Shown: positions 1 to 64,000 of the stretch, piece by piece
How the letters are laid out: each line of letters opens with the position of its first letter
Position numbering within the stretch: position 1 is the stretch's first letter
Assembly (NCBI GenBank): GCA_009739215.1
Contig: VSJF01000002.1
Span: 496,001 to 560,000 of the forward strand
DNA length: 64,000 nucleotides
Source: Floccularia luteovirens
Lineage: Eukaryota > Basidiomycota > Agaricomycetes > Agaricales > Squamanitaceae
Direction: 5' to 3'
The notes under the pieces: model-generated
Seen by the model: only the letters and a program-made list of their open reading frames with translations
Databases searched by the model: none
Told to the model about the DNA's origin: nothing
Translations under genes and position numbers: made by a program

Positions 1-1502
1 CCTCCAATCGTGCTTCTAAGAAAAGCTTGATATCTGCATCGACAATCACCCTCTGTATCTCGTGTAACTTGAGTGGCTTCGACACCTTGCGTATAATATC
101 GTCATCAAGAGCATTCTGGATATGCATCTCAGGACGGCTAGTAACAAGGACGCGGACAGGAAATGGAATCTTGGGTAACTCTTGCATGAATAAATAAAGT
201 AGTCGAACGATCTCTTTTTGGCCCGCTTTAGAGCATTCATCGAGGGCATCAAGAACAAGGATTATTGGACGATGTGATGAGTGTGCATTCACCAACGGTT
301 TAACGATGAGATCTTCAAGATCTACTTGCAGTTGTTCGCCCTGTTTCCCTCTCCCAGTGTAATCTCGGGCCGCTGCCGTAATAAGAGGGTAAAGGTCTGT
401 CTGGTTGCGTGCTAACTGGTAAGCGATTGTCCTTAGTACGTGTGTCGTAGTGTTCAACTTTTTGGCACCACGAACAAAAAAGAAGGAGGCGCCGAGTGCA
501 CCGACCTTCTCCAGTCTCTGGGCCATTTCGTAAGCGATGGTGGATTTTCCAGTTCCGGCGCCGCCATTAATGATGTATATAAAAGAATTGTCCTGGTTTG
601 ATTCGGGTCGGAGGGTCCATTGTGTAAGGTCTTCGAGCAGCGCGGTCCTGGTGCCTGGCAGTGTTCCTGATGTTGTCGGATTCAAGCTCGATGTGTACCC
701 AGCGCTAACAGGGGCGAGCCTTCCAATGCCCTTTCATCGCCTTCGAGAGTATTTATATTGAGTAAAATGTCTATTATTGCTATAACTAAAGAAAGAGTCT
801 CACGATCGCGCATTTGAGCGTTTACAATCCCGTTGACAAGGAGTGCGATATGTATCTCGCCCTCCATCTGTATTATATAGGCAATGCTATGAGTAGGTTA
901 TATGAGCGTGAATGTATACATACAGAAAACTTTCTAGTCGCGTATTCAATTCCAACCCTAATCTTTGATAATATGTCTGCATTGCTTTAGCTTAGGAGAA
1001 AACCAAGTAAGGATCCATCTTTAAGTTCTTCCGCACTATTAGTTAGATCTTCCAGGTCACTGTATTCGCCAATGAAATGGGCAAAACAGACGCCAGATAC
1101 CATCGCGACGTACCTTTTGAGAGTTGACATCCTCTTGTCCAACTCTGGGGAAGTCACCAGTCGGCGTCGTGTTTCATCATCCGATTCTGGCACATAACTG
1201 GCTTGTTTCACTGTCCTCTCTATGATCGACGCGAGTTCTGCTATTTTCTTTGCTAGATCCATCCGCCTTTCTTCGTTTCCTCTCACTCTCTAATTAATCG
1301 AGTCAGTAAACGCTTCAACCACAATAATACAACGGAACTGAAAACTTACAAGTATCATATCGATAAGAGTGGATAGCACGGAGGCAGCGCCTGGAAGGCC
1401 AGGGATGGGGCAGAAGCCTAGCAAATCTTTTGAAATATCCAGGATCTGTTTAGCTCCAGTCAGGATTGCATCGATTCTGCGATCTGTTTTTGATAGAGAC
1501 AT
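1..1502 (-). CDS. NACHT-domain NTPase (STAND/NLR-like), 5' part, cut by the left edge
   Basis: The minus strand reads a NACHT nucleoside-triphosphatase, the signalling ATPase class of fungal NLR-like proteins. I see a Walker A GGAGTGKST near 537-570, a Walker B ILVLDALDEC near 240-270 and a sensor-like RVLVTSRPE near 130-160. They are preceded by the LPGTR-x-LLED linker common just upstream of NACHT in mushroom proteins. The start at 1502 opens a helical N-terminal domain of the kind often compared with the MLKL four-helix bundle. Exon 1 (1350-1502) splices cleanly over a gtaagt...ttag intron to an exon at about 987-1289. The joins between about 780 and 1020 do not resolve into one frame: an exon at about 780-867 is readable but its flanking phases conflict. 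The gene may be broken or my splice sites wrong. The C-terminal repeat sensor lies outside the window. Fungal NACHT proteins are linked to non-self recognition; a role here is inference. Confidence 0.8.
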
Positions 1503-2625
1503 TGATCACAATCTCTAACGTGTTAGGGTAATGAGCAGGTTGAGGGAGGAAGTACTATATCGGCGGATGAAATGCTTGACTCTGTTAAGGGGCAAAGAAC
1601 GAAGTACAAGTGCAATTGGAGACTTTTGACAAACACGGTTCGTCCTCCTCTCACCATCACTGTCACATGTCAACTATGACGAGAGATTTGTCTTGCTAGG
1701 CGCTCATGAAGTTGATATAACATGTTAGCTTCCAATATATATATATTGAAGCACCTGTATCACGACTAGAAGAAGTTCATGGGTATATTTTTTCTCCATG
1801 CGGAATTCAAGAAACTGACCAGGTTATCTCGTCTGAACGCATACAGTTGTGTATGGAAATAAACATAGAATATGTCGCTGTAACTCTTGGTCCAAGTTTA
1901 GTGAACTCATTCAAATCGAAATTCTTGACTGTTCAAACGTTCAGGGCAGGTCGAGTCAGCCGATTAACCAAATTTAAAAATTGTATTAGTATGAACCACA
2001 GAGCCTGTACGACCACTTCGATGTCCTTGTCATAGTATCATACGTGCACACACGCCAGCGAAAGCCGCATTTTCTGCAATACTTACGGATCTTATGGTGA
2101 GACGTCTTGATATAAAATGTTTGTTCTTTGAAAACATGAATTCGAATATGTAGAAACATCAAAAAGCTTACTTCCACAGCCAAATGTTATTTTCAAAATC
2201 TTTTGTATACCGACAAAATTTCGATTTAATAACAGCAACTCGTCAGCCTCATTATACTACTGAATAACAGGTGCACCCCATCGAAAACTGGGGTACTCCC
2301 TGCTCATTCCCTTCATGTCCACTTCTGATTCGCAAGCCACATTAACGCCCACTCTCTGCCATTCAGTAATGATTGTATTGCTAATGGTGAAAATCGCCCT
2401 GAGATTATGACCATATGTGTATCTTGCTTTCCTTTTTATCAAATAGCTACAACTTAACTCGCTACGAAAATGTGTAATGTATTCTTCTTCACTGTATCAT
2501 ACTTATTTCACAGCAAAACGTAGTGGGTTCTGACACGACCTTACGATCCTTATTATACAGCATGTCAGTTCAGTATGGTTGTAGTACAATGGGAGTGTAA
2601 TGCGTAACAAATTTTTTTGGAAATT
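1503..2625. other. Intergenic, no gene seen
   Basis: About 1.1 kb of AT-rich sequence between the NACHT start and the DUF2828 stop, with a short (AT)n tract near 1737-1745. The small open frames here have no recognisable protein features. Confidence 0.5.
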
Positions 2626-4865
2626 TTAGTCAACTACTAACAGACCATCGAAACTCTTCACCATCACTGCTTTCATCATCAAATTCACCGGGTTGAATTC
2701 TACCTCTGCTTTGACCGTGGACGTTTCACCTCCACCGTCCATTGCGACATCCTCCCAATCTTCTGTTTCAATTTCACCCATGAAGATCTTGAGAAGCTGA
2801 GCCGAGAAACCATTCATCATAGCGACGCCCGGAGTCTGTCCGTCCGTCTCGACAGTTTGTCTACGATCAGGCTGTGATAGGTTCCAGTACACTATCTGAG
2901 GAACTTCATATCCTGCGTCGCTGTATTCCTTCTTGATGACTTCGTAGTTCGTAGACCACTGACGGGCATAATCACCACAGCCCACATTGAATTGCATATC
3001 TGTAAAGATGAACAGGCGTTTTATCATGTCCTCATGTTTGATATTGTTCTTCACTGCTAGAGGGAGAAGCAGCTCAGTAAAGACAGCATGCAAATTTGTG
3101 CTAGCTCCCCACTCAGATGTGGTCATATCTTCAATTATCTTGTGCAGAGGTTTAGTGAGGTCAACTTTAACGAACTGAGGGTGATCCGAGAAGGAGATGA
3201 ATCCCTCATTGAAAGGTGGTTTAGTAAGATTGGCGAAAATCAAGGACAAAGCGAGGGCGGGGAAGATCGGGTAGATGGTTTTGTCTTTCTGGTTACGTCC
3301 GATAGGTCCCATAGAGCCAGAAACATCACAAACAGCCAAAGAATTTTCAATTGATCCAGATTCTCGTAGACGATTAATCAGAGTCTGCCATTGTGATTCC
3401 ACTGCCCGTAACTGTGTCTCAGCCATTTCTTTGTGGAACTTCTTCAACTCCGAAAGTTCCTCATCTGGTATCGCACGCCCACTGCGATTAGCAGCGGCGA
3501 GCATAACGAGCTCATGCGGGAACAATGTCGCACCGCTAATCTTCTGTCCACCTGACTCTACCTCGGATAAATATGCTTTAAACCGCTCCGTATCGTGTTT
3601 GAAGAAACTTCCTGTGTTGTTCTTCATACAAGTCGAAGGAACCCGACCATATTTGATCTCGGACCAGAGATTAGCAGACATAAGTGGTTCAGGGCATTCT
3701 AAAGCCTTGCGAAGAGCTGCTAGAACCCATTTACCATAGTATGAACGCATAATAAGACACTGTTCCCGCAGGTCTCGAGTGGTGTTGAGAGTGGAGGGGA
3801 ATTGGAAGAAGGATTGTGAATTGTGCATGTACATGCAGATGGCTGTGGCGATGTTGGTAACCCGATCATGCGACCCATTTGGGGTGGGAGCCCATTTTCC
3901 TGCGAGGGTCAGAGACTTAAGGATATCGTATCTATCGTTCTCAACACCCATTGTGCTAAGCTTGTTCAATTTCTCCATATCTTTGATTAGTTGGTCGGCG
4001 ATAAGACGAGTGACGGTAATATAGAGGGCACGATATTTGGGTAGCTGAAGTTTCGACACAAGGATCTGATGATTCTTAATGTATTGCTTCGTACGTTTTT
4101 CACGGGCATCGGCTTTAGCTTTAGCATTATGCAATTCGACAGCATGTTTATCGGCTTCTGGATTATTCCTCTTCTTTGACTTCTTCTCTCGTTTACTTTT
4201 ACTGGATCCGGATGGATTGCTGTCCAGGAAATAAGCATGACCAGAAGTGGGGCTAAGTTGATCGACCGTTGCAAGGGCGAGGATGTTGAGCAAGTCTTTC
4301 CAGTACCCGTGGGGTTGTTTGTTATCAGGATTCTTTGGCGTTGAACAGACAGGCTCGACAAGTTTGTGAAGGTTCGTGATAGCAGTACGAGGATAATTGT
4401 CATATAACCAGCCAAATGCACTATTTACACAATAAGTAATGCCTCCGGCCCTCCGCATTTCGGGTACAGACAAACTTACCGATAGAATGATGTTCTGTTT
4501 CCTCTGCCATCGTGGATGCTCCTCAAGTTCCATATAATCCTCAGAGTCACAGCAGGATTCTCCTTCCATGCATTCTCCAGTTTGGTAGCAATTGCATCTT
4601 TCTTCATATTTGCAAGGAGCTGGAAGGCATCCAAGGTTGCAGAGAGGGTCGAGTTGTAAGCTGGCGCGCCGTTCTCTGTGAACTCACGATGAGCAGTGGA
4701 AATGAGGGCATCCATCATGGGATTTGTGGGGGCTAGATTACTGATGGGTACAGCAACATCTGTCTTGTCGATGATGGGGATGAGGACATTGAGGTAATTG
4801 GGATCCAAAAGTTCAGGAATGTCGGGAAGGGTTATGATTTGCGCTGAGGATGCTGAAGTCGACAT
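2626..4865 (-). CDS. DUF2828 family protein with C-terminal von Willebrand A domain
   Basis: Two exons, complement(2626-4420, 4480-4865), joined by a gtaagt...aatag intron. They sum to 727 codons, giving a 726-aa protein. The N-terminal two thirds matches the DUF2828 pattern: NLRSIHDGRGNR and GWLYDNYP near the splice join, then a basic KSKREKKSKKR stretch. The C-terminal third is a vWA-like domain with a MIDAS motif DVSGSMG near residue 494 and the downstream FSDHPQF and FTDMQF elements. DUF2828 proteins occur in fungi, plants and some viruses and resemble the TROVE/Ro60 arrangement, but their function is not established. A metal-dependent adhesion or RNP-binding role would be inference. It shares a 195-bp divergent promoter region with the F-box gene at 5061. 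Confidence 0.88.
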
Positions 4866-5060
4866 TTTCCTTTACTGATAGTTCGCTGATAAAGTTGCCT
4901 GAAGCAAACTTTGACCGGTTCGGGTGGCCTTTCATAAAAGTACTGTACATGCCAGCTTGAGTACTTTGAGTCAGGACTTACATGACTCGCGTAAGTAAGG
5001 GACAGACACAGCCATGATATTATTACTAGAGTTGATTGCTTCCCATATATCATTCTCACA

Positions 5061-6872
5061 ATGACTCCTACTTTTCAGCAATGCGGTCAGTGCGGTTTTC
5101 CAGACCTTGAAAAGGCACACCCAGATATAGCAGCATCTCCAGTGCTGGAACTCCTTAACACAAACTCAGCACCTTCTGTTTCCGAAGCTAACGCAATTGG
5201 TGTGTACCTCAAAAACGCGGACGAGAATATTGAACACTTGAGGCAACACATAAGGAGCGTAACTTCTGTCCTCGAAAAATTAGAAAATGACCACCATACA
5301 CTGCAACAACGTAGAGACGAGCATCATGCTTTCCTCACACCCTTCCGTCGCCTCTATCCAGATATTTTGGTAGAGATATTTCGTCTTCTCCCAAAGGGCG
5401 TTCCACCGAGAAGGTTACCAAGCGTTTTGGATGGCACTAACACCGCTTCAGGACCTTTGCTGCTTTCACAAGTCTGCAAGTCGTGGCGCGCCGTTGCCCT
5501 GGATACACCAGATTTGTGGACGATGATTCGGATCATTGCTGATGTAGACAAATATAGCCAGACCCAACTTATCAATTTGTGGCTTACACGCTCAAAGACA
5601 CTCCCTTTGACTGTAGGAATCCTAGAATCTACGCAGAGACATTCTCCTGAAGTATACGAATCAGGCGCGTTTTCTGCACGTTGTAGTAGCAACCCAGCCC
5701 TCGCAGCTGTGCTTGACCAGTCTCACAGATGGGAAAATGTCTACTTCATGTTGCCTTCTATTTCTGGCGCATGGGATGGCCTATCACAAATCAAGGACAA
5801 TCTGAAATCAGTACGACTTTTGTCATTTACCGCCTCTAGAGTTCCTCCACCTCAAACTCATTCAACACTCGAATACTTCGCAAACCTCCCTAAAATTCAA
5901 CATCTATCTCTGGATCATGGCACCGCTGTTCATGGCCCAGAGCCCTCAATCTCGAATTTCACCATCATACTCCCATATGATACAATAACTTCTCTTTCAA
6001 TCGTTGACCACAAACAAAAACATGTTTCCATAGAAATTTGTATCGAAATCATCAACCGACTCCGGAATTTACGAGAATGCACCGTGCATTGTGGAACTTT
6101 ATCGAATCCTTCGTATCAGCTTCATCACAGAATAACTCACCCCTTTCTTCATACCCTTGTTATTATTCCACAAATGGGTCACGAGCCATACTTCGGGGAA
6201 GATTCTTCTGACGAGGAAATATCTGATATGGATGAAGACCCATTTGACGATGGACTTGGAATATTGTTTGATTCCCTCGAATTACCCGCTCTGGAACGAT
6301 TGACTTTCTACCAAGAGAAAGGCAGGGCATGGGATTGTCACTGTTTTTCTAGATTTTTGTCGAGATCACCGAATATCAAATTTTTCGAACTGATACTGAA
6401 ATCACGCGACACGATGCTTTCTTCGTTTATAAAGGCCTTACGAAACCTTCCAAGCCTCTCACACTTAGTATACCATGGTTCAAGTTTATTCTACCAAAAC
6501 AACTTCCTCGAAATGCTAGCATTGAAAAAAAATCATCAAGTCCCCTCCCCATTTTTGCCCAACCTTCGCAGATTGGAATTCTGTGTATCAGATTTGGGTT
6601 GTTTCGACGAATTAATGGATATCATCCAAGCTCGAACTTTGCATGCTGAAGATAACCATGTACTTAAACTCGAATTCTTCAAATGTGACGTACAATTCGG
6701 GTATGCAAATGATATAAGGCATACAGGCGATACGCCTCTCGTACTGAATAGACTGATTCGTGATGGAATGCAGATACAATTCACTGTGTCTCAAAAATCC
6801 ATATTCAGTTCTCCCAAATTCCCAAAATATTTGATTTCCGAAACTTATGGCATACCGAGGACTATCTTTTAG
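5061..6872 (+). CDS. F-box-like protein with CxxC leader
   Basis: Intronless 603-aa open frame. The N-terminus carries a CGQCGFPD motif, then a short coiled coil (about residues 50-85). An F-box core follows (RRLYPDILVEIF, then LLLSQVCKSWRAVALDTPDLW, about residues 95-155). The remainder is a leucine-rich, LRR-like fold typical of the expanded F-box families of mushrooms. F-box proteins act as substrate adaptors of SCF ubiquitin ligases via Skp1; the target is unknown. It is closely related in order and motifs to the genes at 10337 and 42213 and to the relics at 8581 and 44020, so this is a dispersed local family. A short acidic insert (EDSSDEEISDMDEDPFDD) sits near residue 385. Confidence 0.85.
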   Translation: MTPTFQQCGQCGFPDLEKAHPDIAASPVLELLNTNSAPSVSEANAIGVYLKNADENIEHLRQHIRSVTSVLEKLENDHHTLQQRRDEHHAFLTPFRRLYPDILVEIFRLLPKGVPPRRLPSVLDGTNTASGPLLLSQVCKSWRAVALDTPDLWTMIRIIADVDKYSQTQLINLWLTRSKTLPLTVGILESTQRHSPEVYESGAFSARCSSNPALAAVLDQSHRWENVYFMLPSISGAWDGLSQIKDNLKSVRLLSFTASRVPPPQTHSTLEYFANLPKIQHLSLDHGTAVHGPEPSISNFTIILPYDTITSLSIVDHKQKHVSIEICIEIINRLRNLRECTVHCGTLSNPSYQLHHRITHPFLHTLVIIPQMGHEPYFGEDSSDEEISDMDEDPFDDGLGILFDSLELPALERLTFYQEKGRAWDCHCFSRFLSRSPNIKFFELILKSRDTMLSSFIKALRNLPSLSHLVYHGSSLFYQNNFLEMLALKKNHQVPSPFLPNLRRLEFCVSDLGCFDELMDIIQARTLHAEDNHVLKLEFFKCDVQFGYANDIRHTGDTPLVLNRLIRDGMQIQFTVSQKSIFSSPKFPKYLISETYGIPRTIF

Positions 6873-7567
6873 AGTGTTCGAAGGTATCACGCAGTGTTCT
6901 ACAAACTGTGGTAAAGTCCACTTACCAGCTTCATTTTTAGATATCCCATAATACGACAGTATCTTCCGATTTCGAACCGAGAATTTTGGTGACGACACAC
7001 GAATATTAGCTTCGGCTACATAGTAGATTTTTTGTAAGAGCTTTTCGAGATAGTAATACTGGTACTTTTGTTGTTGTGGCGATAGATAGATATGTTTAAC
7101 AGTTGTATAAGTACTTTTAGTGTCTAACCATTCGAGCAAGCTAGCACATAGTATCAATAAGGTTGGCAGCGCGGATTTGGGGAGCTGTCAGATGGATGAC
7201 TGCACCAATAAACGTAAAAACAAAATGAAAAGCTATTTCGTTGCCCCAACACTCACATTATTTACTACCTACAAAACCCCTACCATCTCTCTAATCCATC
7301 TCTATATTTTGTATGCTACTCATGTTGTTCCTCAATCATGATGACTTTCTTTTGTTCGTTCACTTTCCATATTTCTCCCTCACGATGCGCTAGCGAGGTT
7401 CATTTGACCGGAAGGTATGGAGATAGATTCAACATTTCATTTTTTTTTCAACAAATAGTACAATAAAAGGGCAAACTTCTACTCCCCGCCATCGGGTTCA
7501 GCCTGTACAAAATTATAAAAATGTTAGTATATAGTATTACTGTTAATAGTTCATGTACCTTTTTATA
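6873..7567. other. Intergenic between convergent genes
   Basis: About 0.7 kb between the F-box stop and the stop of the minus-strand coiled-coil gene. It contains a T-run at 7441-7448. I see no coding or RNA gene. Confidence 0.5.
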
Positions 7568-8184
7568 TCATGGTGCCCGGGAACCCAGATAATTGGCTAC
7601 CAATCTGCGCATTTCCTCGACGGTCGGATTGTCTGTGAATGGTTGGATACCCAATTCATCTAGTGCCGTCTGACATTGGGCGGCTGTCATCTGAATAAGT
7701 GCATCTTGGCTCAGCGGGACTAGATTGGTGTCTATCCCAGCAGGATAGACAAGAAGTGCAGTGGGGCCAGTGGCCTGTGCATTGGTTAAGCGTATTAATG
7801 ACATGCTTTCACTGAAATAAACATGGGATTATTGATAACTTATAACAATATAGAAACTACTTACGATAGGTTAAACCGTGCAAGAAGTTGATCAAAGCGC
7901 CCATTGAGCAGACCTAAATTGTGATCTATTCGACCCATGTTTTGTTCAGAGCGCCCATTGAGCAGACCCACATTTTGATCTAGTCGACCGGTGTTTTGTT
8001 CCAAGCGCTCATTGAGCAGACCCAATTTTTGATCCAGTCGACCCACGTTTTGTTGGATATGGTTGAGTTGTCCTATGATAGGAGTGAGGGCACCATCGAG
8101 TGCTTGTTGGAAATCTTGTGCTGGTGGCTGATTCAAAGGGATGCGAGAGATCTCCTCTGCGAGCGTGGTGTGAGCAGCTGCCAT
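7568..8184 (-). CDS. Coiled-coil protein with Mug135-like C-terminal domain
   Basis: Two exons, complement(7568-7811, 7865-8184), over a gtaagt...tttcag intron. They total 188 codons, giving 187 aa. Residues about 25-105 are a coiled coil built from near-repeats of a 16-residue unit of the type NxGLLNGRxEQNxGRxD, visible as about four tandem DNA repeats at 7880-8050. The C-terminal part (LTNAQATG..., then ...ALIQMTAAQCQTALDELGI... ending ...RRLVANYLG) resembles the Mug135 C-terminal domain family, first named from a fission-yeast meiotically upregulated gene and common in Agaricomycetes. The molecular role is unknown. The family call rests on remembered pattern and is moderate. The coiled coil itself is clear. 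Confidence 0.65.
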
Positions 8185-8580
8185 CAGTGCATAGCCGGTT
8201 CAGAAATCTGAAATATATAGTCGCCAAGCACACATGAATGTGAGACACTCCTATACAGGTACATACTAAGAGTACTAAGGTCTCAAAGATCACGAACATC
8301 GAAAACTGTCAAAGCAAGTACTTGTTGGCACCATCATGCAGATCAAGGGACTATCTCTTGAGGATCCCGAAGCCAATTTGACCAAAGGCTTGAAAGCTTC
8401 CGAGGAAACTTCGAAAGGGGGTGCTTTTCTTACAAATAGGGTTCAATACAGGTACAGGAAACCAGCTGGGTACATGAGTAGGGTATGGGGGGGTATTACT
8501 TATTTTGGTGATAATGGAAAATACTGTATTGTAATCACAATGTGGGGAAAATAGGTAAGGAACTAAAGAATTTCTATTTT
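8185..8580. other. Intergenic, no gene seen
   Basis: Short spacer between the coiled-coil gene start and the F-box pseudogene. A 72-codon frame at 8336-8554 has no recognisable features. Confidence 0.4.
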
Positions 8581-10070
8581 AATGGACAACGATTCGGGTG
8601 GTCGCTGATGAAGAAACCAGAATCGCTTGACTCGGTCATGGCTCTCGAGCTCAAAGACCCTCCCTCTGACCATTGGGATTCTCGACTCAGGAAAGAAGTG
8701 CAATGAGAAATTTATCTCTACCGAATTCACCAAGCGTTGTAGGATCAACACAGCTTTCGATGCTGTACTTCATCAGTCCCTCCGATGGCAGAATATCTAC
8801 ATCATGTTCCCCCTGCATCGAATAGCGTGGGGCATATTATCGTCTAGTACCCGGGGATCAAAGACCCTCCCCCTGACAATAGGGATTTTGGACTCGAAAA
8901 GAAAGTTTTACCTTAGAAATTACTTCTTCGGAAAACATATACCTCATTACGAAGCCCTTATATCTTTGATTGATCACAGTAATCGTTGTGGGAGAATGTC
9001 TACTTCATGTTCCCTTCCTTTTCGAAGGCCTGGGATCCATTTTTAAGTATCAAAGATAACCTGGGCTCCGTACGACGTATATCCTTTCATTTATACCCAG
9101 AAAACTGGAGGCTACCAGGTCCTTCGTTATTGACTATTTTGAGAAGCTTCCTAAAATACGGCACATTTCAGTGGACTATGCGGCTGCCTTTCACGATACA
9201 GTACATCCAAATTCGAAGTTGATGGTTAAACTCCCATACGACCAAATAACTTCACTTTCAATTCTTCTCCATGGACGAAAACCAATGTCTATCGACGCGT
9301 GTTGAAACCATTCATCGTCTCCCGAATCTACAGAAATGTATGGTTCATTGCGGAGAAATTCTGAACCCCTTGAACTGGTCGCATCCTAACAAAATTCTTC
9401 CCCACCTTCGTACCCTTATTGTCATTGCCGAAAAAGGTCGCGAATCTCCTGCCATTCGTCCACTTGACACACATGTCCCGGATGATGGCTTGGGTTCTCT
9501 GTTCAACAGTCTCACTTTACCTGCTCTTGAGCAGCTGACCTTAAATCTCAAAGGCAACGGGAGATGGAACCCATGATCATTTTTCTACATTTTTGACGAG
9601 CTCACCAGATATCACTTTTTCGAGCTGACAGGTGCATCACGCGTACACATTCCGTATTCCCTTATTAATAATATGAGGGCACTACAAAAGTTGTCGAAGG
9701 TCCGCCATTTGATAATCCACGGTTTGAGCTTTTCCTTCCACACTTCTCTCATGGAGACCTTGGCTCTCGGACACAAGTACCACTATCCCTCGGCAATATA
9801 TTTCAAAGAACTTGGGTAATTGGCGTTGAAGGAAGTGGAAAGCCACATAGTCAATAACGTAATGAATATCTTAAAAACCCGAGCGTTGCGTGCAGGAGAA
9901 AAGCATGTCTCTCGACTTGAACTTTTCAAATATGAGGCGGAATTAGGGCAAATCATACCCTGCTGAATGTATTGGTTAAGGATGGGCTACAGATACGATT
10001 ATCTGTGAACCAGACGAATATTTGCATCTCCCAGGTTTCCGACAACCTGAATGTCGAGATGAAGGAAGAG
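8581..10070 (+). pseudogene. 5'-truncated, frameshifted F-box pseudogene
   Basis: Reading starts abruptly at WTTIRVVADE (8581), a segment that lies after the F-box in intact relatives, so the F-box itself is missing. Matching pieces then appear in several frames: SKTLPLTIGILDS at about 8645, the same segment again at about 8855, then LPNLQKCMVHCG at about 9319 and LTLPALEQLTL at about 9510. The end (QIRLSVNQTNI... near 10000) matches the C-terminus of the F-box gene at 42213. In-frame stops occur throughout. The repeated SKTLPLTIGILDS segment indicates an internal duplication or fusion of two decayed copies. The closest local relative is the copy at 42213-43955. Confidence 0.85.
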
Positions 10071-10336
10071 TTGGCGTATTATTTCTTGGAGGGGAAGATT
10101 GTTTTTTTGGCAGTGGTATTATCAGTGCTTGATGTCTTGTTGTCATTACACGCGGTGCAAAATAGCGATTCCCAGCTTGTATATGTACATATGCTCGAAC
10201 CCAACTGCAATTTTTAAATTTGTTATTTGGGCTGAATAATCCCCACACAAAAATGGACTACTTTTTACTTTTAATTGACCTCAAAATATCACTCAATCAA
10301 TGCACACACTCTTTCTTCCTACGTTCATCTCTGGTA

Positions 10337-12088
10337 ATGGACTCATTCAAGGATTGCAGTCAATGCGGTTTACATGATGTCGACGACACAGTTGATGACA
10401 CTGTATCCCCAATACCAGAGCTTCTAGGTACAAATTCCGTGCCTTCAAATGACCAGGTCGATGCTATCAAAGCTTATCTCGGAAACATGGATCAGAAAAT
10501 TGATTACTTGGACGAGCATATTGATCATATGGAGTCCGCCCTTCGAAAACTGAAGCACAAACGCAGTATCCTACAACAGCAGAGAGAACAACATCATTAC
10601 TTCCTCACACCTTCACGTCGTCTGTATCCCGATATTCTAGCAGAGATATTTTTGTTTTGCTCAGGAGGGTCAAAACGAAAGCGGCTACCTGATGTTCTTG
10701 ACAACTTTGATCCCTTTTCCGGCCCTTTGGTGCTTACGCGTGTCTGCAGAAGTTGGCGCGCCGTTGCATTGCATACGCCCGAACTATGGACTTCGATAAG
10801 GATCGTCGCTGATACACTCAAGTTTGGCCACGCGCAGCTTACCAATTTATGGCTTTCGCGGTCAGGGAATCGTCCTCTGACCGTCGCTATCTTGGAGGCT
10901 ACGAGGAAATATTCTCATTCGTCATACGAGCCAGAGGCATTTTCATTTCAACATTATAGCAATAACCAAGCCCTCACAGCTGTAATTAGCCAGTGCCATC
11001 GCTGGCAGAATGTTTATATTATGCTCCCATCAGTCCCTATTGCCTGGAAAGCGCTTTCATGCATCAAAAACAATTTGAATTCTTTACGACGTTTGTCGGT
11101 TAGTGTTTCACGAGGCTCTTTAGCGATTTCAGGCGGGTTTGTTATTGATTACTTCGAAAATCTTCCCAACGTATATCACCTCTCCTTGGATCATTGTACA
11201 TCCCTTCTCCATGCAGGGCCTACTATCTCAAGGTTCGCTGTTAAACTCCCATGTGACAAAATCACCTCACTCTTGATCCTTGTCCACAAACGAACACCTG
11301 CCACTGTAGAAGCGTGTATCGAAGCCATACACTGCCTTCCGCAACTACAGGAATGCGTTCTTCATTGTGGGATTTCACTTGCAACTTCACATGCTACAAA
11401 GACACTGATCCATTCCCACCTCCATACCTTGGAAATTGTTGCTGAAGGAACCTTTTCACACGTCTTTAATGATTCTGAAGACGAAATTCCTGGTATTGTT
11501 GATGAACTAAACACCGTCGATGATGGACTTGGAGCTTTGTTCGACAGCCTCCATCTACCAGCTCTGAAACAATTAAGTATCAACCAGAAAAGCGGCAGGA
11601 GGTGGAATCACCACTATCTCTATCGATTTATATTGAGATCGCCGGATATCGAATTTCTCAAGTTAATCAATGTACCGGGAGATAAAATCCCAGCTTCGTT
11701 TGTCAGGGCACTTTGGGGACTATCAAATGTCACCCACTTGGTCCTGGACGGCCTAAGTTACTTCAAAACATATTCCTCCTTATTAGAATACCTGGCTTTC
11801 AAATGCAACGACCAATATGATGTTCCATTCCTCCCAAAGCTCCGCATATTAGAACTCAAAGTGGACGAATTCTGTTCTTTTGGTAGTTTTTTGGACATTC
11901 TACAGGCTCGGACACTATACGCAGAAGAAAACCACGCCTCCAAATTGAAATGTTTCAAGTATCATGCAGAGGTTGAATATCCAGATGACATACTAGTTAT
12001 ACGCGCATCGCTGGATGAACTAGCTAGTGCTGGGTTGGAAATACAAATGTCTGCCGATATGATACACCCACCAACTGGTTCGTGGTGA
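10337..12088 (+). CDS. F-box-like protein with CxxC leader
   Basis: Single-exon gene of 583 aa. I place the start at 10337, not at the upstream ATG at 10220, because only from here does the N-terminus (MDSFKDCSQCGLHD) match the CxxC leader of the related genes at 5061 and 42213. The layout is: acidic leader, shared SPIPELLGTNSVPS segment, coiled coil (about 50-85), F-box (RRLYPDILAEIF, TRVCRSWRAVALHTPELW), then an LRR-like region. The frame is intact to a TGA at 12088. The likely role is an SCF substrate adaptor, by family inference; no partner is visible. Confidence 0.85.
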   Translation: MDSFKDCSQCGLHDVDDTVDDTVSPIPELLGTNSVPSNDQVDAIKAYLGNMDQKIDYLDEHIDHMESALRKLKHKRSILQQQREQHHYFLTPSRRLYPDILAEIFLFCSGGSKRKRLPDVLDNFDPFSGPLVLTRVCRSWRAVALHTPELWTSIRIVADTLKFGHAQLTNLWLSRSGNRPLTVAILEATRKYSHSSYEPEAFSFQHYSNNQALTAVISQCHRWQNVYIMLPSVPIAWKALSCIKNNLNSLRRLSVSVSRGSLAISGGFVIDYFENLPNVYHLSLDHCTSLLHAGPTISRFAVKLPCDKITSLLILVHKRTPATVEACIEAIHCLPQLQECVLHCGISLATSHATKTLIHSHLHTLEIVAEGTFSHVFNDSEDEIPGIVDELNTVDDGLGALFDSLHLPALKQLSINQKSGRRWNHHYLYRFILRSPDIEFLKLINVPGDKIPASFVRALWGLSNVTHLVLDGLSYFKTYSSLLEYLAFKCNDQYDVPFLPKLRILELKVDEFCSFGSFLDILQARTLYAEENHASKLKCFKYHAEVEYPDDILVIRASLDELASAGLEIQMSADMIHPPTGSW

Positions 12089-12545
12089 TAACATATTATA
12101 CAAATTGGAGTCAGTCTTCCTAGTGAACTCTATAATTGTACTTCAAACTGTAACAATATTGTTTGTAAAACAGTCGATTCGAGCAGACACAATTTGCCAC
12201 GTTTTCTTGGGCGTGCCTCTTTGCACCTCAAACACACTGTTGTAGCGAATATATATATATATTTTCAAGCCATCAAGCGGGACATTCAAATCAAGCGACA
12301 ATGATTGTTTTAGACACAGAACATGATATATATAACAGGGACATGCTTTGAACCAAGACGAATGCGATGGTTGGAAGTCCAAGATTTCATGCGAATATGA
12401 AGCAAAAAGAGTTCATTCTAACACTCTCAGATATGTCTCATCTTCTCGAGGGCTGGGGCTGGGAGGTTCTAGAGAAAAAGTTTCTTACACGTGAGTAATA
12501 GCATTCCAGATGCATAGATAAAGAATCGAAGTGAAATTGGCTCTT
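12089..12545. other. Intergenic between convergent genes
   Basis: About 0.45 kb between the F-box stop and the stop of the histidine-phosphatase-like gene. It holds an (AT)n stretch at 12249-12262. No gene seen. Confidence 0.45.
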
Positions 12546-14405
12546 TCACAGGGCCCATCGGGGATGCTCAGAATAATATGCCGCATTAATGAATGGGCTA
12601 TCATTGATTGAGCAACCGTGATCATATGGATCCGAATTGAATCGTCCGGGGTTCCGTGTAATAGAACCATAATTAAGAATCGCTTTGCTCACCTCTTCAC
12701 CATTGAGCCTGACGCGGGCATCCCGGGATTTCGAACGCGCACGCCTAACGAGCTTGGACACGGCGAACAAGGAAAGGAGAGCCACAAATGCAAATGCGCC
12801 AGAGAAGGCACCGTGGACGTTGCCACTAGTCGATGCAATTGCATCGACGAAACCGAGGTTGACATTGAGACCTTGTCCGCTGCAGATTTCCTTCCATTGT
12901 TTGTTGCTGGTGATAGCAGCGTTCTAATGGGACAAAGTAAACAAAGGATTAAACATCTAGAATAAAAGTGTTATTTACTTCGGCTCTATAGATGAATTCT
13001 GTCAACGGGATGTCTGCGCGGTGGCCAAAGACGTGGACGTCGCTGAAGTGGCCGGCGGTTCCATTCTTGAACTTGATGCGCAAGAAGTCACGGACGTCAG
13101 GGGGAGCACCACGGCGGAGTTCAATAGCGATTGCGGAAGAGTAATCGGCTAGTAAAGTAATACAAGTTAATAACATATAGGAACTGCATTTGGAGGTATA
13201 CGCACGGATGCCGAAGAACTGAGGATGCTCTTGGAGGACACCAGTTTGGTGCATGAAAGAAATGAATGGCTGATATGTTGTAGCAATCAACATGAACTGG
13301 AGAGGGTCTCCATTGAAGGCAATGCGTTCGAGGGATGTAAGGATTGTGTGCAAGAGGGTACGACCAGCAACTATCAAAGGGTTTAGTATTGGAAAAGAAA
13401 GAAAGAATAAAACCATTTACTGTTTCCGACACCGTTAATATCTTTTGAAGAGAAAATACCAGCTTCGTGGTAATTTGCCCAGTGACGAGCTTGTTCAATG
13501 AATGTTGGGGGAAGACGGTGTGCGTATGTCCTGTTGTGGGTAAGTTCAGAGTTGACGTAATCGTAGATCTAAATTTGTAAGAATCAGTTTAAAGATTGGT
13601 CAAATCCGCCTTTTAACTCTTACATTCCACTATAAAGAAAATGATCAGTATTCAGAAAGAACCAGTATCACAATAACATACAGCATTCTCCAGGGTGGTT
13701 GGGCGACCGAAAACGTAGTCTTTGATACTTCTGAAGAAGGGTTGAGCTTCCTGAGACTTTTTCTTGAAATCATCAGAGTTGTAGAAATTTTTAATGTGTT
13801 TTTCGAAAGCCTAGCAATCCAAGTTAAGAATCTGCATGACCTAAGAAACTAGATATACGTACAGGGCAGCTAGTCCAGCTCTCCAGGGAACGATCATTGC
13901 CAGGTTCAACCGTCTCGACTATTACCTCGTGAGTGCCTTATTACAATGAAAACCATTACGAGACTAACCAGGGACGTATTGATATCCACCGAGAGGTGCA
14001 ACTACTGTAGTGTCATTAGCGAGAATGATTTTGTTGTTGGGGTTGGGGGGGAAGAGTCCTTGGAGAAGAGCAATAGCAGAGTCGAACACAACACTGCCTT
14101 CAACTCCAGCTTTGACACGGACTTTGACCTCGCTGTTGTCCACGAGGTCTGAACGAACGCCCTCAATGTACGAAGCAGAAGAGCTATCGAGGTATGTGGA
14201 ACGGAGCAATGAACCAATGCGGTGGGAATCGACCTGCACAAACCTTAAGCTTTCCACATCCAAAATGCAAGGCAAGAACACTAACCTCTCCGAGGGCAGT
14301 AGTCTCCGTGTTGGAGGCTGCATAGGTGTTTGGATCCTGGTAGTAGTTGTAGCGGTCGCCATTCCTGGCAATGATGATGACTCCGAGAACTTTAGAAAGC
14401 AACAT
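12546..14405 (-). CDS. Histidine-phosphatase-superfamily membrane protein, catalytic His replaced
   Basis: Nine exons, complement(12546-12923, 12979-13148, 13206-13370, 13421-13568, 13624-13629, 13682-13810, 13863-13918, 13969-14233, 14286-14405). All phases agree and the sum is 479 codons (478 aa). The order of motifs fits the histidine acid phosphatase branch (phosphoglycerate-mutase-like): first strand VLGVIII, FDSAIALLQGLFPPNP, ETVEPGNDRSLESW, RTLLHTILTSLERIAFNGDP and VRDFLRIKFKNGT. A hydrophobic segment at about residues 388-411, followed by RRARSKSRD, suggests a C-terminal membrane anchor. The expected catalytic RHGxR reads RNGDR (residues 14-18), so the phospho-accepting His is Asn and activity is doubtful. 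One exon is only 6 nt long (Trp-Asn). The exon structure is certain in frame; the biological role is not. Confidence 0.8.
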
Positions 14406-15401
14406 CTTAGTTAATGATGTAAAGGATGAGAGTGTAGGAAAAAGTGCTGACTTAGTCCAAGGGCTCAGGCTTGTTTATAAGTAACCAAAGAGAAAGCTTA
14501 AGGCCGTTGCTCGTACAACGTGTCCAAGTAATGCAGGGTTTCGCATGTGATGGAGCTTGTTAACTTTGCCATACCGTTCCGATAAACCATGAGTTTTGAA
14601 ATTAACTCCTAAAGGATCTGGGGAATGAGGTACACGTTGTCACCGCTTTTAGCTTGTTGTATAGTATACTGCAGGTTGCCGCATTTAAAGTGAATGTGTG
14701 TGCCTCTGTGTAATACGTGAGTGATATTATGGTTTTACAGCTATCGGTCAAAATGGTTGTAACTGAGAATGTGCTTAAAAGATTAGTTTAGTTCACAACA
14801 AATCACAAATTCAAAGCACCTTGAACCAGGGTGCTCAGTATTTCGTGTTTCATTAAAGAATAGCTTTACACACGCCCTAATCGTTTTAGCTAAACACGCG
14901 TTTGTGTTACGATGAAGGTGAGAAATCAGCAAATTGGTGTTTTATAGCAGGCATGCCAATGATTAGTGCACGATGTGGTAATTTGCCTGTCATAAAACAC
15001 GAGGTTGTCAGTTATTACCTTTTTGAGAACATAAGCACCGTAGGCATATAATGTATTTTTTTCGCTAATTCGAACGGCACGGACAATGCAACAATAGCAT
15101 TGGAGTAATCAGGAATGATTAATAGAAATTCACGATATTTGGAAGGGTGCTTTCGAATTTTTCGTTGGAAAGTTCCAAAAATCAGGGCATGTTCAACAAA
15201 TGGTCCGATGCGCATGTATGTGTGCATGAGGTACAATACAACTTGAATGCCACTTGATTAGATAAGTATTATCTGATAAACACCTACTTAAAAAAATCGG
15301 CAAATGATTGCATACATATAAGGGACAGTATTGCTTGGGAAGACTTACATCGTGGTAGCGGGATGCATCTGGTTCGAAATGCGGCCTTTTCATATCAATC
15401 C
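14406..15401. other. Intergenic, no gene seen
   Basis: About 1 kb separating the start of the histidine-phosphatase-like gene from the stop of the SRP72-like gene. No coherent coding exons or RNA genes were found. Confidence 0.45.
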
Positions 15402-16539
15402 TTACTTCTTTCTTTTCCCCTTGTTTCCACCACCTTTATTTCCTTGGGGTGCCCCAGAAGAAGGTGCATCCAGACTAGCACTGCCTTGGGTAGCACCTCC
15501 ACCCCCGGCTCCTTTCCTTTTTCTACTATGTCCATGAGTCGTTCGTTCACTCTTCTTCAACCACCTTTCTGGATCTGGAGGTGGTGTCACCCCTGGGATT
15601 ACCCCAGCAGGTACACGAGACTTCCGCACTTTTTTGACAATGGGCTGCGCAGGTTGATCATCGGTGTTTCGAACTCTCTCTGCAGTTGTTATAATGGGAA
15701 CAACGGAAGCCTGAGTGGGCGGTGGAATACTCTCGATCGTATTTGTGATCTTTGCGGGAAGATCACTCAGTGCATGTGCATAAGTGGTGGTGATAAAGTC
15801 GAGATGTTGCTGTGAGGCCTGCAAGTTTGTGAGAATGTCGGAATGTTCTTCGGAGTTCTGAAAAGGATGCATGAGTGATATGTTGCAAAAATGCGATACG
15901 GATAGTGCCATCACATACTGGTTCTGCAGTATCCAGTAATTGATTGTAAAGTTCAAAGGCTGTTTGGAATGATCCATCACGGTAGTGCTTCGATTATTTC
16001 AGAGGGTAAGCACTAAGCTCTAGAGAAAATGGAATGCATTACCAGCTGAGCTTCCAAGTGTATTACCCCTCGGTGATCATAATTTCCGTTATCATCCTGA
16101 AGGGTCTTTAAGACACCTCTTGCTTCATCCTCATGTTGAAGGCGGTAAAGCGAATAAGCCTTCTCAAATGAATGATTATTTCTGTTATCATCAGCATCAA
16201 GGAATGTGAGAGCAGCAGTATACTGTTCTGTTTGCAACAGCAAGAACAATTTGGTTTGTAAGGCATCCCCATCTTTAGGTTCTAACCGCAATACTGCCAA
16301 GATAGGGGACTGTGAGAGGCGCTAATGCTTTCTAATGAATGAAACTCACTTTTGTCGCATGTCTTGATGGCATTATGAAAGTGGCCACCATCGATTTGTG
16401 CACATAGAGAAGTGAACAGGCGCTTGAGGCGTTCTGAAATGGGTAAGATTTTCTTCGGTTTGCTTTTTTGAGCCACAGCATTCCCGGGCTTGTTGGCCTG
16501 TGAAGACTTTGGAGTTTGTTTTGGTGGTTTGGGAGGCAT
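15402..16539 (-). CDS. SRP72: Signal recognition particle subunit SRP72, unusually short
   Basis: Four exons, complement(15402-15857, 15919-15987, 16043-16293, 16350-16539), 322 codons (321 aa). SRP72 binds 7S RNA with SRP68 and helps target secretory ribosomes to the ER. The N-terminal half shows the typical SRP72 TPR pattern: SLCAQIDGGHFHNAIKTCDK, ILRLEPKDGDALQTKLFLLL, YSLYRLQHEDEARGVLKTL, then AFELYNQLLDTAEP and SDILTNLQASQQHLDFI. The C-terminus has the basic RNA-binding motif PGVTPPPDPERWLKKSER and a GGG/KRKK-rich tail. Full SRP72 proteins are usually about 600 residues or more. Here the central TPR block is absent, yet the frame is continuous across exon 4. This may be a deleted paralog or a shortened functional version. 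It is head to head with the pinin gene, 106 bp apart. Confidence 0.85.
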
Positions 16540-16645
16540 AGCTAAGCAGTCCCAATCGTATACAGTAAACACGAAATTTCGCGATGAACGCAGCTGTCAC
16601 TTTCCCACGCACCTTAACACCAACCTCCACTACTAAGCTGTGAAG
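16540..16645. promoter_or_regulatory. Compact bidirectional promoter (SRP72 / pinin)
   Basis: Only 106 bp separate the divergent start codons of the SRP72-like gene (16539, minus) and the pinin-like gene (16646, plus). Both promoters and both 5' UTRs must therefore overlap or lie within this stretch. No clear TATA box is visible. Confidence 0.5.
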
Positions 16646-17778
16646 ATGTCTTCGGAAGAGTACGTTCATTTGTATACGGTACCTCTTATCTCTTGCTAAC
16701 TTCATTCTTGACAATTTAGGGCTTCTCAAAATGGTGCGCAAGCTGAGGAGCTACCAAGACCTCCAACGGAACCGGCAGCGATGGCGGCAGCAAACAAGAA
16801 GAGACCACGTCTAGACCTCTCTTCTGCGACTGAACGTAGACGCGGTAAAAGCATGTTTGGTATCTTAGTGGGTACCCTTAACAAGGCCAAGATTGAGGAT
16901 AAAGAGAGAAATGCCAGTGAAGCGGTATGTTGATATGATTCATGTCAGACACTTTCAATCTAAAGCATGTTATAACAGGCCAAAAAACGGCAACTAATTG
17001 AACAGAGACTACAACTTAAACTGCGGAAAGAAACTGATTCTGTCAGGCGGGCCGAAGAGGCTAAAAAAGAAAAGACAACTGCTAACCGCAAGGAAGAGGA
17101 ACTGCAACTGAAGGATTCGGTGGTATGTGATTCCATCCTTTTAGCTTTTCAAAAACTTAATCTCGGAGTATAGTACAAACTGCGGCGAACTAGGCTTCCC
17201 ATTCTTTCTAATTTCCTGTTGACCTCTGATGTAATTCTCACCAATGACTCACCATCAACCCCTTCAACTGATCCTTTGGCACCTGTACCACGAACTCACC
17301 CACCACCTCTTTACTATCTACCAAAACTGTTAACGCCTGCACAAAAAGCATTCATTGCCCAAAAAAAGGCCAAGGTAAATTAATTTGTGGTCTAGTCGAT
17401 TTTATCGTTAACGGTGAAATACAGGTGCAAGAGGCAGTAGAAAAGGAGTGGGAATCATTCCGAGACGAACGCAAAAATGGTATTGAAGAAATCCACAACC
17501 TCAGAGCACATGTTGCAGAGGAAGAAACACGTCAAAAGACAGAACGAGAAATTGATAAAGAGGAAATGGATACAGATGGTCCCGCGCCATCTGCCCCGGC
17601 AGACGACAAACCAAGTTCAGAACCTGCACCTGTGGTTCCAGAGTCAGTTCCCTCACGAGAAGAGGAAATGGATGTGGATGATGGTTCAGGCAGAAAACGA
17701 GATGAGACATCTGAACAGGAAAAAAAAGAGGACGCTGCACCAATCCAACCTGATGATGATGATGCGGTGGAGTATTAG
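16646..17778 (+). CDS. Pinin/SDK/memA domain protein (splicing-associated)
   Basis: Five exons, join(16646-16659, 16720-16924, 16979-17122, 17174-17374, 17425-17778), 306 codons (305 aa), with all phases consistent. Residues about 30-140 form the pinin/SDK/memA domain: KKRPRLDLSS, RRRGKSMFGILVGTL, a highly charged helix rich in AKKRQLIEQRLQLKLRKE, then RRTRLPILSNFL. A PPPLYYLPKLLTPAQ segment and a second charged helix follow. The tail is acidic, with EEMDVDDGS and DDDDAVEY. Pinin-family proteins associate with spliceosome and exon-junction factors in the nucleus; that role is assigned by family. Exon 1 encodes under five residues, but the phase-2 join to exon 2 is clean. Confidence 0.88.
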
Positions 17779-20078
17779 TTAATACAAAAGGTACTCACAA
17801 TTTCTTTATCAACACAATGTTACTAACTATCTGTGATATGACCTATATAAGTACTGACAGTAATATTGCTTTCCGTGCGTTCTTTTTTTTTCTTTATATT
17901 CCTGACCATTTTTTTGGTGCTTGGACGTTGGCCTGTTCACTTGATTGCATATAGGCAACGCTCTTATATCAGCCTGCGAATGTGCAATAATCTCTTCCAA
18001 CAGGCCTGTACCTAGTATGGCCCTACGCATGTAATCTAAAGATAGTTGGTGTTTTCATTCACATGTAGTATGAACAATACTACTATCTCACTTTCAATAT
18101 GCCCAACGTGTCGCACACCGCGGAGCTACCAGGAAGTTAGTCGATTTTATTCGCCTCACGTCAACAGCTTGGGTTAAATAACTTTCCTCGCCGTGAAATC
18201 AGGATCATTATGTTAAGAGAAAATGATATGCTATCGACACCTCTTGTCACCTTCGTAAAATTGCATATTTTTATTCCCCAATCCAGCCTTGGAGTCTGTG
18301 ACTTGCATCTCTCGTTCCCTGCTCCGCCGCTCGCACTTCCGCCGAACCCATGAGGGTTGACATTTTGAGGTATATCTATGATAAACCGTTTTTGTAATAT
18401 TTTACCAGGCAATGTTTACCCTTGAAGCGAGTGCAAGCGAACAAAATCGACCTAATTAGTAGGTTTCTCGATCGCTATCATAGTTTTAATTTCCTTTTTC
18501 TGATCAATAACCTTGGACCGTTATTTGCTTCCAGTAGAAATTCGCATGCATGTCAGTATGCTGGGTGAATCTCAGTTGTGTAGTGAGGTCCTTTCTTCTT
18601 TCTTCTTTGTTGATCACAGGAAATTTTTCGTACTCAGTTTAGCATGGCAGAACCTTAGCGGAGCCGACTAGAGAGTCACTGTAAGCTCATGGTGATTGCA
18701 GGGAAGGATGACAACGATTTGTGACGAATGAGGACCAAACTTACAACCCGTGAAATCCGCGGTGTTATTGTTTTTTGGTTGGTTGGTAAGGAGTTATCTT
18801 TGGTGAAAAGTACTAATCAAATATTACGGATATTGCGTAGCCGTGGTAGAGGCAATAGAAAACCTGTAACTATAAACTGGATATCCAGGCACAGTGGCGC
18901 ACGGTGTTACTTGACATAGTTCGGCGCACAACAATCAATCAACATATGTTAGATTTCAGCGGCTATGCAGTCATTTAAACTTTAATCCATAGTACTTTGC
19001 TGAGGTGAAATACAATAGCTTCGATCGAATCCCTGAATGTGTGAATGATATGGGTCTGCCTTGTCGAACCTTACGCATAATATTGTTACGGAAATCGATG
19101 CATAGAAAATCAAACGGCGGCGTATACGAACACATAACACTAGTTCCGAATTGCTCGCAATGCAGACTCAAAAGTTATCACCGTCAATAATTTTTAGCAT
19201 GATTGTTTTTTTTAGTCTGACTAACCGATTGTCTGAGAGATTCCTAGTCCTGCTTAATGATTGCAATAAAGAGTACAAAGTAAGACGGAGCGCAGACAGA
19301 GAAACGAAATATTGTAAAATGACATGACTTGGAACTATCAATGACATATTGGGAATGAAGGATGGAAAAACAAAAAGACAAGTGGGATAGGGAGGATGTG
19401 CATAATAATTTTCACCGATTAACGGAGGGCAGGACATCGTATACCCGTTCAGAGCCTGAGAGTTGTCTTCAGTGCTCACGGTGGGTAGCCTTTTTTAAGT
19501 GCGCCCGCGTAGCCTTGGGAGCCCGATGACCGGGCCTCCATAAAATCTTGCGTGCTCTTTGTTCTCATTGTGGAGGAATAAGATGTAATGTGAGGGCATA
19601 TGCGTGGTTTATGAGGAAGGAGGTAGATGTAGGTATTAAAAAAGAAGTTGGAGACAAGTTAAGGGAGTGGAAAGAAAGGGAGTTCTTGTCCGCCCACCTT
19701 GAGCGTGATCTCGTGTACGAGAGGCCGGTGTGCCACGGCTTACTCCCTGTCTCTCTGTGATCTCCTTCTCTGCTCCCCGGACAGGAACATTGGATTTATC
19801 AAGCCCAGAAGTTATGGGAAATTCATGGTGATGAAAAATTTAAGATCAATGGTTTGGGGATCTTTGAAACATTTCATCGGTGGGCAGTCAAATGATTGCA
19901 CACGGCGCAAAGGTTCTGTTCCCCTAAAGAATCTACCGTCAACAAAAGTATCTCTAATTGTATCCAGATCTTACGCGTAGTAGCCAATAAATTGGTCACT
20001 ATAGTATACTTGTGCAATAGATAATCTATCGCATCTCTCCTCTTGGTCCTGTCATTTGAGTGTTGACACCTTTGCGAC

Positions 20079-20096
20079 GGGGGGGGGGGGGGGGGG
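20079..20096. repeat. 18-bp poly-G homopolymer
   Basis: An uninterrupted run of 18 G on the plus strand (C on the minus). Its exact length is uncertain because homopolymers are prone to sequencing error. Confidence 0.85.
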
Positions 20097-20509
20097 CACC
20101 TTCATATGTCCATGCATCTAGTGAAACTGATGATACATATTCCATACTTGGTGAAATTACAGTCCCAAAACCCCCGACCAACAGGGGCTGTCGGCCGAAA
20201 CAAACGTGCAGACAAAAATGGGGTGTAATATGTGAAACCCTGTTTATTTAATTTGAAAAGCTAAGCCGGGCCCGAAGAGGAAATGTATCCACTCCGGAAT
20301 GCATTTTCACCGAGGCCATCGTCGAGTAAACAGCGACGCACTACATAACTTGATGAACTCCTAAAATATTTTCAATCAGCTGTAGAATTTTGTTGTTGCA
20401 ATTGAAACGGCTAGAAAACAATATACCTCGTTTCGGGGCACACTGCTTGAATCAAGTCAGTTTGATGATGGCGCGGTTACTATAGACTATCCCTTTGCAG
20501 CAGTCAAGT

Positions 20510-20563
20510 CACGGAAGAATGACACCGTACATCAAACCGCATTGTTGACGGTATCATTCCGTG
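20510..20563. repeat. Imperfect inverted repeat
   Basis: CACGGAAGAATGACACCGT (20510-20528) pairs with ACGGTATCATTCCGTG (20548-20563), leaving bulges of single bases and a loop of about 19 nt. It could be a hairpin or a decayed transposon end. Confidence 0.5.
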
Positions 20564-22129
20564 GCCGAGAAAGTTTCGCGGGAGCTCCGAGGTTGTTTGG
20601 ATTAAACACAGCTGCCAAACAACTTCCCTGCTTGTCCCGGCATCACCAAACGCGACGGAGGTACTTTTGATCAACTGTTACATACGGGATCCGGGATCTG
20701 ATAGATAGAAGACTGCTAAGTATGCTTTTCTTGTGGTATACTTCTCCCAGGACGAAGGCAAGGTGGTAATAAAATTCCCAATGCGATTTGCCGAATACAA
20801 GATACAGAAACCCATCCTAATATCAGAGCTGCGGAGCGCCTGTATCTTTGCCAATGCCAGGTCGAGATTTTCATCAACTGTCATTGATAACCTCATGGTG
20901 AGAGATTTGCGCGTACTTCTTTTAAAATAAAACGCAGGACAAAAATAATTAAGACTGAACGACGTGTGTAGGCTTTGAAATGTGTTTTCGGGGTTTTCGC
21001 ACAGTGTGTGAGTATCAGAATGATGGAACATCATCCGCGGGGTACTTGGCATATTTTAATTCATCAAATTTTAGATTCGTCCTTTTTTATCTGCGGAACC
21101 TTGACTTTGTTACACGTCTTGATCTGATTTTCACAGCTGTCAATAACCACCGCTCGACGTCAATGTTCAGTGATGTGGAGCAAAAAGCCTAACAGCCATT
21201 GCAGATTATTTGAAAATTGGGAAAAAATAGTCCCGAGACTGAACATTGTATATCCTCAAGTAAAGCTTCCACCTCCACGCCGAGTCATTGGTTCTGATTC
21301 GAAATTTGACATTGACGTGTCTGTTCCCGAAAGTCGCACCCAGGGCATAAGATCGGACCTGATCTTTTTTGTTCTTTCTAACGCCCATAACATGGACAGT
21401 TCAGATCAATCTTTTCGCAAAAAGCTGGATGTAGACTTACGTGATTGTACCTGCAATTGACATAAAATAAGAATACAACGCATATGTTCGAGCAGACTTA
21501 ATTTCCCGAGGGGTCGGAATTTGTATGGTTTTATAAGTACCTGTGTGAGCGTCCTGATATACTTATTTGATTCGCGGTTTGGGGATCGGGCCGTGGGGAA
21601 CGTTTTAGATGCCGAATCAGGGTCACAGTGATATGTTAGTCAAGCGACTCTTTAACGCCACTAATATTCCCAGGCTAACACAAACCCTTTGTTCGTGTGT
21701 TCCGCTAACGAGGTCAATAGTTCATATACTCAACACTGTTCGTCCTATTTTTATAAACACTTGCTGTATAACATATAGGCAATGATATGAGCAATAATGA
21801 CTGTTTTATGTTGCCTGAGGTCTAACTAAGCCAAGAACGAAATTCGTCACACCTGATTGGGGTCATGTGCCTGCCCTGGTGGTCGTGGCGGCGTTCGCCG
21901 CACCGGGGGACACAAGGAGGTCATTGGTTACCACCTGTGTCGGTTCGCTTTCTTATTTTTAGTCCTACAGCCGCTGTGTGCTGGCCGTCTCGCTCCTTCT
22001 CATCTACCATCATCATGGCAGACCGTCCCATTTCTTTTTATCCAGACCCTGCCGCTTTAGACGACAACAACGCTCATTTCCATACAACATGAATCAGATT
22101 CTCTTGTAGACCCTCCAGTAGCCCCATAC

Positions 22130-24936
22130 ATGATGTCTAATAGCTCAAGATTATCGCCACGTAGTTCTTTCACGCCAACAAACTCTACACAATTGCTTCA
22201 TGATGCACCCAAACATGAGCACTCGGATTATACAAGCTACCCGACTGATCAAGCTGGGTCCGCACCAAAATCTCGAAAAAGGCCCATGATACTCCTAGCT
22301 TTGGCATTACTCATCATCGCCATCATTGTTCTTGCGGTGATCCTTCCGGTGTATTTCACAGTAATTAAGCCCAAGCAAGGTCAGAGAGATACTGCAACTG
22401 CTCCTGCTGCTGCTACTACCAGTAGTGCTGGACAACCCAACGACAATGGTAATCCTACCAAGAACGACCCAACGCCCCCTAAGAATTCTATCACGATTAC
22501 TGGTGGTGACGGATCGACTGTGACAGCGGAAGATGGCGGGCAATTTACATACACTAATAAATTTGGTGGATTCTGTAAGTGGCTTTTTGTTGAAATCTTC
22601 AACCACAGCGAAGCATGGGATCAGTGGTGACAATGTGTCCGACTGTTGAACTTTGTTGTGAATTTTGTTTCTCACCCTAGTCTACGGGGCTTTTATCCCA
22701 AAAATAGACTCGAGTTTCCAACTTTCACGCGGGGTAAATGAAAATTAGACAAAAATGTCTAGAGATATATCCATGATCCATAGTTTCCTGGGGTAAACAG
22801 CTCATTGACCGTCTTTTTCTTCCTTACAGGGTGGTCTGACCCAGACGATCCTTACAATAATAACGCTCAACCGAACTCATGGACCCCGCCGCTTAACCAA
22901 TCATGGAATTGGAATGAGAATCGTGTCAACGGGTATACGAAATGAGCTTCTACTCCGATCTGTTCTCTTACTAATATGTGCCGATTTGTTTTAGTGTTAA
23001 TCTTGGGGGTCTCTTCGTTCTCGAGCCTTTCATTTCACCTGCGCTTTTCCAAAAATATCCAGAAGCGATAGACGAATGGAGTCTCAGCGAGCTGATGGCG
23101 GCTGACACTGCTAACGGAGGGCTGAATCAACTAGAAGAACATTATCAGACATTCATTGTAGGGAATCTTCCGGACATGATAGGTATTCTTGTTTCTAAAG
23201 CCTACTTAATTGCAGACGGAGGAGGACATCGCGGAGATTGCCGGTGCTGGACTGAATTGGATCCGGCTTCCAATACCATTCTGGGCGATAGAGACTTGGC
23301 CTGGGGAGCCTTTCCTCGCTAAAACGAGTTGGAAGTAAGCATGTGTAGCATCATTCGACATCGCCATTTGACCGTATACCGTTTGTCAGGTATATCCTCC
23401 GCGTCTTTGAATGGTGCAGAAAGTACGGCTTGCGCGTTAATTTGGATTTACACACAATTCCTGGTTCTCAGAATGGTATGCTTCTAATTCTCGTCGTTTT
23501 ATCACCTGACTGTACATATCGTTTCAAGGATACAACCACTCTGGCAAATTCGGAAAGGTCAACTTCTTGAATGGCGTAATGGGGTATGCAAATGCACAAC
23601 GAGCTTTCAACTACATTCGTATCATAACCGAATTCATTTCGCAACCTCAATACAAAGACCTAGTTCCATTATTCAGTGTCATGAACGAACCCCTACAATC
23701 GGTAATTGGGATGCAGAACATGCGAAGCTTGTGAGTTCCACCATCTTGTATTCACGATCAATTGGAGTAATTGACCGTAAAATGAAGTTATCTCGAGATG
23801 TACACCATGCTGAGAGATATCACCGGAATTGGAGAAGGCAAAGGGCCATTCATTGTCATTCACGACTCATTCCGAGGTGTTAGCTCTTGGAGTGACTTCC
23901 TACCAAACTCGGATAGGATTGTTTTGGATACCCATCCGTATTTTGCGTTTGGTGGAGGACCAGCTTTGGATCCGCTTGCTACGGGGACTGGATTAGCTGC
24001 TGGAGGTGTTTGGCCGGCGATGGCCTGCAACAGATGGGGTCCTGGTATGAATACAAGGTATAGTGGGCTTGTGATTATCAAACGAGGATTCTTAAAGTCT
24101 AATTGCTTGATGTTTTCCCAGCCGTTCCACGTTTGGTATCACTGTTGCTGGTGAATTCAGTAACGGCATTAACGACTGCGCGTTGTTCCTCAACGGTGTG
24201 GGTGGCTCAGCAAGTTATGGTGGAGATTGTGGGTTTTGGCAAGATTCATCGCAATGGAATGACACTATCAAGGCAGGATTGGAATTATTCACACTGGCAA
24301 GTATGGATACGTTCCAGGATTACTTCTTTTGGACTTGGAAGGTACGCATGAAATTATAGCCGAAGTGAAAAATGTACCTCCTAACCCCCCTCCCGTTTCA
24401 TGTAGATTGGCGACTCGAATGCAGGGCACCCTGAAGCCCCCCTATGGTCCTACCAGCTTGGTCTTCGCAATGGATGGATGCCAAAAGATCCCAGGGCATC
24501 CGTTGGAACTTGTGCTGCACTTGGAGTCATTGGACCTGCCTTCGATACATTTCAACCTTGGCAGACAGGAGGCGCTGGTGCTGGGGCGCTATCACCGACA
24601 GAAACTGTCCAATATCCATGGCCCCCTGCTCAGATGTCTGGCGCAGCCGGTCCCGTTACATTACTCCCATCGTATACGCCGACAGGATCGATCGTAACTC
24701 TTCCCCCTCCAACGTTCACTTCAAGTGATGGTAAGAATATTGACAGTGGTAATGGATGGTTCGATTCCAGTGATACTGCACCTGCTCCTACGGAGATTTC
24801 TGGATGCACATATCCAGATAGGTATGACGCCATTGACAGTGCCGTGCCACCTCCTTGTGGTGGCGCCGCGGCCGCCGCAACGCCTCCCCCTGTGGTCCCT
24901 ACCGATCCCACTGTGATCACACCAGTTAGAAGATAA
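22130..24936 (+). CDS. Membrane-anchored GH5 exo-beta-1,3-glucanase (glucan 1,3-beta-glucosidase)
   Basis: Nine exons, join(22130-22574, 22830-22932, 22995-23157, 23216-23334, 23390-23475, 23529-23730, 23788-24057, 24122-24341, 24406-24936), 713 codons (712 aa), all in phase. It is a type II layout: cytosolic Ser-rich leader, one membrane helix at about residues 50-75 (ILLALALLIIAIIVLAVIL), a Pro/Thr linker, then a GH5 catalytic domain opening at NGVNLGGLFVLEP. Family landmarks include GLNWIRLPIPFWAIE, the acid/base Glu in VMNEP (about E359) and the nucleophile Glu in VAGEFSNG (about E474), then FFWTWK. The enzyme would trim beta-1,3-glucan at the cell surface during wall remodelling. Intron 1 is long (255 bp). 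An upstream frame from an ATG at 22015 resembles the expected cytosolic leader but is one base out of register, so the true N-terminus is uncertain. Confidence 0.9.
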
Positions 24937-27900
24937 CTTAACTTAGCTGCGATAACCTTTTTGTAGCGTTTTTATCGATCGTTGTCATTGCATCGGGGAT
25001 TGCAATGGACATGCGCGGACTTCTCGTTCATTAAATCCATCCCCTTTTTCTTTCTGAGTTATGGATAATGGACACCTTTCAGATACATTGACACTAGCTT
25101 TGAAATTCATAAACAGACATTTAAATCCGATCCTATTGACTTTGTTCTTTATTTCAAAAGTCATGATATTAATATTATCGACATGCCAGATGATTATTAT
25201 TTTAGAAACGATGTATATATAATTATGTATGTCATGTCATATATCCATGATGCAAACTATCATTTCATAGTTGTACTTGCACCCTTTTTTTAAATTGCAC
25301 TTGCCCTAGCACTGAAAGAGGCTTGTCATACATTCTCAATACTCGGCGTCCCTTTTCAATCTTGAAAAACCAAGTCATATCGTCGGGTCATCCTATTCAG
25401 AGATAGAAAATTTCCACGAAATTGAAGGAGGCGATTAATCCCTAATCAATGAATCACGCGCACGACCCGCCCAATTGTCATATTTTGAATTGTTTTTTTT
25501 TGTTTTGTTTCTGGAAACCAGGTTAAACTACATTAACACACCTTATCAAGTGATCTTCGCTTCATATTTGCCTCCCCCCCAACAATGTGGCATTAGCATT
25601 TTTTTTCATCATCGGTTACCGATTATCGTTGTGTCTTGTTATTTTCACCCTTCTGATCAGAATATTATTTATACAAATGACTCTTTCTGGGACTTACGGG
25701 GAGTCAGAATTCATTCCATTTCGTTTTTGTATTAGTATTCAGGAAAATGGGATACTTTCGTAATCGCAAAACCTCGGAGTCAATTCGATGTTTCGGTAAT
25801 TTGGTTTAACCTGTTGGCTTTGACTTAATAGCACATCCAATTAATGTACTAACATTGTACTTACATGTATAAGGTGTTTGTTGTGGGCGTTCTATAAGCG
25901 GGGAGACGCGGGTCAAACGACTATGTCAATCAGTGATGGCCGTGTCTCCGCAGAGCAGTGACAGAGACAGATATAGATTAGATCTTGCTTCTGGTAAAAT
26001 ATACACATCTGGAGTTAATAAGGACATATGTAAATATATACATCTCTCACCCATTTGATTCACAAGGTATGTAGGCACTCCTACAATAGTCCGTGATTCG
26101 TGGAAAGTTCTTCCCCCCTCCCTCAACCCATATGTTCCAAATGGAGATTGCTGGGTTGACCTTGTCAAACATTCTGTTTTTCTAGCTTTTCATTTGAGCC
26201 TTATTCATAGTCCGCAAAATTATATGGAGACCGGCGAACGTTGCAGGGTTGGGGGTTGTACGCTAAAAGTTGATATTTGAAAGACGAGGAGGATATCGTA
26301 CTAGTGGAGATGGTTTCTGCTTCAGCCCGCGGACCTGCGACTCGAGCCATTTCATCAAAGAGAATGAATTTTTGCTCGATTAAAATACAATGAGCCCGGC
26401 CGTTGATCATGATGAGAAGTGGAAGTCCTTAATGGAGGTGCTCCTTTTGATCATGTTCCGAATACAGTCCGTTCTGTTTTGCGATCAATTGGAAGCGATC
26501 CCGTTCATCTTAAAGAAGGGACCCCCAAGCTACTGAGGTTGTCGGTGAAAGTGCTATGATAACCATTGTCTGTAAAAGGATGTGTAGCCTAACTTTAGTC
26601 CGAGTGGCGACAAGCATTTTGATGACACGCTATAGATCAAAAGGGATAGTATATCTATGACTCGGAGCAGAGAAGGATGAAGAACTTGTTATTACAAAGA
26701 ACTTCTGAGAACCACACTTATCCTGTTATTTTCATTTCTCATGCCCCAGGAAGAAGTCGACTTTTGAATTTATAATTAAATGCTCTGGATTCCCGGATGA
26801 TGCCGTGAATTAATGATTTCCCACGAGTCTTTGTTAGATTGATAATTGATCAATTTAGTTTCTGCGGCTCGACTGGTTTATCGGGGGAGTTATATGTACG
26901 TGGACAATACTATAAAGAAAACATATGTTTCGTTCGTAAATGCACTGTACATGACGCTAGAACGGATCAATTTCAAAGGCGGTGTTGGAATCGGAGTATA
27001 TAGCGTTCCGTGTCGCTGTGACGCACGTACATTTAAGCTTTTTTCGAGGCTGTTCCAACCGAGGTACGTATTCAACACAGCAAACTACGCATACATACAT
27101 CATCGGCATCATTGAACACTGCATATGCACTGGATGTACCTCGGATTCATTTGGTGATCAGGACGTCGTTGTTCCAAGAAAGTAAATATGTGGAGGATCA
27201 AGGGCGCCTCCCCAGTGGTGTTGATCCCGTCACAATCAAGCGCGCGTCTCTTTTTTACAAACAAACAGCTGCTCACATCACACCGTAGTTGTTATCATTT
27301 TCGTCGGACCAAAAGACTCCCCTATAGTTCATTACCACCGGTAAAGCAGTGAGCAAGCTATCGATCCATTGTCTTACCCTCAGCCACCGGGTTCTGCGTC
27401 AGCTGGCCTCGGAGTAGGGGGTAGGGGATTTGTAAAACGGATGTGGCGGTCCAGACCATCCCTGATCAGAATCTCACCATGGCGGTGGGACTTTGACTTA
27501 TTTCCCGATTGCAAAAATAAATTGGATCTCTCTCCATCAACCGTTTGTCCATGCCATCATACAATTGACGCTAGAGACGGGTTCCAAAATCCGTGGCTAT
27601 TCCTGGCACCCAAGGTGCTGCTTTCGCAACAGCAACTCGAGAAAAAAGCAACAGATTTGGATTTGGATTGACCTTCTAACTTCGATTAGTATTTGGAACG
27701 CCACGGACTTCTTCCGAGCTGTTAAAGCCGCTCAATTTGTATCATCGCAACAAACCTTTAGACTTGTCAAGACGTTATGTCTAACGAGCTTCTGGACTGA
27801 TATTTGAGGGAGTGGCTTGGAAGAGAGGAAAATAGTCACTGGGGCAATATGTTTCTCCATATGATTAACATTGGCTTTCAGGTCATAATTACTAACAAAT

Positions 27901-29218
27901 TACAGACCGAATTGTCGTGTTGTTAAGCATGCCGTTTTCCGTCAATCAGATATGTCAGGTAAATTATCGACTAATTTCTTCATTCTCATCAGAGTTGGCA
28001 TGATTTTATTTTCAGTGATTGAGTAAAGCTACATATAACACATGTGGCTGACTGATTTTAATAATTCTCAGGTGGGGATGTACTCCGAAGAAAACAAAAA
28101 TACAAATCAATCAGCAAAGCTCTGATGAGAATGTTTGAATTCTCTCGGCGTGGGCCCACGGCATACTAATGGCACAGCGAAGAGGTTATATTTGTTCATC
28201 TATCAAGATTTGTCCACGTGGGCCATTCACTTGGGTTTCGTATTCTCTCCTATTGATAGTACATTCAAACTCCTCTCAAGACATTTGTGTGAGGCTTGCC
28301 CTGTCGCCGGAGAACTGGATGGTTATGCCCCCCTTTCCTCTGGCCGAAGACAGACAAGACATATGGACCAACCTCTGAGGGGTGAGGTGAGAATATGCCC
28401 TGTATGTACCTTGTATTGGTTCGGCGCAGGCTGCCGACAAGCTCATGAAACGGATAAACGGAGTGGTGAGTAATAGGTGATGGTTCCGGCGACCATGAAG
28501 ATGTTCTGTATATGTTTTAATGATCAAGTGAATTGAAGGGCGACCCTTCGCCAGGCAAGTGGATATTGTTTGACGTGATAAGACCACGATTCGGTAACTC
28601 TCGTCTTTGTGGTGGCGGGACGTGAACGTAGGACCGAATGCGGACAGCACTTGTCCTAATATGGACCCCGGAAAGTGATCGTACCGGGTGGCGGTGCCGT
28701 TAAATAGGATCGAGATTTGGAAGATCTGACTTCGACATTTGATCAGATTTTTAAAGCCAAACGCCGCATCTCATTCAAGGTCCAACAAGTAACAAACTGT
28801 CGGAATTATATTATAATATTTTATTTTATTTTATTATTATCCTATTCTCACAGTGTCCTTTCTATCAGCCTCCTACACAAAGGAACCAACCATGCCACGT
28901 TCACGATGGCTCAGCCAGTGCAGGCGGAAAATAGGTCTTCGATCAGCCGAAGGTCCACAATTGGAGGTCCTTGTTCTAGCTGCCGTTCCACGTCTCAGGC
29001 TATACAGCCTTACCTCCTGTAGGTTAAACCGCAAAGAAGTGGCCAGATCATTTGGCGTGGCAGCCGAATAACTTTATTAATGACGATATTCCATCGCGGA
29101 GATCTCACCCAACCGGCTTCAATATAAACTGGACGAGATCGACATATTGTTATCTTTGTGTTTTCAAGCTTTTCTGTCTTCTCCCTTGTATAAACGGTCA
29201 GATCCTCCGCTTGACCCA
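24937..29218. other. Long gene-poor stretch, no gene supported
   Basis: About 4.3 kb of AT-rich DNA between the glucanase stop and the TEA gene start. It contains T-runs, a 28810-28845 AT/ATTTT-rich tract and a perfect 14-bp inverted repeat (27981-27994 with 28120-28133). Open frames near 27369-27807 and 28135-28650 show no recognisable domain or coherent splicing. Confidence 0.45.
27981..28133. repeat. Perfect 14-bp inverted repeat, 153 bp end to end
   Basis: CATTCTCATCAGAG (27981-27994) and its exact complement CTCTGATGAGAATG (28120-28133) bracket 125 bp. The size would suit a small non-autonomous element, but I see no clear target-site duplication. Confidence 0.45.
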
Positions 29219-30858
29219 ATGCATACTACTATGTCCTCTCCATCCACTTCCTCTCTCTCCCCGGCCTGCATGTCCTCAGCTGGCTTGGATGACTTTGCTC
29301 TCCCCAACTCTCGAACACAGGATGTCTTCCAGTCAATCGTTAAAGGCCGCAAGAGCTGGAAAACGTTGAGGGGTGGCGAAGTTGTTTGGCCCCCAGAACT
29401 GGAGGCAGCCCTCATTGAAGGTAAAATGTCACCTGTACCACGTTAGCTGTCTGGCACTTGCTGATGTGGGCATTCATTTAGGGTTGGAGAAGTACCAACC
29501 TGATGACTCAAGGGAAACTCGCCTTCTTGGCCGTTTTCCTATGAGAAATCGGTTTATCTCGGATTATATATATGATAAGACTGGAAAGCGTAGGACAGCC
29601 AAACAAGTTGGAAGTCGCCTTCAACAGCTAAGGGACACATGTGGGGGCAAACGTCGTAAGTTTTCTCTTCCTCTCGTGGCTTACTCATTTGTATTGTTAC
29701 TGATCTCTCTTCAGTGCTAAATTTGCTATCACCCTGCCGACGCCAGTATCGTGCTTCTGAATCACTCTCACCAGACCTATATCACCACAGCTCTTCCTCG
29801 CTATATCGATCTTCCACCCTCAGATATGACACTGAATCCAGTAGCAGCGATACCTCATCACCAAGTTCTCCGACCACCCCGCGAGATGCACATGCAACGT
29901 TACAACATCTGCTCTACCGAGGTGTCGACGGGCATCCCGAAACGGCTCCACAATCTGTCATTTTTGTTGATCTCCTCCCACCATCAGTGTCGAGCACAGA
30001 CGCCCAGCTGTATCAATGTACCCCCATTGATGAGTCTGCATGGCTTAGCCGAGGCACAAGGGTTGTGCGAATCTCCCAGCAGCCTCGCCACTTTCGGGAT
30101 ATAGACCCAACGGTCACACTCTTGTCCAGATCAACGACTTCTGCACATTCATGCTTTGCTATCTACTGTGGCGACAATGTTGTCTTCTCAGAAATTACCC
30201 AACTGCATCTGATGGGTCCTGCTCCTGAATGCCCTGACACCTTGATGTACAAGACACAGTTGGTGCCGGGTTATTGGGATGAGCTGTCGAAAAGTCCCGG
30301 TAAGTTTGCCAACGCCTTCTGTCATCAAGCATCCCTCCTCATTAACGCCCTCCACTCAATTAGATCTTACGCAATATACAATCATGCAACGTGTAATCCA
30401 AGACTCTGAGGGAGAGTCACCTTCTAGGGTGATTTTCTCCGCGATGTACAAGTTCTGCTATTCGTCATTATTCTCCAACGATTATTCGGCAGCAGCAGTT
30501 TCTAGTCAAGATCTCCCCCGAGTTGCTCAACCCCAATCGAACACTCCACTCGATTTTCCCATCCACTGTCTATTACAATCGGATTCAAATGGCTTCGCAG
30601 ATTTGATTAACTATGAGAAGCCTGTTGGTTACTACGACCTTGATACCCTCATGAGAGCTGATTGGGATGTGATCTCCCCACCAAATTCTACTCCAGCCGG
30701 CACACCACCGAGGTCTCAACTCAATTATGGTGATGAGGGAGATGACGAGTTACTTTCGCCATCTTCTAGTTGCTTCGACCCCAATGTACCACGCTATGTA
30801 AGTTGTCAACTCAATGGCAAGACACTTTATTTAACTAATACATTAATAGGTACTGTAA
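29219..30858 (+). CDS. TEA/ATTS-domain transcription factor
   Basis: Five exons, join(29219-29420, 29482-29655, 29715-30299, 30364-30797, 30850-30858), 468 codons (467 aa). The TEA DNA-binding domain spans about residues 50-125: VWPPELEAALIEGLEKYQP, GRFPMRNRFISDYIYDKTG and RRTAKQVGSRLQQLRDTCGG are clear. TEA factors (animal TEAD, fungal AbaA/Tec1) bind MCAT-like sites and control development. In mushrooms they are linked to differentiation, which is inference here. A Ser-rich linker and a C-terminal activation-like region follow. The final coding exon would be only nine bases (Val-Leu-stop). If that intron is retained, the frame instead runs on to 30968. A second ATG at 29231 is also possible. 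Confidence 0.87.
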
Positions 30859-31309
30859 TTCGTTTCCTCAACAGCATCAACTCGTGTTTTATTATTATAA
30901 TGATACCCCCTCAACCTACCTTCCACAATTACACATTGTTTCCAGTGTTATTTAACTGCGTTAGTTAATTCGCTTCCACTTTTGCACCCGTTTCACGTAA
31001 TTCTGACTGCTGCCGTTATCAGATATTATATTTTAAAACACCACCATCATTTCGATTTCCACACCTTTCATCTTTTGTTGTTACTTATTAACACACTATT
31101 CGCACCTATTCGCGTTGCAAAAAAGTCTCATCCATCCAACAGTATTCGGACTTGAAATTTTTTCTTTCTGTTCTTTCTTGTCGCTCCTTTTGATGTGTAC
31201 TTTACTTTACCCGAGATCGATCTCTGAATTGTTTGCATAGTAAAACTACTGTAATCTTTGTATGTGGCAAAGTTGATATACCCTCTCCCTCCTTTGATCC
31301 CAAGAGATT
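30859..31309. other. Convergent 3' region
   Basis: About 0.45 kb between the TEA gene and the stop of the minus-strand orphan gene. It is T/A-rich and probably holds both 3' UTRs. No gene seen. Confidence 0.4.
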
Positions 31310-31993
31310 CTAAATAAATTTGGAACTCCACATTGCCTCAGCTTGTCGTGCTTCGTCGGTTCCAGATCCATATATTCTGGAACTAACTGTGAAAAGTAAC
31401 ACGTCAGAAGAGATATTGTGTCAAGCGAGAAGTTCATGGCAGAAAAAAGAACAGGAGTTAAACGCGGGAAGAGATGTGTGATAGCGCTCACCGGTCTTGA
31501 GGCATGAGATTATCTGGATTCTGGTTGTGAATTCTCTCGTGAGTAGTGTCACATCTGTGTTCTGATTCATTCCACGCGTGATTCCCTTTGCGATTGAGTC
31601 TTTTCGGGATCCTGCACTGGCGGCCCTGCCATGAGCTTCGATGAGGGAGTCAACCCAAGTCCGCATCGCCATCCCCCCCGCCATTCCTTCCCATTTGCTC
31701 AACTCCATAATCATATTCGTAATCCCACCAACAACAACAGCAACTTCCCCTTCTGTACTCCCAACTGATTCTAGTCCCAACTTCATCTCCGGAAAGTGCT
31801 TCTGGATCATAGCTAACATTGTGCCATATGAAACACCATCCCCAGCTTGTCCACATCCCAGTCCTCCGATCATCCATGACTTTGTTTTGTCGATGGCGCT
31901 GTAAATGTCGGTGCGGAGGGTGGGTGCCATGACTTTCTTGGCTTCTGCTCCATTCTCTCCCGCCGAAAGTTGGCTAGTAAGATTGCGGAACAT
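31310..31993 (-). CDS. Conserved-looking protein of unknown function
   Basis: Two exons, complement(31310-31386, 31492-31993), joined by a gtgagc...cacag intron, 193 codons (192 aa). I do not recognise the family. The N-terminal half contains a Gly-rich segment (MIGGLGCGQAGDGVSYG, about residue 42). A further Gly/Val stretch (GEVAVVVGGITNMIM) and a Met/Gly run (EGMAGGMAMRTW) follow. There is no signal peptide or strong membrane helix. Charged and hydrophobic residues alternate as in an alpha-helical soluble protein. The clean splice with an in-phase short second exon supports a real gene. Transcribed in the same direction as the neighbouring ceramidase gene, 281 bp upstream. Confidence 0.6.
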
Positions 31994-32274
31994 TCTTTGG
32001 TTTTACAAAATTGTATAAGGAGATGTGCGGAATAAGGGGTCAATAATTGTGTCGGGATTGGCGTCAGTTTTTTTACTCAGAGTGCTTTCTAAGAACTCAT
32101 GGGAAACGCGAGGCAGGGAGCAAAGCATACATATATGGGCATACACAACAGGTTCGAATACGTACACGTTTTTGAATCCCAGCCAGGTTTGTTAATATCC
32201 CTGATACAGAACAATGTGTGGCAATAGACTATTACAGTGAAAGATAAAAGCCTTTGTAGATTGTACAAGATACA

Positions 32275-35200
32275 TCAAGCGATTGTGAAGGTCGATGATG
32301 TACCCATAAAAGACGAAATAGACCCAATCAAAGGTTTAGAGTCTCCAAAGTAGCTCAGTCGATATGATCCCGCTTGATATGGATGTCACAGGGTCGTATT
32401 ACAAGAGTAAACATCGTCCTTACCTGGTGTTCCACTTTCGATAGTCCTGAAGCACCGAAATAAGTGTAATGGATCTTATCAAAGATTATCTCTTACCATG
32501 AAATTGTCACAGTACTGGTGCCTAGGACCTATTGTTACAGGGATAGGTTAGTGAACATCAATGTATCACGAGCCACGGGAGGCTACGAGGTTCCGAAATT
32601 ACATACCGTGTTTGTTCTAACCCATTGATATGTAGTTGAGGGGTGTGAATCTGACCTCACAGTCTTCCATTGTCCAGAGGTCAACTGATCCACGGTAAGG
32701 AATGTACCCTCCAAGCGAAGATTATTCTATAAGGTAATTGGAATCAGCACCCGTGAAAAATTTCTGTAATTCGAACTTCGTACCCGAGGATTTGCCCCAA
32801 CAAATTGTGCGGTTACAGTATCGCCAACATGATAGGGGGTTGTAAGGACATCAGAAAGTACAGCACCGAACCTTTTGCCGAAGGTAGGTGCATCGAAAAC
32901 TACAGGAGTCTACATTCGATTTGAGAATGAATTGAGACTATGTGTTTGTAATGATTACTAACTTGCAAAGAAATTGCCTTCGAGGTTTGGTCTTGGGGTG
33001 CGGGATCCGACGCAGGTGTGCCGCTCGCATTGTCGGCAAGGAAAGGTACAAGACTCGAGTATTTGTCAATGTATGCTTCAAGCGTGACTATGAAGGCATA
33101 TCAATGAGATGTCAGTGCGTTCCCATCGGTTTAGCCATAGAACAAAACTAGAGAAGACCAGGCCCCGGAAGTGCGGCAGGGAAAATACGGGGATGACATG
33201 GGGTGGGAGAAGTACTGAACGAAAGAACAGATTTGTACAACTGACATTGTCCAAATATTGTACTGGCACCTTCGTAACGCTGTACTCCATATTCTTCGCG
33301 TGTAGTGACGTAGTGGGCGTATGTGTTGGCCGGGCCTGCGACGACCACATAGGCATCCGAGCCGAGGATACCCGATGCAATCAATTTAGAGCGGAGCGCT
33401 TCGCTGTTGGGAAATGGATTGCCACCGATAATCATCATGTGATTATTTGGTTTAATTTAGGCATGGGAATGAAGTGAAAGTATAAAGGAACCTTGTTGAA
33501 TTAAGAAGACAAGGATAGATATTGTATCACGCACCGGATCCTCCTACCGGCCATAGTAGTCAATTCACCTAACATAAGCCATTCATGGGGATAAAGATAA
33601 ATGGAAACAACCTCGGAATGACTGACCCACCTGGCATAATGAGCATCACTTTTCGTAAAAGTAAAATGCATATCAATGTAGCTGCGACCCTACAAGTTAC
33701 GTTAGTGCTTACCAAAATTCCCAACACGCAACATTTGGATGTCTACTGAGCTAGGAGCCCATTCGTATGGTGTATGAGCAAACCCCTAGGTAGCATATAG
33801 CAAACAACATGTTAGATGCACAGACTAATATGGCTAATTTAGAAGGTTCCGACCGTATTAAGCAATATTGGTTTGGGATCCTGGCAAGCTACTTGAGCAG
33901 CCGAGGGGAAAGGGGTTATTGCGCCTGGAATAATGAAAGGGAAGCACCAGACAAAGACAAAATTTCCAAATCAATCGAGGGCGATTCTCCATGAAACGAC
34001 AGACTAACCCTTTACGAGTTCCCAAAACGGATTCCTAGCAATGCGGCAGAAACATCAGAAATGAAGATCATTTGGACATAAATGCGACATACTGTGGAGA
34101 GGATGAATTGTCTCCTTGGACGAAGTCGAAAGCTCCGGGTCCATCCCTGTTCCAATTCTGTTTGTCAGAAAGAATTCTTCCTATCACATCTCAGATGTTA
34201 CGCACGTCGTTCCACCTGCGAAGGAGAATCCTGGAACACGAGAAGAATCTCCATTAATACAGAGGTATATCGTAATAGAACCATCGACTAACCCATTGCG
34301 GCCGGACATGTCTGTACAGTTGTACCATTCGGGAGGGTGAAAGCATGGTCCGACCTGGTAAACCAAGAAAGTGAACTCAACAGCTGATTTACCCATCACG
34401 AAACAATAACACACATATCCATATACACGTGAACACTTTTGACAGTTCCACTAACGGGGTTCCTCTGCCCATTCATGATCTTCTGTGCACCTTGGAATTG
34501 CAGGTTGCCGATGATCCTGTTAGATTCGAAATCCGAAACACGAAAGCCTGGACCACTGTCAAAAAGATTAACCATGTTTAACACGCGGATACTAAGCAAG
34601 GTACCGGCCATGACAGTCTTCTACTGTTCCACCACAAGTAGAGTGGTCTTGATCACATGGTTGTCCGTCAAATGGCTGTCCGGGTGATTCGCAAAAAGCA
34701 CCCAGACTAAAAAGATACTCTAATCAGCCACTAAATTGTAAATTGTGAATAAAACTAACGTATTCGGACTTGTATCGCCGACATTAGCTGCAAATTGAAT
34801 TGAACATTGGCGTTTTACGTGAGCCATACAAAACATACATTGTGAGAAACCGGCGACGAATGTAGTATTTCCAGGCATAGAAGACGGTTCCATCATGGCT
34901 TTTGAATCCTTATATAATGGATCAAATTTCTCATAGGTTCGGAGGACATACATTCATATAAAAATGCGGCCATTCCTTTGTTATCCGAACTAACCAGGGT
35001 ATTGTTCTATGTGAATTCGCTGATCGCTCAAAGTAAAATTAAGGATAAATTACACACGACATACCTCGTATAAACTTGTTCCATGCACAGCAAAAAAGCT
35101 CAAGAATCCTCTTGGATTTCCACTTTGGATCATCAAACCTTAGCAGGGTCATGTCCTTGTCTTGATCAAATTGATATCTTGCCCTTTCTTGTGCTGGGTT

Positions 35201-36315
35201 AGCGAGATATGCAGTTGGAGACCTATTGATATTTGCATCCATTATTGTTGTGTTTCCAAGACTTAGTTTGCCAGGAGCAAGGCTTGCATGCGCCTTTTGC
35301 ACGGCGCGGACACTTCCTGCGAACAATTGCATCGGCGGTTTGTTTTACATATCCAAGGGAAGTGACTTGAGGGAGGAGATTCTCCAAGTACCCGCCTACT
35401 CCAGAGTGTTGATGAGTTCCAACAAAGGCAATATTATCATTTGTATATATTCCACCGAGTTGGGAAGATAGCTGTGAGACAATTGAGCGTCTCACACCAG
35501 TATCGCCCATGGCAATGTCTATATAGGTATTTAGCAACTATTTTTGCAACTATTATGCTCGTTATGTAAAATGAAAGTGCATATATGGGAACAAGCGAGC
35601 ACCCGGGGGCGTCTATCATGAAAATCACCTACCAGCATTTATAAATACCACTCGGTTATTAGGGTTGGACGCGTCTGCTATAATGAACGCGCGGCTGCGT
35701 TCTCGCATATGCAGTCCAGTGTCGGTCTGTGCCAAAGATGCATATCCCTAAGCTTTTCTGTTAATGTGATCAGCCCGTCGGTATCGGAGGAAGAATATTT
35801 CACCATCATATTTGTTTCCACCACAGGACTTGTTATAATCATTCAGTGGGCGTACGCAATGCCTAGAAAAAGTTATAGCTACCCAGTAATGTCTCCAACA
35901 CCTTTTATTATCAGGCTTTAGACTCGTTTAATATAAAATTCAATTGCTATTCACCTAAACCAAGTAGATATTGTGCTGAGACTACTTGAATCCCAACATT
36001 TTGTAACAGGGGAGAAGAAGCTAAAAAAGCAGTAAGGTACCAGAAAAACCTGGTCATCGCGTCAATAAATTTTTGCAGGACAATGTCAAGCAGAGTTCCA
36101 CGATAGTCGATGAGATACATGGTCTGTTTCCCCGGTACTTATACGAGCGTAGTTGCGAAGAAAGCCTGTGAACGAACAGTGATGAAGGGAAATCGCAACG
36201 AAGTCTTTCCACATGCAACAATCACGAGGCCGAGTCAAGTGCACGCAGCTGATTGGGCGCCAAAGACAGAAAGCGTCAGGGAAATTAGAAGAGTGAATAG
36301 AGTGACTAGAAACAT
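32275..36315 (-). CDS. Neutral/alkaline ceramidase, with two single-base frameshifts
   Basis: A gene of well over a dozen exons for neutral ceramidase, which hydrolyses N-acyl-sphingosine to sphingosine and fatty acid, normally outside the cell or on membranes. A signal-peptide-like start (36315; MFLVTLFTLLISLTLS) is followed by GVGDITGPVVETNMMGYA and AFVGTHQHSGVGGYLENL (zinc-ligand His pair). Next come the catalytic-region NVGDTSPNT near 34770, FSFAGGTTDGPGAFDF, and the C-terminal Ig-like part (FVGANPRNNLRLEGTF). The TGA is at 32275. Splicing is coherent nearly throughout; the signal-peptide-to-mature-domain join (36000-36250) is only tentative. Within the exon at about 35085-35520 two extra bases occur, near 35321-35323 and 35124-35127, each shifting the frame while the protein pattern continues in the next frame. 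The gene is either recently broken or has assembly errors. Confidence 0.85.
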
Positions 36316-36609
36316 CAGTACGTGATGCTTCAACCGAGCAGTCGAGTAGTCTTCTTACCAGGACAGCGGATGGAACATACAGAGAACCAAGCTCGTGAGA
36401 AAATATGTAAGATTATACGCATGAGACAAGAGCACGATTTATAAACTTTTTAGTATCGACATATGCTTTAGAAGCCTCAGATATCAAAATAGTACGTCAC
36501 AACATTTATTTTCAGTACGTTGCTCAGAATCATATGTTACAATACCATCAATAAGTCCGTTACATATCCTAGGGTTTATTGGGAAAAAAGCAGCTATTAT
36601 GAGACTATC
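36316..36609. other. Short spacer
   Basis: Roughly 0.3 kb between the ceramidase start and the stop of dynamin copy A. Unlike the 3' flank of dynamin copy B, no DAO sequence is present here. Confidence 0.4.
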
Positions 36610-39541
36610 TCACAGGCGAACACCCAGCAATTGATCATAAGCGATCTTCAGTCGCTCTGCCTTTTTGACAAGCTGTTCGCGACGATCTGCAACGTGCGGG
36701 TCTTCCCTGGCAAACTCCTCGCAGATTCGACGTCCCTCAGTACCATTAACTCCGAGTCTTGTACACAGGATCTTGTGTATATCCACTTGAATCCCTCGGA
36801 CGAGTTCATGGTCAATGGCGAGTGGCACATTATCTGCGAATCTCTTGTATGCGACTGCAAAAAACGAGAAAACTCTGTTAATTTGGGTATTGGTCGAGAA
36901 TAATCTAGGAACAACCTTGAAAATATGCCCTCACATCAGCCATGATATTTAATGCAGGATCCATCTCGTCTGGAGGAAGGATACGAAATATATCCTTGAC
37001 GGTAATGTCTTGAACCCCTATTTCTGTAAGTCCAGTTAACACTTTTTTAACACCTAACAAAAGGTCTGCTTCATCAATAATATCATCTGGAATATTGATT
37101 TCACCACCATGTAATTGCTGAGGAGCAGATTTATTAAGTGCATGTGCCAACACAGGATTTTGTTTACCTAAACGTAAACCTTTGTAATGTGTGAAGAACT
37201 TGTCCTTGTAGTCGGCGAGGTAGTGGGCGTTAAGGGAGAATGGCAGATTTTCAATGTCGAGCAACCATTTTACACGCTCTTCCGCTCTTGAGAAACATGT
37301 CCGAATGTGATCTTGCAGAATAGTTCTGCAAAAAGATGAGTTTGGTCCACCGATATAAAAAGGAAACACTTACTTGACTTGCCGCTCCAAGTCCCCCTCT
37401 CCAAAATGTGCAAAATGTCTCGTAACAAGAATCTTGACATAATCACTCATTATTGAAAAGACTTGCCTGCACAGTTTATGTGCAGGATACTCCCATTCCT
37501 TGAGAAACTCCTTGATAAATGATTCCTGGACAACAAAAGGGTAATGCCCTGGAAGTTCCCGTGTTCGTGCGCTTCATAACATTCATAAGTGCACGGACAT
37601 TGTTGATAAACAAAAAAAAATACATGAGTGTACGTTCAGAAACGTCCTCGACGTAAATAGTGTGTTTAGTTGAGGGTTCGTTCGGGAGGACTGCTGGATT
37701 TTCTTTCTTGGAGTAATGAAATCGGCTATGGTGTTGTATATCTTCTTCATTTAGCAGGAACGTCATCTTTGGCAATCTCTTTCTGCCATCTTTTTGGCTG
37801 AACGGAGAAAATACAGGAGCAGTTTTCATAATTGTTTGGCGGAATATTTCTTGTTCTGGCCGAACAAGCTGCAAGATACCCATTTCATCTGGGATGCCTC
37901 CTATATTTTTCGACAAATCGAAAGTAAATTCGTGCAGGAGATTGAGAACTTCATTATGAGGGTCGGAGGAGGGTGCTTTCGGAAGCTCTTCTATGGCATC
38001 AGCAGCTTTTATGACAGCTCTTTCAAGTTCATCTTGAATTTCTGGGAGCCTAAGAACAGGATGATTTAGGCCTCAGTTCACTGGGATAAGGCAATTGCAT
38101 ATGATACACATGCCTTGTTGCTATGAGATCCGAAAGTATTGAGCTAAGCCGTTGAACGAGGTTGAATGTTCGCAGATATTTTTGGTAAGATGCATCAATT
38201 TCACCCCAAGGAGATGTAGGTTGCAAAATATTCTTCTTCCCGTTTTCTAGCTTGGCCCCAAGTAATTCCAAGGCTAAGATCATTAGAGCTCGGTTGCTTG
38301 ACACAGTACCAGTTGTTAACGAGAGGCTCCTTTTCATTATATATGTAAGGCAGCCAACGATTTTCTTCACCTTTCGGGATACGGTCAGGCTTAGTTAAAA
38401 CACCTGATGCGTCGTGAAGTATTTAGAGAGCATATACTTTTGAAGAAAACAAACTAACCGATTGTGCGTTTTCCCTCAGGATCATGAGCCTTTGCTAAAG
38501 TATGCGCTCCCTGATTTTCAAAATCAGCTGTAATTTTTATTATTAGAAGAAATAAGCCATTGTTTTGATAAGATACATACTTTCACAAGCTACTGTCAGA
38601 AGAATAATGCACGACGGTTTCTTGATGTATGATACTACAAGGCTTTCAACAAGCTTGATGTCATTTTCGTCTCCCCCCCTCCCAACACTGGCAATGAGAC
38701 CTATCAGGAGGTCAGTCTATCCGAAATTCGAACTCATTCTAGTCCTCGTACCAGGTAAATCGCAAAATGACAAATCTGCTACATCAGGTCCAGTAATTTG
38801 GAGAGAAACGCAGTTCATCGAGAAGCTCAGTTCCGCTTCAGCACTGTCATAGATACGATCTTCAAGATAGTAGTGGACTGGCTTGCTTGGATTCAAAATC
38901 GCTTGTTGAGCCCGTCGAATTCTCTCTTCGACCTCGTTTCTGTTGTATATCGTTTGCCCAAATGGTTCATTGCACACTTGGCCTAATGTTTGACCGCGGG
39001 CATCTGTAAGTCTCCGCAAGGATACAACACACTTCCATGTCCCAGTTGACCGAGACAGGCGACACTCAGTAGGACAGCTGCACATTGGTTAAATTAGGTC
39101 AATGTTATAACATCAATGTAAATTATATACGCAGCTGGCGTCCATACATGACTCTAGAGAGCACATTTAGGGACGCCAGCTGTGTAAATAACATACCGCG
39201 TGCATGTTCCAGCTGCTCGTGGCAAAGTAATCCCGGATATGGATTCTATCAGAGATGACTTGCCAGCGCTTTGCGAACCAATAACTGCGATCTGTGGAAT
39301 ATCTATGTCGATTTGGACTCTACAGTGCTATGATCAGAAAGTGCGGATTAGTGGTGATATAGTATACTTACCCTGTATTGTGCAAACGGTTCACCAAATC
39401 AAGCATCTGCCGTCTTGATTGCGATAATCCAGGATTAGCCAGGCCAACGCTTTCTTGGTTGGACACAAGTTCAGTCGGCGGGGCGTCTGTGCTCATGGAT
39501 GGTTGAGCATCACTGGAAACTTGCACGTCAAGTGGTGACAT
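36610..39541 (-). CDS. Dynamin-family GTPase (Mx/Vps1-like), copy A, frameshifted
   Basis: Multi-exon large GTPase that tubulates or cuts membranes. It has G1 GSQSAGKSS (exon 39197-39319), G3 DLPG at the exon end near 38752, G4 LTKPD (exon starting 38403), the stalk, and a C-terminal GED ending in [15 protein letters not shown]. The upstream exons are 39372-39541, 39197-39319, 38752-39077, 38581-38700 and 38459-38527, all in phase. In the next exon an extra base at about 38217-38220, compared with copy B at about 48153, shifts the frame between EEYFAT and SPWGEID. The intron after LIATR reads as GC-AG (or a shifted GT) where copy B has GT. The intron after the G1 exon contains a 12-bp perfect inverted repeat absent from copy B. 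Paralog of 46604-49422. Confidence 0.83.
39132..39182. repeat. Intronic perfect inverted repeat
   Basis: CAGCTGGCGTCC (39132-39143) and GGACGCCAGCTG (39171-39182) form a 12-bp stem with a 27-nt loop inside intron 2 of dynamin copy A. The matching intron in copy B is shorter and lacks it, so it was gained in A or lost in B. Confidence 0.8.
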
Positions 39542-40421
39542 TCTTCAAGATAACGGAAGGTTGGAAAGAGGGACACCATTTTGTAGGATGGTTGTGCACG
39601 TCTACGTAATCATACAAGAGTGAAACAGGGGAATAAGACATACAAATGTTTTTTACATATAACATCTGTGGTGAATCCTCGGCAAAATCCGATTTAACTT
39701 CCCCTATTTCTCGTAATCCTCAGTACGATTCAGTTTCTCTAGCCAACGTGGAGCAGCAGTACTTGTTCGGAATATGGACTTCGGATTCAACACAACAATT
39801 TGAGGCTTATCGTGGCCAAAGTAGCTCGCACCAGCCTTATCATCAGTTTAACTCACTATTACAACATTTCTTGAACTTCAGATCCTACTTTTCGCTCTAG
39901 ACCACCAATTGGTGTATTCAATCTTGTCTAAAACTGCAATCCACCCTTAATGCTTTAGTGAACCATTGGTTCTTTCTCACCTTGCAGTATATCCACCTTA
40001 ATGTCCTTGTGTACAATGCTACCGCAGTGGTTCAAACTCTCTTCTCATCTCGTAACTGTGGGGCTGCCACCAAGTACTGATTGGTCAATGATAGCCGGAA
40101 AAACAATACTACTAACCGAAGAGAATTTTCCATTTTTCGTCCACCATCTAGACAACATCTGGAGTGAATTTGCTGGCGGCTTGTAGCTGTTATTCAATGA
40201 CAAAGTGATGATTCCACACCTCGGATTACCACCCATGTTCGTTCCCAACATTCTTTCAGGGTGTACTTCTTACCTACCGGAACAACACCCGTTTCTTGTC
40301 ATGGTGTTCCGAATCATATATAAAGGACGATTCTCACTCAAATCATTATAACAAAATCAGCACCTAGAAATCCTCAGAAATCACATCTAATCTCACATTA
40401 ATCACATTTTAATCACTAAAT
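39542..40421. repeat. Duplicated upstream region of DAO copy A
   Basis: From about 39770 to the ATG this stretch is alignable with 44220-44876 ahead of DAO copy B (for example the shared ATTACAACATTTCTT and CTAATGTCCTTGTGTA-type segments). The last 130 bp before the ATG are nearly identical. It marks the left part of the duplicated unit. Confidence 0.75.
40317..40326 (+). promoter_or_regulatory. TATA box of DAO copy A
   Basis: TATATAAAGG about 100 bp before the start codon, in a block (GAATCATATATAAAGGACG) conserved exactly in copy B. Confidence 0.6.
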
Positions 40422-41896
40422 ATGCCTTCCATTAACACAAACTTCCATCTCTCTCCAGTTGGCAAAGAACTCATCCTATTCGATGGTCCCAACCCAACAA
40501 AACCTTCTCCAAAATTCAAAAATGTTCTCGTCATCGGAGGTGGCGTCACAGGATTAACCGTAAATATCAACCACAATATATGTAATTCTGGATACCACTG
40601 ACATTTCGATTTGTTAGACTGCCTGGAGCTTACTCGACGCTGGTTACGGAGTCACAGTAGTGTCCGAGAAATGGGCAGCATTACCCGAGCGTATCACCTC
40701 CCAGATTGCTGGTGCCCTGTATGCATTCCATTTGCAGTTCCTAATCACACACTCACATCAGATCGTTCAGTTGGGAATGCCCCCCGCAGTCTGTGGAAAA
40801 CATCAAAATTATATATCACTTGAAAAGTCAAAGGAATGGTGCATGACATCCTACCGCAACTTTGAGACCATCATGCACATTCTTCCCGTTGAAGACCACG
40901 GCATCAGGATGCGCATTGCCAACTTCTTCTTCTCGCAACCCCTCGAGAACATGCCCGGACAGATGAAGAAAATGATTGAGATCCAATCTACACCCGAGGC
41001 ATGCATTGCTCGCTTCTATTTATTCGTGACACGTGCTTATAATGAACTTGTTTTTGCAGATTCAAGGATTCCATCGCGATCGCAGTTTGATCACAAAACA
41101 CAATGTAAACCAGGAAGCTGGTGTTGTCGACTCATACAAACACGATGCTCCTGTCATTGACACCGATCGTTACATGTTCTGGTTGCGCGACGTTGTCACT
41201 GCAAAGGGTGGAAAACTGGTGTCAGAAAAGGTCACTGGTGATCTCGTCAAGCAGGAAAAGCACCTCCTTTCCAAGTACAATGTTGATGCAATTGTCAATG
41301 CGTCTGGGCTTGGTGCTGCGGATCTGGCATCTGACCCTACTGTATACCCACTACGAGGAGCATTGATCCGGGTGATCAATGATGGGAAGAAGTTCCCAAA
41401 GGTGACGGAGGCACTTTGTGTGTCGCATGATGATACACAAGGGAAGGATATTGAGGATATTGTGTTCATTGTTCCCCGCAATGACGAGACCCTGATCTTG
41501 GGAGGCAAGCAAGCTTTGAATACACAAATGCTATCAATATACTGACATATATAATACAATATAGGCATTGCGCAAACAGCGAACACGTTGGACTTGAATC
41601 TGGACAGCCCAGAAATCCTCCGGATGCGCAAACGTTGCAATGACTTCGTTCCTGGACTGGAGAATGCCGAATTCGACTCATCTCCATTTGTTCAAGGACT
41701 CCGTCCATGCACTCTTGACAATGTACGAGTTGAGCGTGACCTTCGACAGAAAGGTAGCAGGGTTGTGCACTCTTATGGACAAGGTGGATCTGGATTCACG
41801 TTGTCATTCGGATGCGCTGGGGACATTCTTGAGATTATCAAGGAGATGGAATGTGAAGTTCCGGCAGTAAATGAAATTGTCAAGGCGCATTTGTAG
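40422..41896 (+). CDS. D-amino-acid oxidase-like FAD oxidoreductase, copy A, frameshifted
   Basis: Five exons, join(40422-40559, 40618-40718, 40771-40998, 41060-41504, 41565-41896). The protein is a DAAO-type flavoenzyme: FAD-binding VLVIGGGVTGLT, the SQIAGAL segment, PPAVCGKH, VNASGLGAADLASD, RGALIRV, and the C-terminal HSYGQGGSGFTLSFG. Such enzymes oxidise D-amino acids to keto acids, ammonia and H2O2. Exon 3 is one base shorter than in copy B (ATGCCCCCC at 40777 against ATGGCCCCCC). This breaks the LWEWPPAVCG segment, so the chain sums to one base short of whole codons. Introns 3 and 4 both use GC donors; copy B has GT at intron 4. A peroxisomal location is typical of the family, but the C-terminus (VKAHL) is not a canonical SKL signal. 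Confidence 0.85.
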
Positions 41897-42212
41897 AATA
41901 TTTTATTTTATCACACAGACTGGGTGATCGTGTCACTTTAGAATAGTCCTATTTTTGAGCTGCGTAGGCTTAAAGATGCTTGGAAGTACAACTGACGCGC
42001 GTTAAGTTAAGTTTAACTTACTTTCATACTAGTAAGTATAGCATGCAGCGAAGTACACTAGAGTTATAAATATGTACATATACTTTGATCAAAATATATC
42101 TACTCCCACTATAATTGAAGCATAATGCATAATCCTTAGTTGTTCTAATTTTTTACGCATCACTACTAAATCCACAAGATTTTCGATAAAGAACACCAAC
42201 TCTTCCTCTATT
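41897..42212. other. DAO A 3' flank containing a dynamin relic
   Basis: The first 80 bp align with the 3' flank of DAO copy B (AAAGATGCTTGG shared). A relic of the dynamin 3' end follows at about 42083-42165. Confidence 0.6.
42083..42165 (-). pseudogene. Relic of the 3' end of a third dynamin gene
   Basis: TTTGATC-AAA-ATATCTACTCCCA and the following AATCCTTAGTTGTTCTAATT stretch align with 46582-46670, the 3' UTR and last codons of dynamin copy B, in the same orientation relative to the DAO gene. It shows that DAO copy A was once followed by its own convergent dynamin gene. Confidence 0.7.
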
Positions 42213-43955
42213 TCAACATTCAGGTGGTCTGAAACCGGGAGATGCAAATATACCCGTCTTTTTTACAGATAATTGTATCTGTAACCTATCATTAACCAAC
42301 CCATCCAGCGTGGTACGTGTCTCTTCTGAAAAGTCTGTAGCTGTGCCTGATTCCGCTTCATAATTTAAGAATTCAAGTCGAAAGACGTGTTTTTCTTCCG
42401 CACGTAACGTTCGAGATAGTAAGATCTCCACTAAACCAGAGGTTATATGACTTTCCAATTCCCTCAATTCCAATTTCCGGAGTTCCTTGAAATATATTGA
42501 GGGATGCTGGTATTGGAGGGTCAAGTTTTCCATGAGGGAGGTATGATAGGAAAAGTTAAAACCGTGGATTATTAAGTGGCGGACCTCCGATAATTTTTCT
42601 AGTGCCGTCATAAAAGAATACGGAATCGGTGTCTCCGACGTAACCATCAGCTCGAAAAAAGGTGATATTTGGTGAGCTTGTCAAAAACGTAGAAAAATGT
42701 TCATGGTTCCATATTCTGTCGCCTTTCAAACTCAAGGTCAACCGTTCGAGAGCGGGTAGAGTAAGACTGCTGAACAGAGTGCTCAAGCCGTCTTCCGGAT
42801 CTATGCCGAGTGTGCTAATGTCAGGTAAGTTAAGACTATCTTCGGCAATGACAACAAGGGCACGAAGGTGGGGGAGAATTTGGTGAGGAGGTTGCCAGGT
42901 GGGGTCCAACATTCTTCCACAGTGAACGATACATTTTTGCAAATTCGGGAGGCAATGAATGGTTTCAATACAAGCTTCGGTAGATATTGGATTTTGTCCA
43001 TGGAGAAGAATTGACAATGAAGTTATTTGGTCATATGGCAGTTTAACCATCAACTTCGAATCCGAGTGTACTGTGCCGTGAAAGGCAGTCCCATAGTCCA
43101 GTGAAACGTGTTGTATTTTAGGAAGATTCTCAAAGTAGTCAATAACAAAAGGATCTGGATTCTCCAGATTTTCCCGGGACGAATTGAAGGATATGTGTCG
43201 TACAGAGCCTAGATGATCTCTGATCCTTGAAAATGCGTCCCAAGCCCCCGAAATGGAGGGGAAACTAAAATAGACATTCTCCCAACGATGACACTGATCA
43301 AGCAAAGCTCTAAGGGCTGGATTCTTGTTGCACTGGAGAACATATTTTCCGGACATGTACTTTTCGAGGGAAATTTTTCTTCTCGAGTCTAAAATCGCTA
43401 TGGTCAGAGGGAGGGACTTTGACCGGGTAAGCCATAACCGTGTAAGCTGATCCTGCTTATGCGAGCATGGGTGGATACAACTCTTATTGTTGTCCATAAC
43501 TCGGGTGTGTCCAAAGCCACTGCACGCCAGGAACTGCAAATACGTGTAAGTAGTAAAGGACCTAATGTAGAACTTGTAGTGTCAGGGACATCAGGAAGCC
43601 TTTTCTGTACCACTCCCCCTAAGCAGAAAACGAATATTTCTGACAGAATCTCGGGGTAGAGGCGACGGATGGGCGCAAGGACTGCATGGTGATTGTGCTC
43701 GCGTTGTTGCAAATCTTGATACTCGTTTTGTAAAGTGTTGAGAACAGATTTTACGCTGGTTATATGTTGCCCCAGGTGCTCAATATCCTTGTCCACAGTT
43801 CGTAGATACGCATCGATTAAGCGAACTTGAGGCATCGAGGGTACAGAATTAGTGCCAAGGAGCTCCGGTATTGGTGACACAATGTCTGGGTGTATCTCAT
43901 CATGATCTGGGAAATTACATCGATTGCATGTTTGAAAGGTAGAAAGAGTCATCAC
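42213..43955 (-). CDS. F-box-like protein, two frameshifts (possible pseudogene)
   Basis: Same architecture as the genes at 5061 and 10337: CNRCNFPDHDE leader, SPIPELLGTNSVPS, coiled coil, F-box (RRLYPEILSEIF, TRICSSWRAVALDTPELW), LRR-like region, and an end in FASPGFRPPEC. The frame is interrupted twice. A base is missing near 43440 between the post-F-box segment and DQLTRLWLTRSKS. One T too many sits in a T6 run (42655-42660 on the plus strand, A6) between SSPNITFF and ELMVTSETP. Otherwise no stop codons occur. It is the closest relative of the pseudogene at 8581-10070. Its position beside the dynamin relic suggests it was inserted into, or replaced, a third dynamin copy. Confidence 0.75.
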
Positions 43956-44019
43956 TAGTGAGGATTATGTTACAGGTTGAGAAGTTGGGTACATGTTGTG
44001 GCTGTGCTGATTTTGCGAT

Positions 44020-44210
44020 TTTTAATAACTCATATTCAACACTCGAGCACTTCGCAAACCTTCCCGAAATTCAACGATCCATGCATCATGGTCCGGAACT
44101 TTCAGTCTCGAATTTCACTGTCATACGCTCATACGACACAATAACCTTGCTTTCAATCCTTGTACACAACCTCATTTCCATAGAAGCTTGAATCGAAATT
44201 ATCTAAGTTC
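44020..44210 (+). pseudogene. F-box gene fragment
   Basis: A 190-bp fragment matching 5860-6050 of the F-box gene at 5061: YSTLEHFANLPEIQ, then SVSNFTVI and YDTITLLSILVHN, with ISIEA at the end. No flanking parts are present, so it is a solitary remnant. Confidence 0.75.
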
Positions 44211-44771
44211 TAATAATTGTGATTGTGGACTTAAATCTGGCCTCGATGGATTTTGGATCTAACGCGCAATATAGCCCGCACTCGTAGCAAGGCTACTAGC
44301 TCACTTCATCATTACAACATTTCTTAAGCTCACTCCAGGCTACCGGATGTTTGGTCTACCTATTGCAATTCTTTGTCTGGAACGTCAATCTACACCTTAT
44401 GCATCAGTGGACCATTGGAGCTTTCTCACCTACTGGTATATCCACCCTAATGTCCTTGTGTATATGCTACCACAGTTGTTCAAACTCTCATCTTATAAAT
44501 TGTGGGGCCAACACCAAATACTGATTGGTTAATGATAGGCGGAGGAACAACTAACATTTATTACCAACCGAAGGGACTTTTCATTTCTCGAACACCATCT
44601 CAAGACAACACCCGGAGTGAGTATCGTAGCTTGTAGCTGGTATTCAATGACAAACTGATGATTCAACACTTCGGATTACCATCCCAGAGATGTTTGTCCC
44701 CAACATACTCCTACTGTCTACTTCCTACCTCCCAAAACAACACCCGTTTCTTGTCATGGTGTTCCGAATCA

Positions 44772-44781
44772 TATATAAAGG
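44772..44781 (+). promoter_or_regulatory. TATA box of DAO copy B
   Basis: TATATAAAGG about 100 bp before the ATG, identical in sequence and placement to the copy A element. Confidence 0.6.
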
Positions 44782-44876
44782 ACGATTCTCACTCAAATCA
44801 TTATAACAAAATCAGCACCTAGAAATCCTCAGCAATCATATATAATCTCACATTAATCACATTTTAATCATTAAAC

Positions 44877-46353
44877 ATGCCTTCCATTAACACAAACTTC
44901 CATCTCTCTCCAGTTGGCAAAGAACTCATCCTATTCGATGGTCCTAACCCAACAAAACCTTCTCCAAAATTCAAAAATGTTCTCGTCATCGGAGGTGGCG
45001 TCACAGGATTAACCGTAAATATCAACCACAATATATATAACTCTTGACATCACTGACATTTCGGTTTGTTAGACTGCCTGGAGCTTACTCGATGCTGGTT
45101 ACGGAGTCACAGTAGTGTCCGAGAAATGGGCAGCATTGCCCGAGCGTATCACCTCACAAATTGCTGGTGCCCTGTATGCATTCCATTTGCAGTTCCTAAT
45201 CACACACTCACATCAGATCGTTCAGCTGGGAATGGCCCCCCGCAGTCTGTGGAAAACATCAAAATTATATATCACTTGAAAAGTCAAAGGAATGGTGCAT
45301 GACATCCTACCGCAACTTTGAGACCATCATGCACATTCTTCCCGTTGAAGACCACGGCATCAGGATGCGCACTGCCAACTTCTTCTTCTCGCAACCCCTC
45401 GAGAACATGCCCGGACAGATGAAGAAAATGATTGAGATCCAATCTACACCCGAGGCAAGCATTGCTCGCTTCTATCTATTCATGACTTACCCTTATAACA
45501 AACTTGATTTGCAGATTCAAGGGTTCCATCGCGATCGCAGTTTGATCACAAAACACAATGTAAACCAGGAAGCTGGTGTCGTTGACTCGTACAAACACGA
45601 TGCTCCTGTCATTGACACCGATCGTTACATGTTCTGGTTGCGCGACGTTGTCACTGCAAAGGGTGGAAAACTGGTGTCAGAAAAGATCACTGGTGATCTC
45701 GTCAAGCAGGAAAAACACCTCCTTGCCAAGTACAATGTCGATGCGATTGTCAATGCGTCTGGGCTTGGTGCTGCGGACCTGGCATCTGACCCTACTGTAT
45801 ACCCACTACGAGGAGCATTGATCCGAGTGATCAATGATGGGAAGAAGTTCCCAAAGGTGACAGAAGCACTTTGTGTGTCGCATGATGATACACAAGGGAA
45901 GGATATTGAAGATATTGTGTTCATTGTCCCTCGAAACGACGAGACCTTGATCTTGGGAGGTAAGCAAACTTTTTTGAATACTCAGGTGGTATCAGTATAC
46001 TGACTTTATTATACAATATAGGCATTGCACAGACTGCTAACACGCTGGACTTAAACCTGGACAGCCCAGAAATCCTCCGGATGCGCAAACGTTGCAATGA
46101 CTTCGTTCCTGGACTGGAGAATGCTGAATTCGACACATCTCCATTTGTTCAAGGACTCCGTCCATGCACTCTTGACAATGTGCGAGTTGAGCGTGATCTT
46201 CGACAGAAAGGAAGCAGGGTTGTGCACTCATATGGGCAAGGTGGATCTGGATTCACGCTGTCTTTTGGATGTGCTGGGGACATTCTTGAGATTATCAAGG
46301 AGATGGAACGTGAAGTTCCGGTAGTGAATGAATTTGTCAAGGCGCATTTGTAG
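44877..46353 (+). CDS. D-amino-acid oxidase-like FAD oxidoreductase, copy B, intact
   Basis: Five exons, join(44877-45014, 45073-45173, 45226-45454, 45515-45959, 46022-46353), 415 codons (414 aa), all phases consistent. Motifs are as in copy A, with the conserved LWEWPPAVCGKH intact. VLVIGGGVTGLT binds the FAD dinucleotide near residue 40. YMFWLRDVVTAKGGKLV and VNASGLGAADL lie in the middle. HSYGQGGSGFTLSFGCAGD closes the FAD site near the C-terminus. Intron 3 (after 45454) is GC-AG (gcaagc), with the same GC class in copy A. Intron 4 has a normal GT. It converges on dynamin copy B, 250 bp away, an arrangement that appears ancestral to the locus. The substrate cannot be read from sequence. 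Confidence 0.9.
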
Positions 46354-46603
46354 AATATTTATTTCATCATACGGACTGGGTAATCGGGATATTGTAGAAT
46401 AGTCATATATTTTTTGGGCTGTGAATGCTTAAAGATGCTTGGTCGCTTCATGAAAATCAGATTGAAAATTACAAAGAGGGAAGTTGTGAATACAGGATGA
46501 AATTTATGTATATATGCTTGGTATAACCTGCATTGAGCCAAAAGTTATAAAGAATTGTGACAGTTCATCTATACATCGTTTGATCCAAACATATCTACTC
46601 CCA

Positions 46604-49422
46604 TTACAATCGAACAGTCCAAAGCTGTTCATGCGCAATCCTGAGCCGTTCTGATTTTTTGCGCAACTCTTCCCGGCGATCTGCAACATGAGGGTTTTCT
46701 CTTGCAAAATCTTCACATATCTGACGTCCATCACCTCCATGGATACCAAGGCCAGTAGATAAAACTTTGAGCATATCGGTTGTGATTCCACGTACAAGCT
46801 CATGATCGATAGCGAGGGGTACATTGTCAACATACCGTTTATATGCAACTGGAGAGTGTGTTGTGTGTTGATAAATAAGAGGATTTGCAGCCATTGAATA
46901 ACTTGCCTTGGAAGTAAGCTCTAACATCAGCCATGATATTCAAGGCGGGGTCCATAATGTCAGGAGGGAGAATGCGAGCTATATCTTTAGCAGTGATATC
47001 TTTCAAACCTAACTCTGCAAGGCCTGTCAGGACCTTTTCTTGTGCATTTGTGGGATTCTGGGGAGGCGACAGTGAACCGTATCCTTTTATGACTTCCATG
47101 ATTTCACAGTTCTGATTATTTACCCGACATCCTTTGTAGTATGTGAGGAATTTGTCCTTGTACACTGAGAGGTAGTGTTCATTAAGAGAGAATGGATGAC
47201 TTTCAATAAGAAGGAGCCAGTTTAACTTCGATTTTGCCTCGTGATAGCATTTCCGGAGGTGGTCGTGAAGTATGATTCTATTAAATACATCCATAAAACA
47301 GGTCTGAACGTGCATTGAAAGAAAAATTCTTACTTGATCCGCTGCTCTAAGCTCCCTTCCCCAAATTCGTTGAAGTGTTCTGTAACAAGTGCATTGATAT
47401 GCCTAGTTAGGATCGAAAAAACGCTTTCGCATAATATCTGTGCGGGAGGCCCCCATCCTTTGAGGAATTCACTGATAAAGGTCTGTTGCACGACGAATGG
47501 GAAGTTTCCTGGGAGTTCCCGACTGCGTGCGCTATAAATAACGCGCACGAAAGTATTAATTCGGGACACATTCTGAATAATAAATTACATACGTCTTTGC
47601 ACGTTGAAGTACCTGGTCCACACAAAAAACATTATCGGATTCTTCACGATCAAGACCTGAGCTGATCTCCGGTTCGACACTTGGTTCGTTCCATAAGAAT
47701 GTCATTTCCGGAAGGTCAGCGAAGGGTTGGTTCTCTCCCTTTGTGAAAGGGGAAAATTTGGGGGCAGTTTTCCGGATTGCTCGACGAAACTTTTCCTGTT
47801 CTGGAGAAATCAGCTGGAGGATTCCATCCTCATTGGGGGTCCCTTCTACATTTTTCGAAAGATTCAATATGAAGCCATATAATAAATTGAGAAGTTCGCT
47901 GTATGGATCACTTGGTGGTGGCTTTGGAAGCGTTCCAATTTCGTCATTAGCTTTGTCCATTGCTCTCTCAAGCTCATGCTGTATTTGAGGGAGTCTAGAG
48001 ATGAGAGAAGGTCAACGTTTCGATCCCTTATAACAATGACTAAACAATTACCGTGTTGCAATGAGGTCTGAAAGTATCGAACTAAGCCGTTGAACGAGGT
48101 TGGAAGTTCGCAGATATTTTTGGTAGGACGGATCAATTTCTCCCCAAGGAGATGTTGTTGCAAAATACTCGTCTTCCCGCTTTCTAGCTTGGGCCCATGT
48201 GATTCCATGCTTCAGATCAATGGAACTTGGTTGTTTGACGCAGTACCAATTGTTGACTAGAGCCTCCTTTTCGTTGTAAATATAGGGAAGCCAGCGGCTT
48301 TCTTCTCCTTTTGGGATTCTATCGGGCTTGGTGAGAACACCCTCCAAATGGTCATCAAACATTATCTAGTGAGAATGTGGGATGATGTACACACCAATAG
48401 TGCGCTTGCCATCAGGATCATGCATTTTGGCTAATGTATGAGCTCCTTGATTCTCGAAATCGGCTGTGAAAGAGAAAAGAATAAGTCTGCTAACTCAACT
48501 AGGAAAATTCATAAGCACGCACTTTCACAAGCGACTGTCAAAAGGATAATACAAGAGGGCTTCTTGATATAGGATACTACCAAACTTTCCACAAGCTTGA
48601 TGTCGTTTTCGTCGCCACCTCTTCCAACACTAGCAATAAGTCCTTCATATCACAGAACCGGTGGGGTTAGTTAGTTCGGGTGTGAATCTCGGAACACATA
48701 CCAGGTAAATCGCAGAACGATAGGTCAGCTACATCGGGGCCACTGATCTGCAGCGAAACGCAGTTAATCGAAAAGCTCAATTCGGCTTCTTCGTTACTGT
48801 CTTCACTATTTTCAAGATAATGAGTGATTGGTTTATTTGGGTTCAAAATTGCCCTTTGGGCGCGACGAATTCTCTCTTCAACTTCGCTCTTGTCGTATAT
48901 TGTGGGGCCAAATCTTTCGTTTCGAACTTGGCCCAGAGTTTGGCCGCGAGCATCGGTGAGCCTTCGCAACGATACCTCGCATTTCCATTCTGTAGTTGAG
49001 CGGGACAACCTGCACTCTGTAGGGCAACTGGTTTTTTGGCATATATGTAAATTATAGGAAGGCATTCTCAACAATCTCCCAATTACCGTGTACAAGTTCC
49101 TGCGGCTCGTGGTAGTGTGATCCCCGAGATTGATTCTATGAGGGATGATTTCCCTGCGCTCTGCGAACCGATTACAGCAATCTGTGGAATGTCCACATCG
49201 ACTTGAACACTACCACAGCCATTGTCAGATCCAAAGGAATGAATAAGTAGAATTCAGATACTCTTACCCAGTATTGTGTAACCTGTTGACTAGGTCTAAC
49301 ATTTGTCGCCTCGACTGAGATAACTGAGGATTGGCTAGGCCAACGCTTTGATGAGCAACATCCCTATCCGTTGGCATTGGTGAGGTCGTTGAAGGAGGAA
49401 ACTCAAAATCAGAATCGGACAT
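46604..49422 (-). CDS. Dynamin-family GTPase (Mx/Vps1-like), copy B, intact
   Basis: Ten exons, complement(46604-46848, 46907-47277, 47334-47531, 47593-47994, 48052-48341, 48393-48463, 48523-48642, 48702-49027, 49087-49209, 49268-49422), 767 codons (766 aa). Landmarks are G1 [10 protein letters not shown]3 DLPG, G4 [10 protein letters not shown], a stalk with [17 protein letters not shown], and a GED of VADRREELRKKSERLRIAHEQ at the end. There is no PH or proline-rich domain, so the layout is Mx/Vps1-like rather than classical dynamin. The exon 5-6 join only fits with the donor at GGT|gtgtac, giving TIGGVLTKPD, one Gly more than copy A. The last intron uses a GC donor (gcaagt). The function is likely membrane or organelle fission or defence; the choice between them is open. 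Confidence 0.88.
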
Positions 49423-50029
49423 TGCTTGAGAGTGTTGTCCTGAAAGCAATAAGACCTGTCGCGGTTTATACCTCCAGGAATAGTGTGGCGTAACAACTAT
49501 CGTAGCGTAAAAAAAAGCCTGTGCGGCACAACAGCTAAGGTTGCACAATAGCCAATGCAGTGTAACAGCTAGTGTGGCGCAACACATATAAATATATATA
49601 ATGCAGGGTGTCAGAGTGGCCGGTTTTGGTAAAATTTGATTTCTCTTAAATCCGACTGATGACCAGCTGTTACTCTGACTACCCTCGTTCAATACACGTC
49701 TTCAGTCAGTCTTGCTATACATGGTAATCGAGTAGGAGTGGTCTGTCCAGTTGGGTAGTTATTATTGAAGTCACTTGATAGACAGTGATTAATTAGTTTG
49801 GATCAAGTAATATGACACAACTTGGGCGACCATGCATATTAGATTCTGCAGGGTGCTAGTGAGAAGCGACTGTTTTAACAATGGAGTCTTGACATGCAAC
49901 GAAGGCCTTATAAAAGGGGTAATTAAATTTCTAAATTCTCTTGGATATAACTTCAGAATAGCACAATTAAAATAGAAAGGGGGTAGGCACACATGGATTA
50001 GGTACAGGTCTTTGTATCCCATATGAAAA
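49423..50029. other. Spacer with short degenerate repeats and a hairpin
   Basis: Between dynamin B and GGPP synthase. AGTGTGGCGTAACAACT (49482-49498) recurs as AGTGTGGCGCAACACA (49571-49586), with looser GTGCGGCACAACAGCT and TTGCACAATAGC versions between. An 8-bp inverted repeat, GTCAGAGT / ACTCTGAC (about 49609 and 49682), follows. No coding gene or tRNA is supported. Confidence 0.5.
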
Positions 50030-51468
50030 TCAAGTGAGTATAGATTCATCGATATGTAGCAGATCCATGATTTTTTCCAAACCTATGTTGCCGCCCAACC
50101 TTCTTATTTCATTCCTGGTCTGTGCTTCGAGTTTTTCTAAAACAGATAGTGTGTAGTGGAAGGATTTGGTACGATCTTTCAGGTACTGATATTGCATACA
50201 CTTTAAGAGTCGGAGTAGTGGGGCGTTTTTGTAGGATGTCTATAGGTGAAGTGTAAGATATGTATGGAGGGGGGATAAAACAACAGAAAAGGCAGAACTT
50301 ACTAAGTATTTGGTGGCTGGAGGGATCGCTTTTGATACCGTGAACGACGGGAAATGAGAACTTTCCCTCAGAAAGATCCTCCGCAAAGCCTTTGTTTGCA
50401 GAATACTAAATTTGAGGGAAAAAATTCGTTGAGTTGGTGGAATTGATTTAGGGGAAATGACTTGGAGGAAGCTCACTTCAGTGCTTTGGAGATTCATCAA
50501 GTCGTCCCGAATCTGGAAGTAAATACCAATCAAATTTACAAGAGGAACGTAATCCCTGTTGGGGCTAAGATCACACATTGAGAGAACGAGGAAATTCTTA
50601 CATGTCGATATTATCCGTACAGCATGCCATCATGAGTTTAATACCAATTCTAAGCAAGCCTCCAGTTTCTGAGATATATCCGATTTGGAACAAAGAAAAG
50701 CCGTGTCTCCAAGAAATGACCCACTGTTATTGACCATTTTGATATATTCTTCCTCTGACGGGCATTGGAGTGAATCGCGCCACAAAATCTCAAGTCCTTG
50801 TCCGCGATGTAAGGATAGTAACTCGTCTGTAACATGATAAGCGTGAAGGTAATCTTCATGACGCGTGTGGGAGCATACCAGTTACAATTGCATCTAAATC
50901 TTTATTTGAAGGATTCGACGATGAACCACGTAGAGCGAAAAGTTCTCGGTAAGCGAGGAAGTATACGTAATTCGCAGTGTTGATAGTCTGTGGGATTCCA
51001 TAAATCTTGTGCACGACTTCGAAGGCGTGCAATATATCAAAATCGTGTTCAAAGTAGAGAATCCATATTCATATGACTCACCAGGATCACCTCTGCGTAG
51101 CTGCGAGTCATCCTCAATATCATCTACCCTGTAAATTGGAAATATTCCCATCGTTATTTTCCAAAACGTTCGTTGGAGGTACATACATGAGACTCGCGGC
51201 ATGGAGCATGCCCACTACTTGAGTAATCACTTTGAGTTGTTCGGCAGGTACTTTCAGCCATGCATTGAATGCTTCGATCAGTTTTCCGCGTATTTCCTTG
51301 CCAGGATTAGAAAGGATGTACGTGAATGGTTCCAGAAGCGCCTAGTAACAGTTACTACATCGTTAAGCTCGTCGCAAAATAGGAGGTGCGTACTTGTTCA
51401 TCTTTTAAAGACCAATTGGGCTCTGCTGATAGAACATCTAAGATATTATCATACTTGGATGTTGACAT
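50030..51468 (-). CDS. BTS1: Geranylgeranyl diphosphate synthase, one frameshift near the 3' end
   Basis: Nine exons, complement(50030-50239, 50303-50405, 50477-50564, 50602-50668, 50725-50826, 50879-51016, 51082-51128, 51187-51341, 51394-51468). A fungal-type trans-polyprenyl synthase that condenses isoprenyl units to C20 GGPP for prenylation, carotenoids and terpenoids. The first Asp-rich motif is [15 protein letters not shown]; the second is [14 protein letters not shown], followed by [18 protein letters not shown]. Other family blocks are [18 protein letters not shown] and [14 protein letters not shown]. All exons are in phase except the last. Near 50186-50190 one extra base separates LKVYAIS from [19 protein letters not shown], after which the tail runs to TGA at 50030. 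As the rest is perfect, an assembly error is a likely cause. The start at 51468 faces UTP20 across 337 bp. Confidence 0.9.
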
Positions 51469-51805
51469 TGAGAAGATAATGTTGTTCGTGAGTTATGGTG
51501 CTGCGGTTTTACTGTAGTTTTGACCATCATCAAGGCTGAAGAAATCCAAATCGGAATTGCACCATTGTAATATCACGTGGGATGCGTGATCGATCGCAGC
51601 ATGGATCTGCTTGTACTTGATTGTCAAGAGCCTTTGAAATTTCCAACCTGCGAGATAACTGATGGAAACCAAATTCGATGCACTCTGTTTCTGCTGTCCT
51701 AACTTTGCTTTTTAACCTGTTTGCATTATACTAAACAGTCGGCCCCACTACATAGCAGGCAGAGCAAGACACTGACTGTAAAGATCAAGAGCTACTTAGA
51801 CGAAA
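51469..51805. promoter_or_regulatory. Divergent promoter region, GGPP synthase / UTP20
   Basis: The 337 bp between the two divergent start codons must hold both promoters. No unambiguous TATA element or operator is visible. Confidence 0.4.
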
Positions 51806-54800
51806 ATGGCAGAACAGCCAGACCATGATGCGGGTCATCTGATGAAACGCTTCAAGGTCAGCTTTTAATTGCAAATTATTTTTATTTCGAAACTCACTAT
51901 CTTACATTTGAAGCATCAATCATATGCTCAAAGCCTCAAAAATGTACATTTACCCTCCACGTTCAATCAAACTCAGTATGAAACAGAGATTGGTGTAAGC
52001 TCACAACGATTTCATACACATACACACACTTACCAATATACCAAGGATAATGAATCACACTTTCACGAAGCGCTTAACAATTGGAGACAGCTCAACTTGG
52101 CACCCAGTTTCATCCGCTTTGCCGGCAAGGCAGATCCCTTGTCAGCATCTATGCCCCTCTTATTGCATAATTGGCGAGAAATCATCGATATGTGGATTGC
52201 AGAGGTTGCAACATCTGACGATGAAGGCCTTCGCCCACTGCTTGAGTTAGTCGTTGGATTGTTTGGAATATCATGGGACTGATTGCATATTTAGTCTGCT
52301 TCAAAAGATGGCACACGACTTACGAACTACACTCTCCCCGGCTTACCCTGAATTATTAGAAATGCTGTTGAACCTCTTACCTCGCTCATTACCAGCTCCT
52401 GTTCTAACCATTTTACTCGAAACATTCTCTTCACTTTTTCGGTTTCTTCTCATCGTTTCGGTTAACCCAGACCTCCTGGTTCATACATGGTCCTTGATAC
52501 GGGTAGTCTTGCCAAAGTGCAATCCAGACGTTCAGCGGGCCATGGCGGATGTTTGGGGCTCCACACTTCGTAGGATGAAATCAACCGCACGCGAAAGGGC
52601 TATAACTTTGCTACTAGAAGAGGCGGAAGGCATAGAAAACGCAACGACATGGGTTATTGTATTCGCCTGCAAAGTAAGATTTAAAACGCAATGCTAATGA
52701 CTCTACTAATTCCTTATAGTCTATTTCTCAAACTCTGCACACGAGTACCGCATCTATCTTCAAGTCCACTCTTGATTATTATATCTCTACGGAATCTTCT
52801 GACAGAATATATACGATTATACGCCGCAGTATAACAGCACTGATTCATCATGTCAACAATGCAACCCAATTCTCCATCCTTGGAGATCTGCTCGTCGAGC
52901 GAATGAACAAATTATCGAAATCAACTGATCCATCTTCCCCGGAAGACCTGGAGCAACTTCGACGCATTCTCGAGATCGTGACTATACCCTGCGAAGTTCG
53001 CAAAGGGTCACGCTTAACTGGTAAGCTTTTGTGAATTTACCCATCTCAGTGACTACATCTGATATATCGTGATAGAAAACCAACAGGCTTTGCTTATTGC
53101 AGAACTTAACACCTTACCCATAGTGGTGCCCACGCTGAACAATGCTATACTCAAGTTCACAGTTGCATTGCTCACGTCTACCGATATGGCTCTGTGGTTA
53201 GGACCTGGCCTCAAGTTCCTGCAAAGATCCTGGTCTGTTATTGACGACTCACATGCCATATTGTTCGTGTTAAACCTTAATGGCTGTCTTGCCGAACTTG
53301 GTTGGGGAGGTTGGAAGCTTGTTGCCTTGCCTCTGCTACTAAAGTCAATTTTCAAGCCCGAACTCCTGAAGAGGGAACCTCGGAAAGTTCTCTCTCTTTT
53401 AGCGACCTTAAAACGGGAAAAACGTCTGAATGCTGGAGACATTGATTCAGTCTGGAAAGCAAGAAATGAGCAATTCTTACTGGAACGCTTGAAAGTTTGG
53501 AGCGGAGACAGCCTAGAGTTGGTGTGTGCATTTGATGTCATTTTCGATCATGTGCTATTCTAATTTATAAAACGAATTCAGATTGCAGAATTGAACGATA
53601 TCTTGGCACTTTCAAGTTTTTGCACACCAGCAATAACATCTATGTTAATTCAAATAATCCAGCGTATTCTAGATTGCCGAATAAATATGGAGCGAGATTT
53701 TCTCCGCGACCAGGCCTGGGTCTTGGGTGCGAGTATGCACGCGTTATCAAAACGGGAAGTATCAGAATGGTCGCATGCAGTGGATCTGAATGAATGGACA
53801 CGGAAATGTACAAAGACATGGTATTGGTCTGCAGGTGTCCTTGAAGGATTGGTTACTTTAGGTCAAGTGTGGTAGGTTTCTCACTTATTTGGTAGTATTG
53901 GTGGTTTATATCGTATCTAGCTCAACAGAAGTTAAACCTGTATCCTTCTTCGAAGTGTATGGAAACCTCAAAGACTCTTTCTTGTCCCATTCTCGACCAC
54001 TCAGATTGAATGCTTTACGACTTTTGAGCTCCAAACTGGTGAACATAGATGATGGACCATCTGAGGTGCTTAAGCGATGCTTACAAGGAGAGGAAGTACC
54101 ACTTGATGTGCAGGGCGTTCGTGAACGTGTTTTGCGTATTGGAAGAGTTGGCCAGGTTGTAGGAGACGAAGGCGGGGCTGATCTATGTGGACGATGGCTG
54201 ATAGGTAAATAAAAAATCACCTACTTCCTTAGATTTTCTAAATTTTTTTTAAAGCTCAGTTGAAGGTCAATTTACGACCACTCTGGTCGCCATCGGCTAC
54301 AGCATTAAATTCCTTGGGACAAAGATATGGTAATGCTGTCTGGACACTCCTCTTCTCAGAATTACAAGCACTCGGAGGAGAAGTCACATCCGAGACTCCT
54401 TCTCACTGGACGGAGCGTACGAAAGACCTGGATGGTGACATGAATGAGGATACTTGGGAGGAAGAACGTTCCTGGAGAGATCCAAGCGCTCAAAAAATTC
54501 GCAAAGTAGTTCTTCAATGGCAAGATCCCGAGTGTATCCAAAAGATATTCTTAAAGGTACCTCCTTTGTTTTCACTCTATGAGACTACCAATCAAACATG
54601 ACAACAGGGAGTCCCTCTGCAAGAACGATTCGACAAAACTTCGTATGGTTACCAGCTACTGTTGACTCTGGGTGAATGCTCCACTATTGCAGAGAAGCAT
54701 AATCGAGATCTAGTGCCCGAATTCCTCGCTCTCGCCGGTCAGGATGCAACTTCCAAACTTCCAAGGCAAAAGCTCGTCGCTTGGCTGTCACTATTCTCCA

Positions 54801-57800
54801 AGTTTAGCAACCCAAAGGCAGCCTACAAATCGGAGGATCTCAGAGACCTCTACATCCATTTATTGTCACATCCTGACAAATCACTCCAGAATCTTGCCCT
54901 CTCGTGTCTACTGACATACAAATCTCCACATCTACTCAGTCATGAAGACAAGCTTAAAGCCATACTAGACGATACTAAATGGAGGGACGAGCTGGTTTCA
55001 CTTGAAATTGATGCTATTCAGTCACAGAGTAGACCTGAAGTGGTTGACTGCATGATTCGGCTTATGTTCGGAAGCATGTTAGAAAAACGGAGAAAAGGAG
55101 GGGGTGCGGATCGTCGTTCTGCTGTTCTATCAACACTTTCTGGATGCACGAATGATGAACTGGGCCTTCTGATAGATTTGATGATGCGACCACTAGGTTG
55201 GAATAGGCATTCTCGCGCAGAAACACCATTCACAGCTATGGCACTCCATGACGGGGTATCACATAAACATGTAGCTGGCTTCTTAACCTTACTTGGTGAT
55301 GTTCTCAAGAACCTAGGATCTCGACTTGTTATGTACTGGCCTGTGCTGTTGGGAATGACGATTGACATTCTGAATGATGCGCAAAATCGAATAGACCAAT
55401 TAGCTCCAGGTGACGAAGCGATACAAGATGACGACATTCTTAGCGAGGAGGATGAACTAGACGTTGGAACCACTAGAGCGGTTCGATCATTACGGCAGCT
55501 TGGGCTGAAGCGTTTTGCAGATTTCTTCCGTTCTGTGGCCTCTTTTGACTTCAGTCCATATGTGTCTGTAGCATTCTCTTTCATCTCACCGCGCCTTCCC
55601 AAGTTCAGCACAGAGAATACACAGGCTCCTTCCGCTCTCCTTGATCTCTTCTACACATGGTCCCTCGATGAAGAACACGTCCAATTCTTTGTCAACTTCG
55701 ACAATAACACCCTGCCAAGCATTTACAACTGTTGTACAGCTACCAATGTCAAGCCAGTAGTTACTCTGCGTATTTTCGATATTATCGACCGACTCCTGGC
55801 ATATTCCTCGACTGACGATCGTATTCGAGAAACCGTTCTCAAACCACATGTGTCACTCTTATTGTCCAATCTCACCGATCTCGCACACAAGTCAAAGGGG
55901 GTTACTTCCATAACCTCACCCGTTCAACAGCGGCAAATCACTATCCTTTCCGAACTTGCCCAGTTTTGCACAGATGAACGACAAGCTTCAATGCTCATCA
56001 GTCTCTATACCCCTCTCCTTCGTAAACCTGCTAAGTTCGTACCCGAAAAGGTGAAGGTGGACTTAGTGAAGACCATTGGGAAACTTTTTCCCCTTCTTCC
56101 AGATCTCAACTCCAGATCCTCTGAAACCTATACGAAGACATATTTTTTAGTGTCCCAATTGTTCCAATCACTGAGATCAAGACAGGCTCGTCTCAGCCTT
56201 GTATCCACTTTCCATGCTTTGGCAATAATTGACACCTCACTTACACACGTCGCGGAACTTGTAGAATCGTTGAATGCTTTCTCTAAAAAGCGTATCGATG
56301 AACCGGATTTTGACACGAGGCTGAACGCTTTTAGACTCCTAAACGAAAATCTATACAAAACTCTTTCAGCTTCGGATTGGTTGCCCATTCTATACAACAC
56401 GTTGCACTTCATCCAAGACCCAGAGGAGCTGTCCATCAGGAATAACGCTTCTTATGCTATGCGCCGTTTTATAGACATCATCGCCTCTCGTTCATCTTTG
56501 GAATGCGAAGACATCTTTTTGAAGATCCACTACCCAGGCTTGAAAAATGGTTTACGATCGAAAAATGAAATGGTTCGCGCTGAGGTCTTGGGGGTGATCG
56601 CATATTCGGTCCAGAAATGTAGCCATCTTGCGCCAATGCAGGAGATGCAAGTTCTCTTGGAAGGTGGTGATGAAGAAGCCGACTTTTTCAACAACATTCT
56701 CCACTTACAAACTCATCGAAGATCAAGAGCACTTCGGAGACTCGCAGACCACTGTGACGAAAAGCACCTACGAAGCAGTACATTAACCGACATCTTTGTT
56801 CCCCTCGTTAGTAACTATATCACATCGACATCTAGTGTTGACCATCATCTAGTCAATGAAGCTATCTTGACGACTGGGCGAATGGCGAATATTTTATCTT
56901 GGGGTTCCTATTATGCACTCGTTCAGAAGTATCTGAAGCTATCCAGGGCGAAGGACGAGTCAGAACGCGTCTATATTCGGACTCTTGTCGCTCTGTTAGA
57001 AAACTTCCACTTTCAGATGGACGAGGTTGTCGGAGAGAATGATAATGGCCTTGGCACTATATTAGATGATACAGAAGATGTAGGTGAAGGAGATACCCTG
57101 GATGACACAGCCTTACCTCATGTAAACCATCATACCGCTACCAACACTACCAAAATTGCAGATGCTGTGGATACCCGACTTCTGCCCAATCTTCTTACTC
57201 ACCTGGAAAAGCACGACGAAAATACCGATGATCACGCACGCATACCCATTGCTGCTGGGATTATTACTGTAGCCAAGCATCTTCCTGCAGCAATTCGTGA
57301 ACCCCAGATTAGCCGGCTCTTGACAATCCTATCCCAGATTTTGCGTAGTAAATCTCAGGAAACACGCGATCTAACTCGAGATGCAATAAATAAGATCGCC
57401 ATTAGCTTGGGACCTGAATATCTACCACAGATATTTCGGGAACTACGTGCGGCCCTCCTTCGTGGACCTCAGCTTCACGTTTTAGCATACGTGACCCATT
57501 CACTACTCGTTCATGTAACATCTGGAAGTGATGCAGAAATGTTCGAGATACTCGACGACTGTGTCAACGACATAACGTATATCTCGGCTGAAGTCATCTT
57601 CGGACGATCAGGCAAAGATGTGCAATCAGAAGACTTCAAAACGAAAATGCGGGAAGTCCGTTCGGCCTCTTCAAAAGGACTTGACTCGTTCAATATCGCT
57701 GCGAAGTTTATCACCCCAGTTAAAATCAGTAGTCTCTTGGTTCCTCTACGGGCCATTATGCATGAAACCGAGTCGACCAAAGTAATGCAGCAGGTTGACG

Positions 57801-60265
57801 ATTTATTAGCTCGAATCGCATCTGGACTTAATAGCAACAAACACCTAATTCCTACCGAGCTACTGGTCCTATGTCATACTTTGATTACTCAAAATGCAAA
57901 ATTCTTGAAGCAAGTACCAGCCCTCAGGAAAACAATCACAAAGAGCGATGCCATCGTCGAAACAAAGCGTCAGGTCAAGTCCGAAACAGATCACTATGCA
58001 AACAACTCTTTCCGGTAAGACGCTTTTTTGATTTACTCGATCATCACTAACAGGACCTGAAGTTTTGTTGCATTCGGTCTGGATCTATTCAATACTGCAC
58101 TACGAAGAAATCGATTCGACTTCCACGATTCGAATGTGATGGCAAGGTTGGAGTCCATGGTCGTCACCGTCGGTAACACACTCTATTCGACTAGTACTCC
58201 AGTTCTCCTCCTCGGTTTGAAATGTGTAGCTGGACTAGTAAAATGTCCACTGAAATCCATTAATAAATCACTCCCGGTTTTCGTGAATCAAATCCTCAAC
58301 ATCACCAGGCAGATAGGCAATACGGAGGCTGAAATAGTGCAAGTGTCGTTCAAAACCCTCGCGACCATTCTTCGCGAAGGGCCACCTGTTCAAGTAAAGG
58401 AAAAAGACCTTATCTATCTTCTCGAACTCCTAATGCCCGATCTTGAAGAACCAAGTCGACAGGCGTCTGTCTTTGCAATGCTTCGAGCCATAGTGTCACG
58501 AAAATTTGTCATTCCAGAAATCTACGACATGATGGATAAGGTGTCGGAGATAATGGTTACGAGTCAATCAACGCAGGTGCAAGAGCTTTGCCGCGGCGTC
58601 CTACTCCAATTCCTGTTGGACTATCCACAGGGTAAAGGCCGGTTACGCAAGCACATGGAATTCCTAGCTAAAAACCTATCATACGTTTACGAAAGCGGGC
58701 GCGTGTCAGTAATGGAACTACTTGGTGCCGTGATACGCAAATTCGAAACTGGACTCATTCAAGAATATGCAGACCTGATTTTCGTCGCGCTAGTTATGTC
58801 AGTTGCGAATGACGATTCAGCTAGATGCCGTGAAATGGCCGGTCTTCTCATTAAAATCCCTTTACACTCGGTTAGATAACGAGCAGCAGAAGATCGTTAT
58901 GTCACATTTGCACTCGTGGGCATCCCAGCAGGATAATGTCCAGCTTACTTGGGTATCATCTCAAGTTTATGGGTTCATTGTGGACGAAGCACAAGCCGAA
59001 GCATTACCATTCGTTCCTGTCATCTTAGCCGATCTTCAAGCCGCTATTAAGTCGTAGTGCAAAAGCCACTTCTGGCTTCTGGAAGAGGACGAAGAAACCT
59101 CCATGGATGTTGATACAGCATGGCAGGTACCGTATTACGCGATGATATGCCTCTCAAAAATACTACGGGTTTACCCTGACCTTGCAACACAAGATGAAAA
59201 GCTTTCCTGGGATCTGATAGTGGCGCATCTCTTATACCCACATGCCTGGGTCCGCACTAACATCATGTAGACTTCTTGGTACTTTGTTCACAGCGGTACC
59301 TGCAGCAACCCCAAAAACAGATCTTCCAGAAGCACACCCACTCTCGGAAGCGGGCATGTATGCTGTGGCTAGAATGTTATGTCAACAGCTCAAAAGTGAA
59401 CATCTGGATGAATCCTTGGGTTTACAGGTTACGAAGAACTTATTTTACTTGGGCAAATGTTTTAACCTGGTGGCTCCTGATAAATCGGCAATCGAAGCGG
59501 AGGCCGAAGACATGCTTGATAATGAGGCCACTAAGCTAATACCGACAGAGCAGAAGACCCCAAGCTCAAACTCGTTACCCTGGCTCTTTTCAAAGCTTTC
59601 GTATCAAATCAAGTCAGCATATATTGCTAGGCGAAGTAAATCCATAGCAAAGGTACATCCCTAGGTTCACGTGGTTAGTCTAGTGACTGACTCGAGACCG
59701 TTATAGGATAACTGGGCACAACAACCTTTGGTAGCCCTCCGATGGTTCGCAGCAATGACCTCACACATGGAAGCCTCCCGGCTTGAACAGTTTCTGGTGC
59801 ATATCTTGACACCTGTCTATAGGATTATTGAGGACGATGTCATTCGGGACAACCATATGGGTAGGTTTTTCTCTATTTACGACCAAAATAATGGAACATA
59901 ATCATTCACTTATGCCAAATGCAGAAGAGCTCAAAAACACAGCCGTGGAACTTCAGGATCTCGTGCAGGCTAAAGTTGGCCCTACAAAATTCTCATCAGT
60001 CTATAATCAGATACGACAGAGCGTGCTCGGAGTACGGCGAGAAAGGAAAGCTGCAAAATTTATACAAATCTCCACCAACCCCGAGGCGGCAGCAAAGAGG
60101 AAGCAACAACGGAATATTAATAAAAAAGACAGTAAGAAAAGAAAAGACCGCGGGTTTTTGTAAGAGTTTTTTTAATATCTCTGTGGTACCTAATCACCTA
60201 AACTTGATATCCTTTTCTTCAGGGACCGGTTAGGCAGAACGTTTAAGAGACGCCGCGAGGAGTGA
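51806..60265 (+). CDS. UTP20: UTP20, small-subunit processome HEAT-repeat protein, with local frame disruptions
   Basis: A gene of about 14 exons encoding roughly 2,550 aa. Utp20 (DRIM in animals) is a nucleolar HEAT-repeat scaffold needed for 18S rRNA maturation. The N-terminus (SFIRFAGKADPLSASMPLLLHNW) and the 1,118-codon exon 54662-58018 (with KRFADFFRSVASFDFSPYV and SIRNNASYAMRRF) fit the family. The basic C-terminal tail (RERKAAKFIQISTNPEAAAKRK, then FKRRREE) is characteristic. Junctions I checked are in phase, for example AAG|CAT at 51856/51914, the 58016 join and the final FL|DRLG join. Between 58.85 and 59.27 kb the frame breaks: one extra A in an A4 run (58853-58856), an in-frame TAG at 59055 within a linker, and an extra base near 59256-59262. 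The protein pattern continues before and after each. UTP20 is essential in yeast, so these are more likely assembly errors than decay. Confidence 0.92.
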
Positions 60266-60360
60266 AGGGAGAATCCCTCGAATTTTGAGCCGTAATTTAT
60301 ATTAGATCCTGTGGTAATACATAGTACGATCATTCTGTAGAACACACCCTATACTGTACA

Positions 60361-61336
60361 TCATGACAAGTCCATGGGACCCTCTCCTTCTGCAGGGAAA
60401 CACAGCTCTGATTCTTCGACTGCAGCTTCATCATCATCTTCATTCCAATCACTTGTAGTCTCCCACTCATTTTCAAATTCAATATCAATAGAAAGCTCTT
60501 CTTCTCCATTCGTTGTGTCTGTCAGCGGTAAGAATGACGCTAGCTGTGGAGGTTGGAATGTTGACGGGTTGTGAGTGATAGGTTGTACCCATCGCCGTTC
60601 ACGAAGGCGTTTATGTCGTTCCCTGTCCTCTTCAATCCGTTTGAAAACTTCGTTGCGCGAAAGTGGGTGATGACTCGCAGAATCACCGTCTGAAGCCGAA
60701 AGAGCGGAGTTGCGAGTTTCCAGAAACGAAAGGACATCGTCGACCTTTTGTGGATCGATCACACGTTTACTCCTCCAGCTCTCCAATATCTGAAGCAATA
60801 TTAGTATCATACAGCCTCATAGGAGACCATCCCTTGAAACAAACCTGTTTTGTGCTAACGAGATTTGGAAGGCCTGGTCTTCCTTCTGGTACAACTGATT
60901 CCACAATTTTTGCCAAATCTCGAGAAACAAATGTGACATAAAGAGTATTTCCACTGCTGCTTTCTGTTCTGACAGGGTTCGCACGCGACTTCACGAGAAG
61001 ACATGTTTCACACAACGAATCTAAAAAATATAGAATGTTGATTCTCGAGTTGATGGATCCCTGTGGAAATGGGTTGGGTTGGGTAAACTAAAGATGTTTC
61101 AAGCCATAGTTGTGAGAGAATATTTGACCTTCTGACATTCCTCAACTATACAATCCCATAAATCCTCACCGCATGGCGGGAAGTATTTTACGGCAAAACC
61201 TACAACTCTCTGAATGGATTGCTGAGAGCTAGTTCAGCATTAATTCATGCATAAGCTGTAAGTAAAAAAACTGTACTAACGCGTTAAGTCGCCGTAATAA
61301 AGCAAGGAATTGCATCCTCACTTCGAAAGGGTCCAT
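60361..61336 (-). CDS. CTK3: CTD kinase subunit gamma, Ctk3
   Basis: Four exons, complement(60361-60789, 60845-61060, 61129-61228, 61281-61336), 267 codons (266 aa), all in phase. Ctk3 is the non-catalytic gamma subunit of the CTDK-I kinase that phosphorylates Ser2 of the RNA polymerase II C-terminal domain. The N-terminal CID-like fold starts MDPFEVRMQFLALLRRLNAS, with SIQRVVGFAVKYF, EDLWDCIVEECQKGSINSR and NILYFLDSLCETCLLVKSR. It is followed by the Ctk3 C-terminal hallmark VPEGRPGLPNLVSTKQ and ILESWRSKRVIDPQKVDDVL. The tail is acidic (WNEDDDEAAVEESE). Its stop lies 95 bp from the UTP20 stop, so the two genes converge tightly. Confidence 0.93.
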
Positions 61337-62625
61337 AATAAGAGTCGTTGGAGTCCGCAGAAACAAGCAAAAATAGTTACTCAAGAAATATCCGAGTTAA
61401 TGGCGAGTGTGACCACAAAAATTACTTTGTTTGGGTTTGTTATATCCCGAGACCATCGCCGTGACGCTGTTAGCGAAATATCGAACCTGAGAAAGTGTGA
61501 GATCCATCCTTCAAATACTGTTTCAGATGCTCAGGTCAGAAACACCCAAATAACAAACGTTGGCAGTCTTCTGACTTAAATTGATGCTTTGTCATGGCTA
61601 ACCATGACACATGTGGGAATCCAGGAGAATTATGAATAATAACATTCTACATACAAGTTATCCATCCACTCCCAGCCACAGGCTAATCTACACGACTGAT
61701 CTCGGTACCTTTGCTTATGATTATCAATCTTATCTGTGGATTGAAGTATTGCCAATGCGGACCTTCATGTTTGTACAAGTGTACGAATGTGATGAAAAAT
61801 GCTGTAGAGATGACAAACACCTTTTGACGGGTCCCTTTACCGAACATCCTTTCCATCTTCCAATGATTTAAGATACTATAGTTATAGGTAAGAGCTTCCT
61901 ATAGCAAAGAAAAAAAATCCCTCCTTCTTGAACTTACAGTTTTCCAGATATACACACAGCATTCCCAATTGACAACTGATTGATAATGCTCTAGGGTCAT
62001 ATACAACGGAATGTAGTCGATGACTGATCAACAGATCAAACACCACAACATGCGGTACTCAAGCACTGTGTTACTGTTTTTAGATTCTTGTCAGTTATAA
62101 CGCCGCCTTTGATTAGTGATGGATTCACGCTGCCACATTTACCGGGATGATCTGATACTTGAACATCAGGGACAAGACTATGAAACTGATGGTTTATATT
62201 TAATTATGTTTTTCGTAAGCTTCGACGCTGATGAGGTACGTTCTGAAAACATTACCATAATCTCTACCAAACAGCTATAAGATGCAAGCTATTCATGTGC
62301 AAACAAGCTGTGCATTCTCGGAAATAGCTGTATCTCAGTACTACTTTCACCGCGAGGCATTTGGAGTCGGTCAGTCCCAGAGAATTTGCATAACAGCGGA
62401 AGAATTCAGAACATTTATAGGCATAGTCCACCATATCAAACACATATCGGATCAGTTCCACATCTACATACAGGCCAATGGCGGATACATTTATTTCGTT
62501 ATGTTTATACATCCCATTCCCCTACATATTTCTGCCTGTGCTGAACCGAGAAGACTGATAAGTATAGTTCGCGCAATACAATATATCAACGCGTTACCTA
62601 AAATTTGGGTCCGCAGGATACCGAC
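61337..62625. other. Intergenic, no gene seen
   Basis: About 1.3 kb upstream of Ctk3 and downstream of the repeat-peptide gene. Open frames at 61310-61871 and 62264-62644 have no recognisable features and no supporting splice structure. Confidence 0.4.
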
Positions 62626-62979
62626 CTACTCCCTGTCCAACTGAGGCCCGCGTTTGCTGCTAGCGTCCCTCTCTCTGAATAGCTGCGGCTCGCGTTTAGT
62701 GTCTGTGTCCCTCTCTCTGAATAGCTGAGGTTCGCGTTTAGTGTCGGCATTCCTCTCTCTGAATAGCTGAGGTTCGCGTTTAGTGTCGGCATTCCTCTCT
62801 CTGAATAGCTGAGGCTCGCGTTTACTCTCGGCGTCCCTCTCCTTGAATAGCTGAGGGCTTCGTTTGTTACTTGGAACAACGACTTCGCTTTTATCCAACG
62901 GGGCGGCGTTAACCCCCGAGGCAATTGCAGAGAGGATGAATAGGGCAGCAAGAGAGATTTTGGTAAGACGAGCGAACAT
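62626..62979 (-). CDS. Secreted Kex2-processed repeat peptide precursor
   Basis: An intronless 117-aa preproprotein. I choose the Met at 62979 because it starts a clear signal peptide (MFARLTKISLAALFILSAIA, cleavage probably near residues 25-26). The upstream in-frame extension would bury it. After a short pro-region come six Lys-Arg pairs at residues 39-40, 53-54, 67-68, 81-82, 95-96 and 109-110, exactly 14 apart. They enclose five 12-residue units: SPQLFKERDAES, EPQLFRERNADT (twice), EPQLFRERDTDT and EPQLFRERDASS, plus a truncated GPQLDRE end. This is the layout of Kex2-cleaved repeat proteins (KEPs), which include ascomycete alpha-pheromones and dikaritin RiPP precursors. The units have no Tyr or Cys, so neither class is indicated. 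Function unknown; the peptides are probably secreted. Confidence 0.85.
   Translation of the reverse strand: MFARLTKISLAALFILSAIASGVNAAPLDKSEVVVPSNKRSPQLFKERDAESKREPQLFRERNADTKREPQLFRERNADTKREPQLFRERDTDTKREPQLFRERDASSKRGPQLDRE
62643..62865. repeat. 42-bp coding tandem repeats
   Basis: About five tandem copies of a 42-bp unit inside the repeat-peptide gene, each beginning with the Lys-Arg codons. Two adjacent copies (about 62728-62811) are essentially identical, while outer copies differ mainly in the Asp/Asn-Ala/Thr positions. Confidence 0.85.
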
Positions 62980-64000
62980 GTTGTATATGCCTTGTGATGG
63001 GGACTGAGTATCTCGTTGGGTGGTTTTTACTGACGACTTGTAAGTTTTACAAGGCTTTTTATATGTATTCATCCAAGGTCCTATTTGGGACCACTGCTGC
63101 GATCTCGTGGAGTTTTACAAACACTGATCCGAATATATCCTGCGTTTCGAAAGCGCAGAATAACCGAGCGCCCAAACCAACGATTTCCAGGACCCCTGCA
63201 TGTCCAACTTCAGAGATAATGAGTAAATAAGTTGGGGACAAACCTAGCTCGCAAGGTAGACATTATATCCCTTCCCTTGATTGCAGCAAGAACTAATCAG
63301 ACCCGTAATCACCAAGCCACTAGCCGATGCTAAAGCATATGTGCAATGAGACTCTATAGGTACCCATATTCAAAATGAAAAAAATCCATCAAGCTACAAA
63401 GGTGAAATTACTAATTCATGCAATACAACAAAAATACCCAACATAGATGATAAAGCGATCGATACTTGATCCTGAGATTATTGGTGAAGTTTAAGAAAAT
63501 AACAGTCAGTGTGCTAATTAACGTTGTATCCGGAAATCTTACTTAACCGAATGGTGTGTGAACCATTTTTGATTTCACTGTTACACAGCTGCTTAGCGAT
63601 ATTTTCATCCCTGAATCAAGCCATGCAATTGCAGCGAGTCGGTACCGTTGGTACACAAACCGACCTGAACTCCTAATTCTCCCGAAGTGATTTGTGCAAG
63701 GAAATGTCCAAGGAATGTCCATTGCCCGTGTGCCCGTTTGATTCCCCCAGGTATAGACCTTTTCAAGTTGGTTTGCCTCCATACCATTACAGTTATAACA
63801 GAAAGAGCGCGAGACTAGCCATTAATGACAGCACTGCCATCCGGATAGCAAAATCTCCAAGCTCGTTTGATGTTTTTCGCCAAAATTACATGAGCGCATC
63901 CGAGGTCAACGGGCGGTGATATTCAACTTCTAACAGAGCACCCATCAATCCGCTTAGAATGGAGATCTGTAATATACCCGAATTGCCTGTTCGAAAGTCG
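62980..64000. other. Right-end stretch, promoter of repeat-peptide gene and unassigned sequence
   Basis: The first 100 bp hold the promoter of the repeat-peptide gene. Minus-strand frames at 63543-63787 (TWGNQTGTRAMDIPW in one, GHFLAQITSGELGVQVGL in another) might be exons of a gene running off the window. I do not recognise them and could not build a splice chain. Confidence 0.4.
63053..63064 (-). promoter_or_regulatory. TATA box of the repeat-peptide gene
   Basis: On the minus strand ATATAAAAAGCC lies about 75-85 bp before the chosen start codon. This is a plausible TATA element, consistent with a strongly or conditionally expressed short gene. Confidence 0.45.

Follow-up and report, generated by a model that had tools for sequence, protein, structure and literature searches.

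Organization of the Locus

Within the window, by which the whole analysed stretch of 64,000 nucleotides is meant, an open reading frame (ORF) of 117 aa occupies positions 62626..62979 of the minus strand, starting with ATG at 62979 and ending with TAG at 62626-62628. The following features were assigned to it and to its flanks:

62626..62979, minus strand: predicted ORF of a KEX2-processed repeat protein (KEP) precursor, intronless-looking, 117 aa (ORF reading, repeat scan and splice models)
62905..62979, minus strand: signal-peptide-like segment, residues 1-25 (MFARLTKISLAALFILSAIASGVNA), with a putative cleavage site at its end (hydropathy; helix in the AlphaFold2 model)
62866..62904, minus strand: pro-segment, residues 26-38 (APLDKSEVVVPSN), reaching the first KR (sequence)
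62629..62865, minus strand: six KR-XPQ units with an exact 14-residue period (Tandem Repeats Finder, spacing and substitution analysis)
63058..63063, minus strand: promoter-like TATAAA starting 84 bases 5′ of the ATG (consensus match only)
62490..62495, minus strand: polyadenylation-signal-like AATAAA starting 131 bases 3′ of the stop codon (consensus match only)

The six Lys-Arg sites with an exact 14-residue period, reported in a preliminary description of this locus that did not name the strand, were found as described: KR pairs start at residues 39, 53, 67, 81, 95 and 109, and each of the five intervals measures 14 residues. The same description gave five near-identical units with the consensus EPQLFRER[DN]xxx, which is matched exactly by four of the five full units, while the first one, SPQLFKERDAES, differs, and a sixth, truncated unit has to be added to the count. 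From the N-terminal side, the array reads SPQLFKERDAES, EPQLFRERNADT (twice), EPQLFRERDTDT, EPQLFRERDASS and GPQLDRE, the last unit having Asp in place of Phe and ending with a stop codon at the position occupied by Arg in the others. At the nucleotide level, Tandem Repeats Finder detects it as a 42-nt period present in 5.1 copies with a score of 299, the top of the 8 rows returned for the window. The proposed signal peptide also gained support, both from the nine-residue hydropathy mean, rising up to 2.89 over residues 8-16, and from an apparent cleavage site between VNA and AP, which by inspection agrees with the -3,-1 rule used as a criterion for such sites. An AlphaFold2 model, weak as being built from a single sequence, has a mean pLDDT of 59.6 and a sole helix at residues 10-20, i.e., in the signal segment, and appears in keeping with an unfolded precursor. 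Modelling of introns of 40-130 bases at the 3′ end, with donors from approximately base 310 of the ORF, gave nine models that lengthen the protein, and none of the models adds repeats or creates a CAAX end.

On one side, the gene is flanked by CTK3 (match within 60364-60816, minus strand) and UTP20 (54605 to ~60160, plus strand), and on the other side by two ORFs having no family over the cut-off and an F-box-like ORF just under it; this description relies on a Pfam scan of 20 neighbouring ORFs out of those present in the region. Genome-wide, three matches to UstYa were obtained, on contigs C3 and C21, and none on C14, which carries the KEP gene. Matches to the pheromone receptor family STE3 are found for the most part on C22, further ones being on C21 and, ~731 kb from the KEP gene, on C14. 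The search for STE2 gave no match in this genome and none in the control genomes either, and is therefore uninformative as to its absence. Thus, with UstYa matches missing from the contig and STE3 at this distance, no dikaritin cluster and no mating locus is seen around the gene. A CAAX-type mating pheromone, against which the preliminary description had already argued, was rejected on the same ground and because the protein ends with LDRE, contains no Cys and acquires no CAAX end in missed-intron splice models. As for the UstYa genes themselves (L008 on C3, L009 and L010 on C21), the two located on C21 are separated by ~1.2 kb and lie on opposite strands, and in 80 kb around the UstYa genes of both contigs no frame with at least four equally spaced dibasic sites was found.

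Periodicity and Coding Pattern of the Array

To estimate the role of chance, stop-to-stop frames of at least 50 codons were scanned in the window and in 13 additional loci of 10 kb (one of which sits inside the window), which amounts to ~184 kb of distinct sequence. Over this length, at least four [KR]R sites at equal spacing are present solely in the KEP ORF, and three such sites occur in four other frames. Shuffling the window 20 times in 2-base blocks yielded seven frames with three equally spaced sites and none with four or more.

Since a stop-free 42-nt repeat leaves any frame open, openness alone proves little, and the five full units were therefore compared in all six frames. In the ORF frame pN/pS is 0.33, while the two other frames of the same strand show 1.11 (open) and 1.17 (5 stops), and the antisense frames give 0.89, 1.80 and 0.31 with 5, 9 and 4 stops, respectively. 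The lowest antisense value is thus as low as that of the ORF, so that the pN/pS test by itself cannot choose the strand; the choice is made by stops, which in this antisense frame interrupt four of the five units. A crude count of synonymous changes, which peaked in the antisense frame (28/77 vs 16/77 in the ORF frame), was replaced by this per-site count. The distribution of changes along the unit is uneven: KR, P, Q, L and E of RER undergo no amino-acid change across the six units (pN 0, pS 0.31), and Arg of KR is retained through the synonymous change CGA/CGC, whereas in the five full units the four-residue tail is freer to change (pN 0.29, pS 0.72). Variable nucleotide columns in these five units account for 4/27 in KR plus PQLFRER, 3/3 in the X codon and 9/12 in the tail, the difference between the first and the last of these having Fisher p 0.0005, which is only indicative as the columns come from related copies. 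Read in the ORF frame, the repeat shows a coding-like substitution pattern, six units being few for a selection test.

Search for Related Sequences

Among the 5.8 billion proteins of the database searched, no relative was found either of the whole 117-aa protein at E up to 0.01 (1852 candidates) or of residues 26-117 at E up to 10 (1577 candidates). A 647-aa DUF2828 protein from the window, used as a control, retrieved 903 relatives with E of 1e-20 or lower; among the 120 of them that were listed, identity does not exceed 55% and many named Agaricomycetes are represented. It follows that the database covers this group of fungi, with no close relative of the source organism seen by means of this one protein; a control so long and conserved does not prove that the search would retrieve a short protein made of repeats. 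Together with the several STE3 genes, the DUF2828 relatives indicate that the source is an Agaricomycete. Short genes are frequently absent from annotation, and the search requires shared words, so that a diverged homologue may exist. No second copy of the repeat was found in the fungus's own genome, no NCBIfam model matched the protein, and a literature text search for the core letters, with figures and supplements of KEP surveys outside its scope, returned no paper. Several weak matches were set aside: a C19 sequence similar to the repeat at E 0.04 and 34% identity, which is rich in Glu, Gln and Lys like KREQELFRKQEEQ, has no evident signal peptide and was taken as a chance resemblance of a coiled coil; DUF1411 at E 0.027, under its own cut-off; and three PDB sequences (two PRDM9 zinc-finger and one mL80) at E from 0.09 to 1.

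Class Membership and Predicted Processing

Definitions of KEPs are given by Umemura 2020 (PMC7329392) and Le Marquer 2019 (PMC6339444), and the properties listed there can be compared with the ORF one by one. An N-terminal signal peptide, for which these definitions use SignalP, is indicated here by hydropathy and the -3,-1 pattern only; where three or more repeats in tandem, each of 8 to 100 aa, are required between Kex2 sites, there are five full 12-aa repeats and a partial one; and the share of the protein taken by the repeats, for which the threshold is 15%, is 51% (5 x 12 of 117 residues). For the subset with the STE13 signature, the dipeptide XA or XP right after each Kex2 site is present in six of six units, and a gene predicted to encode a DPP4/STE13-type peptidase is located on C19. 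The attributes of dikaritins, i.e., a nearby UstYa/DUF3328 gene and Tyr in the core, are lacking, the latter being not absolute, as Tyr is reported in 65.6% of repeats of KEPs having UstYa neighbours (PMC7329392). The initial view of the ORF as a Kex2-processed secreted repeat precursor therefore appears well supported by the primary structure, and by sequence the ORF is a regular KEP of the STE13-signature subtype with an orphan core. The suggestion of a new fungal peptide family is justified for the core, which has no relative found, and has to be withdrawn for the class, already named and described (PMC7329392, PMC9769878). KEPs are widespread in fungi, 7878 of them being counted in 1345 of 1461 strains, including 2560 without homologues (PMC7329392), and have been studied in Agaricomycetes (PMC6339444, PMC7329392, PMC9769878), there also by peptidomics (PMC9769878). 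STE13-signature KEPs were noted in Basidiomycota by Le Marquer, according to whom neither Rep1 nor the precursors of cyclic toxic peptides have this signature; hormones were suggested (PMC6339444).

In all six units KR is directly followed by X-P-Q, where X takes three values and X-Pro occurs once per unit. STE13 accepts X-Pro as a substrate dipeptide, and N-terminal Gln is able to cyclise to pyroglutamate. This common start, overlooked when the 12-residue unit was taken as the peptide, suggests trimming by STE13 and a 10-residue pyroglutamyl product; as the units probably arose by duplication, their sharing of XPQ is partly inheritance. A precedent is provided by KEP 490115 of Coprinopsis cinerea, whose XA/XP dipeptides were removed upon expression in Pichia giving QMRPPSW, QYKAPSW and pyro-QYKAPSW; pyroglutamate was also reported on several peptides detected in C. 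cinerea itself, and XA/XP removal was considered likely for Pleurotus KEPs (PMC9769878). The two precursors, compared here by reported features and peptides rather than by sequence homology, have in common a signal peptide, short dibasic-flanked repeats and STE13-type XA/XP followed by N-terminal Gln, which in KEP 490115 was found partly as pyroglutamate, and differ in the Kex2 sites (RR there, KR here) and in the cores, QYKAPSW/QMRPPSW with C-terminal Trp there and QLFRER[D/N]xxx without Trp here (PMC9769878). The succession of a Kex2 site and a STE13 dipeptide is likewise described for other Basidiomycota KEPs of this signature, and alpha-type precursors frequently have a run of XA/XP (PMC6339444), against which the single X-Pro per unit found here is a point of difference that speaks against the proposed trimming. 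With ascomycete MF-alpha-kind precursors the likeness lies in the architecture, that is in the Kex2 and STE13 repeat-precursor logic, no core similarity being claimed. By analogy with these systems, products like pyroGlu-LFRER[D/N]xxx are predicted from the motif; the computed [M+H]+ values are 1232.602 for pyroGlu-LFRERNADT, 1263.596 for pyroGlu-LFRERDTDT, 1191.575 for pyroGlu-LFRERDASS and 1205.580 for pyroGlu-LFKERDAES, and 1475.724, 1506.718, 1434.697 and 1406.691 for the corresponding untrimmed 12-mers.

Candidate enzymes for this route are encoded in the 27-Mb genome. At least one gene matched the P-domain, and its catalytic open frame aligned with yeast Kexin from PDB at E 3.2e-70; the open frame on C19 is of DPP4/STE13 type (E 8.2e-18, specificity predicted from sequence), and a glutaminyl cyclase gene on C16 comprises two matching open frames (E 1e-21 and 2.5e-15). 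Three kex2 genes are reported for C. cinerea (PMC9769878). Kexin, DPP4-type peptidase and glutaminyl cyclase being expected in an Agaricomycete, their presence means consistency with the model and not its proof.

We consider it quite probable that the ORF product is a precursor from which Kex2 cuts linear peptides for secretion. The signal peptide would direct it to the ER and then be removed, kexin would cleave after the six Lys-Arg pairs in late Golgi, and the trailing Lys-Arg would be taken off by a KEX1-type carboxypeptidase. A STE13/DPP4-type dipeptidyl aminopeptidase may then remove the X-Pro dipeptide from the beginning of each unit, and the exposed Gln may turn into pyroglutamate with or without glutaminyl cyclase, so that linear peptides of pyroGlu-LFRER[D/N]xxx type would be secreted; for trimming and cyclisation taken as a separate step, we see about even chances. 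The precursor looks built for the release of up to six short similar peptides. Its expression, its cleavage at every site, the modification of the peptides and their role are what we infer from this organization.

With respect to the role, for which the preliminary description listed signal, defence and wall peptides, our leading guess is an extracellular signal addressed to the fungus itself or to its neighbours, rather than a wall-building or a cyclic toxic peptide; the wall appears the least supported of the three, given the charged units and the reported absence of the STE13 signature from Rep1 (PMC6339444). In C. cinerea, no visible phenotype resulted from knockouts of six KEP genes, and no antibacterial activity was seen with synthetic peptides, as reported in PMC9769878; in view of these knockouts the signalling role here is a guess. 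A more specific version, namely a lineage-specific non-mating mushroom hormone produced via the Kex2/KEX1/STE13 route, capped by pyroglutamate and recognized by its own receptor other than STE2 or STE3, seems to us rather improbable. Basidiomycota mate via prenylated a-type pheromones (PMC9769878), and the KEP literature leaves open why they produce alpha-factor-like precursors as well (PMC6339444, PMC9769878). A small gene like this one, whose cores recur with an exact period and whose product masses are clearly predicted, would be an easy case for peptidomics.

Alternative Explanations

One alternative stays inside the proposed scheme: the KEP may be processed without STE13 trimming, its mature products being full 12-mers (E/S)PQLF(R/K)ER..., in which X-Pro would shield the N-terminus from aminopeptidases. 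The single X-Pro of each unit permits either product, but the DPP4-type gene in the genome and the dipeptide removal documented for C. cinerea KEP in Pichia, and regarded as likely in Pleurotus (PMC9769878), make this version less likely than not. Outside the scheme, the architecture consisting of a signal peptide and KR-flanked repeats is equally that of dikaritin precursors (ustiloxin, phomopsin, asperipin), from whose cores UstYa-type enzymes make cyclic defence compounds. Here, however, 117 residues contain no Tyr, in agreement with the earlier objection to this class, the UstYa matches lie on C3 and C21 and not on the contig of the KEP gene, and among the 20 neighbouring ORFs the only Pfam families over the cut-off are UTP20, CTK3 and DAO, which do not make such a biosynthetic cluster. 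UstYa genes are reported near 103 of 1680 Basidiomycota KEPs (PMC7329392), and a dikaritin at this locus is in our opinion extremely unlikely.

Repellents of Rep1 type consist of hydrophobic, surface-active repeats. Rep1 of Ustilago maydis is also counted among Kex2-processed repeat proteins and its peptides form amyloid-like fibrils (PMC9769878), which makes structural peptides assembling on aerial hyphae conceivable for the KEP gene as well; yet its units bear a strong charge, L and F being the two large hydrophobic residues in 12, and carry the signature that Rep1 is reported to lack (PMC6339444), so that we regard this role as very unlikely. No better are the prospects of an unprocessed secreted tandem-repeat protein of structural function with KR pairs being incidental: six pairs at identical spacing with none lost, their Arg surviving the CGA/CGC change and, as far as a single-sequence AlphaFold2 model may tell, repeats having no predicted fold make it extremely unlikely too. 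The truncated sixth unit with its Asp and its stop codon in place of Arg, together with the failure to find a relative in protein databases, might point to an unexpressed or decaying copy. This is opposed by the open frame with the coding-like substitution pattern and by the TATAAA and AATAAA matches, which lie about where such signals would be expected, and a last unit at the very C-terminus is normal for the class, as the fourth motif of yeast MFalpha1 sits there (PMC6339444); lack of expression or decay is thus considered very unlikely, and a Kex2-processed precursor of linear peptides is the preferred reading.

Other Duplicated and Repetitive Elements

Apart from the KEP gene, other duplicated or repeated sequences were noticed. 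Several F-box-like genes, which by eye look related, share one neighbourhood, being located at 5061-6872, 10220-12088 and 42556-43955 of the window and at 6024-7481 of locus L004, the latter being the sole one of the four subjected to the Pfam scan, where its score was just below the cut-off. Part of a gene for FAD-dependent oxidoreductase (DAO) is present in two plus-strand copies, 41036-41542 and 45302-46000, identical at 157 of 164 residues and representing a local duplication, with the Pfam assignment obtained from the second copy. Finally, a 54-nt tandem repeat of 3.1 copies at 7888-8054 (minus strand) is embedded in an open frame of 112 aa, and its units, like NxGRLDQNxGLLNGRxEQ, look like an 18-residue helical repeat.
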